DNA of 64,000 nucleotides, from contig JAJRYY010000052.1 in the NCBI GenBank assembly GCA_024275565.1, forward strand, positions 1 to 64,000, given 5' to 3'. Origin of the DNA: Planctomycetota bacterium. GTDB lineage: Bacteria; Planctomycetota; Phycisphaerae; UBA1845. Of the stretch, positions 1-64,000 are shown piece by piece. Position 1 is the first letter of the stretch, and every line of letters begins with the position of its first letter. Under the pieces are notes generated by a model. That model searched no databases. It was given only the letters and a program-made list of their open reading frames with translations, and had not been told where the DNA came from. The position numbers and the translations under genes are program-made.

Positions 1-1340
1 GCAGCATGCAGTGCTTCCTCGTCGAGCTTCTTCTTGAGTGGCTGAAATGTGAAGAAAACCTCTGGTTGCAGTTCCATCGCCTGTTCATAAAGAACGCAAT
101 CTGCCAATCGATACCCGATCGGGTAGATCCGATACTTGCCATCCGCACGCCGCGTCACAGCGCCCCGTGCATGAACCAGAAGCACCTCGCCACCATCAAG
201 CTCACCGCCGCTGGCCACATACTCCTTCGCCTGAGACTGTGCGTTGACGACGACCAGCTCGCGAATCCGTTGCTCCTCCGTACCATATTGGAGTGTCATC
301 TGGATAATCTTCTTATCGCGATCGGGGTCGCCGGGATCAATCTCTTTGGGCGGTGGTGGTGGAGGTTGTGCTTGTGCGACGGGCGGTGGATCGGGCTTGC
401 ATTTGACATTCTGGCACGAAGACCGACCGACCTTCACCTCACCACCGCGTGCCGTGCATTCCGCCATGGAAATCTCAACGCACGCGTCATCCACACAGCA
501 TGCAACCGGCGGCGTACACGCTTCCTCCTGACCACGAAGCTCACTGCACGTCTGTCCGCCAAAGAACGATCCGCGCCTCGACTGACACTGCGCTTCGGTA
601 CGCTGCTGACACTGGCCAGCCCCCGTACAGCACGCCCATAATTCAGGCGGCGGAGGGATATACTCGTCGAAGGGTTTCCGTGCGGCGATGAACCCGTAGT
701 CCTGCTCACGGTGCTTGATGACACGCGCAGGCTGCACAAGCAGTGCAGGATTCACCTCACTCACCTCCGGGTCGTACGCCGGCAACACAACCGTCTCAAC
801 TGAAAGCGTCAACCGCGAATCAGTCCTGTTCCGCTCCTTCATACGTCTGGTCGGAGGATCGATCGATATGTCGGTGATGTACGCAATATACGGTAGCTCG
901 TAAAAATCCTTCAGAAACGCGACAATGTTGGAGAGAGATCCATTGGCACTGATGGAAAATCGCACCAGTTTGATCTTGGTCTCTTTTTTAAGCCTCATCT
1001 TTCGCGGCGGGCGAAGATCGCTGGTCCGCTTCGGCGACACGGAATGATTCTTCAGATGCGCCTTCTCGATCATCTCGATCAGACGCGCATGCATCGTGCT
1101 CTTGACCTCTTCTGCGTCCGTACTTCCCGTCCGTGCGACAAAATCCCGATAACTGTCGCGATACGCGTCGACCTCTTCAAGCTCGTCTTCCAGATCGGCG
1201 ATGCCATCATGCAGCTTCTCGATCGTGTCAGACATGCCAAACAACCGATCGTTGACCATAGGCCAGACAAACTGGTACGCGACAAAAAAACCGCCCACAA
1301 TCCCCAGTATCGTCGCCATGCGCTTCTCGCGTGGATTCAT
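1..1340 (-). CDS. GspM/PilO-like secretion/pilus protein with an inserted Cys-rich double repeat; partial, runs off the left edge
   Basis: Open frame on the minus strand from ATG at 1340-1338, overlapping the PilM-like stop (TGATG). Translation MNPREKRMATILGIVGGFFVAYQFVWPMVNDRLFGMSDTIEKLHDGIADLEDELEEVDAYRDSY... has one TM helix then a coiled coil, as in GspM/PilO. Not in the ORF track because there is no stop inside the window. Confidence 0.75.
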   Translation of the reverse strand, partial: MNPREKRMATILGIVGGFFVAYQFVWPMVNDRLFGMSDTIEKLHDGIADLEDELEEVDAYRDSYRDFVARTGSTDAEEVKSTMHARLIEMIEKAHLKNHSVSPKRTSDLRPPRKMRLKKETKIKLVRFSISANGSLSNIVAFLKDFYELPYIAYITDISIDPPTRRMKERNRTDSRLTLSVETVVLPAYDPEVSEVNPALLVQPARVIKHREQDYGFIAARKPFDEYIPPPPELWACCTGAGQCQQRTEAQCQSRRGSFFGGQTCSELRGQEEACTPPVACCVDDACVEISMAECTARGGEVKVGRSSCQNVKCKPDPPPVAQAQPPPPPPKEIDPGDPDRDKKIIQMTLQYGTEEQRIRELVVVNAQSQAKEYVASGGELDGGEVLLVHARGAVTRRADGKYRIYPIGYRLADCVLYEQAMELQPEVFFTFQPLKKKLDEEALHA

Positions 1341-3115
1341 CAGCGGACCGATCCCTTCCTCTTGGAGTTGGAACCTTTCCTGGACCCACCCGACCGTCCG
1401 GACACCGCTTTACCACCAGAACCGGACTTATTCTTACCAGTCACACTGGTCTTTTTCCCAGCTTCGCGACTCTTCCTGCCAGCCACAGCATCAACAGCGT
1501 CCACCGTTTTCAGGTGAGGCTTGCGCTTCTCGATCCGAATCGTCATACTTCCCTGATGCGTGTATTTCGCAGGCTTGCCGTCCTTGGCGTCTTTGGCGAT
1601 GCTCGTCGCACCGGACACCGCATGAAACCGGGGCGATTCCTCACCCGATATCCGGAAATCGTTCAATGTCTTCACCACTTCATGGTTCGTCTTGCTGTCG
1701 GCAGCCTTGAACCCGAATTTAATGGCCCGAGTCTTCCCCGATAGCGACAAACTGTCGAGCACAATACGCTCACTGTCAGGTATCAACGTCAGGGAATCAC
1801 GCAACTCGTCAATCCAGACAATATGGTCAGCCTCATGCCTCCGAACAATCTCCACAAGATTCTTGAACTCCTCCTGACCCTTCAGAAGCTTTTTGAGCGC
1901 CCGCTTCTCAACAAGGAGACGGTCACGCTCGATATACTGCGGACGAACGAAATTGAAATAGATACCCCCCAGAACCAGCACCGCCAGCACCGCACATCCG
2001 ATCGCGATCGGCGCCTTCTTCATCTGCAACTGAGCACGACTCACCGACTTCTTGGGGTGAAGAAAGTCAAACCGAAGACCAGCATCAGCAGATTCCGTCA
2101 ACGCCAGCCCCAGCGGAGCAGCAAACGCACCCGCCGCCGCCCCACGATCAGCATCCCATCCAAAACAGGTCGCGGGATTATAGGGCTGAGCGGATACATT
2201 GTAGCGACTCTGAATCGCCTCAGAGAGCGACTCCTCAATGTCGCAACTCCCACCGATCACAGCATGGTCCATCGTGAAACCAGGCTCACCGGTACGATAT
2301 GCCTCAATCGACCGGGTTACCTCGATCATCAACTCGCGCACGATAGATTTCAGCGTCGACGAGGACGGCAACGAACGGACAATCGAAATGCCCGAATCTT
2401 CTGAATCAGTCGGTAGATCGCCCGTATCGGTCGGACGGTCACCACCATCCACATGCATTTCCGCACTGCTCGGAGCATCGTCCAGCGACGCAGGAATAGC
2501 CACGTCCGCAGCACGCGAAAAGACAAGCTGACCATTGCGAATCACACTGATCTCGGTGGTCGCAGGCCCGACATCAACAAACAACACCTGCTCGTGCGGC
2601 GTCACTTTCAACAGTTCGTTCACCGCAAATTGATTGGCATTGGGACGCAACCCAACCCGCACAAGCTTCAGACCCGCGTACTCGAAAATCCGCACATACT
2701 GATCAAGCACCTCGTTCCGCACAGCAGCCACCAGAACATCGTTCAACCCATCTTCCGGTGTACGCGGGACCGCAAAATCTACGACAGCCTGATCCACCGC
2801 GTAGGGTAGCTCCTTGGGAATCTGAAACGCCACCATCCCCGCAAGCTCGCCGATCGGAGCGTTCGGAAGCTTCAGCGTATAAAAATTCGCCTGATCGCGC
2901 GGGATGTCCACCAGCGCCCGTTTCGTACCAATATTCGCCTTGCTCAGCACCTGCTTGATAAACCCGCCCATCGCTTCAGCGTCATCCCGCTGCAAATCCG
3001 ATGGAAATGGCACGCTGAGAACCTGATCGATCTTCGTAACACGACCGATGAAGGCATGCACGATCCGCAGCGTCCGAGCGTCCCAGTCAATTGTCAGGTG
3101 TGCTTTATTACTCAT
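1340..3115 (-). CDS. PilM-like actin-fold protein fused to a PilN-like TM/periplasmic domain (GspL analogue)
   Basis: N-terminal LTIDWDARTLRIVHAF and FVDVGPATTEISVIRNGQL (PilM-like); TM IAIGCAVLAVLVLGGIYFNFV then a PilN-like domain; basic low-complexity tail. Confidence 0.8.
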   Translation of the reverse strand: MSNKAHLTIDWDARTLRIVHAFIGRVTKIDQVLSVPFPSDLQRDDAEAMGGFIKQVLSKANIGTKRALVDIPRDQANFYTLKLPNAPIGELAGMVAFQIPKELPYAVDQAVVDFAVPRTPEDGLNDVLVAAVRNEVLDQYVRIFEYAGLKLVRVGLRPNANQFAVNELLKVTPHEQVLFVDVGPATTEISVIRNGQLVFSRAADVAIPASLDDAPSSAEMHVDGGDRPTDTGDLPTDSEDSGISIVRSLPSSSTLKSIVRELMIEVTRSIEAYRTGEPGFTMDHAVIGGSCDIEESLSEAIQSRYNVSAQPYNPATCFGWDADRGAAAGAFAAPLGLALTESADAGLRFDFLHPKKSVSRAQLQMKKAPIAIGCAVLAVLVLGGIYFNFVRPQYIERDRLLVEKRALKKLLKGQEEFKNLVEIVRRHEADHIVWIDELRDSLTLIPDSERIVLDSLSLSGKTRAIKFGFKAADSKTNHEVVKTLNDFRISGEESPRFHAVSGATSIAKDAKDGKPAKYTHQGSMTIRIEKRKPHLKTVDAVDAVAGRKSREAGKKTSVTGKNKSGSGGKAVSGRSGGSRKGSNSKRKGSVR

Positions 3116-3128
3116 ATAACCTTGCTAT

Positions 3129-3323
3129 AGCTGTAGGGCAGATACCACACGCCGGGCAACACACGCCGGATGCGAACCGTCGGAAGCGAACCGATGGGTG
3201 CGAACCGATGAGTGCGAACCGCCGGATGCGACCCGATGGGCGCCACTGGCGGCTTGTCCGCCAGTGCAGTCCTCAGCAAAATGACTCAAAAATCGCAGAG
3301 TGGTGTCCACCCGCCGCAATGAA
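3129..3323. repeat. Dispersed intergenic element, expanded form with internal 14-15 bp repeats and a hairpin
   Basis: Left end AGCTGTAGGGC and right end ACCCGCCGCAATGAA identical to 11658-11690; interior gcgaaccgatg-type repeats. Confidence 0.7.
3244..3266. repeat. Perfect 9-bp hairpin CACTGGCGG-CTTGT-CCGCCAGTG
   Basis: Read directly; the same stem recurs at 40789-40811. Confidence 0.85.
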
Positions 3324-3336
3324 GCAAAAACGAAAC

Positions 3337-4926
3337 TCAATTGTTATACCCTTCCAGCTGCGCATCACCCTCGGCGAATCGAATGGGGAAATTCGTCCCC
3401 AGCGTCGTCAGATCGCGAAGATAAATAATCTGGGCGATCGGACCACGCATCTCAAGAATCGCCTCCAACCGCGTCATCGTACCAAGGTGGTCCGCGAAGC
3501 CAATGACCTCAACGTGAAATCGCGTCGCACGGGCTGTCACCTTGTTCGCAATCGCACCAAATTTCGCAGCACCAATCACAGACGTCAGCCAGGCAGTCGT
3601 CATTTTCGCCTCGTCATCCAGCTCTGCCCGGGCTACCACGATCGCCATCGCATCATCCTCCGTCAGCCCGACCAGCGTACGCAACACCGGCGGAGGGGCA
3701 GTATTCACATTAATCAGCCCGACCGCCTCCGGTTCCGCAGTCACCGTGATGCGATCCATGATCCACGGCAGATCAGATTCCGTCATCGGAGACGGCAGCG
3801 GTTCGCCCTCCGCACGCGTGAGCGGATTCAGCAGCTCAGCCGGGGAATTCAACCGTGGCTGAGATACCGATGCCTCAGAAATAAAGTTCAGCTTTGCAGA
3901 GTCGTCTACAAATTCCGACACCTGCTGAAGCACAACCGACTGCTCATTGTAAAGATACACACGAGCACTGTTGTCGGACGCACTGTTCACATCACGCGAC
4001 CAGACCGTGATATAGGGTAATAATCCCCGATTCAGCACCCCATCCCCATCATCCGGCGGAAAGGTCTCGTCTCCATCATCCTCATTCGGACTGAAAAGCC
4101 CATTTCGGTCATAATCCTCACCGTAGAGCAATTCTCCCGTAAATCCGCGAACCAGCAGCAATTCCTCGACCGTATCAAAATCAGCGTTTTTGACCGCATA
4201 TGGCGGATCGAGCTGCGAATAGTACGCATCCTCAGCCCCAAACTGCCCGGGCGTCTTGTCGGAATCACGCCAGTCGATCAAAGCATCTGCCAACGCGTCG
4301 ACATTCATCTCCCTGGTCGCAAACTGAGCAATCAGGCGGCCAATCTGCTCCCGCGATGCCACATTAATGTTCAGCTTTGAAGATTCATCTGTCACACCAA
4401 ACCGTACCAGCATCTCATCATCCAGCGGATCGTCGGCCACCACGCTGAAACGAAACACATTCCCAACCTCGGTGTCCTCATACTCATCCTGACGACCCAA
4501 AGCCTCAAGCCCGCCAATCTCGCTGTATACGATGATCCGATGAAACTCCTCAGGATTATGATACCAGGCATTGATATTATCGGACTCTGTGCGAAGAAGC
4601 AGCATCACTTTCTGCAGACCAGCTTCAGCCGCAAGCCGCGTCTGCAGCTTTAACGCACCCGACTGCGTCGCACGCAGATCGGCGTGGACGTAGAACCCCG
4701 AACCCGCAGCCAGCAACCCGAGCAGGACCAGAATCAGCAAAATCAGCGGCAGAATCATCCCGCGCTGGCGTACATCCCCGTGGCGAAGCGATTGGTGTAC
4801 ATTCCCGTAGTGGAGTGTCATGCCTGTGCGCGGTGTCATGCCTGTGCGCGGTATCATGTGTGTTCGACGTGCCATGCTTGCTCGATGTGTTTTGCTTGCT
4901 GGACGTGTCATGGCGGGTCGCATCAT
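3337..4926 (-). CDS. GspK-like minor pseudopilin / T2SS protein K (start uncertain)
   Basis: RGMILPLILLILVLLGLLAAGSGFYVHADLRATQ hydrophobic helix followed by GspK-like helix-hairpin-helix-like segments (SKLNINVASREQIGRLI; GLINVNTAPPPVLRTLVGLTEDDA). The first ~55 aa are tandem repeats and may be untranslated. Confidence 0.8.
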   Translation of the reverse strand: MMRPAMTRPASKTHRASMARRTHMIPRTGMTPRTGMTLHYGNVHQSLRHGDVRQRGMILPLILLILVLLGLLAAGSGFYVHADLRATQSGALKLQTRLAAEAGLQKVMLLLRTESDNINAWYHNPEEFHRIIVYSEIGGLEALGRQDEYEDTEVGNVFRFSVVADDPLDDEMLVRFGVTDESSKLNINVASREQIGRLIAQFATREMNVDALADALIDWRDSDKTPGQFGAEDAYYSQLDPPYAVKNADFDTVEELLLVRGFTGELLYGEDYDRNGLFSPNEDDGDETFPPDDGDGVLNRGLLPYITVWSRDVNSASDNSARVYLYNEQSVVLQQVSEFVDDSAKLNFISEASVSQPRLNSPAELLNPLTRAEGEPLPSPMTESDLPWIMDRITVTAEPEAVGLINVNTAPPPVLRTLVGLTEDDAMAIVVARAELDDEAKMTTAWLTSVIGAAKFGAIANKVTARATRFHVEVIGFADHLGTMTRLEAILEMRGPIAQIIYLRDLTTLGTNFPIRFAEGDAQLEGYNN

Positions 4927-5051
4927 CTGGCGTCCTCCATGTCGGCGAAGGACGATACTTCACGCTGCACCCGAGAGCCGAAAAACGAGTCTGCCTGGGG
5001 AATTCGCACCACCACCATATAACGATCCTCCGGCAGTGGTACGATGTCATT

Positions 5052-5966
5052 CTAATCTTCGAGAATGTCCTTCATGATCTCAATGTTCAGATCGTCCGGA
5101 AGCTCGGGTATATACCCTACTGTGATCATCACCATCTGCGGAAGTGTATTTCCGTCTTTCAGCTCCCAACTGTCCCACCAGCGGTTTCCGTCATGGTAGA
5201 AAAACTCGATGAATTTCAGCTCCGGTGCGTACAGCTCGCGTTTGGCGCCCAGCTGCTCGGCATCGCTGAGTTCCTCGTCAAAACCATCATCGAAGGGATC
5301 GCTGTCACCCGTCGGATCGAAGGGCGTGCCGCCGTCACCGCCCGCCACTTCGCCACCTGCCACTTCGCCGCCCGCCACTTCACCGCCTCGTCCCGAGGTA
5401 TTCTCAGAATCCCCCGCACCGGTCGCGTCGCCTGTTCCAGGTGCATCGCTGCCATCTTCCGGAATCGGCGCGATCTGATTGAACGTCCGCCGTTCGCGAC
5501 GCGTCAGCCCGAGCGATCGCGGATCACCATTTTCGTCCGTATTGACGTCGTCCCAGGCGATGTAATAGTCAATTTGCCGCAAATCGAACTGACCGGGTAT
5601 CGCTGCCTGTCGTATTCCCCGTCGTTCCACCAGTGCTTTGTCCGGGATCACCACGGTGTTGATCGAGATCTCGTATTGCGTCCCGTAAATGCCCGTTCCA
5701 TACCCCTGTGCAAACCCCGTAGCCTGTCGGATTTCCTGAGCGATGCGATTGACAATCACGCGGGCCAGCTGCACGTCACGAATCCGCCGGGCACTCTCGT
5801 CGCGCGATTCCAGCGATGATGAGTAAAACAGGAGCAGCAACCCCATGACCGGGACGATGATGCCGATGGCCAATATGACCTCCAGGAGCGTCAGGCCCGG
5901 CCGGCGACCTTGCCCATGTCCCCGGTTTCGCCCATACCCTGTCTGTCGCAGTGCGTGCATCATCAC
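5052..5966 (-). CDS. GspJ-like pseudopilin
   Basis: Class III prepilin motif RRPGLTLLEVILAIGIIVPVMGLLLLFYSSS in operon context; internal (EVAGG)3 repeat. Confidence 0.7.
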   Translation of the reverse strand: MMMHALRQTGYGRNRGHGQGRRPGLTLLEVILAIGIIVPVMGLLLLFYSSSLESRDESARRIRDVQLARVIVNRIAQEIRQATGFAQGYGTGIYGTQYEISINTVVIPDKALVERRGIRQAAIPGQFDLRQIDYYIAWDDVNTDENGDPRSLGLTRRERRTFNQIAPIPEDGSDAPGTGDATGAGDSENTSGRGGEVAGGEVAGGEVAGGDGGTPFDPTGDSDPFDDGFDEELSDAEQLGAKRELYAPELKFIEFFYHDGNRWWDSWELKDGNTLPQMVMITVGYIPELPDDLNIEIMKDILED

Positions 5967-6907
5967 GGCCTCCCGCGACCACCCCGACCGGGACGATTGT
6001 CACCACGACGCCCACCACTGTTGCGTCCGCCGCCCGTATTTCCGCCTCCGACAGCAGGGCCCAGATCCTGCTCCAGTTCACGGAGCATTTCCCGTTCCTC
6101 CGGCGACAGATTGTCCGATTCCGTTCCCAATCCGCCGGAGGGCTGACCTCCTGCGGGCTGACCACCAGCTGGCGACCGCCCCCCTGCACCATTCTGACCT
6201 GACGAACCGCTCCCGGAATCGGGCATCTCGCCAGAGGCCTCTGCCTGGTCCAGGAGGTCTCGGAATTCGGGAGGCAGCAGATTTCGCGCCTCGTCGGACG
6301 TCAATCCAAACATTTGTAACAGGGAGGGAAGAATTGCCAGCAAATCCTCCGGGTCGAGCGACTGGAACATCGACACATCGAAAGCGGAAGGATCAAACCC
6401 CTCGATCGGAATCGTTTCGGAAAGCTGTTTCAGGGCGTCTTCGGTAATGCCAAAGTCTGCTTTCAGGTCGACTGTCGTCGGTTCTGCCCGCATCGTATAG
6501 ACCGTATGCACGATCTCTGCATCGCGAAAGACGAACTCGGATTCGAGGTTGTCCCGAACGGCGTAGAGGATGTCGAGGCGAATTGCCCGCAGCTTCTCGG
6601 TGGCTGTCTCATCGACCCGAATCTGCCACCCATAATCTGGAAAACGCAGCGAAAAATCACCCTCGATTTCGTTGTCGGCTGCGTCTTCAAATGGGACCAG
6701 CCCGGTATCCAGTTCCGCCAGCTTCGACTCTGTCAGCATGAGGATGCGCGTCAGATCGACACTTTCCCGAGCAGCCTCATCCGTCTTCTGGACCTGCCCG
6801 CCGATATAGGTCAACCCCATCAGCAGCAGCGTCAGCGAGAGGACCACTTCGAGCAGGAGGTATCCACCTCGCCTCGCTTTCATCATGACCTGTCCTGATG
6901 TTTTCAT
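5963..6907 (-). CDS. GspI-like pseudopilin with Gly-rich tail
   Basis: MKTSGQVMMKARRGGYLLLEVVLSLTLLLMGLTYIGG; ORF track start 6997 trimmed to ATG 6907, which overlaps the upstream stop (ATGA). Confidence 0.65.
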   Translation of the reverse strand: MKTSGQVMMKARRGGYLLLEVVLSLTLLLMGLTYIGGQVQKTDEAARESVDLTRILMLTESKLAELDTGLVPFEDAADNEIEGDFSLRFPDYGWQIRVDETATEKLRAIRLDILYAVRDNLESEFVFRDAEIVHTVYTMRAEPTTVDLKADFGITEDALKQLSETIPIEGFDPSAFDVSMFQSLDPEDLLAILPSLLQMFGLTSDEARNLLPPEFRDLLDQAEASGEMPDSGSGSSGQNGAGGRSPAGGQPAGGQPSGGLGTESDNLSPEEREMLRELEQDLGPAVGGGNTGGGRNSGGRRGDNRPGRGGRGRP

Positions 6908-7695
6908 CGTCGCACCCGGGTCTCTGAAATTTCGAGAACGTCTTCTTCGGTCAGAGGGGCTTTGCGCAGAAAGTCCTTTCGCAACACCGGTGGCCAATCG
7001 TTCTCCTTGAACATGACGATTTCGTCTTCATAAAACGGACGCTGCAACCAGATCAGCCCGGTCAGACCGTCGAGGATCACCTCGATGCGATCATATTCCG
7101 CCATTTCCTCATTATCGATTTCGGGTGGAGCATCGGTGACAAGCAGCACTGCCCATTCGCTTGTTCCATCCGTTTCGATCACGATGGGTGGTAAGTCTTC
7201 GTCGAATTCGTCCATCAGCATCTGAAACCGCTCATCGACCTCGTCGGCGACGAACCGGTCTTCCAGATTTTCGATCGTCGGGCGTCCGAGTCGCACCTGC
7301 ACGCATCGGACATCCCGCAGCAATGTCTCACCCTGCGCCCATGATTCCTCCACAAGATTGAAGACGCCCGGTTCCTTGAAGGGTTCGTCCTCGCGCTCGA
7401 TCAGTAGCTGAAGACTGTCTCCTTCGCTGTCCTGCTCGTCTTCCAGCGGGAAGCGGATGCGGTATCGTTTTCCGTCATACATGGCGTTCGCCCGAACCAG
7501 CGTCAGCATCGCCCGGATCTGACGTGCAGACTCTGGTAGTCGTCGCCCCTCGATGTCACGGATGAGATTCGGCATGGCGAGCGTCACGACGATCAGCATC
7601 AGTGTCACCACCAGCACAATTTCGATCAGCGTGTAACCGTGATGTAAAAGGTTTCGCCTGCGCATTGGCCCTTCACCACATAATCCCCCAGCCAC
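6904..7695 (-). CDS. GspH-like pseudopilin
   Basis: HHGYTLIEIVLVVTLMLIVVTLAMPNLIRDIEGRRLPESARQIRAMLTLVRANAMYDGKRYRIRF. Confidence 0.75.
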   Translation of the reverse strand: MAGGLCGEGPMRRRNLLHHGYTLIEIVLVVTLMLIVVTLAMPNLIRDIEGRRLPESARQIRAMLTLVRANAMYDGKRYRIRFPLEDEQDSEGDSLQLLIEREDEPFKEPGVFNLVEESWAQGETLLRDVRCVQVRLGRPTIENLEDRFVADEVDERFQMLMDEFDEDLPPIVIETDGTSEWAVLLVTDAPPEIDNEEMAEYDRIEVILDGLTGLIWLQRPFYEDEIVMFKENDWPPVLRKDFLRKAPLTEEDVLEISETRVRR

Positions 7696-7706
7696 CCTCG
7701 ATGTAG

Positions 7707-7726
7707 CCCAGCCGCCCTCGGCTGGG
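7707..7726. repeat. Perfect 8-bp hairpin CCCAGCCG-CCCT-CGGCTGGG
   Basis: Read directly; ATGTAGCCCAGCCGCC is shared with 17918-17933. Confidence 0.85.
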
Positions 7727-7841
7727 GACGTTTGCCTGGATCGCTGGTATCGTGCTCAGCCTTGAAAGACACACAGCCAGGGGCGGCTGAGCAACATCGC
7801 CAGATGAACACTGGAAACCTTTCGCCACTGAAAAACCGTTT

Positions 7842-8342
7842 TTAGCGTTCTGTCCAGTTCGTGACATCGTCATCGGTTCCATCTTCACCATCCGGACCGA
7901 CGCTCCAGATGTCAAAGCTCTTTTCGTTGTACTCACCCGGTGAGCGGTATTCAAACGGATTCTTCCAGGGATCCTGCAGCTCTTCCAGCGAGCCTTCCAT
8001 GTATGGACCCTTCCACTTGCCGCTTTCCTCGTCCACGCTGTCTGGGATCTCATACAACGCCTGCAACCCTTCATCCGTATCAGGGAACCGACCCACGTCG
8101 AAGCGATATTGCTTGAGCTGCTTGGCGATGACACCGTTTCGACCGACAGCCGCCTGACAAAGCTGATTTTGAGCGGTCAAACCCTGGTTCAGCAGCGCTG
8201 GAACCGCGAAGGCAGCCAGCAACGCCAGAATGGCGGTCACCATCAGCACCTCGATCAAAGTAAAACCCTTACGGCTCAGAAGACTCCTTCTGCCCATCGT
8301 TCTGCGTCGAGCGAACGAGTCTCGTTGTGTTCTGTTTCTCAT
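7842..8342 (-). CDS. gspG: Type II secretion major pseudopilin GspG
   Basis: RKGFTLIEVLMVTAILALLAAFAVPALL; GRFPDTDEGLQALYEIP; DPWKNPFEYRSPGEYNEKSFDIWSVGPDGEDGTDDDVTNW, the classic GspG C-terminus. Confidence 0.92.
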   Translation of the reverse strand: MRNRTQRDSFARRRTMGRRSLLSRKGFTLIEVLMVTAILALLAAFAVPALLNQGLTAQNQLCQAAVGRNGVIAKQLKQYRFDVGRFPDTDEGLQALYEIPDSVDEESGKWKGPYMEGSLEELQDPWKNPFEYRSPGEYNEKSFDIWSVGPDGEDGTDDDVTNWTER

Positions 8343-8531
8343 CGTTGTCTACTCCTCAATAATATAGTGACATCAAAAATCGTATTACTTCGCAATGACT
8401 CCATTGTGACTCAGGCTGTGACCGTCAGGGGGCGGACACCATAGAAACCACTCCCTCCGGATTTCCCGCACGGGTCGCCTTCAGGGACACGGTCTGGATA
8501 CAAAACACCGTGCAAATGAACAGTTAATTCA

Positions 8532-9728
8532 TCATCCATTGCTCGAACCCATTGTCAGGATCGGCAGCAGCAATGCAAACGCGATCGCACCGACGGCGAG
8601 CGCCATACCAACCAGCAGGGCGGGTTCCACAATGCGAACCGACATATCAATCATCCGAGCAGTACGCGTTTCATGCGTCTCGGCGATCTGAACGAGTACG
8701 TTTTCCAGATTGTTGCTCTCCTCAGCCACCGCAATCATGCTCAATATGTCGCCCGGAAAAAAACCGCTCTCACCCAGAGGAACCGAAAGCGTCTCTCCGC
8801 GACGCACATTCTCGGTCGCGTTTGCAATATGCTCGGAAAGGACGCGGTTACCGGCGGAGTCTTTTGCGATATCAAGCGACTGCAGGATCGGCACGCCATT
8901 CTGCAACAGCGTCCCGAGGATACGGCAAAAACGACTCACCGCCACCATCGTGATCAGATTGCCAACGATGGGCGCTTTCAATTTTGCGATCTCTAAAAAC
9001 CGCTGCCCCGCCTCACTGCGGCGGGCCATCCGAATGCCAACGATCGCCACGATGATGAATGCGATGATGTATCCGTACTGGGTCAATAAAATGTCGCACC
9101 CGCCAAAGACGACATGCGTCATGAAATTGTAATTCTCTACCTTCAGGTGATCCCGCAACTTGGGTACGACAAACGCCATAATGAAGATGACAACCGCGAG
9201 GCCTAGAAATGCAAGCACAGCCGGATAGATCATGGCTCCGGTCAGCTTTCCGCGAAGCTCATCCTGCTTCTCAGAAAAAATCGCCAACCGCGCCAACGCA
9301 TCTTCCAGAAAACCACCATGCTCACCCGCACGGATCATCGAGCAATGCAGCTCTGTGAAAATGTGAGTGTGCTTTATCATGCAATCCGCAAGCGTCGCAC
9401 CACCCACCACCTCTTCACGCACCTCCTTCAGCACTTGAAGCAACGCCGGCGGAGCCCCATCCTGAGTACTCAACACGTCCAAGGCACGAAGCATCGGAAC
9501 GCCCGCTCGGAGAAGGTCCGATAATTGCTGGTAAAACGTCGCAAGATGGCGCTGCTTGATCCCCCTGCGATGCCCCGTCACCGTCTTCTGTGCGTCTTCA
9601 CGGACGTCCACCGGGAAAAGTGATCGCTCTCGAAGCAGATTCAGCGCGACTTGACGGTTCTCAGCCGTCAACGCCCCCCTGACGTGGGCTCCGCTCTCCT
9701 CGACCGCTTTGTATGCATAGGTGGGCAA
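8532..9728 (-). CDS. gspF: Type II secretion / type IV pilus inner-membrane protein GspF/PilC
   Basis: MPTYAYKAVEESGAHVRGALTAEN; FYQQLSDLLRAGVPMLRALDVLSTQ; ILGTLLQNGVPILQSLDIAKDSAGN. Confidence 0.93.
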   Translation of the reverse strand: MPTYAYKAVEESGAHVRGALTAENRQVALNLLRERSLFPVDVREDAQKTVTGHRRGIKQRHLATFYQQLSDLLRAGVPMLRALDVLSTQDGAPPALLQVLKEVREEVVGGATLADCMIKHTHIFTELHCSMIRAGEHGGFLEDALARLAIFSEKQDELRGKLTGAMIYPAVLAFLGLAVVIFIMAFVVPKLRDHLKVENYNFMTHVVFGGCDILLTQYGYIIAFIIVAIVGIRMARRSEAGQRFLEIAKLKAPIVGNLITMVAVSRFCRILGTLLQNGVPILQSLDIAKDSAGNRVLSEHIANATENVRRGETLSVPLGESGFFPGDILSMIAVAEESNNLENVLVQIAETHETRTARMIDMSVRIVEPALLVGMALAVGAIAFALLLPILTMGSSNG

Positions 9729-9984
9729 TGGTGATCGCCTATCGTAAAATCCGTGTTCGTTTTCTTGACGTTACTCTATTCCTGCCAACAACTTACGTCA
9801 ATCAGGGTGGCCAGAATGCGCGCAGCACAGCAGCCCACCTCGAAGAATTATACACCTCTGAAGCTCAAAAATTGCACTCCAAAACGGAAGGCTGGGAGAC
9901 TGATGTGTCCTGAAGTGTCACTTCAATGAGCGTCGCGCCACTGGTATGCGGGTGGCGACGTGTCCGTCAGTGTTCCCTGGATCG

Positions 9985-11640
9985 TTATGGGACGGTGAAG
10001 GCTTGTTGAAACAGACCCATATCTGTGAGGTCCACGTCCCAGTCGCGATCGAAATCGAGCAGTTCGCAACCGGGCGTGGTCTTGGCTGCTTCTCCCCAAA
10101 GTCGCGGACCTGTCAGACAGTCGTTGAACTGTGCGAAGTAGGTTAAGTCAATATCCCCGTCGAAATCCAGATCACCCACAGGGTCGCGAAACGCGTACAG
10201 CTTATTATCGCGTGAACTTACATACAGCGTACCATCCGGTGCAAGCATAGGCGACGCGGTAACCTGTTGCTTCATCGGCATCGTCCATAGCTCGGTCCCA
10301 TCCGTCCGAACAGCCTGCACCCATCCAAAAAACGGCGGCCACTGCGAGCAAAAGTAAATCGTCCCGTCACCACCCACAATGGGTGCATTAAAGATATTCC
10401 CCATTGCATTGAACCGCCATATCTCCTTACCCTCGGGCGATACCGCGAATAAAATGCCTTCATTCCCTGCAGTCGCAGTATAAATCGTCCCATCGTGACC
10501 AACAGCCACAGTCCCACGGTTCAGTTGCTCACACCAGAATCGCCATTCCTCTTCGCCAGTCTCAGCGTCAATCGAGTAAAGGTATCGATCTTGGGACCCG
10601 ACATAAACGTGACCATCGTAGATCACAGGGGTTCCGTAAATTTCGCGTTCCGTAGGAAAACTCCAAATTTCTTCATGAGTAAACGGATCCAGACCTTTTA
10701 GTCTCCGTCCGCCTGGGCCACCGGCGGACGTCAACAGCAGGGGCCAATCGAGGCTTGGCGCGTCAATGACAAGACCACCAACTTGTTCGGTCCACACCTC
10801 GCTTCCATCCTCCATCAGACGCGCGTACATGGTCCCAAATGCATCGGGATTGTATACGACGCCATTCGGGTCAATAACCGGGACTTCGTTGTGAAACCCA
10901 ATGGGAGACTGGAACGTCCAGAGTTCCTCGCCTAACTCCGCACCATGGCAATACAATTTGGCAAAAGGTGGAACATCTCCCCACACCACGCGACCATCCC
11001 ATATAGCAGCACCGCGTGGTATGTCACCATCGGTCTCCATCCATAGAATTTCCTGTGTAGAAGTATCGACTCCTGTCATGCCATCCGCCGTTCCCACAAA
11101 TATACGCCCATGAGCATCCATGACGGGACTCGCTTCCAGAATTACTTCGGATGGGAAATCGCTGATCAGGAGGGACCAGTCGATCCGTGGTGTCCTGGGA
11201 CCCATGGTCGATGTGCGCGCAATGCGTGTCGTGGTTCGTCCCCAAAACGGCCAGGGATCAACACCGTCGTCTGTTGGAACGTCAATAATGGTCACGTCAA
11301 GTGCATCGTCCACGGTAACATCGCCGGAAGTGAAGCTCGCACTCAATACGATCAGTTGGTCTTTGAAAACCATCCCGGTGGTCAATCGCCCGAACTGATC
11401 GACTGAAGCGGAGGTGTCCGGGTCTACAGACCAGTTGCTCTGCAACGTCACCTCGAACGACTGTCCATTGTCAAACAAGGCAGTTGCGATGTAGTCGGCG
11501 TCGCTGTCTTCCGGAACAGCCGACAAACCGTCGATCGTCAACGACACGGGAATTTGCCCCATCGCCGGCGCGACCAGAACGAATACAAGAATCGATCTCA
11601 TTGATCGAAGGCGCGATTGCATAGTGTTGATAGTCGTCAT
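9985..11640 (-). CDS. Secreted PQQ-like beta-propeller protein with C-terminal dockerin-like module
   Basis: Signal-like N-terminus; repeated GHVYVGSQDRYLYSIDAETGEEEWRF, DGTIYFCSQW, DGTLYVSSRDNKLYAF; C-terminal GDLDFDGDIDLTYFAQFNDCLTG...LLDFDRDWDVDLTDMGLFQQAF resembles paired dockerin/EF-hand loops. Confidence 0.8.
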   Translation of the reverse strand: MTTINTMQSRLRSMRSILVFVLVAPAMGQIPVSLTIDGLSAVPEDSDADYIATALFDNGQSFEVTLQSNWSVDPDTSASVDQFGRLTTGMVFKDQLIVLSASFTSGDVTVDDALDVTIIDVPTDDGVDPWPFWGRTTTRIARTSTMGPRTPRIDWSLLISDFPSEVILEASPVMDAHGRIFVGTADGMTGVDTSTQEILWMETDGDIPRGAAIWDGRVVWGDVPPFAKLYCHGAELGEELWTFQSPIGFHNEVPVIDPNGVVYNPDAFGTMYARLMEDGSEVWTEQVGGLVIDAPSLDWPLLLTSAGGPGGRRLKGLDPFTHEEIWSFPTEREIYGTPVIYDGHVYVGSQDRYLYSIDAETGEEEWRFWCEQLNRGTVAVGHDGTIYTATAGNEGILFAVSPEGKEIWRFNAMGNIFNAPIVGGDGTIYFCSQWPPFFGWVQAVRTDGTELWTMPMKQQVTASPMLAPDGTLYVSSRDNKLYAFRDPVGDLDFDGDIDLTYFAQFNDCLTGPRLWGEAAKTTPGCELLDFDRDWDVDLTDMGLFQQAFTVP

Positions 11641-11657
11641 AGTGATGTGCTCCGCAG

Positions 11658-11690
11658 AGCTGTAGGGCGGGTTTCACCCGCCGCAATGAA
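11658..11690. repeat. Dispersed intergenic element, short form (AGCTGTAGGGCGGGTTTCACCCGCCGCAATGAA)
   Basis: Perfect GGCGGGT-TTC-ACCCGCC stem; shares both ends with 3129-3323. Confidence 0.8.
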
Positions 11691-11844
11691 AGAAAACGTC
11701 GCCCCGAGCAATACAGTACCCGGTATAAACAGCCGCAATCCCCATCGAAAACTGAAACGCAACAGTGACACGGGCAATCATATCAAACCCCACAACAAAT
11801 CTCCAAGAACAACATCTAATAATTTTTTGATTTTTTATTGGACT

Positions 11845-11855
11845 CCCCCCCCCCC
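11845..11855 (+). repeat. Homopolymeric C11 tract
   Basis: Read directly: ggact-ccccccccccc-aatctacaat. Confidence 0.9.
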
Positions 11856-11936
11856 AATCTACAATTGTGCGTACAAGGTCGAGGTCGCGTCATTGAGATG
11901 GCGACGCCAATACCTTCCACGGAAGGAGAACAGGGC

Positions 11937-13637
11937 ATGTCCGGAAAAATTTCACACAGAATATCGGTCGCAATGATTACGCTCACCTTTGTCGGCTTCG
12001 CACACGCTCAGCATAGCTTTTCACGCACAAAGACCGTTGATCCTTCCGGAAGCGCGGATTTCACAACAATACAGGCCGCAATTAACGCCTTTGGCGCCAT
12101 CGGCTTCAGGGGGACTGTACTGATTCACTCCGGAACCTACGCAGAGAACATTACGCTGAACGAATTTGATGAGAACATCGACCTTGTCGGAATCGACAGG
12201 GAAGGGGTCATCATCGCACCGTCCACAGGGGATGGTATCGTGATTACCAGCGGTACAGAGACATCGCGTAAAAACCTCATCAACAACCTGACAATCGTGA
12301 CCACGGACGGACACGGCATTAAGCTCGTCAAAGGCGGCACACCAGACATCGCGGGTATAATTATCGATGCAGTCACAATCGATGCAAATGGAACCGGACA
12401 GGAAGGAATTAACGCAGAAGACGCCAACGACATCCGCATTCTCAACTGCGACATTTCAAGTGATCTGGATACCGGAATCGAACTAAAGAACGCGGACGAT
12501 GTCTTCGTTCAGAACACACGCATCACAGCACGCGACTTTGAAGGGTTCGCCACACACGGCGTATGCAATGACATCACCTTGATGGATTGTCAGGTCTTTG
12601 GCGGCGAAACCGGTGTCCGTCTTCTAAAGGGAGATCGCCTTCTACTTCAGAACTGCGACATCGTAGGAGACAATTCGCTGGCAGCCGCACCCGTACCGCA
12701 CCAGGTGACCGGCGTGTTCTTCGATCGACTCAGCGGCGGCGGACCTGCAGAACCCCCCGCAGACATCCTCGCCATCGGTTGTCGCATATCAGCCGTCGCT
12801 ACCGGCCAGACCAGTTCCTCGCATTTCGCCACAGCAGTTCGGTCCGATACCGACACCTTCCCGCGCGTCGTGGATTGCACGCTCAATGCCAGTGCGAATG
12901 CAAAAAGCGTATACGGCGTCTTCGCCGGTGGCGGAAGCGATCTGGACCCTGTCGTGCGCGTGATCGGTGGTGAAATTATCACAGAGTGCGACGATGAAAA
13001 GGAAACCGAAGTCTGGGATTTGAGACGCGAAGATCCAACCAATGGAACAGGTATTCTGAAGATGAGTGGCACGCGTTGCTCGAAATGGCGCGGACCGATC
13101 CAGAGTGCGGAACGTCAACGCGACACCACACAGCGAACGATCAATGTAGCTGTTGCGTCATCAACTGCGATCCTTGGCGCCACGATTTTGAATGCCTCTG
13201 AGCAGAGCATTACTGCAGGTATTACCGATCCCGACGTATTCCGCGTCACCTCTGTCACAGGCAATCAGGCTGGGATGACTCAGGACGTCTATGTGATTGG
13301 AACCGACTGGGCCGATAACCCGATTACCGACAAAATCACATTGAGCGGTACAAGCACCGTCGTGGGGGTAAAACCATTCAAAACCGTCACAAAAATCATC
13401 TTACCAGCTCAGTCAGCAGCATTTCAAACAGTGAGCGCTGGAACGACCACGAAACTGGGACTGGCGTTTCCGATTTCCGCCGCCAGTGACCTTCTCCAGC
13501 AAGGCAGAAAAGCAAGTGCAGCCACGTCCTATACATTGGAATCTTCGGGCACGGTAGACTCAACCTACGCCACGATCGACGTAAGCACCATCACCGCCAG
13601 CGACAGCTTCGAATGGTACGCCCTCGCAAGTCAATAG
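11937..13637 (+). CDS. Secreted right-handed beta-helix protein with phage-virion-like C-terminal domain
   Basis: AAGGAG Shine-Dalgarno upstream of ATG 11937 (MSGKISHRISVAMITLTFVGFAHAQ signal peptide); VDPSGSADFTTIQAAINAFGAIGFRGTVLIHSGTYAENI and repeated beta-helix rungs. ORF track start 11838 would translate the poly-C tract. Confidence 0.82.
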   Translation: MSGKISHRISVAMITLTFVGFAHAQHSFSRTKTVDPSGSADFTTIQAAINAFGAIGFRGTVLIHSGTYAENITLNEFDENIDLVGIDREGVIIAPSTGDGIVITSGTETSRKNLINNLTIVTTDGHGIKLVKGGTPDIAGIIIDAVTIDANGTGQEGINAEDANDIRILNCDISSDLDTGIELKNADDVFVQNTRITARDFEGFATHGVCNDITLMDCQVFGGETGVRLLKGDRLLLQNCDIVGDNSLAAAPVPHQVTGVFFDRLSGGGPAEPPADILAIGCRISAVATGQTSSSHFATAVRSDTDTFPRVVDCTLNASANAKSVYGVFAGGGSDLDPVVRVIGGEIITECDDEKETEVWDLRREDPTNGTGILKMSGTRCSKWRGPIQSAERQRDTTQRTINVAVASSTAILGATILNASEQSITAGITDPDVFRVTSVTGNQAGMTQDVYVIGTDWADNPITDKITLSGTSTVVGVKPFKTVTKIILPAQSAAFQTVSAGTTTKLGLAFPISAASDLLQQGRKASAATSYTLESSGTVDSTYATIDVSTITASDSFEWYALASQ

Positions 13638-13652
13638 CACCTGTCTTGCAGA

Positions 13653-15323
13653 CTACGTTATTTTCGTCACGCGGACGATCTCTTCAAGCGTGGTGTCCCC
13701 CCGAAGCGCCTTCATAAATCCGTCCTCACGCATCGTTTTCAGACCCTTCTGCCGGGCGAGCTTGAACATCTCACCCGCCGACCCCCGTCTGACGACAATT
13801 TCCCGCATCTCATCGTCCATCATCACCAGCTCGAAAATGCCGAATCGACCCCGATACCCACTGTGGCGACACTCTCGACACCCGGTACCGCGGTAGAGCT
13901 TGTCCCCCGGCTGAAGCTGTAAATCTGAGGGCAACTGCGACGGATCGGGATCGTAGGCTTCCCGGCAGTCCTTGCATATCTTCCGCACGAGGCGTTGTGC
14001 CAAAATACCACCAATCGAACTGCTCACCAGGAAGGGTTCCACGCCCATATCCAGCAATCGCGTGTTGGCAGTCACCGCATCGTTCGTATGCAACGTGCTG
14101 AACACAACGTGACCGGTCAGCGACGCATTGATCGCCACCTCAGCCGTCTCCAGGTCCCGAATCTCACCGACCAGGATCACGTCCGGATCGTGTCGCAGGA
14201 AGGAGCGTAATCCGGAGGCAAACGTCAGACCGATCTTCGCATTGATGTTGATCTGCTGGATACCATCCAGGTGATACTCGACCGGATCCTCAATCGTCAG
14301 AATCTTGATTTTATCGGTCTTGATCGCGTTTAAGGCGGAGTAGAGCGTCGTCGTTTTGCCGGAACCGGTCGGACCCGTGACCAGAATAATGCCAAATGGC
14401 TGGGATATGACCTTGTTGAACCCCTCCAGCGCCTGATCTCGCATCCCCAGGACATCCAACCCCAGCATGGCAGAGGATTTGTCGAGAATTCGCATCACGA
14501 CCGCCCCGCCAAAGACCGTCGGGATGATGCTTACACGGAGGTCGACTTCGCGGTTGTTGGCCCGGATTTTGAACCCGCCATCCTGCGGGAGGCGATGCTC
14601 GGCGATGTTCAGGTTCGATAATATCTTGATACGCGAGACGATGGCTGAGTGAAATTGACTGATCTGGGGTGGGACATTGGCGGTCTGCAGCACACCGTCG
14701 ATTCGGTAGCGGATCTCCAGCCCGGACTCGTGCGGTTCGATATGGACGTCGCTTGCACGGTCGCGGATCGCTTCGAGGAGAATCTCGTTGACGAGCTTGA
14801 CGACGGTGGCTTCCTGAGCCATCTCGATGAGGTCTTTGTCGTCCTCATCCACATCGCCGATAATCTCCACATCGTCGCCGACCATGGCATCGATGGTCTC
14901 ACCACCGATCCCGTAATATTGCTTGATGACCCGGGCGATGTCGTCTTCTGTCGCCAGCATCGGCTCGACGCGAAGCCCCGTCAGCATCCGCAATTCATCA
15001 AAGGCGTAGAGATCGAACGCGTTGGCAGTCGCCACCCGCAAAGTGCCGTTTTCCCGCTCGACCGGAAAAAGACCGTAGCGATGGACCACCTTGGGCGGGA
15101 CGAGTTTCAGTATGTCTTCATCTACTTCGATGGTACTTAAATCGATGATTGGAATTGCAAGCTGGGCACCGATGGCTTCGAGGACGTCCCGTTCTGAGGC
15201 GAAACCCATATCGACCAGAGCACGTTCGATACGATCATTGGGCTTGTTGCAGCGTGAGCGTGCAGATTCAAGTTGCTCTTCAGTGATCCTGCCCTGTCTC
15301 AGAAGTTCGTCGCCAAGTGTCAC
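13653..15323 (-). CDS. gspE: Type II secretion / pilus assembly ATPase GspE/PilB
   Basis: GIILVTGPTGSGKTTTLYSAL (Walker A), DPDVILVGEIRDLETAEVAINASLTGHVVFSTLHTNDA, CKDCREAY...CRECRHSGYRGRFGIFELV zinc motif. Confidence 0.95.
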   Translation of the reverse strand: MTLGDELLRQGRITEEQLESARSRCNKPNDRIERALVDMGFASERDVLEAIGAQLAIPIIDLSTIEVDEDILKLVPPKVVHRYGLFPVERENGTLRVATANAFDLYAFDELRMLTGLRVEPMLATEDDIARVIKQYYGIGGETIDAMVGDDVEIIGDVDEDDKDLIEMAQEATVVKLVNEILLEAIRDRASDVHIEPHESGLEIRYRIDGVLQTANVPPQISQFHSAIVSRIKILSNLNIAEHRLPQDGGFKIRANNREVDLRVSIIPTVFGGAVVMRILDKSSAMLGLDVLGMRDQALEGFNKVISQPFGIILVTGPTGSGKTTTLYSALNAIKTDKIKILTIEDPVEYHLDGIQQININAKIGLTFASGLRSFLRHDPDVILVGEIRDLETAEVAINASLTGHVVFSTLHTNDAVTANTRLLDMGVEPFLVSSSIGGILAQRLVRKICKDCREAYDPDPSQLPSDLQLQPGDKLYRGTGCRECRHSGYRGRFGIFELVMMDDEMREIVVRRGSAGEMFKLARQKGLKTMREDGFMKALRGDTTLEEIVRVTKIT

Positions 15324-15819
15324 AAGTTATCCCATCTTGCCAGCAAGTCATTCCATCGTGCCTGTGTCGCCAAAGGTCCGGATTTCCGTCGAAATATGTC
15401 GAGACATGTCAAAATACGTCGAACATGTCGTTGCGCATCCGGATAATCTTCGTCAGGCGTCCCGAGACTCCAAGCCCCGGGATGGGCAAACCGAGGTCGC
15501 CCGCTGAGTTGTACGCATCAGTGTAGCGGCGGATTCAGAAAAATGTAGGATTCCGCGGACAGATTGAAATTTCGCGGACAGCTTGAAACAGTCGCCAGCG
15601 TCCGTTTTTGCGGTCGTGATCGCGCAGGTCTTTGCGGTCGTGATCGCCTCTTTCTGAATGCGTTTCGTCAGGTCCGATAACCTGATCGATCATCCGATAA
15701 TGGGCAACGCTCAAATAATTGACAATAAAGCGTTTATATGACTTGCATGGCTGGGATTGCGAATCGTAGGTTGTCATCGTGGATGGCAGGGAAGCGTTGT
15801 ATATCGGTGGAGAAAGCCC

Positions 15820-16041
15820 ATGGAACGAGTGATGGCGAGTCTCAGGTTGTTTTTGTTAGATGAGGGCGGACCGACGGCGGTTGAATACGCTGTCATGATT
15901 GGCATTATCTCTGCGGCGGTCATCGTAGCCATGGGGTCTTTCGGCGATAAAGTGCAGTCGATTTATGTGCTTATTGACGAATCCGTGGATGTCCCGGAAG
16001 TGGGCGGTGGTGGTGGGACGGGTGCTGCTGGAGGTCCGTAA
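15820..16041 (+). CDS. Flp/Fap-type pilin-like protein
   Basis: MERVMASLRLFLLDEGGPTAVEYAVMIGIISAAVIVAMGSFGDKVQ: E-x-G-P-T-A-V-E-Y motif of Flp pilins; ORF track start is 15757. Confidence 0.8.
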   Translation: MERVMASLRLFLLDEGGPTAVEYAVMIGIISAAVIVAMGSFGDKVQSIYVLIDESVDVPEVGGGGGTGAAGGP

Positions 16042-16047
16042 CAGGTT

Positions 16048-16076
16048 GCCAGGTGTGTGGCCTGGCGGTGTTTTTT
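16048..16076 (+). terminator. Rho-independent terminator downstream of flp-like gene
   Basis: GCCAGG-TGTGTGG-CCTGGC followed by ggtgtttttt. Confidence 0.7.
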
Positions 16077-16213
16077 CAGTCTGGTAAGGGAAGCGGGTGG
16101 TGGTGTCGACGCGATGTCGAGCCACCCGCATGATTGCGCCCATGTCGCCGCGCAACCGCGCATCGCCCCTCCCCGCAAGGGCGTCTTATCTGCTTACCTG
16201 CCCGAAAGCCTGC

Positions 16214-16729
16214 TTACCTGCCCGAAAGGGCGCCGATCAGCGCTGTTGAGAGGAACGGTGCTGCGCTGATTCTGGCGTCGAACGATCCAAGCCCGCCGCT
16301 GTAGCGAATGATGACGGTGTCTCCGCACTCGAAATCGTCTCCATCGAAGAGTACGATTGTGTCGTCGTCCGGGCTGAAACCGATACCGGTGATAAGTTCG
16401 GCGTCCTTGGCCATCACTGCCCGAAACAGGTCGCAGTCGTAGCGTCTGTCCAGGGTGCTTCCCGGTTGTATGTTGGGTAGAAACTGTCGATTGATCCCAA
16501 TTCCTACGAGGTTTTCGCCAAGATTGGTGAATCCGAGGTCTTCGATTCTGACCGCACTGACATAAACCGACGGTTTTACTTCAAATTGTGTTTCGTTGAC
16601 GAGCTTGAGCGTGACTTCTTTCGGGATGACGCCCAGTGCGTTGAGCACACCAGATGTATTTCCGCATCCTGCGAGACATCCAGTGCCGATCAGAAGAACT
16701 GACAGTTGAGTCGTGATTCGTTTGAACAT
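16214..16729 (-). CDS. Small lipoprotein of unknown function
   Basis: MFKRITTQLSVLLIGTGCLAGCGNTSGV lipobox. The ORF-track extension to 17530 is antisense to the AIM24-like gene and was discarded. Confidence 0.65.
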   Translation of the reverse strand: MFKRITTQLSVLLIGTGCLAGCGNTSGVLNALGVIPKEVTLKLVNETQFEVKPSVYVSAVRIEDLGFTNLGENLVGIGINRQFLPNIQPGSTLDRRYDCDLFRAVMAKDAELITGIGFSPDDDTIVLFDGDDFECGDTVIIRYSGGLGSFDARISAAPFLSTALIGALSGR

Positions 16730-16834
16730 GGCATTACCTCCTTGCAAGCCAATAGAGACTGCGTATGTTGCACCGTATGGAATGCTGTGGCAAGCCCTTT
16801 GGCTGTGATATCTTGAATGCGTAGGAGCATAACA

Positions 16835-17830
16835 ATGGGATCTGACGGTGGATGGTATTTTGTTAGAAATGGCGAGACGGCCGGACCGGTCGAACTGAGC
16901 GAACTGGCGCGTGAGCTTCCGTCGATCGGTGGGGCGGACGCGATGGTTTATGGTCCTGGTTTTGGTGAGTGGATGAAGGCGCGTCAGGTTTCGGTGCTTT
17001 CGAATGCAGTTGGTGGGGCATCGAATAGTGCACCGCCACGTCCGCCGTCTTCGCGTGTTGCCGATGAGATCGATTATGAGGTGTATGGTGAGGAGATGCA
17101 GTTTGTCGAAATCACGCTCGATCCTGAGGAGGTAGTGATCGCTGAGGCTGGTGCGATGATGTATATGACCAATGGGATCCAGATGAGTACGTCGTTTGGG
17201 GATGCATCGAAGGAGACGGGATTTCTTGGGAAGCTGGCGTCTGCGGGCAAGCGTATGATTGCTGGTGAGTCCCTTTTTCTGACGACATTTGGGGCTGAGA
17301 GTACGCAGCAGGAAAAGGTTGCGTTTGCGGCTCCTTATCCTGGGAAAATTATACCGTTGCATCTCGATGAACTGGGTGGTGAGATTCAGTGTCAGAAGGC
17401 GGCGTTTCTTTGCGCTGCGCGTGGTATTGAGATTGGGATTGCGTTTCAGCGCAAGATTGGTGCTGCTCTGTTCGGTGGTGAGGGTTTTATCATGCAGCGG
17501 ATCAAGGGCGACGGGATTGCGTTCGTCCACGCGGGTGGGACCATCGTTCGTCGGGAGCTAGCGCCCGGGGAGCGGTTGCGTATGGACACGGGTTGTCTGG
17601 TCGCGCTTCAGCCATCGGTGAACTACGACATCGAGCGTTCTGGCGGGTTGAAGACGATGATGTTCGGCGGTGAAGGTATTTTTCTGGCGACACTTACCGG
17701 GCCGGGGACTGTCTGGATGCAGTCGCTTCCGTTTTCGCGACTGGCAGGACGGATTGCCGGGACATTTGCACAGGGTAAGGGCGAAGGGTTCGTTCTGGGT
17801 TCGGTGTCGAACCTGTTTGAGACGCGGTAG
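16835..17830 (+). CDS. GYF_2-like domain fused to AIM24 / TIGR00266-family protein
   Basis: GGWYFVRNGETAGPVELSELARELPSIGGADAMVYGPGFGEWMKA (GYF_2-like) then FVEITLDPEEVVIAEAGAMMYMTNGIQM...FLTTFGA...GKIIPLHLDELGGEIQCQKAAFLCA. GTAGGAG upstream of ATG 16835. Confidence 0.85.
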   Translation: MGSDGGWYFVRNGETAGPVELSELARELPSIGGADAMVYGPGFGEWMKARQVSVLSNAVGGASNSAPPRPPSSRVADEIDYEVYGEEMQFVEITLDPEEVVIAEAGAMMYMTNGIQMSTSFGDASKETGFLGKLASAGKRMIAGESLFLTTFGAESTQQEKVAFAAPYPGKIIPLHLDELGGEIQCQKAAFLCAARGIEIGIAFQRKIGAALFGGEGFIMQRIKGDGIAFVHAGGTIVRRELAPGERLRMDTGCLVALQPSVNYDIERSGGLKTMMFGGEGIFLATLTGPGTVWMQSLPFSRLAGRIAGTFAQGKGEGFVLGSVSNLFETR

Positions 17831-18002
17831 TGCAAACGCCTCACCCGGTTGGACGATTTGTCCGGGTGCGTGAGAGTTTTGGCGGCGATGTGTCACAACG
17901 ATCCGGCGGAGCTTTGCATGTAGCCCAGCCGCCCCCGTCTGGGATCCCACGGTCGGTAGAGGTTGTGGTGCAGGGGCTCGCATAGTGCCACATGTCTGGC
18001 AC

Positions 18003-19733
18003 TTATGGCGTTGTGTCCGTCGGTGCCATTGGGGTTGGCTGGAGAATTTTTGCGGCGCCTACTTCCTCGAATCGTGACAGGTCGGTCCAGAATGTTCCGT
18101 CGCCGGCGAAGAACAGGCGGATGGATTCGGGGTTGAAGTTTTGCGCGAATGTGTAGAGGTTGTATTCCTCTCCTGATCCGAGCGCGTTGACCAGCATTTC
18201 GTAGCCCTTTGCTTCAGCACCTTTTTTGAGTTTTTCCACGTCGGCGGTTGCTTTGCCCAGGATTTCGGTACGCTGGGCGATCAGGGCTGCGACTTCCTGT
18301 CGGATGGTCGCGACTTCGAGGCCTGCTTCGGCGTCGGTTCTTGCGGCGGTTTTCTCACCTTCGGCGATGATGTTTGCGACCTTGACGCGCGTCTCAGCCA
18401 GGACGGTTTCGCGTGCGATGTCGACCTTTTTACGTTCCTCTTCGAGTTGTGCGCGGACGGCTGCTGCGATGCGTTTTTTGTCGTTTGTGAGTTGTTTTTC
18501 GATTGCGATGTAGCTTTGCTGGATGGTGCGTTTGAGGTCATCTGTGACCTCTCCGTCCTGTGTGCTTGCGGAAGGAGCGTGGACTTCGATTTCGCGGACC
18601 AGTGCGATGATGACCTCGATATTTTTTTCGCCGCAGATGCGTTGCAACTCCTGTGTGAGGTCTTTCTGGAACATCTCGCGTTTTTCACCCTGGATGAAAT
18701 CTCTGGCAGCGTAGGTTGAACCGATGTTGCGGCAGATGGAGCGAATTTGCGGTTCGATGATTTTGTCGATCACGCGATCGATGTTCCCGAACTCGTTGAT
18801 GATGTCTGCAGCGTGTTTGGGCTGAATCCCCCATACGACGGTGACGCCGACGCGGATGTTGTACCCTGTGTCGGATGGGAACGAGATTCGGAGGTTGTTT
18901 GATTCATCGACCTTGATTTGTGAGAATTCGTTGTATCCGATCTCGATCAGTGTGACCTTCTGGATTTTGGGGTTGATGAAATAAATCCCCGGCTGGAGGA
19001 CATCTCGAAGGGTTCCGCGTCGCCCTGGTTCAGCGAGCGCCCGTGCGTGACTTGTGGATGAAGATGCCAGATCTGCGCTGCTGGATGGTGCGTCGTCGAC
19101 TGGCGTCGTGTTTGTCTGCGTGGTGTCTTCGGGTTGCAGTCCGAAGTAGGCGTCGCCGAAGAGGTTTGTGACGACGCCGACAAATCCTGCGGGGATGACC
19201 ACGGCTGGGTGCAGTTCTATGGCGTACATGTATGGGTTGATTTTGTAGGTTCCGGGCGTGAGCACTTCCTTGAGTATGCCCTTGTAGTTTGATTTTCGCT
19301 CGACGATGACCTCTCCGGATGGCAGTTCCTGGCCTATTTTTCGGGTCACAATGCCGATCATTGGGAATTGACCCTTGAATTTGAACGTGCCCGCGCGAAG
19401 TTGATCTCTGCGTCGTGCATCGAGGGAATGAATCCACTCCCAGCTTCCGGGATCACCAGAAGGTATGACGACGAGGGGTTTGATTTCCCAGTCCCATGTG
19501 ATGGGATTTCGGAAGTGGCGACCGGGGCCGAGCACTTTTTCCTGGATCCCGCGCTGCCCCGGTTCTGTTGCGACGAGCTGGCCTGCTGGTAACTGATCGC
19601 CGGTCTTACGGATGAGGACAGCGCAGTGGTCTTCCGGGACGTAGATGCGGAAGGTGGACCAGAAGAGGGCAGTTCCGCCGCCGCCGACGGTAAGGAGTAT
19701 TCCCAGTGCGAGCGTTGCGTATCGTTTGATCAT
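18003..19733 (-). CDS. SPFH/Band-7 membrane protein with repeated N-terminal beta modules
   Basis: N-terminal TM; three G-x-(L/V)-x-x-V-L-x-P-G-x-(H/Y)-x-x-N-P repeats; SPFH core YNIRVGVTVVWGIQPKHAADIINEFG; long Ala/Glu/Arg coiled coil. Confidence 0.8.
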   Translation of the reverse strand: MIKRYATLALGILLTVGGGGTALFWSTFRIYVPEDHCAVLIRKTGDQLPAGQLVATEPGQRGIQEKVLGPGRHFRNPITWDWEIKPLVVIPSGDPGSWEWIHSLDARRRDQLRAGTFKFKGQFPMIGIVTRKIGQELPSGEVIVERKSNYKGILKEVLTPGTYKINPYMYAIELHPAVVIPAGFVGVVTNLFGDAYFGLQPEDTTQTNTTPVDDAPSSSADLASSSTSHARALAEPGRRGTLRDVLQPGIYFINPKIQKVTLIEIGYNEFSQIKVDESNNLRISFPSDTGYNIRVGVTVVWGIQPKHAADIINEFGNIDRVIDKIIEPQIRSICRNIGSTYAARDFIQGEKREMFQKDLTQELQRICGEKNIEVIIALVREIEVHAPSASTQDGEVTDDLKRTIQQSYIAIEKQLTNDKKRIAAAVRAQLEEERKKVDIARETVLAETRVKVANIIAEGEKTAARTDAEAGLEVATIRQEVAALIAQRTEILGKATADVEKLKKGAEAKGYEMLVNALGSGEEYNLYTFAQNFNPESIRLFFAGDGTFWTDLSRFEEVGAAKILQPTPMAPTDTTP

Positions 19734-21322
19734 CGTGCGCCTCCTTCTTGCGTCGTGGTGGTGCTGAAGGTCTGGAATTGTTTGAAAATGTCGGCGAACG
19801 GGCCTTCAGTGTTGGAGAGGATCGATTTGATCGAGGGTGCGATCTTTTGCAGGAAGAACTGTTGAGCGTAGGTTCTGCCGCCACCGAAGGCAGTGACGGC
19901 TGCTTGGAGCGGTTCAGCCCGGGCTTCGTAGTTGAAGAGGATGACGTTGGCTTCGGCCCGTCCTTTGGCGACGATGGCGGATGCGAGTTTTTCGGCGGCT
20001 TGCAGCTCGATTCTGGCGACTTCCAGCTCGCGGGACGCGTTTGTCACTGCGACGGTCATGCGTTGTTCAGCCTGTTTGATCGTGGTGACCACCTCGCGTC
20101 TTGCGTTGCCCATTGCCTTGTTTCGCCGCTGTAATTCCTGCACTTCGACAAGTTGGACTTCGGATTTCGCCTCCTCCATTTCGTTGGTGAATCGCTCGAT
20201 TTCCTGGTCGGCTTGTTCGCGCTGACTGATGAGATCGGCGATTTCTGGCGGTGGCTGGATGTCTCGTACGAGGGCAGATTTGATGTCGATTCCCTGCTTC
20301 CAGCATTCCTGCCGAAGCTCGGAGAGGAGTTTGTCCTGGAAGGCGGTTCGGGTCTGCCCGTTGATGAATTCGCGAGCTTGCAGTTTTGAACCCTGGATTC
20401 GGGCGATGCTTCTCGCGTTGGGGAGGATGATCTTGCTGAGGATGTCCTCTTCATTGCCATATGCGACGGTGACCTCTGCCACATGGTCGGGTCGGATGGC
20501 CCACTCGATGGTCCCCTCGATGACGATGGTGAAGCTGTCATTGGAGGGGAAGTGGATCGCATCGTCGTTAAGCATGTCGTACTTGTGGGATCGAACATCG
20601 ACGATTTCGATCTGCTCGAGGTATGGGTTGTAGTATTCCAGACCGGGCGGGCGTGTTTCACGCTGAACGCCTTTTTCACCAGGTGCGACGGTGTAGGTGT
20701 TTTTTTCCTTCGGGTCGCGACCGCTGAGCAACGTTACGACACCGACGTTGCCTTCGGGGATCGAGATGGCGGGGAATTTCTGGATCTCGTAGGCGAGAAG
20801 ATTCACATTGTGACGTGCGGGGATGAGGATTTCAGCCACAGGTCCGCGTTCGTCGGGCGTCGTCGCCACTGTTTTGGGGAAGGCGAGGGGTTTTCCGAAT
20901 TTTCGAATCTGGATCCCCATTTCATTTTGGCGGATCTGCGTGGTCAGCATTTTGATGGCTTTGTAGCGGTAGGGATTCGGGAAATAGCGACCCTCCGTCA
21001 GAGGTTCGAGGCGGATGCCCTTGTAGCCATTGAGTACGTCCTCCTCAGATTCGCCGGTTTTCTGGGCGATGGCGCGGACCAGCTCCGGGTAGAGGATGAC
21101 CTGGTCTCCGAAATCATCGATCAACTCCTGCGGAACGGTTTTTCCGGTTTTATTCACGAGGACAAGCATCTCACCGGCATTGACTTCCACGCGGATGACG
21201 AACCAGAACACAGCACTCACAACGGCGATCAGGAGCAGTACGCCGCCAGCGATCAATGTGGGCAAAGGGAGTTTTCGTTGATAATTCACGGGTGCCAGTT
21301 GGAAATCGTCAAAGTCGGACAT
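19730..21322 (-). CDS. SPFH/Band-7 membrane protein, paralogue of the adjacent gene
   Basis: TM LPTLIAGGVLLLIAVVSAVFWFVI; FTIVIEGTIEWAIRPDHVAEVTVAYG; flotillin-like coiled coil; overlaps the next gene by 4 nt. Confidence 0.82.
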   Translation of the reverse strand: MSDFDDFQLAPVNYQRKLPLPTLIAGGVLLLIAVVSAVFWFVIRVEVNAGEMLVLVNKTGKTVPQELIDDFGDQVILYPELVRAIAQKTGESEEDVLNGYKGIRLEPLTEGRYFPNPYRYKAIKMLTTQIRQNEMGIQIRKFGKPLAFPKTVATTPDERGPVAEILIPARHNVNLLAYEIQKFPAISIPEGNVGVVTLLSGRDPKEKNTYTVAPGEKGVQRETRPPGLEYYNPYLEQIEIVDVRSHKYDMLNDDAIHFPSNDSFTIVIEGTIEWAIRPDHVAEVTVAYGNEEDILSKIILPNARSIARIQGSKLQAREFINGQTRTAFQDKLLSELRQECWKQGIDIKSALVRDIQPPPEIADLISQREQADQEIERFTNEMEEAKSEVQLVEVQELQRRNKAMGNARREVVTTIKQAEQRMTVAVTNASRELEVARIELQAAEKLASAIVAKGRAEANVILFNYEARAEPLQAAVTAFGGGRTYAQQFFLQKIAPSIKSILSNTEGPFADIFKQFQTFSTTTTQEGGAR

Positions 21323-21480
21323 CGAGCTAATCCTTTCGTCAACCTGTCGTCACAAACTCCATGTGGTCATGCCCCGCAGCACGGTGGTTACGGGCAAGTC
21401 GCACCAGGGCTCAAATGTTGGCAAGCACTTACGATGGTGCTGTGCGACATGACAGATACTGACTGAATAATGGTGACCGC

Positions 21481-21684
21481 CTAATCAATACGATGGCCAC
21501 ACTGGGGGCAATACTCTGCACGACTCGCACATGCGACGCCGCAATCAGAGCATTTCCGCGATCCTGCCTGAGATTCCGATCTGCTACGATGCTTTCGTGT
21601 GGCGCAGAATTTACCGAGGATCACGATCCCGGCGATCAGGGAAACGGCGACTGTCAGTGTGATGATGAAGGTCATTGGACCCAT
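21481..21684 (-). CDS. Small membrane protein with C-terminal zinc ribbon
   Basis: TM ITLTVAVSLIAGIVIL then CSDCGVACASRAEYCPQCGHRID. Confidence 0.6.
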   Translation of the reverse strand: MGPMTFIITLTVAVSLIAGIVILGKFCATRKHRSRSESQAGSRKCSDCGVACASRAEYCPQCGHRID

Positions 21685-22098
21685 GTCGTCTGTGTTTCTC
21701 CGTAAATGGCGATCCTGAGATCACTATAGCACGGAATGGGCAGGGCGGCATTTATAAACGCTGTCGCAGTTTGTAATCGTAAGAAATGCGGGTTTACCCC
21801 ATCACCGCGACCCCGATTCTGGCTGGCAGTCGCCCGGTCGCACGCATGACGAACGTGGAAACGCGAAGAAGATTCCGCACGCCAGCCCGCACCCCAGTTC
21901 GGCGGCGGGAACCGGAATTTCGGTCAACACGCCCAACGGTCCACCCTCCTGAATGTCGCAGTCTTGCCTCGTCCAATTCCAGCATGGTACCGCGATCACT
22001 GCTCCCAGTCCGCAGGTACGTCTGATAGTCCAAAATAAGTCCGATTTCGCCAAATCTGCATTTTTGACCCATATAAGGGCTAAATTATACGGACGTTG

Positions 22099-22187
22099 CT
22101 TTAATGTACCGGTTCCATATTAAAGGAATTCGCGAAAAATTTTAACTTGAAGGGTGGAGGTTAAAGTAATTGGCGATATGCTTTAAT
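22099..22187. promoter_or_regulatory. Two inverted repeats upstream of the fic gene (CTTTAAT-N13-ATTAAAG and TTAAAG-N14-CTTTAA)
   Basis: 22099-22105 CTTTAAT / 22119-22125 ATTAAAG; 22161-22166 TTAAAG / 22181-22186 CTTTAA. Confidence 0.55.
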
Positions 22188-22194
22188 CTGACTC

Positions 22195-23451
22195 GTGCAG
22201 ATTGAAATCGCCTTTAAGGTGGGAGATGTCGCCGTGGATATTAAGAAATTCAGCGAGTACAAGACCGGGAAGCTGGTTCCGCTGGAAAATGTCTCCCGGA
22301 AGGCACACGCGTTCGTCCCAAATCCGTTGCCACCGCAATGGAGTCCGGGGGACAGGTTGTGGAGCATGGCTGCGGATGCTCGTGGGAAGATTGGCGAACT
22401 CGAAGGCAGGTGGGGCGCCAGCGGTATTCGAGACCCCCAATCCAATCTAAGTTTGGTGTTGAGGCCACTCCAGAAACGTGAAGCCATAAGATCGAGCAGT
22501 CTGGAGGGCACGCATGTAACACCGGAGGAATTGTTGATGTTTGAAAAGTCGGGCAAGGAAATCGATGACAAGGAATCGGATCGCAACAACCAGATGAGGG
22601 AAGTGCTAAACTGCGACGGGGCAATGATCGCCGGTCAGAAGTTGGTAGAGCAGGGCGTAGCCTTCGATCGCAGGTTCTATTGCGAACTGCATCGTGTGCT
22701 TATGAATGGTGTTCGCGGAGCAAATAAAAATCCAGGTCAAATCCGAGACCGGCAAGTCTATATTGGCCGTCAGTTTACACCCACGCCCGCAACGGAGCTT
22801 GATGCGTGTCTTTCCAATCTGGAGTCATACATGGCGTCTCCGGGCGATACGACCATTCTGGACGATGAAACCTCGCTGGTCGATGAAGTGATGCCGGGCG
22901 AAGAGGTGGACCCGCTCATCAGAGCCTTTGTGATGCACTACCAGTTCGAGGCTATTCATCCATTCATGGATGGTAACGGGCGGGTTGGGCGCCTCCTGCT
23001 ATCGCTGGCGATATGCAAGTGGCTGGAACTTTCTCATCCCTGGTTATACTTGAGCGAGTTTTTCGAGAACCACCGCAGCGATTATTTTGAGCGTTTGTTT
23101 CGCGTGAGTACGCATGGCGAGTGGAGCGAATGGATCGAGCTATGCTTGCAGGGTACGATCGAACAGTCGGACGTCTTGCTGCGTCGCTGCGAACGACTTG
23201 GTTCGCTGGTGGAGGAGTACAAGAAGAAGGTCGGACTCTCAAGTCCGAGAATGCATAGCATTATTGAGATGCTTGTCGAATCGCCATTGATACACATTAT
23301 TGATGTTCAGAACAAATTTGAAGTTTCGTACCCCACCGCAAGGGCGGATATCCAGAAGCTCGTTGACGCTGAAATTCTCGTACACATTCCGAATCATTAT
23401 CCGAAGATGTTTTCGGCAAGAGAAATCTTTCATGTTGCGTATCTTGATTGA
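22195..23451 (+). CDS. Fic-domain protein (class II-like) with C-terminal winged-helix domain
   Basis: HPFMDGNGRVGRLL Fic motif; SSSLEGT upstream fits the (S/T)xxxE(G/N) inhibitory motif; C-terminal MHSIIEMLVESPLIHIIDVQNKFEVSYPTARADIQKLVDAEIL wHTH. Confidence 0.9.
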   Translation: MQIEIAFKVGDVAVDIKKFSEYKTGKLVPLENVSRKAHAFVPNPLPPQWSPGDRLWSMAADARGKIGELEGRWGASGIRDPQSNLSLVLRPLQKREAIRSSSLEGTHVTPEELLMFEKSGKEIDDKESDRNNQMREVLNCDGAMIAGQKLVEQGVAFDRRFYCELHRVLMNGVRGANKNPGQIRDRQVYIGRQFTPTPATELDACLSNLESYMASPGDTTILDDETSLVDEVMPGEEVDPLIRAFVMHYQFEAIHPFMDGNGRVGRLLLSLAICKWLELSHPWLYLSEFFENHRSDYFERLFRVSTHGEWSEWIELCLQGTIEQSDVLLRRCERLGSLVEEYKKKVGLSSPRMHSIIEMLVESPLIHIIDVQNKFEVSYPTARADIQKLVDAEILVHIPNHYPKMFSAREIFHVAYLD

Positions 23452-23641
23452 ACCGGCAGGTCACTGAATAACATGTCGCGATAGAGCGTTCCGACATATG
23501 CTGCTACGAGACAAGTCTCGAGCAGGAAGCTCGCGATGAATGCGATTTTTCGCCATAGTCCTTGTCCGAGATTTAGTCACTACGACCTCGTGTATTTATT
23601 ACGACGATCATTGCTGGTGACTCTATCGCACTCAATCTTCG

Positions 23642-24940
23642 TTGAGTAGGATTATATTTGAGCTATCAACTTTAAGCGGATGCAATCACGCGCGATTCCT
23701 AAATCCGACTCAAGGCAATCCCTTCCAGCCGCCGAGCGATCATTATAACATAGTAGCCAGTGTACTCCCGTGGTTGCCTGAGCAATACGGCTGGAGCGAT
23801 ATAGTGACTGATGACAAGACCAATCCCAGTGACCCTCGCGCCACGACCGGCGATCTTGATGCGCTTCGCGCTGAGATCGACGGGTTGGATGAGCGGATTC
23901 TTGAATTGTTGAATCAGCGGGCGGAGGTGGTCATCGCCGTCGGGCAGGCGAAAATCGCTTCGGGGGCAGCCACGTACGTCCCGAACCGCGAACGCGAAGT
24001 TCTCGACCGGCTCATCGCGAAAAATGAAGGACCGCTCGCGGATCGGACCATACAAGCCATCTACCGCGAACTCATGAGCGGATCGCTCTCGCTCGAACGC
24101 CAGCCACGCATCGCCTACCTCGGACCCGCCGGCAGCTTCTCGCACCTGGCTGCCACCCGAAAATTCGGATCATCCGTCGAGCAGGTCGCCCTGGGGACGA
24201 TTTCGGCCATTTTCGACGAAATCGAACGCGGCAGAGCAGAACTGGGCATCGTCCCGATCGAAAACTCCACCGGCGGCGGCGTCACCGACACCCTGGAAGC
24301 CTGCCACGACCGCGATCTCTGCATCTGCGGCGAAATCAACCTCGGCGTACACCTCTACCTCTTTGGCCAATGTGCGATCGAGGAAATCCAGGCCATCTAC
24401 TCAAAACCGGAAGCCTTCGCCCAATGTCGCCAGTGGCTGACGCAGCGGGGGTTATCCGCAAAAACCGTCCCAGCCGCCAGCACGAGCAAAGCCGTCGAAA
24501 TCGCAGCCGCCGACCCAACCGCAGCAGCCATCGGGAGTAGACTGGCAGGGGAAATACACCACTTGCAACCCCTGGCAGAGCGAATCGAGGACGACCCTAA
24601 CAATATCACGCGATTCTGGGTCCTGAGCAAAACGCCCGCAAAGCCGACCGGCGATGATAAATCTGCACTTTATTTTCAGGCAGCAGATCGCCCCGGAGCC
24701 TTGGTAGAGGTGCTGGACGCCTTCCGTGCCCGCAATATCAATATGACATTCATCCAGTCTCGTCCCGGACGCGGGAAAGCTCGGCCTGGAGGTGGGAAGG
24801 GTTTCGATTATGCCTTTTTTGCCGATATTGCCGGTCATGCCGAAGATTCCGGCGTCTCCACTGCCCTGGAGCAGGCGCGTGCGCATTGCACACATCTGCA
24901 GGTTCTGGGATCCTTCCCCCGAGCCAAAGAGGTGTTATAG
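23642..24940 (+). CDS. pheA: Bifunctional chorismate mutase / prephenate dehydratase (start probably internal, near 23810)
   Basis: LDALRAEIDGLDERILELLNQRAEVVIAVGQAK (AroQ); RIAYLGPAGSFSHLAATRKFG; IVPIENSTGGGVTDTLE; ACT-like PGALVEVLDAFRARNINMTFIQSRP. Confidence 0.92.
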   Translation: MSRIIFELSTLSGCNHARFLNPTQGNPFQPPSDHYNIVASVLPWLPEQYGWSDIVTDDKTNPSDPRATTGDLDALRAEIDGLDERILELLNQRAEVVIAVGQAKIASGAATYVPNREREVLDRLIAKNEGPLADRTIQAIYRELMSGSLSLERQPRIAYLGPAGSFSHLAATRKFGSSVEQVALGTISAIFDEIERGRAELGIVPIENSTGGGVTDTLEACHDRDLCICGEINLGVHLYLFGQCAIEEIQAIYSKPEAFAQCRQWLTQRGLSAKTVPAASTSKAVEIAAADPTAAAIGSRLAGEIHHLQPLAERIEDDPNNITRFWVLSKTPAKPTGDDKSALYFQAADRPGALVEVLDAFRARNINMTFIQSRPGRGKARPGGGKGFDYAFFADIAGHAEDSGVSTALEQARAHCTHLQVLGSFPRAKEVL

Positions 24941-25009
24941 TCGGGCCATCTGCGTTGGGTTGTGATACCTCTGAGCTTGGCCACCACGATGACAAGGATA
25001 TGTTTATAG

Positions 25010-25774
25010 ATGAGTCGAAAACCGTTTGTTGCCGGGAACTGGAAGATGCACAACACGCTGGCAGATGCCCGCGCGTTGATGAAGGATATCCGTGGGCAAT
25101 ATGACCCAGAATCTGGTGTCGATGTCGCGGTTTGTACGCCGTTTACGCTGCTGTATCCGATGGGGCGGGAACTGGACGGCATGACGATCATGCTTGGTGC
25201 TCAGAATGTCCATTTTGAGTCCAAGGGGGCGTTTACGGGCGAGATTTCACCTGAGATGCTTGTTCATGCTGGCTGTAAGTATGTTATTATCGGACATAGC
25301 GAGCGGCGGCATGTTTTCGGGGAGACGGACGAGCTGATCGCGAAGAAGGTGATCGCGGCGCAGAAGGTTGGCTTGTCTGTGATTTTCTGTGTGGGTGAGA
25401 CGCTTGACGAGCGGGAATCGGGGCGGACGGATGAGATTGTGACGGGGCAGATTGGTCGCGCAATTATTGCCGATCTTGATGCTTCGCTGCTTACGATTGC
25501 ATATGAGCCGGTGTGGGCGATTGGGACGGGCAAGACTGCGTCTCCTGAGATTGCTCAGGAAGTTCATGCTGTGATACGGCGAAAAATCGGAGAAATTTTC
25601 GATCCTGCTGTGGCGGGGGCGATGAGGATTCAGTATGGGGGTAGTGTCAAACCGGGGAATGCGGCGGATTTGATGGCGTGTGAGGATGTGGATGGCGCAT
25701 TGATTGGCGGGGCGTGCTTGGCTGCGCGGGATTTTGTCAGTATCATCTCGGCTGTGGCTGGGAGTTGTGCGTAG
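25010..25774 (+). CDS. tpiA: Triosephosphate isomerase
   Basis: RKPFVAGNWKMHNT; VIIGHSERRHVFGETD; TIAYEPVWAIGTGKTASPE; IQYGGSVKPGNAADL. Confidence 0.97.
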   Translation: MSRKPFVAGNWKMHNTLADARALMKDIRGQYDPESGVDVAVCTPFTLLYPMGRELDGMTIMLGAQNVHFESKGAFTGEISPEMLVHAGCKYVIIGHSERRHVFGETDELIAKKVIAAQKVGLSVIFCVGETLDERESGRTDEIVTGQIGRAIIADLDASLLTIAYEPVWAIGTGKTASPEIAQEVHAVIRRKIGEIFDPAVAGAMRIQYGGSVKPGNAADLMACEDVDGALIGGACLAARDFVSIISAVAGSCA

Positions 25775-25847
25775 AAAGCCTGTGTGTTTTGCATAAGACC
25801 TGTGGTTGCGGCGGCGGGTGTCACCCGTCCAGTAATGCTTAATCAGG

Positions 25848-26363
25848 GTGAAAGCCGTCCTACAAGAGACTGTTACAGCGAAGGTTGATGATCTGATGAT
25901 GTTATTGGCGGAATTGAGTTTTGGGCAATTGATAATGGCATTTGCGACGCTGGGCGTTTGCGGATTGCTGATCCTGATCGTGCTCCTGCAACAGGGGTCT
26001 TCTGGTGGATTGGCTGGCGCGTTTGGTGGTTCGGGTGCTGGTGGTGCATTTGGTGCTAAAACTGGTGATGTGTTCACGGTTGTTACAGTGACACTTGCTT
26101 TTCTCTTTCTGCTTCTTGCGGTGGTTGGGAATTTTGTATTTCTTCCCGCTGAAGCACCGATAGTGCCCGTTGCATCGCTCACGTCTACAGAGGGTTTGCC
26201 GGATGGTTCTGGTGTGCCAGCGGATGCGACAGGTGGTACTGATGCCACTGGTGGTTCCGATGTGGTTGGTGGTTCCGATGCTGCTGGCGATTCCGGGGTA
26301 TCCGCGCCGCCTGTCGAAGGGGCTGGTGAGCCTGTCGATGGTGCAGATTCCAGCGGTGGATAG
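25848..26363 (+). CDS. secG: Preprotein translocase subunit SecG with low-complexity C-terminal tail
   Basis: LLILIVLLQQGSSGGLAGAFGGSGAGGAFGAKTGDVFTVVTVTLAFLFLLLAV directly after tpiA. Confidence 0.85.
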   Translation: MKAVLQETVTAKVDDLMMLLAELSFGQLIMAFATLGVCGLLILIVLLQQGSSGGLAGAFGGSGAGGAFGAKTGDVFTVVTVTLAFLFLLLAVVGNFVFLPAEAPIVPVASLTSTEGLPDGSGVPADATGGTDATGGSDVVGGSDAAGDSGVSAPPVEGAGEPVDGADSSGG

Positions 26364-26390
26364 GGGATCTGTGGTGGGTACGGGCGTGCC

Positions 26391-26469
26391 GCAACGGTGA
26401 TGTGCAGGCCGCTACGGTGATGTGCAGGTCGCCATGGTGATGTGCAGGTCGCACGGTCATGTGCAGGGT
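26391..26469 (+). repeat. 20-bp tandem repeat, about 3.5 copies
   Basis: gcaacggtgatgtgcaggcc / gctacggtgatgtgcaggtc / gccatggtgatgtgcaggtc / gcacggtcatgtgcagg. Confidence 0.9.
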
Positions 26470-26650
26470 CCGCGCAACGGAACCTGCATGATGTGTTTTG
26501 CGCATGTTCTGTTTTGCGCTGGCGGTGTGATTCAACAATATCGGGTATTATCATCATTTGAATGTTCCTGACCGTGACTGTCGCGTTCAAGGTTGCTGGT
26601 TGGGGTCGGTGTGCGGGTCGATACAGGAACAAGGTTCGACACTGAGGCGT

Positions 26651-26667
26651 GGTCCGCACAGCGGACC
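26651..26667. repeat. Perfect 7-bp hairpin GGTCCGC-ACA-GCGGACC followed by CTAC
   Basis: Read directly; relatives at about 40738-40757 and 40945-40966. Confidence 0.85.
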
Positions 26668-26710
26668 CTACCAGGTCGTCACCGCAGGACGGTGATGCTA
26701 CGGGATACGC

Positions 26711-27595
26711 ATGATCCGATCGATGACAGGTTTTGGAGACGCCAGGTGCAATGAAGAGGGTGTTACTTACGTTCTCGAAATGAGGAGCGTCAACAACCGC
26801 TACTTCAAGTCCAATATCAAAGTGCCCGACATCGCTCAGCACGTTGAGCCACAGATCGAGAAAATACTTCGCTCCAGAATCGCCCGTGGATCGGTGAGCC
26901 TTACCCTTCGCATTAAGAATGAGTCGGTTACGGCTGCTTATGTTGTGAATCATCAGGCATTGTCGAGCTATTTGCACGATCTGCAAAAAGCAGAGCTTCC
27001 TGCGGGGGTTTCAGCCACCGTCGATCTTGCCACGCTCGTGACGCTGCCCGGAATTTGTCAGTTTCCGGACGTTACGGACGATCAGCGTGTGCAGGTGACG
27101 CGTATTGTGTGCGACATTGTGGACCGTGCGCTGGAGGATATGGCCAACATGCGTGCGCGGGAGGGGCAGGTTCTGTATGAGGATCTGCTTGAGAACTGCA
27201 GGCTGATGGGTGATCTGATTGAGAAGGTTCACGCCCGTGCGGCGGTGGTTGTTGAAGAGTATCATGATCGGTTGTCCAATCGTGTTGAGGAGCTTCTCAG
27301 CAAGGCCCGTCTGGATCTTGATCGTGACACGCTTTGCCGTGAGGTGGCGTTGTTTGCGGAGCGGTCTGACGTGAGTGAGGAGGTCGTCCGCCTGCGAGCC
27401 CATATCGACCATTTTGTTGAGTTGTGTGGATCGCCTGAGGCAGTTGGTCGCAAGCTGGATTTTCTCGCCCAGGAGATGCTTCGCGAAGCCAATACGATCG
27501 GCAGCAAGAGCAACAATGCGGACATTGCCCGGTCGGTGGTGGATATGAAATCGTTGATTGACCGGATCAAGGAGCAGGTCCAGAATGTCGAGTGA
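26711..27595 (+). CDS. YicC-family endoribonuclease-like protein
   Basis: MIRSMTGFGDARCNEEGVTYVLEMRSVNNRYFKSNIKVPD; C-terminal LDFLAQEMLREANTIGSKSNNADIARSVVDMKSLIDRIKEQVQNVE. Confidence 0.95.
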   Translation: MIRSMTGFGDARCNEEGVTYVLEMRSVNNRYFKSNIKVPDIAQHVEPQIEKILRSRIARGSVSLTLRIKNESVTAAYVVNHQALSSYLHDLQKAELPAGVSATVDLATLVTLPGICQFPDVTDDQRVQVTRIVCDIVDRALEDMANMRAREGQVLYEDLLENCRLMGDLIEKVHARAAVVVEEYHDRLSNRVEELLSKARLDLDRDTLCREVALFAERSDVSEEVVRLRAHIDHFVELCGSPEAVGRKLDFLAQEMLREANTIGSKSNNADIARSVVDMKSLIDRIKEQVQNVE

Positions 27596-28232
27596 TGCGC
27601 CTGGTTCGAGTGCTTGCGGGGGTGCGCGTTCTACGGGTGCGGACAATGTTGTTCGTCGGGGATCGCTGATTGTGATCAGTGGTCCGTCGGGAGCTGGTAA
27701 GACGTCTATCTGCCATGCGTTGCTGGAGCGTGTTCCCGGATCGATCTGGAGCGTATCCGTGACGACGCGTCCGCAGCGTCCTGGTGATATTGCGGGTGAG
27801 AGCTACGATTTTGTGACCCGTGAAGTATTTCAGTCGATGCGGGATCGCGACGAGTTTCTTGAGTCGGCTGAGTATATTGGAAATCTTTACGGTACGCGGG
27901 AAGAACCCGTCCGCCGTGCGACGGCTGATGGGAAGTGCGTCATTTTGGAGATTGACGTTCAGGGTGGTATGCAGGTTGCGGAGCGTATGCCGGAATCGGT
28001 GAGGATATTTGTTCTTCCTCCGACCCGGGAGACGCTGGAGGCCCGTCTGAAGGGTCGGAAGACGGAATCCGAGGATCAGTTGAAAAAGCGTCTTGCTGAG
28101 GCAGATGGTGAGATTGCTGCTGCCCGTGACAGTGGGGCGTATTCGTATTTCGTGACAAATGACATCCTTGAGGATACAATCGAGGAGGTAATTGGCATCA
28201 TTGAGAAGGAGACTGGTGGACCATGGCTGTAA
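27585..28232 (+). CDS. gmk: Guanylate kinase
   Basis: GSLIVISGPSGAGKTSICHALLE; SVSVTTRPQRPGDIAGESYDFVTREVF; LEIDVQGGMQV. Start trimmed to ATG 27585, overlapping the yicC stop. Confidence 0.95.
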   Translation: MSSDAPGSSACGGARSTGADNVVRRGSLIVISGPSGAGKTSICHALLERVPGSIWSVSVTTRPQRPGDIAGESYDFVTREVFQSMRDRDEFLESAEYIGNLYGTREEPVRRATADGKCVILEIDVQGGMQVAERMPESVRIFVLPPTRETLEARLKGRKTESEDQLKKRLAEADGEIAAARDSGAYSYFVTNDILEDTIEEVIGIIEKETGGPWL

Positions 28233-28456
28233 TCGATTTGCTCAAAAGCGACGACATTATCAACAAAATTGGCGGTCGGTTCAAGCTTACTGCACTGATC
28301 CAGCGTCGCTGGTTGCAGCTTGTACAGGGTGCCAGGCCGATGGTCGAGACGAAGGGTCTCACCGATCTGGAGGTTGTGATCAAGGAGATCGCCGAAGGGA
28401 AGATTGAGCCAGTTTACGTTGATGGCTACGATCGCACGGATGGTGTTGCCACGTGA
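28223..28456 (+). CDS. rpoZ: RNA polymerase omega subunit
   Basis: IINKIGGRFKLTALIQRRWLQLVQGARPMVE...TDLEVVIKEIAEGKIEP, located after gmk. Confidence 0.85.
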   Translation: MAVIDLLKSDDIINKIGGRFKLTALIQRRWLQLVQGARPMVETKGLTDLEVVIKEIAEGKIEPVYVDGYDRTDGVAT

Positions 28457-29222
28457 TTCTGGTGGTTCCGGATTGAATTCAGCAGTGAACGAGAATTCAG
28501 CAGTGAATGAGAATCCAGCAGGCAGTGGGAATCCAGCAGGCAGTGGGAATCCTGAAGACGGGGAGGCTGTCTCTGGTACGGGAGCTGTCTCAGGCAGGGA
28601 AGCTGTCTCAGGCAGGGAAGCTGCCTCAGGCAGGGAAGCTGTCTCGGGCAGGGAAGTTGTTGTGGCAGTCTGTGGCGGGATTGCTGCGTATAAGGTTGTT
28701 TCTGTTGTATCGACGTTGGTGCAGCTTGGTGCTGGTGTTACTGTTGCAATGACGCGTTCAGCCATGCAGCTGGTTGGGCCTGCCACGTTTCAGGCGATCA
28801 CCGCTCGCCCTGTTCTTACCTCCTTGTGGGATGCGCCTGACCCGGCTGACCCGCAGCACATCCTCCTGACTCGACATGCTGACGTACTTCTGGTTGCACC
28901 CGCGACTGCGAATATTATTGGGAAGCTCGCCAATGGTATCGCCGACGATCTTGTGAGTACTGTGCTGATCGCGGCTGACTGTCCGATCATCCTTGCACCT
29001 GCGATGAATGATCGAATGTGGGAACATCCTGCTGTCTGCACGAATGTTGAGCGTCTGAAATCCTACGGATATAGCCTGATAGGGCCTGATACGGGATGGT
29101 TGGCTTGTCGATCGGCTGGACCTGGTAGAATGGCTGCCCCGGAAGCGATCGTCGAGGTTGTTCTTGCGTCGTTGCGCCCGGTGGATCCTGATGAGTCCTC
29201 TCAGGGGTGTGCGTCGCTGTAA
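28404..29222 (+). CDS. coaC: Phosphopantothenoylcysteine decarboxylase (CoaC) with repetitive N-terminal extension; start uncertain
   Basis: VVVAVCGGIAAYKVVSVVSTLVQLGAGVTVAMTRSAMQLVGPATFQAITARPV...LLVAPATANIIGKLANGIADDL...IILAPAMNDRMWEHPA. Preceded by in-frame 18-bp repeats (28476-28652). Confidence 0.88.
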   Translation: MSQFTLMATIARMVLPRDSGGSGLNSAVNENSAVNENPAGSGNPAGSGNPEDGEAVSGTGAVSGREAVSGREAASGREAVSGREVVVAVCGGIAAYKVVSVVSTLVQLGAGVTVAMTRSAMQLVGPATFQAITARPVLTSLWDAPDPADPQHILLTRHADVLLVAPATANIIGKLANGIADDLVSTVLIAADCPIILAPAMNDRMWEHPAVCTNVERLKSYGYSLIGPDTGWLACRSAGPGRMAAPEAIVEVVLASLRPVDPDESSQGCASL

Positions 29223-29235
29223 GGTATTGTCAATC

Positions 29236-29883
29236 GTGCATATCCTCGTTACCGCTGGACCTACCCGCGAATATTTCGACACAGTCCGCTTTATCTCGAA
29301 CCCCTCTTCCGGAAAGATGGGGTATGCCATTGCGGATCAGGCGTTCCGGATGGGTCATGATGTGACGCTGGTCTCCGGGCCAGTTTCGCTGGAGACTCCC
29401 AAAGGGGTGACCCGCATTGATACGGTCAGTGCCCAGGAGATGCTGGAAGCCTGCCTGGATGTATATGAGACCAGTGACGCTGCGATCATGACGGCGGCGG
29501 TCTGCGACTATCGTCCGACGCGCACGCTCGATCACAAGCTTCAGAAGCGTCATCAGCCACGACGGATCACGCTGCAGCCGACGACCGACATTGCGGCTTG
29601 TCTTGGGAAGATCAAGGGTGCCCGCGTGATGATTGGTTTCGCGATGGAAGATCACGATCACCACGCCCATGCTGAGGGTAAGCTTCGCCGTAAGCGCTGC
29701 GATGCCATCATTCTGAATGGTAAAGATAATGTGGGAACTGACCACGCAAGGGTCGAAATACTTCGGTCTGACCTTGGCTGGTGTGGTGTGGTCGAAGGCA
29801 CCAAGCCCAAAATTGCGCGTGCCGTGATCAAAATAACACTGGAATTGTCAAAACTTTCGGACGGGGTTCGTGGTCCTTGGTGA
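29236..29883 (+). CDS. coaB: Phosphopantothenate-cysteine ligase (CoaB) as a separate gene
   Basis: VHILVTAGPTREYFDTVRFISNPSSGKMGYAIADQAFRMGHDVTLVSGP. GTG start 29236 lies 14 nt after the coaC stop. Confidence 0.85.
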   Translation: MHILVTAGPTREYFDTVRFISNPSSGKMGYAIADQAFRMGHDVTLVSGPVSLETPKGVTRIDTVSAQEMLEACLDVYETSDAAIMTAAVCDYRPTRTLDHKLQKRHQPRRITLQPTTDIAACLGKIKGARVMIGFAMEDHDHHAHAEGKLRRKRCDAIILNGKDNVGTDHARVEILRSDLGWCGVVEGTKPKIARAVIKITLELSKLSDGVRGPW

Positions 29884-30324
29884 ATCATGTCTTTTTCGCC
29901 AGAGATATCGCCAGCCTGGTTGTTTGGCATGCGGTGAAAACTTGCAGCTTGTTGAATAATCTTCCATTTGAAAACGTGATGCTGTGAGAATGAAGCGCTG
30001 CTTGACAGGCGGTATTCCGTGATGTCGAATTGATGGATACGCCTGGTTGGAATAAGTCGTAAGTTATTGTGTCGTAATAGATTGAGAGATAAAAAGGCTG
30101 GTCTGATATTGCTGTGTGACTGCATTATTGCTGCATGGGTCTCTGCTCACCTTCCCATGGTTGGGGTCAGGTGAATGGTTTCTTTTTCTGGATCAATTCT
30201 CAAGCAAATCCTGCGCGATCGCCGATGAGCGGTGAATCGACCGTATTAGGGCATGGCGGCCTCGGTTGATCGCGGTGCGATGTGGTTCTGTTTTCTGCGA
30301 ACGCCAAATTTTAGGAATTGGGTG

Positions 30325-30352
30325 TTGACGCGACCTTGTTGAGACCTACAAT
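30325..30352 (+). promoter_or_regulatory. Sigma70-like promoter for the FG-GAP lipoprotein leader
   Basis: TTGACG-N16-TACAAT. Confidence 0.6.
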
Positions 30353-30822
30353 TCCCCCGCGTTGGAACAGTCGCTACTCGTGAAGTACCGTGCGTACCCT
30401 TGTGGGTGGTGCGGTTGGGTTAGAGACGAAAGGTGCATGGAGGCAGATTGGTATCGATGACGGCGCGTTTATCGGTATCGCATTGCCGCCACCTCCACAG
30501 AGTGACAGCCGGATTTCGGACTCGTGTGACGTTGTTGGACCCGTTCCGTGTTGAGCGGCTCCGTGGGTATTCGAGTTGATGAATAGGTGCCTGTTGCTGG
30601 TACGTAAAAAAAACTGTTTTGAATGTGATCGGTGGCACGTCTGTCATTCCGGTCTGTGTGGTGCTGCGTGTTATAGTGGCGTGCCCAGACTGGTGGTGTG
30701 AGGTGTCGCCGTAAAATGGAACGTTAAGGGATAACGAAAAAGAGTGCTGTACGTCCGTTCGGTTCACTGATTAATGCGACACGGACAGCGCAAGACCTTT
30801 GTTACTGGAGGAATTTGACGAG

Positions 30823-33800
30823 ATGATAGGTGCATTCACGAAACGTGCGAACAGTTGTGGCACGTGGTTTAACTTCAAAGGCGGCGCCTGCGCTCTGTCG
30901 ATCGTAGCGCTGTTGATCGCAGTCACCGGCTGCCCCCCCGTATTGCCGCCAGTGGAACCTGCCGCATGTGAGGCAGAAGGTTTCTCGTGCGACGATGGTG
31001 ACGCTTGCAATGGTGTCGAAACCTGTGCTCCGAACGATGAGGCTGCCGGCGATGACGGTTGTCTTGCTGGAACGGCTGTTGTGTGTGAAGGCGAAGGTGA
31101 AACCTGTGACGCTACGACTGGTGAGTGTTCAGTTCCCGAGCCGGAATGTGCAGTGGATGCCGACTGTGCCGCTGGTCTGGTTTGCGAAGGCGAAATGTGT
31201 GTCGCACCGGCCAACAACGATCTCGCAGGTGACAACGCCGATGTCGATTTCGTTGACCTGACGGTTGGTGAGCCTGTGTCGGTGACGGCGCCGGACTTCA
31301 CGACGCTCGCTCAGGCGGTCAATGAAGGTTGCTCCTGCAGCTGGACAACCGATGGTGCTGGTACTTTCGATCCGAACAATGTTGAAGGTGCATGCACGAC
31401 GAACTACACGCCGGCTGCTGATGACACGACCATCACGGTTGACATCACATGCGATGGCGAGGTTCTTCAGGCCAATCAGACAGTTCGTGCTTCCGAGCCG
31501 ACACCGCCGGCAGGTCCGTCGGTAACGCTTGATTGCCCGGGTTCGATGGGTGAGGAAGATACGATCAGCATCACGGCGACCACTGAAGGGTTCACCGAGG
31601 GTGGAACCATGACGTTTGCCTGGACCAGCAGCAATGGCGATATTGACCTGACGGGCAACCCTGTCAGTCTTACTTCGACCAATCCTGGTGCTTCTGCGGT
31701 TACTGTGACTGTGACCAGCGTCGTTGCTGGCGATCCTGATGCCGATCCTGTGGTTGAGGATATTACAGAGACGGCGACTGCAGAGTGCACGGTCACAAAG
31801 AGTATCACAGAGCTTCTCTGCGATGCCGGTCCTGACCGTACATTCTTCGAAGATGCTGCAGGAAACCCGTTTACCTTTGGTACGAACATCACATCGAACG
31901 GTGGTAACAACGCAAACTCGCTTCCGACTGCCCTGTCCGGGTCTGGCTCGGATGTTGCCGGAATGACGACAGAACTTCGTCTTCAGTGGTCTGTGGGTTC
32001 GGTTCCGCCGGGTATGGATGTTTCTGACGTTGTTGTGACGAGTGTTGTCGCAACGCCGCCATCGAATCTCACCTTCTTCATCGTTCCGAATCAGACGAAT
32101 GCATTCTCTACGCTTCAGCCTGACGCGACGGTAGACACGGGTGATAACGGTCAGGTTTCGCCTGGTACCTATTCCTTCACGCTGACGGTCACGCGACAGG
32201 ATGGAACGGCATCGACAAGCTGCAGTTCAAATATCACGCTCGCGAATGCTTTCACTTTCACACCTCCGGTTTCCCCGGCTGGCGTGCAGAGTGGTACGAC
32301 TCCGGCGCTGGGATCGAACACCAGTTATGTCACGATCGAGAACGGTCAGGTCGATGTTCCGATGGTCCTTCGCTCCTTGATTCCGGGTACCTTGAACTGG
32401 ATCCTGGAAGATATGGACAGCATCGTAAGCAACATCACACTGAACAGTGAGACGTTGGCTGGCAGTGAAGATCTCATCAACAGCACTGTTGTTGTCACGA
32501 CATCCAGTGCAGGACGTTACAACCTGACCGGTAGTGTGCTGGCTGGTGAAGCAAGTGTGGGTGCCGGGACGGACACTGCGGTTGATATTTATGTCAACCG
32601 TGACGTCTTCAACATCTTTGATACAAGTGCTTCACCGCTGACGACGCCGACGATCGATGTTCGACCGGCAGTTGTTGGTACGGATTACGACCTCACCACA
32701 GGTATCCTGCCTCGTTTTGGTGGCGTGACGAGTGTTCCGACACCGTCCACCACGGCTGCAGCGGATTCTCAGGTCACTTTCCACGGTCTTCATGATGCTG
32801 CGGCAGGTGCCAATGCGTATGACGGTCTTGTTGTCCGCAGAGCTGATCTTGATGGTGATGGTGTTGATGAAATCCTCATTCTGGATGACAACCGTCAGAC
32901 CATCCGGGTGTGCAACCCGTTTGCTGCTGATCCAGCGACTGCTGCGAATTCACCGCGGAACAACGATGCGATCAGCGATGGTGAAATCGATGACGCATTC
33001 CAGAAGCATGTTCTGACAGTTGGTGCGGCGGATGTCACAGACTTCATGACTTGTGATCTGGATGGCGATGGCGATCTGGACCTCGTCGTTGGTCGCGGTC
33101 TTGCCGCCACCAGTGCCAACCGCCTCGGTGGTCAGGTCGATGTCTACTACGGAAACGCAACGGGCGTCACAGCGTGGGGTGTGGGTCTCTGGCCTGCAAT
33201 GCCTGGTGATGCTACGTTCACCCGCACAAACTCCGGTGCCGACTGCATCGACCACCTCTTCGGGTGGCGTGTCTGGTGTACCGACTTCAATGGCGATGGT
33301 CTTGATGACATCATCGCAAGTGCTCCTGGTGACGATGGTGCTGTTGATAACGCCGGAACTGGTGACATCGACACAACGGGTACTGCGATCGATGGTTCGA
33401 CTGGTGTCGCTTCGACACTTACGACCAATGGTCTGACGGTTGGCGATGTGATCGTGCTTACCTCAGGTGCTCAGGCTGGTCAGTGTGATACCGTGACGGC
33501 AGTCGCAAGTGAGACACTTGCCACGCTTGCCACAGGTTTCTCTGTCAACCAGGACGACACAAGTTTCACCATTCACCGTCCTTCAGGTCGTGCGTACATG
33601 ATTCCGGGTCTGTCGTTCGAGTACGATAACAACGTCATCACCGACGACGCTGCTGCTCTGGGTGTTGCAGGTGCTGTCAGCTTCGGTCCGCCGACTGGCG
33701 ATCGTGGTGGCGACCTCTTCGGAGCGTCCATCTGGTGCTGTGACGTCAACAGTGACCTTCGCGGTGACGTTGCAATTGGTGCTCCTGGCTTTAACGCAGG

Positions 33801-34596
33801 TGCGTTGACTGATTCTGGTGCAGTTTTCCTTGCTCAGGGAACCGCTTCCGGATCCGGTGCACTCCTCGCCGACAGTGCTTACAGTGGCGACGACTTCAGT
33901 GATTTCGGTCGCTCCTATCAGGGTGATGCCAATCGCCTTGGCTTCGGTCGTCAGGTGATCTGCTGTGATTACAACGGAAATGGTACAGACGACATCATCG
34001 TCTCTGCAGCCGTTGACAGCACGACCAATGGTACGATGATCGTTGCTGATGATCTTCGTGGTCGCATCTACATGCTGATGGATTATCCGAACTCGTTCGA
34101 TTCAACGGACAACGATCTGGATAACAACTTCCCGCAGGTTTCCGGGCGCAGCACCAAGGCTAATCTGGGTGCCCAGATGAGTTGTGGTGACTTCAACGGT
34201 GACGGCTTTGATGATGTTATTGCCTCATCGCTCGACTCGAGTGGTCTGACGGATGAGGACAACCTTGAAATCCGTCTCTACAATGGTGAGGCTTCTCCTT
34301 CCGTTGGCGATGGTACGACTTCTGTTGTGACAGCTGACCTGATCCTTCATGATGGCAGCAACCCAGCGGGCAATGTCGACTGGATCGTTGGTGTGACGGC
34401 TGTTGGTCAGACCGATCCGGGTAACACCGCCACGAATCACGGGTATTCGGAGCAGACAGCTATCCTCTACTACGGTGTAGGATATGCAGTCATCACCGAC
34501 ATCAATGGTGACGGTGCCAATGACATCTTTATCTCTGAGGCTGGCAATCAAATTTCGGGTCTCTTTGGAGTTGTCAACACAGCGACCACGCCATAA
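30823..34596 (+). CDS. Large lipoprotein: Cys-rich N-terminal region plus seven FG-GAP/integrin-like repeats
   Basis: Lipobox LLIAVTGC; CDDGDACNGVETCAPND...CAVDADCAAGLVCEGEMC; Asp-rich loops DLDGDGVDE, DLDGDGDLD, DFNGDGLDD, DVNSDLRGD, DYNGNGTDD, DFNGDGFDD, DINGDGAND. GGAGG precedes ATG 30823. Confidence 0.85.
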   Translation: MIGAFTKRANSCGTWFNFKGGACALSIVALLIAVTGCPPVLPPVEPAACEAEGFSCDDGDACNGVETCAPNDEAAGDDGCLAGTAVVCEGEGETCDATTGECSVPEPECAVDADCAAGLVCEGEMCVAPANNDLAGDNADVDFVDLTVGEPVSVTAPDFTTLAQAVNEGCSCSWTTDGAGTFDPNNVEGACTTNYTPAADDTTITVDITCDGEVLQANQTVRASEPTPPAGPSVTLDCPGSMGEEDTISITATTEGFTEGGTMTFAWTSSNGDIDLTGNPVSLTSTNPGASAVTVTVTSVVAGDPDADPVVEDITETATAECTVTKSITELLCDAGPDRTFFEDAAGNPFTFGTNITSNGGNNANSLPTALSGSGSDVAGMTTELRLQWSVGSVPPGMDVSDVVVTSVVATPPSNLTFFIVPNQTNAFSTLQPDATVDTGDNGQVSPGTYSFTLTVTRQDGTASTSCSSNITLANAFTFTPPVSPAGVQSGTTPALGSNTSYVTIENGQVDVPMVLRSLIPGTLNWILEDMDSIVSNITLNSETLAGSEDLINSTVVVTTSSAGRYNLTGSVLAGEASVGAGTDTAVDIYVNRDVFNIFDTSASPLTTPTIDVRPAVVGTDYDLTTGILPRFGGVTSVPTPSTTAAADSQVTFHGLHDAAAGANAYDGLVVRRADLDGDGVDEILILDDNRQTIRVCNPFAADPATAANSPRNNDAISDGEIDDAFQKHVLTVGAADVTDFMTCDLDGDGDLDLVVGRGLAATSANRLGGQVDVYYGNATGVTAWGVGLWPAMPGDATFTRTNSGADCIDHLFGWRVWCTDFNGDGLDDIIASAPGDDGAVDNAGTGDIDTTGTAIDGSTGVASTLTTNGLTVGDVIVLTSGAQAGQCDTVTAVASETLATLATGFSVNQDDTSFTIHRPSGRAYMIPGLSFEYDNNVITDDAAALGVAGAVSFGPPTGDRGGDLFGASIWCCDVNSDLRGDVAIGAPGFNAGALTDSGAVFLAQGTASGSGALLADSAYSGDDFSDFGRSYQGDANRLGFGRQVICCDYNGNGTDDIIVSAAVDSTTNGTMIVADDLRGRIYMLMDYPNSFDSTDNDLDNNFPQVSGRSTKANLGAQMSCGDFNGDGFDDVIASSLDSSGLTDEDNLEIRLYNGEASPSVGDGTTSVVTADLILHDGSNPAGNVDWIVGVTAVGQTDPGNTATNHGYSEQTAILYYGVGYAVITDINGDGANDIFISEAGNQISGLFGVVNTATTP

Positions 34597-34644
34597 GGCG
34601 TGCAGCGTATGACATGACTGAATCGTCATAACCCATAATTTTCC

Positions 34645-34679
34645 AGGCCCGGCAAGTGTTACAGCTTGCCGGGCCTTTC
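34645..34679 (+). terminator. Rho-independent terminator
   Basis: Perfect 12-bp stem AGGCCCGGCAAG-TGTTACAG-CTTGCCGGGCCT followed by TTCT. Confidence 0.88.
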
Positions 34680-34846
34680 TCAATTTACATGGGGGTGGTA
34701 TGTAGATGATCGAACATCAGATTCGGTGTATTATTGTAACAATTCGACAACTCTTGATGCCAGCTTCTTGACGCGAAACCACATGGGACACATAACATCC
34801 AAGTATCAGTTTGAGCATCCCAGGCCGTCGTTCGGAGATTCGCAAG

Positions 34847-36685
34847 ATGTTGCATCCAGCAAAATTGTACGCACAGTCACTGATGGTTGCTTTGGTGGGT
34901 GTTTCAACCGTCCACGCTCAACTCGACAATCCTACAGTTCAGTTCACGGATGCTGAGCGGGCAGATTTTTCACGGCGCCGCACTGAGGCGATATTCGATC
35001 TTGCGTTGCCATGGAATCGCCCATGGTTTCTGGAGATGCGCGATGTCGAAAACGACGTTCGCAAGCCGCTTGATCTTGAAACCTGGGATCTACTCGTTGA
35101 AGAAGTTCACCGCACCAGAGCCATCAATCCACTCAGCAATGAGATGCTGATGGAGCTTGGTACGACTGAAATTGCAGTGATAGAGGCAGCCGGTCGAAGA
35201 GGTCTTTCCGAGGAACAGGTGCGGCAGGCTGTCGCCGATTTTATAGCTGTTCGAGAGAATGCCCGCCTGACGATGTCAGATGGTGAAATCAGTGGAGAGG
35301 AGGCAGATTTCTGGGTAGCCCGAACGCAGACCCCGATTGAAGTATCGTATGTTGTTCTTGATGTACGTGAGGTTGTTGATCGCACGATGATGGTTCCGGA
35401 AGAAAAAATTCTTGCCCAGTATAATGCCTATCGTCACGAGAACCCCGATGCACCCGGCAATCCGTATGGCTTCGCTTATGCGCTACCCCAGCGTGTCAAC
35501 ATTCAATACATCACTTTCGACCGCGAATCGATACTGCCATCCGTTGACATGTCCGAATCCCAGGTTCGAAGCTGGTTTGAAGCCAACCGACATAACTTTA
35601 CGAAGGTCGAGAAGTTCGAGGATGCGGCTGAGGAGATAACACGTCACGCGCGACTGAGTGAGGCGTCTCTCCGCGGTGACCGGATCGCGCAGATGCTGCA
35701 CAAGAAAATGCAGCGACCCTGGAAATCTGCACAGGTTGGTGCGGACAACTACAAAATCGCCCCCGATTCCGTGAAGGATCCGCAATATCTTCAGACGCTG
35801 GCGGAGGGCCTGGTTCGACTGGAACATGTCAATGCTCGAGCGGTGAATACAGGACTGATCGCAATATCAGATGCGAATAAACTTCCAGAAATCGGAACTG
35901 CCAAGTGGAAACGGGAAAGCGGTGACTATCTTGCTTTCAGGCATCTTATCAAGCGCGTCCAGGGCATCGAACTTAACTACGGCATCAGGGACCAGCTTTG
36001 CTATGCGTTCTATGAACCGATGCCTGTTTTTGCAACGCGTCAGGACGGACGGACTGTCCAGTGGTTCGTCGCTTGCGTGACTGAAATGAGAAACTCCGGC
36101 GATGATGCAAGCCTCGACGAAGTGCGCGACAGGGTCCTCTATGACATCCAATATTCCGAAGCATTCGGAAGGGTTGGGCACAAGCTCTCCGCTTTTGCCA
36201 ACGCATCCGTCGAAAAAGGCATTGAAAGCGCTTGGCCCGGATCCGATCTGGCTGCAATGTTTCCCAGGACCAAAGTCCAGCACCCGAAACCCTTTTCGCG
36301 CCTGCGGCGTGTATCCAGGCAAATTCGGCGCATTTCGGGGCAGGCAACCATTGCACCCTCGCTGCCCGACATCGGTGTGTCCGACAAATTTCTCGACGAA
36401 TTGTTCGTATTCGCCTCAGAAATCCGGAACCGCAACGAAGCCGACTTCGATTCTGGTATTCACTTCATGCACCTCTTCGAGCTTTTCACCGAGGGCAAGT
36501 GGATCCTCGCCGAAATCATTAACCCAGGCGTTGTCAGAGACGTTTCCAAAGAGCAGCGAGAAGAAATGGCCAGCGAACTCCTCGAAGCCCGTTATCAGAC
36601 CCACGCTGCCCAATGGTTTCGCCCGGAAAATGTCCGCAACAGAATCGTTGCACTACGTCAGAAACAAAGCAGTGCGGGCGATTGA
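34847..36685 (+). CDS. Secreted protein of unknown function, possibly SurA/PpiC-like
   Basis: Signal peptide MLHPAKLYAQSLMVALVGVSTVHAQ; long helical protein with a SurA-like feel only; no clear parvulin signature. Confidence 0.5.
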   Translation: MLHPAKLYAQSLMVALVGVSTVHAQLDNPTVQFTDAERADFSRRRTEAIFDLALPWNRPWFLEMRDVENDVRKPLDLETWDLLVEEVHRTRAINPLSNEMLMELGTTEIAVIEAAGRRGLSEEQVRQAVADFIAVRENARLTMSDGEISGEEADFWVARTQTPIEVSYVVLDVREVVDRTMMVPEEKILAQYNAYRHENPDAPGNPYGFAYALPQRVNIQYITFDRESILPSVDMSESQVRSWFEANRHNFTKVEKFEDAAEEITRHARLSEASLRGDRIAQMLHKKMQRPWKSAQVGADNYKIAPDSVKDPQYLQTLAEGLVRLEHVNARAVNTGLIAISDANKLPEIGTAKWKRESGDYLAFRHLIKRVQGIELNYGIRDQLCYAFYEPMPVFATRQDGRTVQWFVACVTEMRNSGDDASLDEVRDRVLYDIQYSEAFGRVGHKLSAFANASVEKGIESAWPGSDLAAMFPRTKVQHPKPFSRLRRVSRQIRRISGQATIAPSLPDIGVSDKFLDELFVFASEIRNRNEADFDSGIHFMHLFELFTEGKWILAEIINPGVVRDVSKEQREEMASELLEARYQTHAAQWFRPENVRNRIVALRQKQSSAGD

Positions 36686-36797
36686 TCGCAGCAACACACA
36701 AATCGAGATCATCATCTCCGATGCTCTTTTCATCGTCCCCTGCGTCGGATAATCTCTGACGCATGAGCAAAAACCGCATTCACTGGGGAGATGTCGC

Positions 36798-39700
36798 GTG
36801 ATCTCCACGAACAACCCCAGCACCAACCATGAAGCCGATAACGCCGCCCCCCCCGATCGAGAAGGGGCCATCTTCGGCGTCGCAATCAACGCCGTCCGCG
36901 ACGACTGCGATATCCAGGGACGGGCTGCACTGGCGGACGCGCACCGTCGCAGCTATTCGCACATAAAATCCATCACCTCCACACGGTTCTACTTCTTCAA
37001 AGGCCATATCGCCCGAAAAACCGTCGAGAAACTCGCGGCTGAACTTCTCCTCGACCCGGTGATCGAATCCTGCACGGTCTTTGATGGCATGAACGATCCA
37101 CGGAGTGACACGCCCAATGTCGATGTCCATTACAAACCCGGTGTCATGGACCCTGTGGCAGAAAGCACGCGTAAAGCCGCCAATCGACTGCTCAATATCT
37201 GGAATTCAGACGGACGACACGGGGCAGACAGTACCGAAAGCCAAGACGTCGTCGATCTGATCGAGGATGTCCGAACTGGTTACCGCTATGAGATCACCGG
37301 ACTGGAAAATCTCGACGAATTGCAACGGATCGCTCGCAGCATTCTCGCCAACGATTGCATCGAAACGACCCTGCTGCACGGATTTGACCGTTCCGACCCG
37401 CTTCCAGAATCCTTCCCCGTTGCGCCAGTCGCACCCTTTGAAAAACGCGATGTCACGCTTCTGGGACTAGATGACGCCGAACTCGCATCGCTCTCCCGGG
37501 AGGCACACCTGTTCCTCTCCACCGAGGAAATGCGTGTCATTCAAGACTACTATCGCTCGCTCGATCGCGAACCCACCGATATCGAACTGGAAACGCTCGC
37601 ACAGACCTGGTCCGAACACTGCGTCCACAAAACGCTAAAAAGCGACGTTCTCTACAAGGGTGCTGATTTTGGCCGTCCTGGCGAGGTAGAGGTCCATTTC
37701 GACAACCTCCTCAAAGAGACCATCGTGGCTGCCACGGAACGGGCAGCCAAACCATGGTGTTTGTCGGTTTTTGTCGACAATGCAGGAATCATCGAATTCG
37801 ACGACGAATACGCCATCGCCTTCAAGGTCGAAACCCACAACCATCCGTCAGCCATCGAGCCATACGGCGGGGCAGCCACCGGTATTGGCGGTTGTATTCG
37901 GGATATTCTCGGATGCGGACTTGGGGCGAAACCGATCGCGTCCACGGACGTTTTCTGCCTTGCTGACCCGGATTGGCCTCAGGACCGACTACCCGAGGGC
38001 GTCCTGCATCCGCGGCGTGTCCTGATAGGCGTGGTCGGCGGTGTGCGTGATTACGGCAACCGCATGGGCATCCCCACGGTCAATGGTGCGCTCTATTTCG
38101 AACCTCGATACCTTGCGAATCCGCTCGTTTTCTGCGGCTGTGTGGGGTTAATTCCCAATGACAAAATTCACAAGCAAACCAATCCCGGCGATCGCATCGT
38201 GGTGGTCGGCGGGCGTACCGGTCGGGATGGAATTCATGGTGCGACCTTTTCATCATCCGAGCTGACCGATACCCATGCCGACGAATTTTCGCACGCGGTT
38301 CAGATCGGAAATGCCATCGAGGAAAAGAAGGTTCTGGATGCGTTGCTGGCTGCCCGCGATCATGAATCCGGCTGCCTCTATAGTTCCGTGACAGATTGCG
38401 GAGCCGGTGGGTTGAGCAGCGCGGTCGGAGAAATGGGCGAGGAATGTGGGGCTGAAGTCGACCTCGATAAAGTGCCACTGAAATATGCTGGTCTTCGTTA
38501 CGACGAAATCTGGATTTCCGAAGCTCAGGAGCGGATGGTTTTTGCGGTCCCGGAGAAGAACGTTCAAACCATGATCGACATCGCTGCCCGGGAAGGGACA
38601 GAAGCCGTCGTGATCGGAACGTTTACGGACGATCGGAAACTCCGCCTCAGATACGCTGGCCAACCCGTTGGCGAACTCGATATGCAGTTTCTTCATGATG
38701 GACTGCCCAGAACGACGCGTGCTGCTGAGTGGCATCATCCGGTTGCGTCAGATTGTCAGAAAATGTCAGAGCGTGGTGCTCCCATAAAATCCGACCGCAC
38801 GGTCGTTGAGCAACTGATCGAGACGCTGGGCGATTTGAATATCGCGTCCAAAGAGTGGATTATTCGCCAATATGACCACGAGGTGCAGGCTGGCAGTGCT
38901 GTGAAACCGCTGGTGGGACCGGGGTCGGGACCGTCCGACGCTGCCGTGGTTCGACCACGCCTCGGAAGTGACAAGGGGATCGCACTTGCGTGCGGGTTAT
39001 GTCCCGAGTTGTCCGATATCGACCCCTACGAGATGGCAATTACTGCCGTCGATGAGGCGTTTCGGAACGTCATCTGCGTCGGCGGCGAACCGGATCGAAC
39101 TGCGATTCTCGATAATTTCTGCTGGGGTGGGGTAGATACCCCAGAGTCGATGGGGGCGCTGGTTCGGTGTTGCAAGGGTGCGTATGACGCTGCGGTGGCG
39201 TTCGGGCTACCGTTCATCTCGGGTAAAGACTCACTTAATAATCAATATACGCAGAATGCCGAGGATGCGAAGCGGCTCAATTTGCCTGAAAAAATTGCAG
39301 TACCACACACATTGCTCATCAGTGCGGTCAGCCACGTCTCCGACGTGACGCGTTGCGTGACGTCGGATTTCAAACGCGTCGGGAATCGGATTGTCGTGGT
39401 GGGGGGTTTTGAGGGGTCGCGCTCGCTTGAGGAGGCGTACCGCATCCACTGTCGCGTTTCCGAGTGGATTCGGTCGGGTGTGGTTGCGGCTGCCCATGAC
39501 GTTTCAGATGGCGGACTCGCGGTGACGCTGGCTGAGATGTGTATCGCCGGGAACAAGGGTGCGGACATCAGTCTGGACGCGTTTGAGGATGGTCGTTGCG
39601 AGCGTGAGATTCTATTTGGCGAATATCGGACCTGTTATGTGCTGGAATGTCGCGGGGATGAGATATCCGGGGAGGATGTCGTTCCGCTTGGGTTTGTGGC

Positions 39701-39827
39701 TGATCATGAGCAGCTTCGGATGACGCGGAGGGATCACGATGGCGATGATCGTTCGCTGTTGACGGTGAATGTTGATGCGCTTGCGGCTGCCTGGAAAACG
39801 CCACTCGCGAATGCTGGAGGGTTATAA
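36798..39827 (+). CDS. purL: Phosphoribosylformylglycinamidine synthase II with PurS-like N-terminal region
   Basis: SREAHLFLSTEEMRVIQDYYRSLDREPTDIELETLAQTWSEHCVHKT; FKVETHNHPSAIEPYGGAATGIGGCIRDILGCG; preceded by VDVHYKPGVMDPVAEST...VRTGYRYEITGL. Confidence 0.95.
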   Translation: MISTNNPSTNHEADNAAPPDREGAIFGVAINAVRDDCDIQGRAALADAHRRSYSHIKSITSTRFYFFKGHIARKTVEKLAAELLLDPVIESCTVFDGMNDPRSDTPNVDVHYKPGVMDPVAESTRKAANRLLNIWNSDGRHGADSTESQDVVDLIEDVRTGYRYEITGLENLDELQRIARSILANDCIETTLLHGFDRSDPLPESFPVAPVAPFEKRDVTLLGLDDAELASLSREAHLFLSTEEMRVIQDYYRSLDREPTDIELETLAQTWSEHCVHKTLKSDVLYKGADFGRPGEVEVHFDNLLKETIVAATERAAKPWCLSVFVDNAGIIEFDDEYAIAFKVETHNHPSAIEPYGGAATGIGGCIRDILGCGLGAKPIASTDVFCLADPDWPQDRLPEGVLHPRRVLIGVVGGVRDYGNRMGIPTVNGALYFEPRYLANPLVFCGCVGLIPNDKIHKQTNPGDRIVVVGGRTGRDGIHGATFSSSELTDTHADEFSHAVQIGNAIEEKKVLDALLAARDHESGCLYSSVTDCGAGGLSSAVGEMGEECGAEVDLDKVPLKYAGLRYDEIWISEAQERMVFAVPEKNVQTMIDIAAREGTEAVVIGTFTDDRKLRLRYAGQPVGELDMQFLHDGLPRTTRAAEWHHPVASDCQKMSERGAPIKSDRTVVEQLIETLGDLNIASKEWIIRQYDHEVQAGSAVKPLVGPGSGPSDAAVVRPRLGSDKGIALACGLCPELSDIDPYEMAITAVDEAFRNVICVGGEPDRTAILDNFCWGGVDTPESMGALVRCCKGAYDAAVAFGLPFISGKDSLNNQYTQNAEDAKRLNLPEKIAVPHTLLISAVSHVSDVTRCVTSDFKRVGNRIVVVGGFEGSRSLEEAYRIHCRVSEWIRSGVVAAAHDVSDGGLAVTLAEMCIAGNKGADISLDAFEDGRCEREILFGEYRTCYVLECRGDEISGEDVVPLGFVADHEQLRMTRRDHDGDDRSLLTVNVDALAAAWKTPLANAGGL

Positions 39828-39830
39828 ATC

Positions 39831-40646
39831 ATGGCTAATCCTCACGCACTTATTCTTCGGGCAGAGGGCACCAATTGCGAGCTGGAGACCGCCTATGCCT
39901 GGGAGCTTGTCGGCGCTACCTCGCGGATCATCCATATTCACGAGTTGCTTGCGGACCCTGCTATTCTCGATACTGCCCAGATTCTCACGATCGCGGGCGG
40001 GTTTTGCTATGGCGATGACGTGTCTGCCGGCAAAATTCTCGCCACGGAAATCCGGTCGCGTCTCACGGATCGACTTCGGACATTTATCGACAAAGACCAC
40101 CTCATCCTTGGTATTTGCAACGGTTTTCAGGTGCTTGTCAAAACCGGGTTTCTGCCGGGTCCGGAAATCGGCGATTCGACGGTGACGCTCGCATACAACA
40201 CGCAGGGGCGCTATGAAGATCGCTGGGTTCGGCTGAAAGCGGTGCCGAGCAATTGCCCTCTTTTTTCGGACTTACCACCACTTCAGATGCCCATCGCTCA
40301 CGCCGAGGGTCGCATTGTGACCCGGACGGAATCTGACGCCGCGCGGCTGGTCGATGAGGGTTGCGTGCTGTTCAAATATGTCGATGAGCATGGTGAGGAA
40401 CGGAGCTATCCCACGAATCCAAATGGGAGCGATGCGAACATTGCTGCTCTGTGCGACCATTCAGGGCGCGTCATCGGACTCATGCCGCATCCCGAGCGTA
40501 ACGTCCACAGGACCCATCATCCAGAGTGGACGTCGCATACCAATTTACAGGGGTCCGATGCACAGGGGTCCGATGCACAGGGGTCCGATGCACAGACGCC
40601 TGATGGGCATCTCTTCTTCGAGGCTGCTATGGCTGCGTTTCGGTAG
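39831..40646 (+). CDS. purQ: Phosphoribosylformylglycinamidine synthase I (glutaminase)
   Basis: ALILRAEGTNCELETAYAWELVGA; LTIAGGFCYGDDVSAGKILA; LILGICNGFQVLVKTGFLPG; GLMPHPERNV. Confidence 0.95.
   Translation: MANPHALILRAEGTNCELETAYAWELVGATSRIIHIHELLADPAILDTAQILTIAGGFCYGDDVSAGKILATEIRSRLTDRLRTFIDKDHLILGICNGFQVLVKTGFLPGPEIGDSTVTLAYNTQGRYEDRWVRLKAVPSNCPLFSDLPPLQMPIAHAEGRIVTRTESDAARLVDEGCVLFKYVDEHGEERSYPTNPNGSDANIAALCDHSGRVIGLMPHPERNVHRTHHPEWTSHTNLQGSDAQGSDAQGSDAQTPDGHLFFEAAMAAFR
40548..40592 (+). repeat. 15-bp perfect tandem repeat x3 inside purQ (caggggtccgatgca)
   Basis: Read directly; translates as QGSDA x3. Confidence 0.95.
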
Positions 40647-40788
40647 TGGTGTGATTCATCCTGCTGGGGCATTATTTTGCGATGCAGGGTTCGATGTGCG
40701 GACCATTTCTCTGGGGTCGAACGTTGTCCCCGTGAAGGTTCGCACAGCGGACCCTACAGAAACTTGTCCGCCACTGCCGCAGCAAACA

Positions 40789-40811
40789 CACTGGCGGACA
40801 ATCCGCCAGTG
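40789..40811. repeat. Perfect 10-bp hairpin CACTGGCGGA-CAA-TCCGCCAGTG
   Basis: Read directly. Confidence 0.9.
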
Positions 40812-40892
40812 GCACCCCCGAATGCCCGAATGGGATCGTTGTACCCGATGAGAGCCCAAGACACCTCTTATCAGGTGTAACGGAGTACTGGC

Positions 40893-40940
40893 GTGGTGAG
40901 TCGGTAGCGCGGTGAGTCGGTAGCGTGGTGTATTGGTAGC
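40893..40940 (+). repeat. 16-bp tandem repeat x3
   Basis: gtggtgagtcggtagc / gcggtgagtcggtagc / gtggtgtattggtagc. Confidence 0.9.
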
Positions 40941-40962
40941 ACGGTGGACCGTACAGCGGACC

Positions 40963-41877
40963 CTACGAAGTCGTATTTCCGGGGTTTTCTGCCCATTTTA
41001 CGATGTCCGCGAAGTAGGTTTCGCGGTCCGGGTCGAATTCGAGCGTGTGACGCGATTGCTCGTAGGTGGCGATCACGGTTTCCTGCCATCCGAGATTATG
41101 GGCGAAATCGCGTGTTTTTTCGTTGTCGATGATCCGTTCGTCAGCGGCGAGCAACAGGAACAGCGGCGTTCTTGCCTCGGGGGGTGCTTTCTGGAGCTTG
41201 CTGATAATTCGGTCCATTCTTCGGGATGCAAGGAAGAAGCCAGCCGTGGCCTGGTGGAGTTGGAGCGGGTCGTTGCGGAGGAATTCGATCCGCTCGGGAT
41301 CGCTGGTGAACATGGTTGGATCGTTGAGGGGGATGTCGTAGTGACGCCCGGGGGCGCTGACCATGGACATGCCGATTCGGAACATTTCCGCTTTTGAGAC
41401 GCCGACCATCGGGAAGATGCCTGGTGTGACGAGGATGAGCGATTCGGTCAGATCGAAACGGGTTGCGTGCATGGCGATGGCTAATTTTCCACCCCAACTG
41501 ACGCCGAGCAGATGTGCTTTCTCTTGTCCGCTTTCTGTCAGGAGGCGGTCCTGGCAGGCGAATCCGTCATCGATCAACTGTTGCTGAGAATCCGCGTGGC
41601 CACGATTTCGCTGATTTCGCCCGGATCCGCGTCGATCTGGTTGGAGTACGGTGAAACCTGCTTTTTGGAGTCGCCGGGCGGATTCTTCATACCATGCGCA
41701 GTGGGACTGGATTCCGTGGAAATAGAGGACTGCTCCTCTGCATTGCGGGTACTGTTCGGAGGGTTCCGCGTGGAACAGGCGTGCGTGGGCTTCGTATCCG
41801 TCGGGTAGGCGTATGGATATTTCGTCGAATGCTTGCATTGCGGTCGCGATCCTACACGCGGGCAGCCTGCAACGCAC
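40963..41877 (-). CDS. Alpha/beta hydrolase (serine aminopeptidase S33-like)
   Basis: GAVLYFHGIQSHCAWYEESARRLQKAGFTVLQPDRRGSGRN; HLLGVSWGGKLAIAMHA; LLAADERIIDN. Confidence 0.85.
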   Translation of the reverse strand: MRCRLPACRIATAMQAFDEISIRLPDGYEAHARLFHAEPSEQYPQCRGAVLYFHGIQSHCAWYEESARRLQKAGFTVLQPDRRGSGRNQRNRGHADSQQQLIDDGFACQDRLLTESGQEKAHLLGVSWGGKLAIAMHATRFDLTESLILVTPGIFPMVGVSKAEMFRIGMSMVSAPGRHYDIPLNDPTMFTSDPERIEFLRNDPLQLHQATAGFFLASRRMDRIISKLQKAPPEARTPLFLLLAADERIIDNEKTRDFAHNLGWQETVIATYEQSRHTLEFDPDRETYFADIVKWAENPGNTTS

Positions 41878-41997
41878 GCAAAACTTCCATGCTGTTTTCG
41901 CGTGTGTGAAGCCCGGTTACAATCCTGCGTCATGGTGCATCCCCTTGACCGACCCATGGTGGGATTCGACGATGGTGCTCTATTTTGGATTTGCGTT

Positions 41998-42798
41998 ATG
42001 ACCACACGACGTACTGCCATCCGAGCTGCGCTTGTCCAACAGCTACAAACCGATCGTCTGCTCGGCGTTCGGCAGTCTCCGCTGACGCTCACGAAACCGG
42101 TATTGGATTATCTCGATTGCGGGCGAGCTTCGGAGCAGGGTTTTGAGTTGCTGCCTGCATCTGCAGTTGTATCTGGTGATGGCGTGTCGGTGTTTGCTGC
42201 TGTGGCTGATGGCGAGAAGGGGGCAGCGCTGTCTGCGCTTGATGAGAAGCATGTGGTTTCCTGTAGCAAATGCCTCCTCTGTAAATCGCGCAATAACACA
42301 GTGTTTGGCGCTGGCAATCCCAATGCACGTCTGGTGTTCGTTGGCGAGGCGCCTGGATTTGAGGAGGATCGCAAGGGGGTTCCCTTTGTCGGGCGTGCGG
42401 GGGAGTTGCTGACGAAGATGATCGAAGCGATGGGTCTTACGCGCGAGGATGTCTTCATCTGCAATGTATTGAAATGTCGCCCGCCGAACAACCGTGATCC
42501 TGCGGCTGAGGAGATTGCTGCCTGCTCGCCGTATCTGCTTGAGCAGCTTTCCATCATTCACCCGGAGGTCATTGTGGCGCTCGGTTCGCCGGCTTCGCGT
42601 ACTTTGCTGAATACATCCACCACCATTGGTCGTCTTCGGGGCAGGTTTCACGATTATGGACCTCCGGGGACACCGATGGCGCAAAATCCGATTCCGCTCA
42701 TGCCGACGTATCACCCTGCGTATCTGCTCCGAAGTCCGGGCGAGAAGGGTAAGACCTGGTCGGACCTGAAACTGGTGATGGCCCGGCTGGGGTTGTAG
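41998..42798 (+). CDS. Uracil-DNA glycosylase, family 4-like
   Basis: CSKCLLCKSRNNTVFGAGNPNARLVFVGEAPGFEEDRKGVPFVGRAGELLTKMIEAMGL...VFICNVLKCRPPNNRDP...IVALGSPASRTLL...PTYHPAYLLR. Confidence 0.92.
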   Translation: MTTRRTAIRAALVQQLQTDRLLGVRQSPLTLTKPVLDYLDCGRASEQGFELLPASAVVSGDGVSVFAAVADGEKGAALSALDEKHVVSCSKCLLCKSRNNTVFGAGNPNARLVFVGEAPGFEEDRKGVPFVGRAGELLTKMIEAMGLTREDVFICNVLKCRPPNNRDPAAEEIAACSPYLLEQLSIIHPEVIVALGSPASRTLLNTSTTIGRLRGRFHDYGPPGTPMAQNPIPLMPTYHPAYLLRSPGEKGKTWSDLKLVMARLGL

Positions 42799-42810
42799 AT
42801 TGACGATCGA

Positions 42811-43401
42811 ATGCACCCGGAATTACACCCCGACATTTTAATAGCAGCCTACGCACAAGGCCTGTTTCCGATGGCTGACGAGGATGGGGAGATCATGTGG
42901 TTCAGTCCCGATCCGCGTGCGGTGTTGCCCCTGGCGTGCTTTCATGTTTCCGGGAATCTTCGACGTCGCTGCAATTCGGGGAAGTTTACGGTGACGGTCG
43001 ACCGGGATTTTCGGATGGTGATGGAATGTTGTGCTGACCGGGATGAGGGGACGTGGATTTCGGGTGAGATTCTTGAATCGTTTGTGCGACTGCATGAGAT
43101 GGGTTTTGCGCACAGCGTCGAAACACGGGTTGATGATCGCCTCGTGGGGGGGCTTTATGGGGTGTGTATCGGGGGTGCGTTTTTCGGGGAATCGATGTTT
43201 CACAGTGAGACAGACGCTTCAAAAGTCGCACTTGTGTACCTCGTGGAGCGGATGAAGGATCGGAAAATGACGCTTTTGGACACCCAGTTCACGACGCCTC
43301 ATCTTGAGCAGTTTGGGGTCGAGGAGATCCCCAAAGCCGATTACCTCGTTCAGCTCAAACACGCGTTGAGTCAAACGTGCCAATTTGCCGATAAGTCGTG
43401 A
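42811..43401 (+). CDS. aat: Leucyl/phenylalanyl-tRNA-protein transferase
   Basis: DILIAAYAQGLFPMADEDGEIMWFSPDPRAVLPL; SVETRVDDRLVGGLYGVCIGGAFFGESMFH; LLDTQFTTPHLEQFG. Confidence 0.94.
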   Translation: MHPELHPDILIAAYAQGLFPMADEDGEIMWFSPDPRAVLPLACFHVSGNLRRRCNSGKFTVTVDRDFRMVMECCADRDEGTWISGEILESFVRLHEMGFAHSVETRVDDRLVGGLYGVCIGGAFFGESMFHSETDASKVALVYLVERMKDRKMTLLDTQFTTPHLEQFGVEEIPKADYLVQLKHALSQTCQFADKS

Positions 43402-43412
43402 GCAGTCTGGAT

Positions 43413-43460
43413 TCGTCCGACGCTACAGTTGTCCGACGCTATAATTGTCCGACGATGCAT
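43413..43460 (+). repeat. 16-bp tandem repeat x3 at the 5' end of the MAF/DUF115 gene
   Basis: tcgtccgacgctacag / ttgtccgacgctataa / ttgtccgacgatgcat. Confidence 0.9.
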
Positions 43461-45441
43461 ACACTCGACATGGAGGTCGGTTGATTTGCCCGTGCTGGAG
43501 GCACACCCTGGCGATAGTTTCGAAGTTGCGGATCCGCTGCGCCCTGGCAACGATTTATTTGTGAAGAATATTGCAGCTCTTTTTCGTCGCGACCCCAGGC
43601 TTGCCCAGCGCATTGACGAAGTTCCTGAAGAAGCGTGTCTACCGCTTGAACGCACGCGAACAGGTCTTTATACAGCTGCAGTCCCCGCGTCCAATGGTAC
43701 TACGAAATATCTGCACAGCAGGTACGATCCGCAGTCGGAGGCGGAGCGATTTTTGAAGACATTTCCCACCGATGGGAAGTATTGTTTTGTCGTATTCGGT
43801 TTTGGACTTGGGCATCATGTTCGCTTGCTCTTTGAGGGGTTGAAAGGTGACGCAAGCATCATCATCGTCGAGCCGAGGGTCGAGATTCTGGCGACAGCCA
43901 TGGCGTCTGCAGATTTCAGCGACATGCTGCGATCATCGCGTGTCATCCTCCTCGACCGCGTAGACAAGCCGGTTCTTCACGATCGCCTCAAGTCGTATAC
44001 GACGCTCCTGCTGCTCGGCGCACAGTTCGTCGTACACGGACCTTCCAACCAGCTCGACCCCGAATTTCATACGCATGCGATGCGCCTGATGACGGATTTT
44101 ATCGCCTTCCACCGCATGTCGATGCTGACGCTGGTCGGGAACGCGGAAGCAACCTGCCGCAACATCGCCTACAACCTTCCGACTTACCTCTCGACGCCCC
44201 CGATCGACGTCCTTAAGAATCGGTTTCACAACAAACCGGCGATTATCGTTTCCGGTGGTCCGTCGTTGCGGAAGAATATACACTTACTGGAAGAGGCCAA
44301 GGGGTGCGCTGTGATCATCGCGGTGCAGTCCATGTTCAGACCGCTGCTTGAGCGCGGAATCGAACCGGATTTCGTCACAACGCTCGATTTCCACGCGTTG
44401 TCAAAGCAGTTTTTTGGCGACATGCCCGAAACGCCGAACGTCCACCTGATTGCCGAACCGAAAGTTTCGTGGCATGTCCTGGACCAATACAAAGGCCCGG
44501 TATCGGTTCTCCACAGCAGATTTGCAGAGGAACTCATCGGGCCAGCGCTCGCCAGGCGTGACGGTCTGCGTTCGGGGGCGACCGTCTCGCATCTCGCGTT
44601 CTATCTTGCAGAATACCTCGGTTGCAACCCGATCGTATTCACGGGTCAGGATCTCGCGTTCACCAACCACTGCTTTTATATCCCCGGCGTCGAAGCTCAA
44701 CGAACCTGGCAGAGCGAATTGAACCGGTTCAACACGCTCGAAACCAAGGAATGGGAACGCATTGTCCGAAATCGATCCATCCTTCGCAGGATCAAGGACG
44801 TCGATGGCCGCGATATTTACACCGACGATTTACTCTTCACCTACCTCGAACAGTTCGAGCGTGATTTTGCTGAAACGAGCGTTCGCGTCATCAATGCGAC
44901 CGAGGGCGGTGCTCACATCCGGGGTACAGAAACATTGACCCTCCGCGAGGTGCTTGACACATGCGCCCGCGAACCGATCGATGAGCAGGCTTTTGCGTAT
45001 CGTCAGGAGTACCAATGGTCCGACACCTCCAAATGGGAAGCAGCCCGTCAGGAAATCGAGGCGCGTGTGAGCGATATTCAGGAAGTCGGCGATGTCTGCG
45101 AGGAAATGCTTGAAATCCTGCCCCGTTTGCAGAAATTGATCGATCGTCCGGACGAATTCAACCGTCGTCTCATCCGTGTGGACGAGCTTCGCGCGACCAT
45201 GCACCGCGCGCAACGAGCATACCGTATCGTCAACGCAGCCGGTCAGTTGGCAGAGTTGCAGCGGTACAGTGCGGATCGAAAAATCATGGCAGCAGACGCC
45301 AGTGGATCAGAGCGTGCAACACAGCAGCTCGACCGCGACACCACCTATGTATCACAGTTCCAGGCGGGCGTTCAAAAATCTCTCCGCATTCTCCGGGAAA
45401 CCATGGGCCGATTCGACGAACGCATGAGGCCTGAAATATGA
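43429..45441 (+). CDS. MAF/DUF115-family protein (motility-associated glycosyltransferase-like); start uncertain
   Basis: KYCFVVFGFGLGHHVRLLFEGLKGDASIIIVEPRVEIL; NRFHNKPAIIVSGGPSLRKNIHLLEEAKGCAVIIAVQSMFRPLLERGIEPDFVTTLD; NPIVFTGQDLAFTNHCFYIPG. Confidence 0.85.
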   Translation: MSDAIIVRRCIHSTWRSVDLPVLEAHPGDSFEVADPLRPGNDLFVKNIAALFRRDPRLAQRIDEVPEEACLPLERTRTGLYTAAVPASNGTTKYLHSRYDPQSEAERFLKTFPTDGKYCFVVFGFGLGHHVRLLFEGLKGDASIIIVEPRVEILATAMASADFSDMLRSSRVILLDRVDKPVLHDRLKSYTTLLLLGAQFVVHGPSNQLDPEFHTHAMRLMTDFIAFHRMSMLTLVGNAEATCRNIAYNLPTYLSTPPIDVLKNRFHNKPAIIVSGGPSLRKNIHLLEEAKGCAVIIAVQSMFRPLLERGIEPDFVTTLDFHALSKQFFGDMPETPNVHLIAEPKVSWHVLDQYKGPVSVLHSRFAEELIGPALARRDGLRSGATVSHLAFYLAEYLGCNPIVFTGQDLAFTNHCFYIPGVEAQRTWQSELNRFNTLETKEWERIVRNRSILRRIKDVDGRDIYTDDLLFTYLEQFERDFAETSVRVINATEGGAHIRGTETLTLREVLDTCAREPIDEQAFAYRQEYQWSDTSKWEAARQEIEARVSDIQEVGDVCEEMLEILPRLQKLIDRPDEFNRRLIRVDELRATMHRAQRAYRIVNAAGQLAELQRYSADRKIMAADASGSERATQQLDRDTTYVSQFQAGVQKSLRILRETMGRFDERMRPEI

Positions 45442-45465
45442 GGCGTGAAGTATGAGGAGTACGAG
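45424..45465 (+). repeat. 14-bp tandem repeat x3 spanning a stop/start junction
   Basis: atgaggcctgaaat / atgaggcgtgaagt / atgaggagtacgag. Confidence 0.92.
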
Positions 45466-47121
45466 GCTTTGACCTGTGTAGCTGCCATCGAAGTTGATCT
45501 TGATGTGTCACCCATTGGCACCAGGAGTTGCATTGGCCATCTGGTCAACGGCGACTCTGCTCTGACGCACACGATTAGAAACGTCGCCCGTGCGGCGTGT
45601 CTCGACAGCATTACCCTTCTCGCCCCGGAAAATCAAATCTCCGAGTGCGAGAAGCATATCCCCCCCAGCCTGGCCAGGCGTGTTTCCGTGCAAGCCAATA
45701 AAGTGACGGGTACGCCCTATAGATCGCTCATCCAGACCGCCAGGAAATGGGCGCTGGACTCCTGGCGTGGCGGGCTTGGTGGTATGACGTTCATGGACGA
45801 GTACACGCGGACCGGCGAGCTGGCCATGCTTGGTCATGGCGTGAAGGCAGAGTGGGTATTTTGCGTCAATGGCGGAGGTCCGCTCGTCGATCCTGCCATG
45901 ATCGACACCATGTTCGATCACGCCATGCGTACTGAAGAGGAGGCTCGACTGACTTTTGCACAGGCACCACCGGGACTCGTGGGAACCGTCTACAGAACAG
46001 ATCTTCTCATCGAACTGGGGCAGCACCACATGCCGCCCGGCTTCGTCCTTTCATACAAACCAGATCATCCGCAGATGGACCTTGCCAACAAATCCACCTG
46101 TTACACAGCCTCCGTCCCAATCCGTCGGGCTTCGGGCCGACTCATCGCAGATACGCGTCGATCTCTCGAAACCATCAGAGCATACTATGAAACAGGCGGG
46201 CCCGTGGATGCGGATTCCGTCGCACGCTGGCTGATTGATCGTGACCGACGCGTCCCATCATCGCTCCCCCGCGAGACGGAACTGGAGCTGTCGACGGACA
46301 CTCAGCTACCCGACGCACTGCTCCGCCCATGCGGGGATCGCCTCGGACGCACGGGCTGTCTCGACGTTGGCATTGTCGAACGAATCGCCCGTGAACTCGG
46401 TGCGTATGACGATTCGCTCGTAATGCTTGGCGGGTTCGGCGAACCATTGTTGCATCCGAGATTCGGCGAAATCCTTGGTATATTGCGCGACACCGGCATC
46501 TATGGCATTGCGGTACGCACCAACGGTCTCGCTCTGAACGACGCGATCATTGATCTGCTGATCGAGCATAAGGTGGATGTGCTCAATGTTGTCCTGGACG
46601 CGTGGACTCCGGAAACATACGCGCGGGTGCAGGGCGTCGATCGTCTTGATGAGGTGAAGCAAAACCTCACGCGTCTGGAGAAGCGAAAGCAGGAACGGAA
46701 GAGTGTCTCACCGCTGGTGGTCCCGGAGTTGACGAAAAGCCTGCACACAATGGATGACATGGACGCGTTTTTCGATGGCTGGATTCGCACCTCCGGCTGG
46801 GCGAATATGGGCACGGGCGGACACTACGCAGGCCAGGTTGAGGATCTACGTCCGATGCCGATGTCACCACCGAGTCGAACACCATGTCGGCAGATGATGC
46901 GGCGATCGCTGGTATTGGCGGACGGACGGGTCACGGTCTGCGACCAGGATTTCAAGGGGCGTTACACTGTGGGCGATGTGTCGGGGGGCGATATGTCGGG
47001 ATCATCTCTAAGCGACATCTGGCGTGGCAGCGCAATGGAAAAAGCACGCAGCCAGCAAATTGAAGGCCACTGCGATTCAATCCCCCTGTGCACCAGCTGC
47101 GACGAGTGGCATCGTCTTTAA
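45445..47121 (+). CDS. Nucleotidyltransferase-like (SpsF-like) domain fused to a radical-SAM/SPASM-like domain lacking a canonical CX3CX2C
   Basis: N-terminal VAAIEVDLDVSPIGTRSCIGHLVNGDSALTHTIRNVARA...NGGGPLVDPAMIDTMFDHAM; then LGGFGEPLLHPRFGEILGILRDTGIYGIAVRTNGLALNDAI (GEPLLHP, TNG); C-terminal VCDQDFKG...CDSIPLCTSCDEW. Confidence 0.7.
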   Translation: MKYEEYEALTCVAAIEVDLDVSPIGTRSCIGHLVNGDSALTHTIRNVARAACLDSITLLAPENQISECEKHIPPSLARRVSVQANKVTGTPYRSLIQTARKWALDSWRGGLGGMTFMDEYTRTGELAMLGHGVKAEWVFCVNGGGPLVDPAMIDTMFDHAMRTEEEARLTFAQAPPGLVGTVYRTDLLIELGQHHMPPGFVLSYKPDHPQMDLANKSTCYTASVPIRRASGRLIADTRRSLETIRAYYETGGPVDADSVARWLIDRDRRVPSSLPRETELELSTDTQLPDALLRPCGDRLGRTGCLDVGIVERIARELGAYDDSLVMLGGFGEPLLHPRFGEILGILRDTGIYGIAVRTNGLALNDAIIDLLIEHKVDVLNVVLDAWTPETYARVQGVDRLDEVKQNLTRLEKRKQERKSVSPLVVPELTKSLHTMDDMDAFFDGWIRTSGWANMGTGGHYAGQVEDLRPMPMSPPSRTPCRQMMRRSLVLADGRVTVCDQDFKGRYTVGDVSGGDMSGSSLSDIWRGSAMEKARSQQIEGHCDSIPLCTSCDEWHRL

Positions 47122-47169
47122 CGCATCTTCCACGAGTTGCTGCTTTTCTCGCGACGAGATACCACAGCC

Positions 47170-47265
47170 ACGAGCATCGGCCGCCACGAGCATCAGTAGC
47201 CACGAGCATCAGTAGCTTCGAGCATCAGCAGCTTCGAGTTTCAGCAGGCACGAGCATCGATCGCC
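47170..47265 (+). repeat. 16-bp tandem repeat x6
   Basis: cacgagcatcggccgc / cacgagcatcagtagc / cacgagcatcagtagc / ttcgagcatcagcagc / ttcgagtttcagcagg / cacgagcatcgatcgc. Confidence 0.93.
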
Positions 47266-47308
47266 GCGGAGCGTTCGACCCACGCATCAACCATTGGCAC
47301 TACGCACC

Positions 47309-47767
47309 TCACTCGCACGCGGGCAGCAGGTCCGCCAGCGTGCAAATTTTTTCGTAGTACTCTTCCTGATCCATGCCGCACAACGCAGCCCCAAACACTT
47401 CTGCATCCTCATGGGATACAACGTCACCGTAGTTGATCCGGACGAGCTGGTACGCGATTAACAGGGGCAAAGCCTCAGGCTGATCGGCGAAGTCCGGGTG
47501 TACATAGAGTGTGAAACCATCGCTGGGATGGCTTCCCTGGGGTTCGGGATAGGCGAATTCGCCAGTCTGGAGCGGTTGGTCATCGAAGACCAGCGCGACA
47601 GGATATCGTACCACTTCACGATCGTCGAGGAGTTCCAGAATCGCATCGCCATCAATCTGCGGACCATACCTCTCACGGGCTGTCAAAGCCACTGAGAGGA
47701 TATGGTCGCGCAGCGCGATGGTACCATCACGAACAGTCGGTTTGTGCTTCCGGAATCGTTTCGCCAA
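47309..47767 (-). CDS. Conserved-looking protein of unknown function
   Basis: 152-aa ORF immediately downstream of the HAO-like gene on the same strand; no recognised motif. Confidence 0.55.
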   Translation of the reverse strand: MAKRFRKHKPTVRDGTIALRDHILSVALTARERYGPQIDGDAILELLDDREVVRYPVALVFDDQPLQTGEFAYPEPQGSHPSDGFTLYVHPDFADQPEALPLLIAYQLVRINYGDVVSHEDAEVFGAALCGMDQEEYYEKICTLADLLPACE

Positions 47768-47794
47768 AACGCAACCCTCACGAAGGAGTATGGA

Positions 47795-49264
47795 CTACTT
47801 CTCATACCGTGCGCGGAATTCCTTCGCTGCTTTCTCACGACGCGCACGTTCCTTGTCGTCCATCCGATTGGTGTACCAAAGGTGATCCGTTGAATCGAGT
47901 ACTTGCCTGAGCTTTTTCTGGAGCGCTACAGCGGCTTTTTTCCGTGCAGGATCCTCGGAGTGCAGATTGTCTTCCGCAAGCTCCTCCAGTTCAGGGATGT
48001 AGTCGGTATAGAAGTGCTTAGCGATTTCGTACGTTCCATGCCAATGCGTGTAATCCGGACCCATCATCGACGCACCATGCCGAGCGCGTCGCCCCTCATG
48101 ATGCCAGATTTCAAACCATACGAAATCGAGCTTATTGGAGAACTTGGCAGGCTTGAGGAGCGGCTTGGCGGCTGCGTAGAGTGCAGCTCCCGGTTTGGCG
48201 AATTTGTCATTGTACAGCTCGATAAGCTCATCATACTGCACATAGAAATTATCGACCCAGGTTTTGTTGTGGCAATTGTGGCAGACATTCTTCATATTAT
48301 CTCGCCGCACCTGCCATGGAATATCCTTACCAGGCAAGCCCATCTTTGCATCGGCAACTTCGGGGCGAATGGAAACGACAGGCCGGTTGTTCCAGCTGAT
48401 ACGCAGGCCTACATCGTGCGTCACCGCTTGATCTTTCGTGGCAGACATATGACAGGTCGCGCAGGTTGGTGCAGCCCAGTAGTCCTCGCCAACCACCCAT
48501 TTGTTGTTGTGAAGGTTCATCTTATCGATGTTGGCAAAAAACGCGATCCCATGCTTGGATTCCTCATAGATCTCTTTCTGCGGATGATCCGGTCCCATAT
48601 GACATTTTCCGCACGTGTCCGGATGCCGAGCCTGACCCGCTGAAAACGCATGCCGTGTATGACAGGCTGCACAGGAACCTTCGGACCCGTCAGGGTTCAG
48701 TCGTCCGATCCCCGTGTTTGGCCAGGTCGCCGGGTCGAGCTTCCCATCGGCCAGTACCTTCACCTGAGATCCGTGACACTGCCAACACCCCGACACCGCC
48801 GAAGCTGCATTACCATCAGGAAACCCGGGGCTGACGAAATTGCGGTTGCCCTCGACAACCTCCGCCAGAATGTTGTCCAGCGATCCGAGAATACGACCTG
48901 CCTTGGCGTGATGGGAATTAATGAACTCATGCACTTCCCGACTATGACACTTCCCGCAGTCTTTCGGGCTTACGATCGTGGCGATGGTAAAGTCGTAATG
49001 CTGAAATGCATCGACGTCCGTCTTATCAGCCCCGTGGCACTCAAAACAACCGATATTGGCGCGATAGTGCTTGCTCTCCCCCCATTGCTGGTAGAGTGCG
49101 CGCCCTTCGCTTTTGTGGCATTCGATGCACTCTTCGCTGGCTTCGCTTAGCTCTGGAAGCCCAATCGCCTGAGCCATCACGGTCAGGGGAGTGAAGATAA
49201 TCACGCCTGCCACGATCACTTTTTTCTGCAATATCAGGTGTAAGAAATGCTGAAATGTCCTCAT
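47795..49264 (-). CDS. Octaheme cytochrome c, hydroxylamine oxidoreductase (HAO)-like
   Basis: Eight CXXCH: CIECH, CFECH, CGKCH, CWQCH, CAACH, CGKCH, CATCH, CHNCH; signal-like N-terminus; GCWQCHGS and MMGPDYTHWHGTYEIAKHFY read as HAO-family segments. Confidence 0.82.
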   Translation of the reverse strand: MRTFQHFLHLILQKKVIVAGVIIFTPLTVMAQAIGLPELSEASEECIECHKSEGRALYQQWGESKHYRANIGCFECHGADKTDVDAFQHYDFTIATIVSPKDCGKCHSREVHEFINSHHAKAGRILGSLDNILAEVVEGNRNFVSPGFPDGNAASAVSGCWQCHGSQVKVLADGKLDPATWPNTGIGRLNPDGSEGSCAACHTRHAFSAGQARHPDTCGKCHMGPDHPQKEIYEESKHGIAFFANIDKMNLHNNKWVVGEDYWAAPTCATCHMSATKDQAVTHDVGLRISWNNRPVVSIRPEVADAKMGLPGKDIPWQVRRDNMKNVCHNCHNKTWVDNFYVQYDELIELYNDKFAKPGAALYAAAKPLLKPAKFSNKLDFVWFEIWHHEGRRARHGASMMGPDYTHWHGTYEIAKHFYTDYIPELEELAEDNLHSEDPARKKAAVALQKKLRQVLDSTDHLWYTNRMDDKERARREKAAKEFRARYEK

Positions 49265-49293
49265 TGATGGATCTCCTCATCAGTCAGTCAGAA

Positions 49294-50517
49294 TCATCGC
49301 GGAACGCTGTGAGACTCAGAAGCGTCGTCTGCGGTTACCCGTCCAGTCAGTACGGGGACAGAAATGCGTACGAAAATAGTGTACAAAAGCAGGCCAAACG
49401 CCCAGATGCCAAGGCATACAAGCGTTTCATTCAACGTGGGTTGATATTCGACCAGTTCACCAAGCGGGGAGGGAATAAAAGCAGGGACAACCAGCCCCAT
49501 CCCTTTTTCTATCCATATACCCACAATCATGCAGACACAGGCGATATTCATGAAACGCAGGCTACGTCTGAATGGAAGATAGAGAATGAACAGTGCGATG
49601 GAATTGAGCACAGTCGCCGTCCATATCCAGGGGACAAGACCATAATGTCCGTGCAATCCAAAAAATAGATACTTGATGGACACGATGTGTGCAGAGTCGG
49701 CGTAGAACTCGGTGAACAGCTCGCAGATTAGCAGGAACATATTGACCGTCAGAGCTATCGTGACAATGTTGCGTAATAGTTTCAACGCGTCATCGCCCAC
49801 ATGGTACCCCGCATAACGCCGGATGACCTGCAATGTGAGGATGATGAAAGCCGGACCCGCCGCAAAAGCAGATGCAAGGAAGCGCGGTGCTATAATCGCA
49901 GCATTCCAGAAAGGGCGTCCGCCCAGACCAACGAACAGAAAAGCTGTCACAGTATGAATACTGATTGCCCAGGCGATGGCGATAAAAACAAACGGAATAT
50001 AAAAGCGGCGACTGGGGTGAACCCCGCGATACGCGCAATAAATCAGGTATCCGCAGATATGCAGGTTCAGCAACAGATAACCACCCAGGGCGATCACATC
50101 CCAGGTCAGCATCGACACCGGAAAATTGAATCGCCAGAGCATGTGCATAAACCTGTCGGGCCTTCCAAGGTCAACCTGAACGAACAGCAGACACATGATG
50201 ATGGCCACGACTGCGAACAGCTCCCCGAAAATCACCAGATCATGCAATTCCCGCCGTCCATAAATGTACACCGGGATCACAACCATCACCGCCGCAGCAG
50301 CCATACCCACAAGATAGGTGAAATTAGCGATATACAGACCCCAGGAAACCTGATCCGTCATACCTGTGGTCACCAGCCCATAGACCAGCTGCTTCGCGTA
50401 AGCATTCAACCCCAGCAACACAATCACGGAGAGAAGCAGCATCCAGGCGTAGTACCGCCAATCGCCCACGAAGCTCAGCCGGAAACATCGCCACAGAAAA
50501 CGCAGATACATTTTCAT
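49294..50517 (-). CDS. NrfD/PsrC-like quinone-interacting membrane protein
   Basis: Multiple TM helices: FVQVDLGRPDRFMHMLWRFNFPVSMLTWDVIALGGYLLLNLHICGYLIY; IAPRFLASAFAAGPAFIILTLQVIRRYAG. Confidence 0.85.
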   Translation of the reverse strand: MKMYLRFLWRCFRLSFVGDWRYYAWMLLLSVIVLLGLNAYAKQLVYGLVTTGMTDQVSWGLYIANFTYLVGMAAAAVMVVIPVYIYGRRELHDLVIFGELFAVVAIIMCLLFVQVDLGRPDRFMHMLWRFNFPVSMLTWDVIALGGYLLLNLHICGYLIYCAYRGVHPSRRFYIPFVFIAIAWAISIHTVTAFLFVGLGGRPFWNAAIIAPRFLASAFAAGPAFIILTLQVIRRYAGYHVGDDALKLLRNIVTIALTVNMFLLICELFTEFYADSAHIVSIKYLFFGLHGHYGLVPWIWTATVLNSIALFILYLPFRRSLRFMNIACVCMIVGIWIEKGMGLVVPAFIPSPLGELVEYQPTLNETLVCLGIWAFGLLLYTIFVRISVPVLTGRVTADDASESHSVPR

Positions 50518-51521
50518 GCGTGGCCACCTCCAGAGATCACGGGCAACGACACAAGTGATTCACTGCGGGGATAATCCTCATCAAAGTAGTAAAAGAACCG
50601 AGGCAGAGTGCCGACCTCCTCCTTGAGTACAAACACATGCTTATTGTTGAGAATCTGTGAAACTTCACTCTCAGGGTCAAGAATGTTACCAAACTTGCGC
50701 GCACCGACCGGGCATACCTCCAGACAGGCGGGCATGCGACCCTCACGGGTCCGTTGTATGCAGAAATGGCACTTCTCCATGACGCCCTGCTTGCGAGGGC
50801 GATTGGAGAGATACGCCATATTCGGGTTGATGTTTTCGCGAGGAACCTGAGGCTCGGCAAAGTTGAACCGCCGAGCCCAATACGGACACGCAGCTTCACA
50901 ATAACGACAACCAATACACCAGTCGTAATCGATGACGACGAGACCATCCTGCTCCTGCCAGGTGGCTTCGACCGGGCAGACCTTCACGCACGGAGGATTG
51001 GCGCACTGATGACACTGGATAGGCATGTAGTAGTGGTCAGGATCGGGGACTTTGGGACGATCGTAGTCGTGACGACCCTGCTCAAGATCGATACTCCCCT
51101 TGGGCATCTCAAGAACACGAATATACTGAATCTCAGGCGACCGGCTCGTGTTGTTTTCCGCAACACAGGCATGGACACATCGACGACACCCGATACACCG
51201 ACCAAGATGCAGCGCATACGCAAACTCAACACCATCATTCGCTTTGATGTCTCGAAGTTCCGGTCGAATAGCATAACGCTTCTCAACCTCTCCACGAATC
51301 CGCTCGAGAACCGCCTCCATATCACTCGGTGACATCTCCTTGTAGTGCTTCTGGAGAAACTTCTCGACCGTGAAATCCTCTGTGTCCATATGGCGGAGGG
51401 GACTCATCGCTGCCGCCAGGGCAGCCGCACCACCCGCTGCACCCAGACTACCACGCAGAAAACTGCGACGTGTCAGATTGTCCCGCCCGCCGGTGGCCAC
51501 CAGTTGATCTTCGGATGTCAT
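50514..51521 (-). CDS. Tat-exported 4x[4Fe-4S] ferredoxin-type subunit (NrfC/HybA-like)
   Basis: LTRRSFLRGSLGAAGGAAALAAA twin-arginine signal; CIGCRRCVHACVAEN, CHQCANPPCVKVCPVEA, CIGCRYCEAACPYW, CHFCIQRTREGRMPACLEVCPVGA. Confidence 0.9.
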   Translation of the reverse strand: MTSEDQLVATGGRDNLTRRSFLRGSLGAAGGAAALAAAMSPLRHMDTEDFTVEKFLQKHYKEMSPSDMEAVLERIRGEVEKRYAIRPELRDIKANDGVEFAYALHLGRCIGCRRCVHACVAENNTSRSPEIQYIRVLEMPKGSIDLEQGRHDYDRPKVPDPDHYYMPIQCHQCANPPCVKVCPVEATWQEQDGLVVIDYDWCIGCRYCEAACPYWARRFNFAEPQVPRENINPNMAYLSNRPRKQGVMEKCHFCIQRTREGRMPACLEVCPVGARKFGNILDPESEVSQILNNKHVFVLKEEVGTLPRFFYYFDEDYPRSESLVSLPVISGGGHA

Positions 51522-52342
51522 GCCCCATGCTCCTTCTCAGTACCTTGTCGCACGCCTGTCTCACTCTGTGTGTGTCCGTCGTACTGTTCGTCAGCATCTG
51601 TGCGCGAACGCTTATCAACGGCGTGCTTCCGGATCGCACGGCGAAGCGGATCCCGGATCGGGGCATCGTCGTGTTCCGCTTCATCAATCCGGTGATCTGA
51701 ATCAGATTTTCCCATGCGCAAGGTGTTCGGTCCGGGGAGTGGAGCGACCGAATCCATGGCAGGGACACGCGGATTGTGCGGGTCATGGCATTCCGTACAA
51801 CGGAGGCGACGCACCTCACCGCGGGACGAGTCCCAATACCCGTTGGTCCGACCATGCGCACCCTGTTTCCAGTCGAGGTAGACGGAACCGTGGCATGCAG
51901 CACAGAGTGTTTCCACTTCATTGTATCGGACGTTCTTACCGTCACGAAGCACAAGCAGATCGCGATCTTTGGAGTCGTGGCAGCTTCGACACTCCTTGTT
52001 GATCCCATGATGGAGCACGATATCTCGATGCTGCAGGAGTGGTTGGGATGGATCCTCCCGAAGGGGGAACATCTTGTGGCAATCCATGCAGGTGCGATCA
52101 TACCCATCTATGTTGATCGTTGGGGGATCGGTCAGAATGACACGCCGCGGAGCAGTGGATAGCAGTGCAGGATCCACGCTGACCGGTTGGCTGGTAGGAA
52201 TGTCAAGCATGTCCGGGCCAAACGTGAACCAGCAGGCCATTCCGAAAAACACAACCATGATGACGACATAAGCGCCCCATCCAGACTTGGTCGAGCCCTG
52301 ACCACGCGTAGAGGCATCCGGGTTGCTGTGAGCGGGGGACAT
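51518..52342 (-). CDS. Membrane-anchored tetraheme cytochrome c
   Basis: TM WGAYVVIMVVFFGMACWFTFG; CMDCH, CRSCH, CAACH, CTECH. Start trimmed from 52495 to ATG 52342. Confidence 0.82.
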   Translation of the reverse strand: MSPAHSNPDASTRGQGSTKSGWGAYVVIMVVFFGMACWFTFGPDMLDIPTSQPVSVDPALLSTAPRRVILTDPPTINIDGYDRTCMDCHKMFPLREDPSQPLLQHRDIVLHHGINKECRSCHDSKDRDLLVLRDGKNVRYNEVETLCAACHGSVYLDWKQGAHGRTNGYWDSSRGEVRRLRCTECHDPHNPRVPAMDSVAPLPGPNTLRMGKSDSDHRIDEAEHDDAPIRDPLRRAIRKHAVDKRSRTDADEQYDGHTQSETGVRQGTEKEHGA

Positions 52343-53156
52343 GGACACTACCTCGAAGGAGCAAAGTCGTAGTAGAATATCTGGCAGATGGATCGCCCGA
52401 TAACCGGTACTGATCCTGCATATCCGTATGTATATATGGCAATTAAGGCGCCGCTTGTAAAGACATGGCGAGACATTTTTCAGAACTTTCTCCACCGTCG
52501 TTGTGATATCCTGACCGGAGATAAAGTCAGGCGGGCGAAACGCCTGCTTTCACGATCGGAAGCCACCGCAGCACGGATAACGCTCCGTGACTGTCAGTCA
52601 TGACGCAGGTCGCACCGACCATCGAAAACGATGACATGGCATCTCCCCTCTACACCGGTTGGCGGCCTCACACCCCAAGCGGGCAGGAAGCATGTGCTAT
52701 TTGACGCAACGACCACGGGAAATCACGCACGCGGAAACGTGACTGCGCCAACAGCACCATACATTTCAAATCCCACCACGCATGGGCAATATTTGCGCTA
52801 TGCCATCCTGACGGCATGTGGCATGCAGCCTGACCGGACTTGAGATTCACACCTGAGATTCGCATCGTGGATGGGTCCGAAAAGATAGAAACTCCAACAA
52901 ATCGCACACAACAGTGCTTTGTAACGCCTAAAATGCGGGTCGTGGCTCAATTCCGAGCCGTGACCGTAGGGGAGCGGACACCACCCTGCCCGTCATTTCA
53001 GGAATGAAATAGCACCTGGGGTTAATTCCGTACTGGCTGGGTGAAATATCCGATGGTCAAATGCCGATAGAACCCACCGACGGTGGTGTTACATTCAAAA
53101 ACAGCATCGCTCCATCAGGACCGGGTTTGATGGCACGAGAACTTAGGGCGATAACT

Positions 53157-53489
53157 ATGGCAGAATCTCAGGGCAATGAACCGATCGTTTCAACGTTGAT
53201 TCAGGATGACCCATCCTTTGTGGATCTTGTTGAGGATTTCGTCGGCGGCCTGGATGACCGCATCGCTGCGATCAAGGCAGCCGTCGATGGGGAGGATTTT
53301 GGACAGCTCAAAACCCTGTCGCATCAGATCAAGGGCGCTGGTGGGGGATATGGTTATCCGGACCTCACGGAAGTCGCAGGCAGGTTGGAATCTGATTCGA
53401 TGGCACACGATCTCGACGCCTGCAAAGCGGAAGTCGATGCGTTGAACGCTCTCATCGTACGCGTCATCGCCGGGTTCAAAGGCAACTGA
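53157..53489 (+). CDS. Histidine phosphotransfer (Hpt) domain protein
   Basis: DRIAAIKAAVDGEDFGQLKTLSHQIKGAGGGYGYPDLTEVAGRLE (HQIKGAGGGYG phospho-His motif). Confidence 0.85.
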   Translation: MAESQGNEPIVSTLIQDDPSFVDLVEDFVGGLDDRIAAIKAAVDGEDFGQLKTLSHQIKGAGGGYGYPDLTEVAGRLESDSMAHDLDACKAEVDALNALIVRVIAGFKGN

Positions 53490-53510
53490 CCATTCAACCG
53501 GACCGAACCA

Positions 53511-55103
53511 TCAAGTCTTCGGGCCGGCGGCTTTGATGTTCTCGGGCGCGTGCGGGAAAGCTTTGAAATTTTCCGAAAACAGGCCTGCCAGCTCCTTGGC
53601 TTTGGCGTCGTAGGCCTGCTTATCGGACCAGGTGTTACGCGGCGTGAGTGCTTCCGAGGGCACGTTGGGGCAGGAATGGGGCACTTCGCACCCGAACACC
53701 GGATCAGGTGTGAACTCCACCTTGTTCAGCGATCCATCGAGGGCGGCTGACACCATCGCTCGCGTGTGGTGGATGTTCATTCGCTTACCAACGCCATATC
53801 CGCCACCACTCCATCCCGTGTTGATCAACCAGCATGTCGCATTGTGCTTGGCCAGCTTTTCACCCAGCAGGGCAGCGTATTTCCTCGGCGGCAGCGGCAT
53901 GAACGGGGATCCGAAGCAGGCGCTGAAGGTCGCCTGCGGTTCTGTAATGCCAGCCTCCGTACCAGCCACCTTGGCTGTGTATCCGCTCATGAAATGGTAC
54001 ATCGCCTGGTCGGGCGTGAGGCGGGATACGGGCGGGAGAACGCCGAACGCGTCGCAGGTGAGAAACACGACATTCTTCGGATGACCCGCGACGCTGGGAA
54101 TCACCGCATGGTCGATATGCGCGAGGGGGTAGGCTGCCCGGGTATTTTCCGTCAGTGAGCTGTCGGTGTAGTCCGCCGCGCCATCTTTATCGAGGACCAC
54201 ATTTTCAAGAACCGCACCACGACGGATGGCGTCGAAAATCTGCGGTTCGTATTCGTGGGAAAGGTCGATGCACTTGGCGTAGCAGCCGCCCTCAAAATTG
54301 AAGACGCCCGTATCGCTCCACCCATGCTCATCGTCGCCGATCAGGTTGCGGGAAGGATCAGCTGACAGTGTCGTTTTTCCAGTACCACTGAGTCCGAAAA
54401 AGAGGGCAACATCGCCCGAATCCCCCACGTTCGCAGAGCAGTGCATGCTGAGAATGCCCTGAAGCGGGAGGAGGTAGTTCATGACCGAGAAGATGCTTTT
54501 CTTGATCTCGCCGGCGTACTGAGTACCGCCGATAAGCACCATTTTTTTGCCCGGATGGATGATGACGAAGACGTTGCTGTTCGTACCATCGGTTGCGGGG
54601 TCTGCGTTCAGCATGGGGGCGTTGAGAATCGTGTATTCCGGGACGAAATCAGCGATGGCGTCATCTTCGGGGACGATAAACAACTGGCGGGCGAACAGGT
54701 TATGCCAGGCAGTCTCAGTGACGACGCGGACTTTGAGGCGTGTTTTTGGATCGGCCCCTGCGTAGCATTCGCGGGCGTAGAGGTTTTTTCCTTTGTAATA
54801 CTCGATGACCCTGGCGTGAACTTTTTCGAACACCTCCGCCGAGATGCTCAAATTGACCTTGCCCCAGTCGATATGCTGGCTGGATTCTGGTTCTTCGACG
54901 ATGAAACGGTCCTTGGGACGCCGCCCGGTACACTCACCCGTTTTGACGACGAGGGCACCGTTGGCTGCGAGTACGCCTTCGCTGTTTTTGACAGCCAGGT
55001 CGATCAGCTCGTCGGAAGACAGGTTCCAGTACACATCGCCGGGTGCGACAATGCCACATACGTCGAGTCCGTAGCTGCTCACGCAGCGGCCAGTTGTTCC
55101 CAC
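53511..55103 (-). CDS. pckA: Phosphoenolpyruvate carboxykinase (ATP)
   Basis: [87 protein letters not shown]. Confidence 0.97.
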
Positions 55104-55157
55104 CGGTTGGCTCCATCAGATAATGTAATTTGTTGTCGGAAGAGGTAGTTCACTGTA

Positions 55158-55211
55158 GCTTCAATCTGTATCGCGGCTTCTACCTGTATCGCTGCACCAA
55201 TCTGTGTCGCA
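55158..55211 (+). repeat. 18-bp imperfect tandem repeat x3
   Basis: gcttcaatctgtatcgcg / gcttctacctgtatcgct / gcaccaatctgtgtcgca. Confidence 0.85.
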
Positions 55212-55554
55212 GATAGTCGCGACCCCAAGCCCTGCAGTGTAGCAATGCGGCGACCAGATTCAACAGGTGTAATGGGTCGTTGGATAGGAATCTTGACAGG
55301 GTGGGGTCTGAGTGTCTTAATGTCGCCGGGCCCTGCTTGCGGCTGGCGAACCATGTGCTTGTCGGCTGCGTATATTCAGCTTAAAGAACGCGAAGGACTG
55401 TATTGCCAAGCTTGAACACCACACCGGGCGGGGCATTTGGCGGTGTTTTGGGGGCAATATTCCGGAGGTGGTGTTACGGGGTCCATGCTCCGGGAACGAT
55501 GTTCCGGGAGCGGTGTCGCGGGCGGGTTCGTTGAGCGGAGGTGCATCTGGAACC

Positions 55555-56514
55555 ATGATACAGGTCAACAATCTGACAAAACGCTATGGTCCGTCGCGCG
55601 GGATTGAGGATGTCAGCTTCAATATCGACCGCGGCGAAACGGGCAACATTATCGGATTTCTGGGTCCAAACGGGGCGGGTAAGAGTACGACGATCCGGAT
55701 TTTGACGTGCTATCAGCCCGCAACGAGCGGGACGGCGACGGTGGCGGGCCACAATGTGTTCACAGAATCCCTCCAGGTTCGTCGAAAAATAGGGTATTTG
55801 CCTGAAAATGCACCGCTCTATCCTGAAATGCGTGCCAGGGAGTACCTGGATTTCCGGGCGAAACTCCACCGGATGTCGCGCAACGATCGGATTGCGGCGG
55901 TGGGCCGGGTGACGGAGAAATGCTGGCTGGGGGATTTTATCGACCGTCCGATCGGTCAGTTGTCCAAGGGGATGCGTCAGCGGGTGGGTCTTGCAGATGC
56001 ACTGTTGCATGATCCCGAGGTGCTGTTTCTCGACGAGCCGACGATTGGTCTGGACCCAAATCAGATTCGTGAGACGCGAAAGCTGATTCGTGAGCTGGGT
56101 CAGCGGCATGTGGTATTTCTCAGTTCGCACATACTTCATGAGGTTGAGCAGCTTTGCACGCATACGATTATTATCGCCAATGGTCGCGTTCTGGCGGATG
56201 GTTCACCGGCTGAGCTTCGAGAGCGAATCAGTGGTTCCTCGCGATTGATTGCTGAGATCAAGGGTGGGGTGGACGAGACACGGTCCGCGGTTCAGGGGAT
56301 CAGCGGTGTCGGTGCAGTGGAATCTGGCGAGGAGCCTGATGGGTGGTCGCGCTTGAGCATTGAGGCGAATGGAACGGGCGATATTCGCGAAGAGGTGTTT
56401 CGTCTTGTGGCGGATAAGGGCTGGGCGTTGCGCGAGCTGCGTCACGAGGTTGCGAGCCTGGAAGATTTCTTCATCAAGATCACGGCTGAGCAGCGTCAGG
56501 ACGCGGGTGTATAG
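55555..56514 (+). CDS. ABC transporter ATP-binding protein (GldA-like)
   Basis: MIQVNNLTKRYGPSRGIEDVSFNI; GFLGPNGAGKSTTIRIL; QLSKGMRQRVGLADALLHDPEVLFLDEPTIGLDPNQI. Confidence 0.95.
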   Translation: MIQVNNLTKRYGPSRGIEDVSFNIDRGETGNIIGFLGPNGAGKSTTIRILTCYQPATSGTATVAGHNVFTESLQVRRKIGYLPENAPLYPEMRAREYLDFRAKLHRMSRNDRIAAVGRVTEKCWLGDFIDRPIGQLSKGMRQRVGLADALLHDPEVLFLDEPTIGLDPNQIRETRKLIRELGQRHVVFLSSHILHEVEQLCTHTIIIANGRVLADGSPAELRERISGSSRLIAEIKGGVDETRSAVQGISGVGAVESGEEPDGWSRLSIEANGTGDIREEVFRLVADKGWALRELRHEVASLEDFFIKITAEQRQDAGV

Positions 56515-56553
56515 CAGGTCGGGAATCATGGATCGCATGTTGGGAGGATTGCA

Positions 56554-57273
56554 GTGAGAAATATCCCCACGCTGACGCATCGCGAGTTGAGCACACAGTT
56601 CTACTCGCCGATCGCGTACATCGTGATTACTATTTTTCTGGTCATCTCCGGTATCTTTTTTATATCGGACAATTTCACGTCCGGCGGTGAAGCGTCCGTG
56701 CGGGACATTTTTGGCAATTACATGCCGCTGATTCTCGTCTTCATCCTTCCGATGCTGACGATGCGGTTGATGAGCGAAGAATACCGCAGCGGGACGATTG
56801 AGACGCTGATGACTGCACCGGTCAATGATGCAGAGGTGATACTTGGCAAGTTCTTTGGTGCGGTCTTGTTCTACTTCGTGCTGCTGGCGTCGACGCTTGT
56901 CTATCCGATCGTGGTCTCGCTTTACGGCCCACTCGATGTCGGGCTGACCCTGTCGTGCTATGTGGGATTGATGCTGGTCGGTTCCCTGTACATTGCGGTT
57001 GGAATTTTCTTCTCATCCTGTACGCGAAATCAGGTGATTGCGGTGCTTTGCAGCTTCGTGCTGCTGGCGGTTTTCACGTTTCTCGTACACTACATTGGTC
57101 AGCAGCAGGAGGGTGTTGTGCGGGTGGTCATGCAGCATCTGTCGATCATTTCGCACTTTCAGGATTTTTCGAGAGGGCTTGTTGATATAACGCATGTGGT
57201 ATTCTTCCTGTCGAGCACATGCTTGTTTTTGTTCTTTGCTGTGAAAATTCTGGAGTTTCGGCGATGGCGGTAA
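56554..57273 (+). CDS. ABC-2 type permease (GldF-like)
   Basis: LTHRELSTQFYSPIAYIVITIFLVISGIFF; PMLTMRLMSEEYRSGTIETLMTAPVNDAEVILGKFFGA. Confidence 0.92.
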   Translation: MRNIPTLTHRELSTQFYSPIAYIVITIFLVISGIFFISDNFTSGGEASVRDIFGNYMPLILVFILPMLTMRLMSEEYRSGTIETLMTAPVNDAEVILGKFFGAVLFYFVLLASTLVYPIVVSLYGPLDVGLTLSCYVGLMLVGSLYIAVGIFFSSCTRNQVIAVLCSFVLLAVFTFLVHYIGQQQEGVVRVVMQHLSIISHFQDFSRGLVDITHVVFFLSSTCLFLFFAVKILEFRRWR

Positions 57274-59399
57274 AGGAACAGACGGGTTTTGACTTCAAGG
57301 GACGACATTTCGCCATTGGTACGAATGTGGTCGTCAGTGTTGTCCTTGCGTTTGCGATCGTGGTCATCCTCCAGTGGGGGGCGTTCTATGTCGATGGCAA
57401 GCTCGATCTGACCAGGAGCGGTCTCAACAGCCTGTCGCCCGGGGCAGAGCGATTGATTGCAGATCTTCAAGAGCCGATACGATTGACGTCGCTCTACTTC
57501 CAGACGGATATTGAAGATGAGAGTCAGGCGAAATATCGCAAACGCATGGATGATTTATTGGCCTTGCTCCAGAGCAGCAACAGGTCCAGGGTGGAGATCG
57601 AATCGCTCAACCCATTGCAGGATCATGGAAAACGCGAACGACTGGCCGAGCGTCTTCGTGGGCTGAAGGCGTTCAGCGATGAGTCGGCTGCTTATATGGA
57701 GATCATCAACCGTTTCAGGGACGATCTTCTCGATCGGATGGCGACGCTGATTCAGACGGAAACCGACGAATCAACCCGTCTGCAGGATGTCGTGACGAGC
57801 GAAGACGAAAAGGGTGATCTTGGTCAGATTCAAAGCCTGTTCTCGCAATGGCAGCGGCGACTGGCGTCCGAGCGACGTGAGTTCGACGACGCGATGGCTG
57901 GTCCTGCTCCGCAGCTTGGTGTGGCGCGGATCATCGTCGGACGCATGTGTTCTGAATTCGCATCCGACCTGAACAACATTGCAACATTCGCACTGCAGAT
58001 TCAGGCACGCCGACCTGAACTTTCGGAGGAGTATAAGGGATTCGTTCTGTCGGCTGAGGGGCGATACCAGACGCTGTTGAAAGATCTGGAAGGGATGTCT
58101 ACAGATTGTCGCGAGCTTGAGAAACTGCGCTATGAAGAAATTCTGACAGAGATCGGTCCGACGTCGAACGCACTTCTGATCGAAACTGCGGACGATGCAT
58201 CCGTTGTCACATTTTCGGACATCTGGCCACCCATCGATCCTTCAATGCCGGCAGGTGCAGCCAAATTCAAGGACCGAATGTTCCGTGGTGAAGAGAAGGT
58301 GATCTCGACGATTTTGCGGTTGACGCAGAAGGAGCGTACTGCCGTCGTCTTCATTCGATTTGGCGGCGGTCCCCTCTTCTATGGTGGAATGCCAGGCATG
58401 CCCCCGCCAGCGTATGCACAGATAAGAGAGGTCCTTGAGGATGCCAACTTCGACGTGTCTGAGTGGGATGTTGCGACGTCGAACACCCCGCCCACGCTGG
58501 ACCCCGCCCCGACGAAGACGATCTATATTGTTCTGCGGCCGCTCCCGCCTCAGGGGATGCCACGCCAGTCGCAGCAGCAGGAATTCAACGCCATGCACGC
58601 GCAAATGGTTGAAGCTGCACTGGGGGTGAACCCGCGAGCGATCTTTATGGCGGGCTGGGCGCCAGGTCCGTTCGGCCCATTTCCGGACCCATATCGATAC
58701 GACACATACCTCACTCAAAAATGGGGTATCCATGTCAATTCGGACATGCTTCTGCTTGAGGCAATGGTCTCGGGCGGTGAGTTCCACCTTCTTTCGCAAA
58801 GCCTGACACTTCGGGATTTCAAACGTGGCGACCATGTCCTCGTCAATGGGCTGAAGGGGCGTCCCCTGATGCTGCCAAGATGCGATGCTATTGAGCTTGC
58901 GGCTGATGCTCCCGAGGGGGTGCGGCATCATAAATTGTTGTGGAAGGATCGCAGCGAGACGCTTTGGGGCGTGAAGAATGTTCAGCCCTATCTTGATAAG
59001 GCGCGACTTGGCGAATCTGTGGTGAAAGAAAAAAGTGATACTTATGGTCCGTTCACGCTCGCGGTTGCTGCAGAAAAGGGCGAGGGTAAAATCATTGTGA
59101 TTGGATCGAGCGACTGCCTCTCAGATCGGGCTGCGATGGCGGCGGGTTTCGTGCAGACTGCTCAGGGGCTTGCGATACGACAGTTGAATCCGGGAAACCT
59201 GCACCTTCTGTTGAACTCGTTGCATTGGCTTAACGATCATTCTGAGTGGATGGACGTTGGGAAACCGGTCGATATTGGTGTCATTGAGATCGACAAGGAT
59301 TCCAGCGAAATGACCTTCATCAAGACATTCGTCTACGGATTGTGGCCTGGGTTGGCGCTGCTTTGCGGTGGCGTCGCATGGCGTGTGCGGCGGAGTTGA
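57264..59399 (+). CDS. GldG-like ABC-associated membrane protein
   Basis: DGKLDLTRSGLNSLSPGAERLIADLQEPIRLTSLYF; C-terminal KIIVIGSSDCLSDRAAMAA...LHLLLNSLHWLNDHSEWMDV. Confidence 0.85.
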   Translation: MAVKEQTGFDFKGRHFAIGTNVVVSVVLAFAIVVILQWGAFYVDGKLDLTRSGLNSLSPGAERLIADLQEPIRLTSLYFQTDIEDESQAKYRKRMDDLLALLQSSNRSRVEIESLNPLQDHGKRERLAERLRGLKAFSDESAAYMEIINRFRDDLLDRMATLIQTETDESTRLQDVVTSEDEKGDLGQIQSLFSQWQRRLASERREFDDAMAGPAPQLGVARIIVGRMCSEFASDLNNIATFALQIQARRPELSEEYKGFVLSAEGRYQTLLKDLEGMSTDCRELEKLRYEEILTEIGPTSNALLIETADDASVVTFSDIWPPIDPSMPAGAAKFKDRMFRGEEKVISTILRLTQKERTAVVFIRFGGGPLFYGGMPGMPPPAYAQIREVLEDANFDVSEWDVATSNTPPTLDPAPTKTIYIVLRPLPPQGMPRQSQQQEFNAMHAQMVEAALGVNPRAIFMAGWAPGPFGPFPDPYRYDTYLTQKWGIHVNSDMLLLEAMVSGGEFHLLSQSLTLRDFKRGDHVLVNGLKGRPLMLPRCDAIELAADAPEGVRHHKLLWKDRSETLWGVKNVQPYLDKARLGESVVKEKSDTYGPFTLAVAAEKGEGKIIVIGSSDCLSDRAAMAAGFVQTAQGLAIRQLNPGNLHLLLNSLHWLNDHSEWMDVGKPVDIGVIEIDKDSSEMTFIKTFVYGLWPGLALLCGGVAWRVRRS

Positions 59400-59405
59400 G
59401 TATCT

Positions 59406-61817
59406 ATGAATACAAAGACGACGATTGGTTTGTGCGTTGTGCTGTTCGTGTCGATGTGCGGGTTTTATTGGCTTCAGATCAACCGCGAGGAAGGTCCGGT
59501 CACCAATAAGACAACGACCGTCGCACAGGAGATCGAGCAGGACCTGTTCGACGAAAAACCCGATATCGCGAAGCTCATCAGGATCACCTGTGAACGCGTC
59601 GGTCCCGAACCCTGGGTATTTGAGAAACCCGCGGACGGATCGAAAGGTAAGGGGAAATCGAGAGACAGCGATAAATCGTGGCGTATGACGCAACCGCTTC
59701 AGACCGAGGTTCCCGAGTTCGAAGTGGCCAGCATCGTCAACCGTTTGAAAAAGCTTCGATATCAGGTGAAATATGCACCGGATCAGGCAGACGGGGTGAC
59801 ACCGGCGATGGCTGGTCTGGACCCGCCGCGTGCGGAGCTGACGCTCGAATCCGAAGATGGTGCGTCGTTGCGGATTCAGATCGGTAAATCCGTGTCAGGT
59901 TCCGAGACATATCTGCGATTCGGTGACGGTGGTGATATCTATGTCGTGCGCAGCAATCTTTCCACCCTTCTGAAAAACTCCCCGGCAGATTATCGCGATC
60001 GGGGGATGCTCAAGTTTCAGACCGAGAATGTCACCAGTGTCGAGATCACGCATTATCCAGAGGGCGAATCTTCTGTAGAGTATCGTCTGGTGCGGGACGA
60101 TGCAGGTAACTGGCGATTTGAGGAACCCTTCGAAGCCGACGCGGTCAATCAGGTGATAGATGGCGTGATCCGTCCATTGTCGATGCTTCGGGCGACAGAG
60201 TGGGTTGATGCAAATGGGGCGGACAATCCTGGTCGGTATGGGTTCATTCCTCCGCTGCTTGAAATCGAGATCGTGATGGAAGTTGAAGTTGACAAGCCCA
60301 GCGCAGATTCCGCTCCCGAGGGTGCGTCCGATAAGGACGATGCATCGGAGCAGGATCATGTTACAGAGATTCAGCGCGAAACCCACGAAGTCATCATCTC
60401 CAGGCGAGGCCCCATTGGTGCGACAACCTCGGTCTACGCCGCCCTCTCCGACGACTCCTCCGTAGCCACCATTGTAAAAGGTACGGCAGACAGGCTTGTT
60501 CCTGACCTTTCCACCTGGCGAAACATGAAACTATACGCTTTTGCAGTCTCGGAAGCGGAGCGGATTGAGGTTCGCGCGGACGGGTCGGATTTTGCGACCC
60601 TGGTCCGAAACGATCGCAACAGATGGGTGTTCGAGGCCGATGATACGCCAGCCGACGGAGAGGCGATCCAGAAGCTCCTGACCTCGATCGAATCGGTCGA
60701 AGCAGTGAGTTTCGTCGATGGCAGTACATTAGACAGTGAAGAAAGCGGGCTGGATTCGCCCTCCTCAGAGGTTGTCGTCACAGTTCCCGGTCGAGAGAAG
60801 GCCGTCCGCATTGCGATTGGCAACCCGACCGATAAGGTATCGCGGCGACTCTACTATGTGCGCGTCGACAATTCACCCACCATCGCAAAGGTGCGTGCGG
60901 ACGATCTTGCACCGATGATGCGTACGCCAGCTTCCTACCTCGATCGCAGCATTTTTGATCTCGCACATCGCGACTTGAAGCGTATCGTCATCACGCGTCC
61001 CAACGAGGTCACCCGGAACGCCGAGCGGATTGTTTTGCAGCGTGATGGCGAGAATGACTGGGCATTGGTCTCGCCAGCCCCGACAGAAATCGACAAACCT
61101 GCCGTCGTGAGATTTACGAGCGCAGTCGCGAAACTGCAATCGAAAACCGTCATCTCAAGGGATGGCAGTGGCGGTGCATTTGGCCTGAACGACCCGACGA
61201 TTTCGATCGATATCACCTACTTTGGAAAAACGCCGGATTCTGGAACCACCCCCGACGCATCCGCTCCGCCGCTCGAAACGGTGAAGCTGCTCATCGCCGA
61301 CAATGACAAGGCGACCTACGCAAAACGGTCGGATTCGCCGATTGTATACGAACTCCGCCCCGCCGACCGCAAGATATTTTCGCTGGATTTGACCTCAAAA
61401 CAGGTGTTCCGCATCGAGGAATCCACGGTCACACGCTTCTCAGTGACAGAAGGCGGGATCACACAAGAATTCATCAAAACCGGAGACGACTGGAAATACG
61501 CCGCAGAACCGGACCTGCCGATCGACCCGATGAAAATCAGGAATCTTCTTCTGCAGATTCAGGACATCAAATCGAAGCAGATGGTCGAAATCAACGCTGC
61601 CGATCTGAATGCGTATGGACTGGATGCTCCTGGAACGACCCTCCGCATCGTGACAGAGGAGGGCACGAGCGAGCTTCTCGTCTCCGCCAGTCCATGCGAC
61701 AAAGCGCGCGACGGCAGTCACTACGCAATGCTGGAGGGTTCGCGGAATGTCTTCCTCATCACCCCCGACGCGATGTCGCGGTTCGCGATCAGACTCAGCG
61801 ACTACGAAAAGAAATAG
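59406..61817 (+). CDS. DUF4340-like protein downstream of the Gld-type ABC genes
   Basis: LRYQVKYAPDQADGVTPAMAGLDPPRAELTLESEDGASLRIQIGKSVSGSETYLRFGDGGDIYVVRSNL; repeated DUF4340-like modules. Confidence 0.8.
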   Translation: MNTKTTIGLCVVLFVSMCGFYWLQINREEGPVTNKTTTVAQEIEQDLFDEKPDIAKLIRITCERVGPEPWVFEKPADGSKGKGKSRDSDKSWRMTQPLQTEVPEFEVASIVNRLKKLRYQVKYAPDQADGVTPAMAGLDPPRAELTLESEDGASLRIQIGKSVSGSETYLRFGDGGDIYVVRSNLSTLLKNSPADYRDRGMLKFQTENVTSVEITHYPEGESSVEYRLVRDDAGNWRFEEPFEADAVNQVIDGVIRPLSMLRATEWVDANGADNPGRYGFIPPLLEIEIVMEVEVDKPSADSAPEGASDKDDASEQDHVTEIQRETHEVIISRRGPIGATTSVYAALSDDSSVATIVKGTADRLVPDLSTWRNMKLYAFAVSEAERIEVRADGSDFATLVRNDRNRWVFEADDTPADGEAIQKLLTSIESVEAVSFVDGSTLDSEESGLDSPSSEVVVTVPGREKAVRIAIGNPTDKVSRRLYYVRVDNSPTIAKVRADDLAPMMRTPASYLDRSIFDLAHRDLKRIVITRPNEVTRNAERIVLQRDGENDWALVSPAPTEIDKPAVVRFTSAVAKLQSKTVISRDGSGGAFGLNDPTISIDITYFGKTPDSGTTPDASAPPLETVKLLIADNDKATYAKRSDSPIVYELRPADRKIFSLDLTSKQVFRIEESTVTRFSVTEGGITQEFIKTGDDWKYAAEPDLPIDPMKIRNLLLQIQDIKSKQMVEINAADLNAYGLDAPGTTLRIVTEEGTSELLVSASPCDKARDGSHYAMLEGSRNVFLITPDAMSRFAIRLSDYEKK

Positions 61818-61890
61818 CAGGACCTATAGGTAGCAGGTCCTACAGGACGGGTAGGGCTGCCGTTGCATTGAACGCTGATATCTGGAAACC

Positions 61891-62682
61891 CTACACCCGG
61901 AAGCCCTGCGTCCGGAGCACGTCCCCCAGCTCCGTTCGTGCGGAAATACCATCCATCCGCCGACTCATCACAGCGCTCCAACGCGGATCACGCGGATGAC
62001 GCCCCTGCGATTCGTGATAGACCGACATGATCGCATCATAAGCGTCGATCAATTCCTGCAACTCAACATCCGAACGATACCCCTCACGATGCCATATCGC
62101 ATCCAGCGGCAGACGCGGCTTCGGTTCATTCTGCTCCGCCGGCCAACCAATACACATGCCAGCCACCGCGACCACATGCTTCGGCAACCCCAGTGCCTCA
62201 CAGATTTCAGCAGGATGATTCCGCATCGCACCAATCATGCAAACGCCAAGCCCGATCGACTCAGCCGCAACAGCCACGTTCTGCATCACCAGCGCAGTAT
62301 CCACAACCGCCAGCATCAACGCCTCTTCCAGCCCAAGGGCAGAACTGTCCACCTCAAACCGCTCCGTACAGAGCGATAATCGATGCAAATCCGCACAAAA
62401 CGCCAGAAACGCACCCGCCTCATGAATCTGAGCCTGATCCGCGCACAGCTTCGCCACCTTCGATTTCAGCTCCGCTTCGCTGATCGAGATGATCGTGTAG
62501 GACTGCATATTGCTCGACGTCGATGCCCGCGTCCCAGCCTCCAGAAGCGTCTCCAGAAGCTCATCACCGACCGGCTCGTCCGTAAACTTTCGCACAGAAA
62601 CATGACCGTGCATCACGTCGATCGTCGCACGATGTCGCGCTCCGTCACCCATGCTCGCGTCAAACATTCCTTCATCAATCAT
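61891..62682 (-). CDS. Nitroreductase-family protein (NfsA-like)
   Basis: HVSVRKFTDEPVGDELLETLLEAGTRASTSSNMQSYTIISI; AVAAESIGLGVCMIGAMRNHPAEICEALGLPKHVVAVAGMCIGWP. Confidence 0.88.
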   Translation of the reverse strand: MIDEGMFDASMGDGARHRATIDVMHGHVSVRKFTDEPVGDELLETLLEAGTRASTSSNMQSYTIISISEAELKSKVAKLCADQAQIHEAGAFLAFCADLHRLSLCTERFEVDSSALGLEEALMLAVVDTALVMQNVAVAAESIGLGVCMIGAMRNHPAEICEALGLPKHVVAVAGMCIGWPAEQNEPKPRLPLDAIWHREGYRSDVELQELIDAYDAIMSVYHESQGRHPRDPRWSAVMSRRMDGISARTELGDVLRTQGFRV

Positions 62683-62745
62683 CCGTCACGCTCCTCATCG
62701 AACCATCCATGACTCTTCATCAAGCCCCCTAAAGGATCAAGCCCT

Positions 62746-64000
62746 CTACGAGGGGTCATCGAAGAGCGCCACCGGGTCCAGCTTCTTAAACATATACTGT
62801 GCATCGCCCAAAGCAGCTCCATCTGGCAGCAACTCCGTCGCACGATCCCACTGCAAGGCTGATACGTCAAGATTCAGCATCGCCAGACACTTCTCCGCCG
62901 AGGAAGGCAAAAACGGACCCATCACCGTCGTCAGCGTCCGCACCGTCTGCAGACACACGTTGATCGCCCGCCCGCACGCAACCATATCGGTCTTGCGCGA
63001 TCGAAAAGGTGCAGTTGCATCAAAATACGCGTTCGCATCACGCGCAAGCTGCATCATCCGACCCAACGCACTCTTGAACCGACACGCTTCAAGCTCGACA
63101 GCCACCTCATCAGCGGCAGCACGACACTTCTCAAGCTGCTCGGTATCCTCAGCCGTATAGGTGTCATGCGGTGGCACTTTCCCATCAAAATACTTATGCA
63201 CAAAAGTCATCGTCCGATTCACGAAATTACCCAGAGCATTGAGCAGTTCCGAATTGTTCCGCGACACGAAGTCGTCCAGATCGAACGCCGTCCGCTGCGT
63301 TTCAGGGGCGATGGCTGTCAGATAGTAGCGTAGTGGATCCGCATCAAACGTCTGCAAAAATTCCTCGATCCAGACCGCAGTCCCGCGACTCTTACTGATC
63401 TTTTCCTCTTCTTTACCGGGAAATTTGATGTTCAGGAACGAATTCGCAACCACATTGCTCGGTAGTTGAAACTCACCCGCCTCCCCCTGAAGGCTGTCAC
63501 TGTCATGCGTCGCAAGAAGCATCGCAGGCCAGGTCAGCGCGTGAAAAACCGTATTGTCCTCGCCGATGAAATGCACCACCTTGCAATCCGGAGATTTCCA
63601 CCACTTTTCGTACCCCTTCCAGTCATCCCCAGCCAGCTCGCACAGCTTCGCAGTAAAGGACACATACCCGATCGGAGCATCAAACCAGACATACAACATC
63701 TTCCCGGCAGCATCAGGATCATCCAGCGGGACCGGAACCCCCCACGACAGATCACGCGTCATCGCACGCTCCGGCAAACCACCACGCGTCACATACCCAA
63801 TGCCCGCCGCATCCAGAATCACCTTGGCCTCATCCAACGCAGCCCGTGATTCAAACGTCAGCATCAGGTGATGATCCACACCATCCGCGCTCTTCGCACC
63901 CGTATGCTTTGGCAGCTTCACATGAATCTCAGCGATCTGCTCCTTCGATTCAAAATGCACATCCATCGCAGGAATCATCTGACCAAGACAAAAATTGATC
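62746..64000 (-). CDS. metG: Methionyl-tRNA synthetase, C-terminal portion; likely continues past the right edge
   Basis: MTRDLSWGVPVPLDDPDAAGKMLYVWFDAPIGYVSFT; HFIGEDNTVFHALTWPAMLLA; KFPGKEEEKISKSRGTAVWIEEFL (KISKSRG). Confidence 0.9.
   Translation of the reverse strand, partial: INFCLGQMIPAMDVHFESKEQIAEIHVKLPKHTGAKSADGVDHHLMLTFESRAALDEAKVILDAAGIGYVTRGGLPERAMTRDLSWGVPVPLDDPDAAGKMLYVWFDAPIGYVSFTAKLCELAGDDWKGYEKWWKSPDCKVVHFIGEDNTVFHALTWPAMLLATHDSDSLQGEAGEFQLPSNVVANSFLNIKFPGKEEEKISKSRGTAVWIEEFLQTFDADPLRYYLTAIAPETQRTAFDLDDFVSRNNSELLNALGNFVNRTMTFVHKYFDGKVPPHDTYTAEDTEQLEKCRAAADEVAVELEACRFKSALGRMMQLARDANAYFDATAPFRSRKTDMVACGRAINVCLQTVRTLTTVMGPFLPSSAEKCLAMLNLDVSALQWDRATELLPDGAALGDAQYMFKKLDPVALFDDPS

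Follow-up and report, generated by a model that had tools for sequence, protein, structure and literature searches.

Thermosulfurimonas dismutans and Dissulfuribacter thermophilus have a four-gene locus near nap for which a nitrite reductase function was suggested earlier (PMC5276818; PMC4911364); by its description it encodes a cytochrome homologous to HaoA, an NrfD protein, a TtrB-like 4Fe-4S protein and a transmembrane (TM) cytochrome c. On the enzyme side, the Guaymas Beggiatoaceae have an orange cytochrome (BOGUAY_0691), with nap genes upstream in the genome, that reportedly acts as a nitrite reductase and also oxidises NH2OH and N2H4, with low specific activities (0.05–0.31 µmol/min/mg for the native and 0.003–0.014 for the recombinant protein), and a SUP05 bacterium that encodes a homologue of it showed no growth on nitrite alone (PMC6449678). 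For these two reasons, the data on the orange cytochrome back a competence rather than a proven role. The octaheme family is known already, but poorly understood.

We analysed a window of 64,000 nucleotides from a Planctomycetota bacterium (Phycisphaerae; contig JAJRYY010000052.1, assembly GCA_024275565.1). The first-pass annotation had described on the minus strand an operon of four genes, for a TM-anchored tetraheme cytochrome, a Tat-exported 4x[4Fe-4S] protein, an NrfD-like protein and a cytochrome with eight CXXCH motifs. Open reading frames and motifs agree with this description in the position of the genes, heme counts and TM and Tat features (Table 1), as well as in the overlaps of 4 nt between the tetraheme and Fe-S genes and between the Fe-S and NrfD genes, and in the gap of 29 nt between the latter and the octaheme gene; the start of the tetraheme gene is ambiguous (ATG 52342 or GTG 52495). 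The set has, however, five genes rather than four, as a short gene downstream of the octaheme had been overlooked. This five-gene set is real and conserved. The locus of Thermosulfurimonas and Dissulfuribacter has a gene numbering that fits the same order, and nap is close by; it differs in belonging to thermophilic sulfur bacteria and in that the fifth gene is unmentioned in its description. The present set thus extends a known kind, and what is new here is its breadth, the link to DsrOP, the swapping of partners and the fifth gene. Scans for promoters and terminators found no signal clearly above the level of shuffled sequences. At 43429–47121 of the window, two long plus-strand open reading frames (670 and 558 aa) converge on the operon, the 558-aa one having a radical-SAM-like look.

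Table 1. Genes of the five-gene set and active-site features of the octaheme cytochrome (positions in the window)
Feature	Position	Strand	Basis and remarks
Tetraheme cytochrome c	51518..52342	-	4 CXXCH at residues 85/118/147/182; N-terminal TM anchor
Tat-exported 4x[4Fe-4S] protein, DsrO/TtrB/NrfC-like	50514..51521	-	TRRSFLRG motif and 16 cluster cysteines, both read directly
NrfD-family integral membrane protein, best fit DsrP	49294..50517	-	~10 predicted TM; PF03916 130 bits
Octaheme cytochrome c, HAO superfamily, IhOCC/orange-cytochrome branch, putative catalytic subunit	47795..49264	-	exactly 8 CXXCH; N-terminal signal sequence
Fifth gene, 152 aa, no known family	47309..47767	-	starts 27 nt downstream of octaheme
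Heme motif C160-W-Q-C-H164, corresponding to catalytic heme 4 of HAO (CTMCH 229-233, NeHAO)	48773..48787	-	alignments; conserved in 79/79 octahemes
Distal-pocket D226-H227, corresponding to NeHAO Asp267-His268	48584..48589	-	alignment; D 78/79, H 79/79
M400...H407-W408, H407 aligning with crosslinking Tyr467 of HAO	48041..48067	-	M400 and W408 invariant, 79/79

The three upstream genes had been annotated as an NrfC/NrfD-type module. The quinone-linked type still stands but, by NCBIfam scores, the module is nearer to DsrOP than to NrfCD. In fact, the NrfD-like protein passes the DsrP model (408.7, cut-off 350), and so do its homologues, and the Fe-S protein is nearest to DsrO (176.5 bits, below the cut-off of 200); the NrfC model gave 110.6 against a cut-off of 377.6 and NrfB 20.3 against 166.6. 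Similar DsrP/DsrO model behaviour was found in other cassettes of the module, and the nearest solved structures to the NrfD-like protein are those of Alternative Complex III subunit C. With scores so far under the cut-offs, the NrfCD label was rejected, together with membership of NrfABCD, which also fails for want of an NrfA match in the draft genome. A full DsrMKJOP complex was rejected as well: DsrM, DsrK and a triheme DsrJ were not found in or beside the operon, the partner here is a tetraheme instead of the triheme DsrJ, and DsrMKJOP has no octaheme enzyme attached. Judging from the model scores, the module probably works like a DsrOP quinone module with the tetraheme in the place of DsrJ, in which the NrfD-like protein is the putative menaquinol-binding subunit and the tetraheme probably relays electrons between the Fe-S protein and the octaheme. 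The annotation's remark that such proteins normally pair with pentahemes or molybdoenzymes needs a caveat, as MccA, an octaheme sulfite reductase, has an NrfC/NrfD-like pair as partners.

Conservation of the neighbourhood, which had been suggested as a check, was then evident at two scales. Among 100 relatives, about 40 have the octaheme and 24 the NrfD protein of the module, and all 24 of the latter have the octaheme; by contrast, about 16 of the 40 octaheme-bearing relatives are without the module across the whole draft genome. In a sample of 80 named loci the gene set is kept together in 49, belonging to many phyla, mostly with the module upstream and in the same order, but downstream in 6 and divergent in 1; the 31 loci without the module comprise 17 with ample and 14 with incomplete flanks. 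Copies of the tetraheme, 30–60% identical, occupy the same place in relatives. Since the gene order is kept in 19 or more relatives and in most of the 49 module-bearing loci, across many phyla, it is not due to chance. The octaheme is, however, often alone, and an obligate partnership was rejected; the module label changes about 7 times on the tree, indicating that gain or loss of the module was repeated.

A second octaheme group (46–47% identity) adjoins a cytochrome b gene, sometimes with NapA too; in loci L066 and L069 it lies between the cytochrome b gene and napA, and there an enzyme of this kind has cytochrome b as an alternative partner on the quinone side. The anammox bacterium Ca. Scalindua SCAELEC01 has ten PF13447 matches (L112 and L153-L162), and carries both an octaheme orthologous to that of the window, accompanied by the complete tetraheme-Fe-S-NrfD module, and an octaheme of the cytochrome-b-linked group. 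In locus L070 (G006:C215:11000-30000), two octaheme genes of equal scores are inverted and about 10 kb apart, which reflects either a genuine inverted duplication or an error of assembly.

The fifth gene has 29 homologues in the sampled loci. Among the 80 named loci it occurs exclusively in module-bearing ones (25/49, in 22 directly downstream of the octaheme, and 0/31 in those without the module). Its product had no match in Pfam, NCBIfam or PADLOC and, although its AF2 model is confident (pLDDT 95), a fold search against the PDB returned no match below E 0.3, so that no function was assigned. As the protein has no evident signal peptide and occurs along with the module, it could act in the cytoplasm on the maturation of the Fe-S protein that Tat exports; help of this sort, or in assembling the module, is a fair guess and nothing firmer.

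As for the nitrogen genes of the host, the genome encodes one canonical NarG (1497.6 bits, cut-off 1084), and none of the three nitrite reductases searched for, NrfA, NirK and NirS, had a match in the draft. The absence of an nrfA-like gene, already reported for the window, thus extends to the whole draft genome; as this is 95% complete, such absences are provisional. A strong NrfA was found in 7 of the 51 octaheme-bearing genomes searched, and canonical NarG is rare among module-bearing relatives. In 19 of the 80 loci the flanking sequence covered includes NapA, confirmed by model, and this holds for module-bearing and module-less loci alike.

The octaheme itself had been assigned to the HAO family, and sequence, profile and fold searches, as well as the tree, place it in the HAO superfamily, of which it has the eight CXXCH, the heme-4 motif and the equivalents of Asp267/His268. 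In a sequence search of solved structures, IhOCC of Ignicoccus hospitalis was the top match (4qo5, E 2.7e-49); the profile search gave again IhOCC (E 2.1e-75), followed by Nitrosomonas HAO (1fgj, E 6.5e-33), then the reductive HAO-like 6h5l and others, with NrfA and ONR as marginal matches (ONR E about 0.01). The AF2 model of the octaheme is of moderate quality (pLDDT 75) and contains no hemes, and only the ranking of its matches was used: IhOCC came first (E 8e-13) and 6h5l second, with low TM-scores, probably because of the missing hemes. The octaheme shares with HAO/HDH (1fgj, 4n4j, 6hif) and with 6h5l the superfamily, the catalytic Asp/His and the eight hemes; HAO/HDH differ in having the crosslinking Tyr and in forming a separate clade, as the octaheme falls within a large clade apart from the Scalindua HAO/HDH paralogues (support 100, by a quick method and with long outgroup branches). 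IhOCC also lacks the crosslinking Tyr in the alignment, but is archaeal and carries a Val where the octaheme has the distal His (PDV instead of PDH); it is not known to have an NrfD module.

Within the superfamily, the profile E-values, the tree and the identity to the orange cytochrome set the octaheme nearer to the IhOCC/orange-cytochrome branch than to HAO/HDH. All four published primer sites of BOGUAY_0691 are present with zero mismatches in locus L173, which for this reason is the orange cytochrome gene of the Guaymas Beggiatoaceae; the window octaheme is 61% identical to it over 475 aa. The two proteins have in common the 8 CXXCH, the same heme 4 and Asp/His, and the absence of the crosslinking Tyr, but the orange cytochrome has Gln instead of His at the key site and no adjoining tetraheme, Fe-S and NrfD genes were found. 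A protein identical to it is encoded by contig DQYP01000243.1 (L138), labelled Thermotogaceae, which is thus probably mis-binned or mislabelled. Octaheme Hao-type genes of Phycisphaerae have been noted earlier under the name Onr (PMC11266412). The signature of ONR is, however, 3x CXXCH, 1x CXXCK, 4x CXXCH (PMC10716430), and the ONR label was rejected for our octaheme, CXXCK being found in 0 of 79 octahemes.

The crosslinking tyrosine, put forward in the first-pass annotation as the residue to separate oxidases from reductases, is absent. Tyr467 of NeHAO was found by counting in a printed alignment, and aligns with a Tyr of the Scalindua HAO-type paralogues; in the same column the 79 octahemes have H in 61 cases, Q in 13, W in 4, F in 1 and Y in none. 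Membership of the oxidative HAO/HDH was rejected for this reason, and the missing Tyr favours the reductive side of the superfamily. In a 2025 study of anammox HAO, His at the crosslink site was the reductive state by ancestral reconstruction (PMC12758564). Moreover, according to the traits of epsilonproteobacterial Hao as quoted in PMC8940962, a conserved Met and Trp are present, with the Trp placed at the Tyr position; M400 and W408 match this description, with the Met eight residues before the Trp, and either alignment register excludes Tyr. Taken at the level of residues, these traits, with His or Trp at the key site, are those described for reductive HAO and epsilonproteobacterial Hao (PMC8940962, PMC12758564), and place the octaheme, as read from its sequence, on the reductive, non-crosslinked side.

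We suggest, with a probability of about 0.62, that the operon encodes a menaquinol-linked periplasmic nitrite (and hydroxylamine) reductase. Reaction direction, electron path, product, physiological role and the function of the fifth gene are parts of a scheme that we infer, in which the DsrP/NrfD-type membrane protein would take electrons from menaquinol, and the periplasmic 4x[4Fe-4S] protein and then the TM-anchored tetraheme would hand them on to the octaheme. Nitrite, which the cell's own nitrate reductase would supply (NarG here, NapA in many relatives), would bind next to Asp226/His227 at heme 4, a His-ligated heme, and be reduced, most likely to ammonium and possibly to NO. This reading is favoured by the placement with IhOCC first and HAO next, by the identity to the orange cytochrome with its reported nitrite reduction, by the conserved D/H, the replacement of the crosslinking Tyr by His and the M400/W408 traits, and by the linkage to NapA, the NarG of the host, the lack of NrfA, NirK and NirS matches and the octaheme found in every NrfD-bearing relative. 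Against it are the low activity of the orange cytochrome, which oxidises NH2OH and N2H4 too, the many genomes with the octaheme and without the module, and the rarity of canonical NarG in module-bearing relatives.

Some of these same points could indicate that the system serves for detoxification of nitrite, hydroxylamine or NO, and not for respiration, as the orange protein is weakly active, its SUP05 relative does not grow on nitrite alone (PMC6449678), and the octaheme often occurs without a quinone module. We consider this unlikely: the conservation of a dedicated quinol module in different phyla points to a respiratory supply of electrons, and the clustering with Nap suggests respiratory nitrate reduction. 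It is quite improbable, too, that the octaheme works as an oxidase of periplasmic NH2OH or hydrazine, feeding electrons into the quinone pool via the tetraheme, Fe-S and NrfD proteins. The protein belongs to the HAO superfamily and keeps Asp/His, the orange cytochrome oxidises NH2OH and N2H4 in vitro (PMC6449678), and the module could in principle operate in both directions; but the Tyr found in the oxidative Scalindua paralogues is missing from all 79 octahemes, and nitrate reductase genes are frequently linked.

That the enzyme, like MccA or Otr, reduces sulfur oxyanions such as sulfite and tetrathionate, or some other acceptor, is very improbable, since the DsrOP-like module and the NrfC/NrfD-like pair of MccA are outweighed by the lack of CX15CH in the window octaheme and of CXXCK in the group, by profile matches that include HAO but neither MccA nor Otr, and by the linkage to nitrogen genes. 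Assignment to MccA/SirA or Otr was rejected on the CX15CH motif and the profile matches. The annotation had proposed a quinol-linked reductase for nitrogen compounds (nitrite, hydroxylamine, hydrazine) or sulfur oxyanions, or the reverse oxidase; of this, the quinone link stands and nitrogen-oxide chemistry appears likely, and the sulfur-oxyanion role gained no positive support.

A menaquinol-linked nitrite reductase of this kind might be part of something larger, namely a widespread and overlooked respiratory nitrite ammonification that replaces NrfA, made of an HAO-family octaheme, an ion-translocating DsrP/NrfD-type menaquinol module and a dedicated assembly protein, present in Planctomycetota, Verrucomicrobiota and other phyla, and missed by surveys based on nrfA and onr alone. 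We advance this tentatively, and regard it as rather doubtful in its full extent. Nitrate ammonification is surveyed by counting nrfA and onr, with the HAO/IhOCC-type octahemes omitted; in one case these served only as negative controls (PMC10716430). If the reading is true, this capacity has gone uncounted, and many bacteria that have a nitrate reductase, but not NrfA, NirK or NirS, would gain a route for the use of nitrite. Moreover, the swapping of partners around one catalytic cytochrome, with a DsrOP-like module, a cytochrome b or none nearby, would allow the wiring of such enzymes to the quinone pool to be tested directly by comparison.
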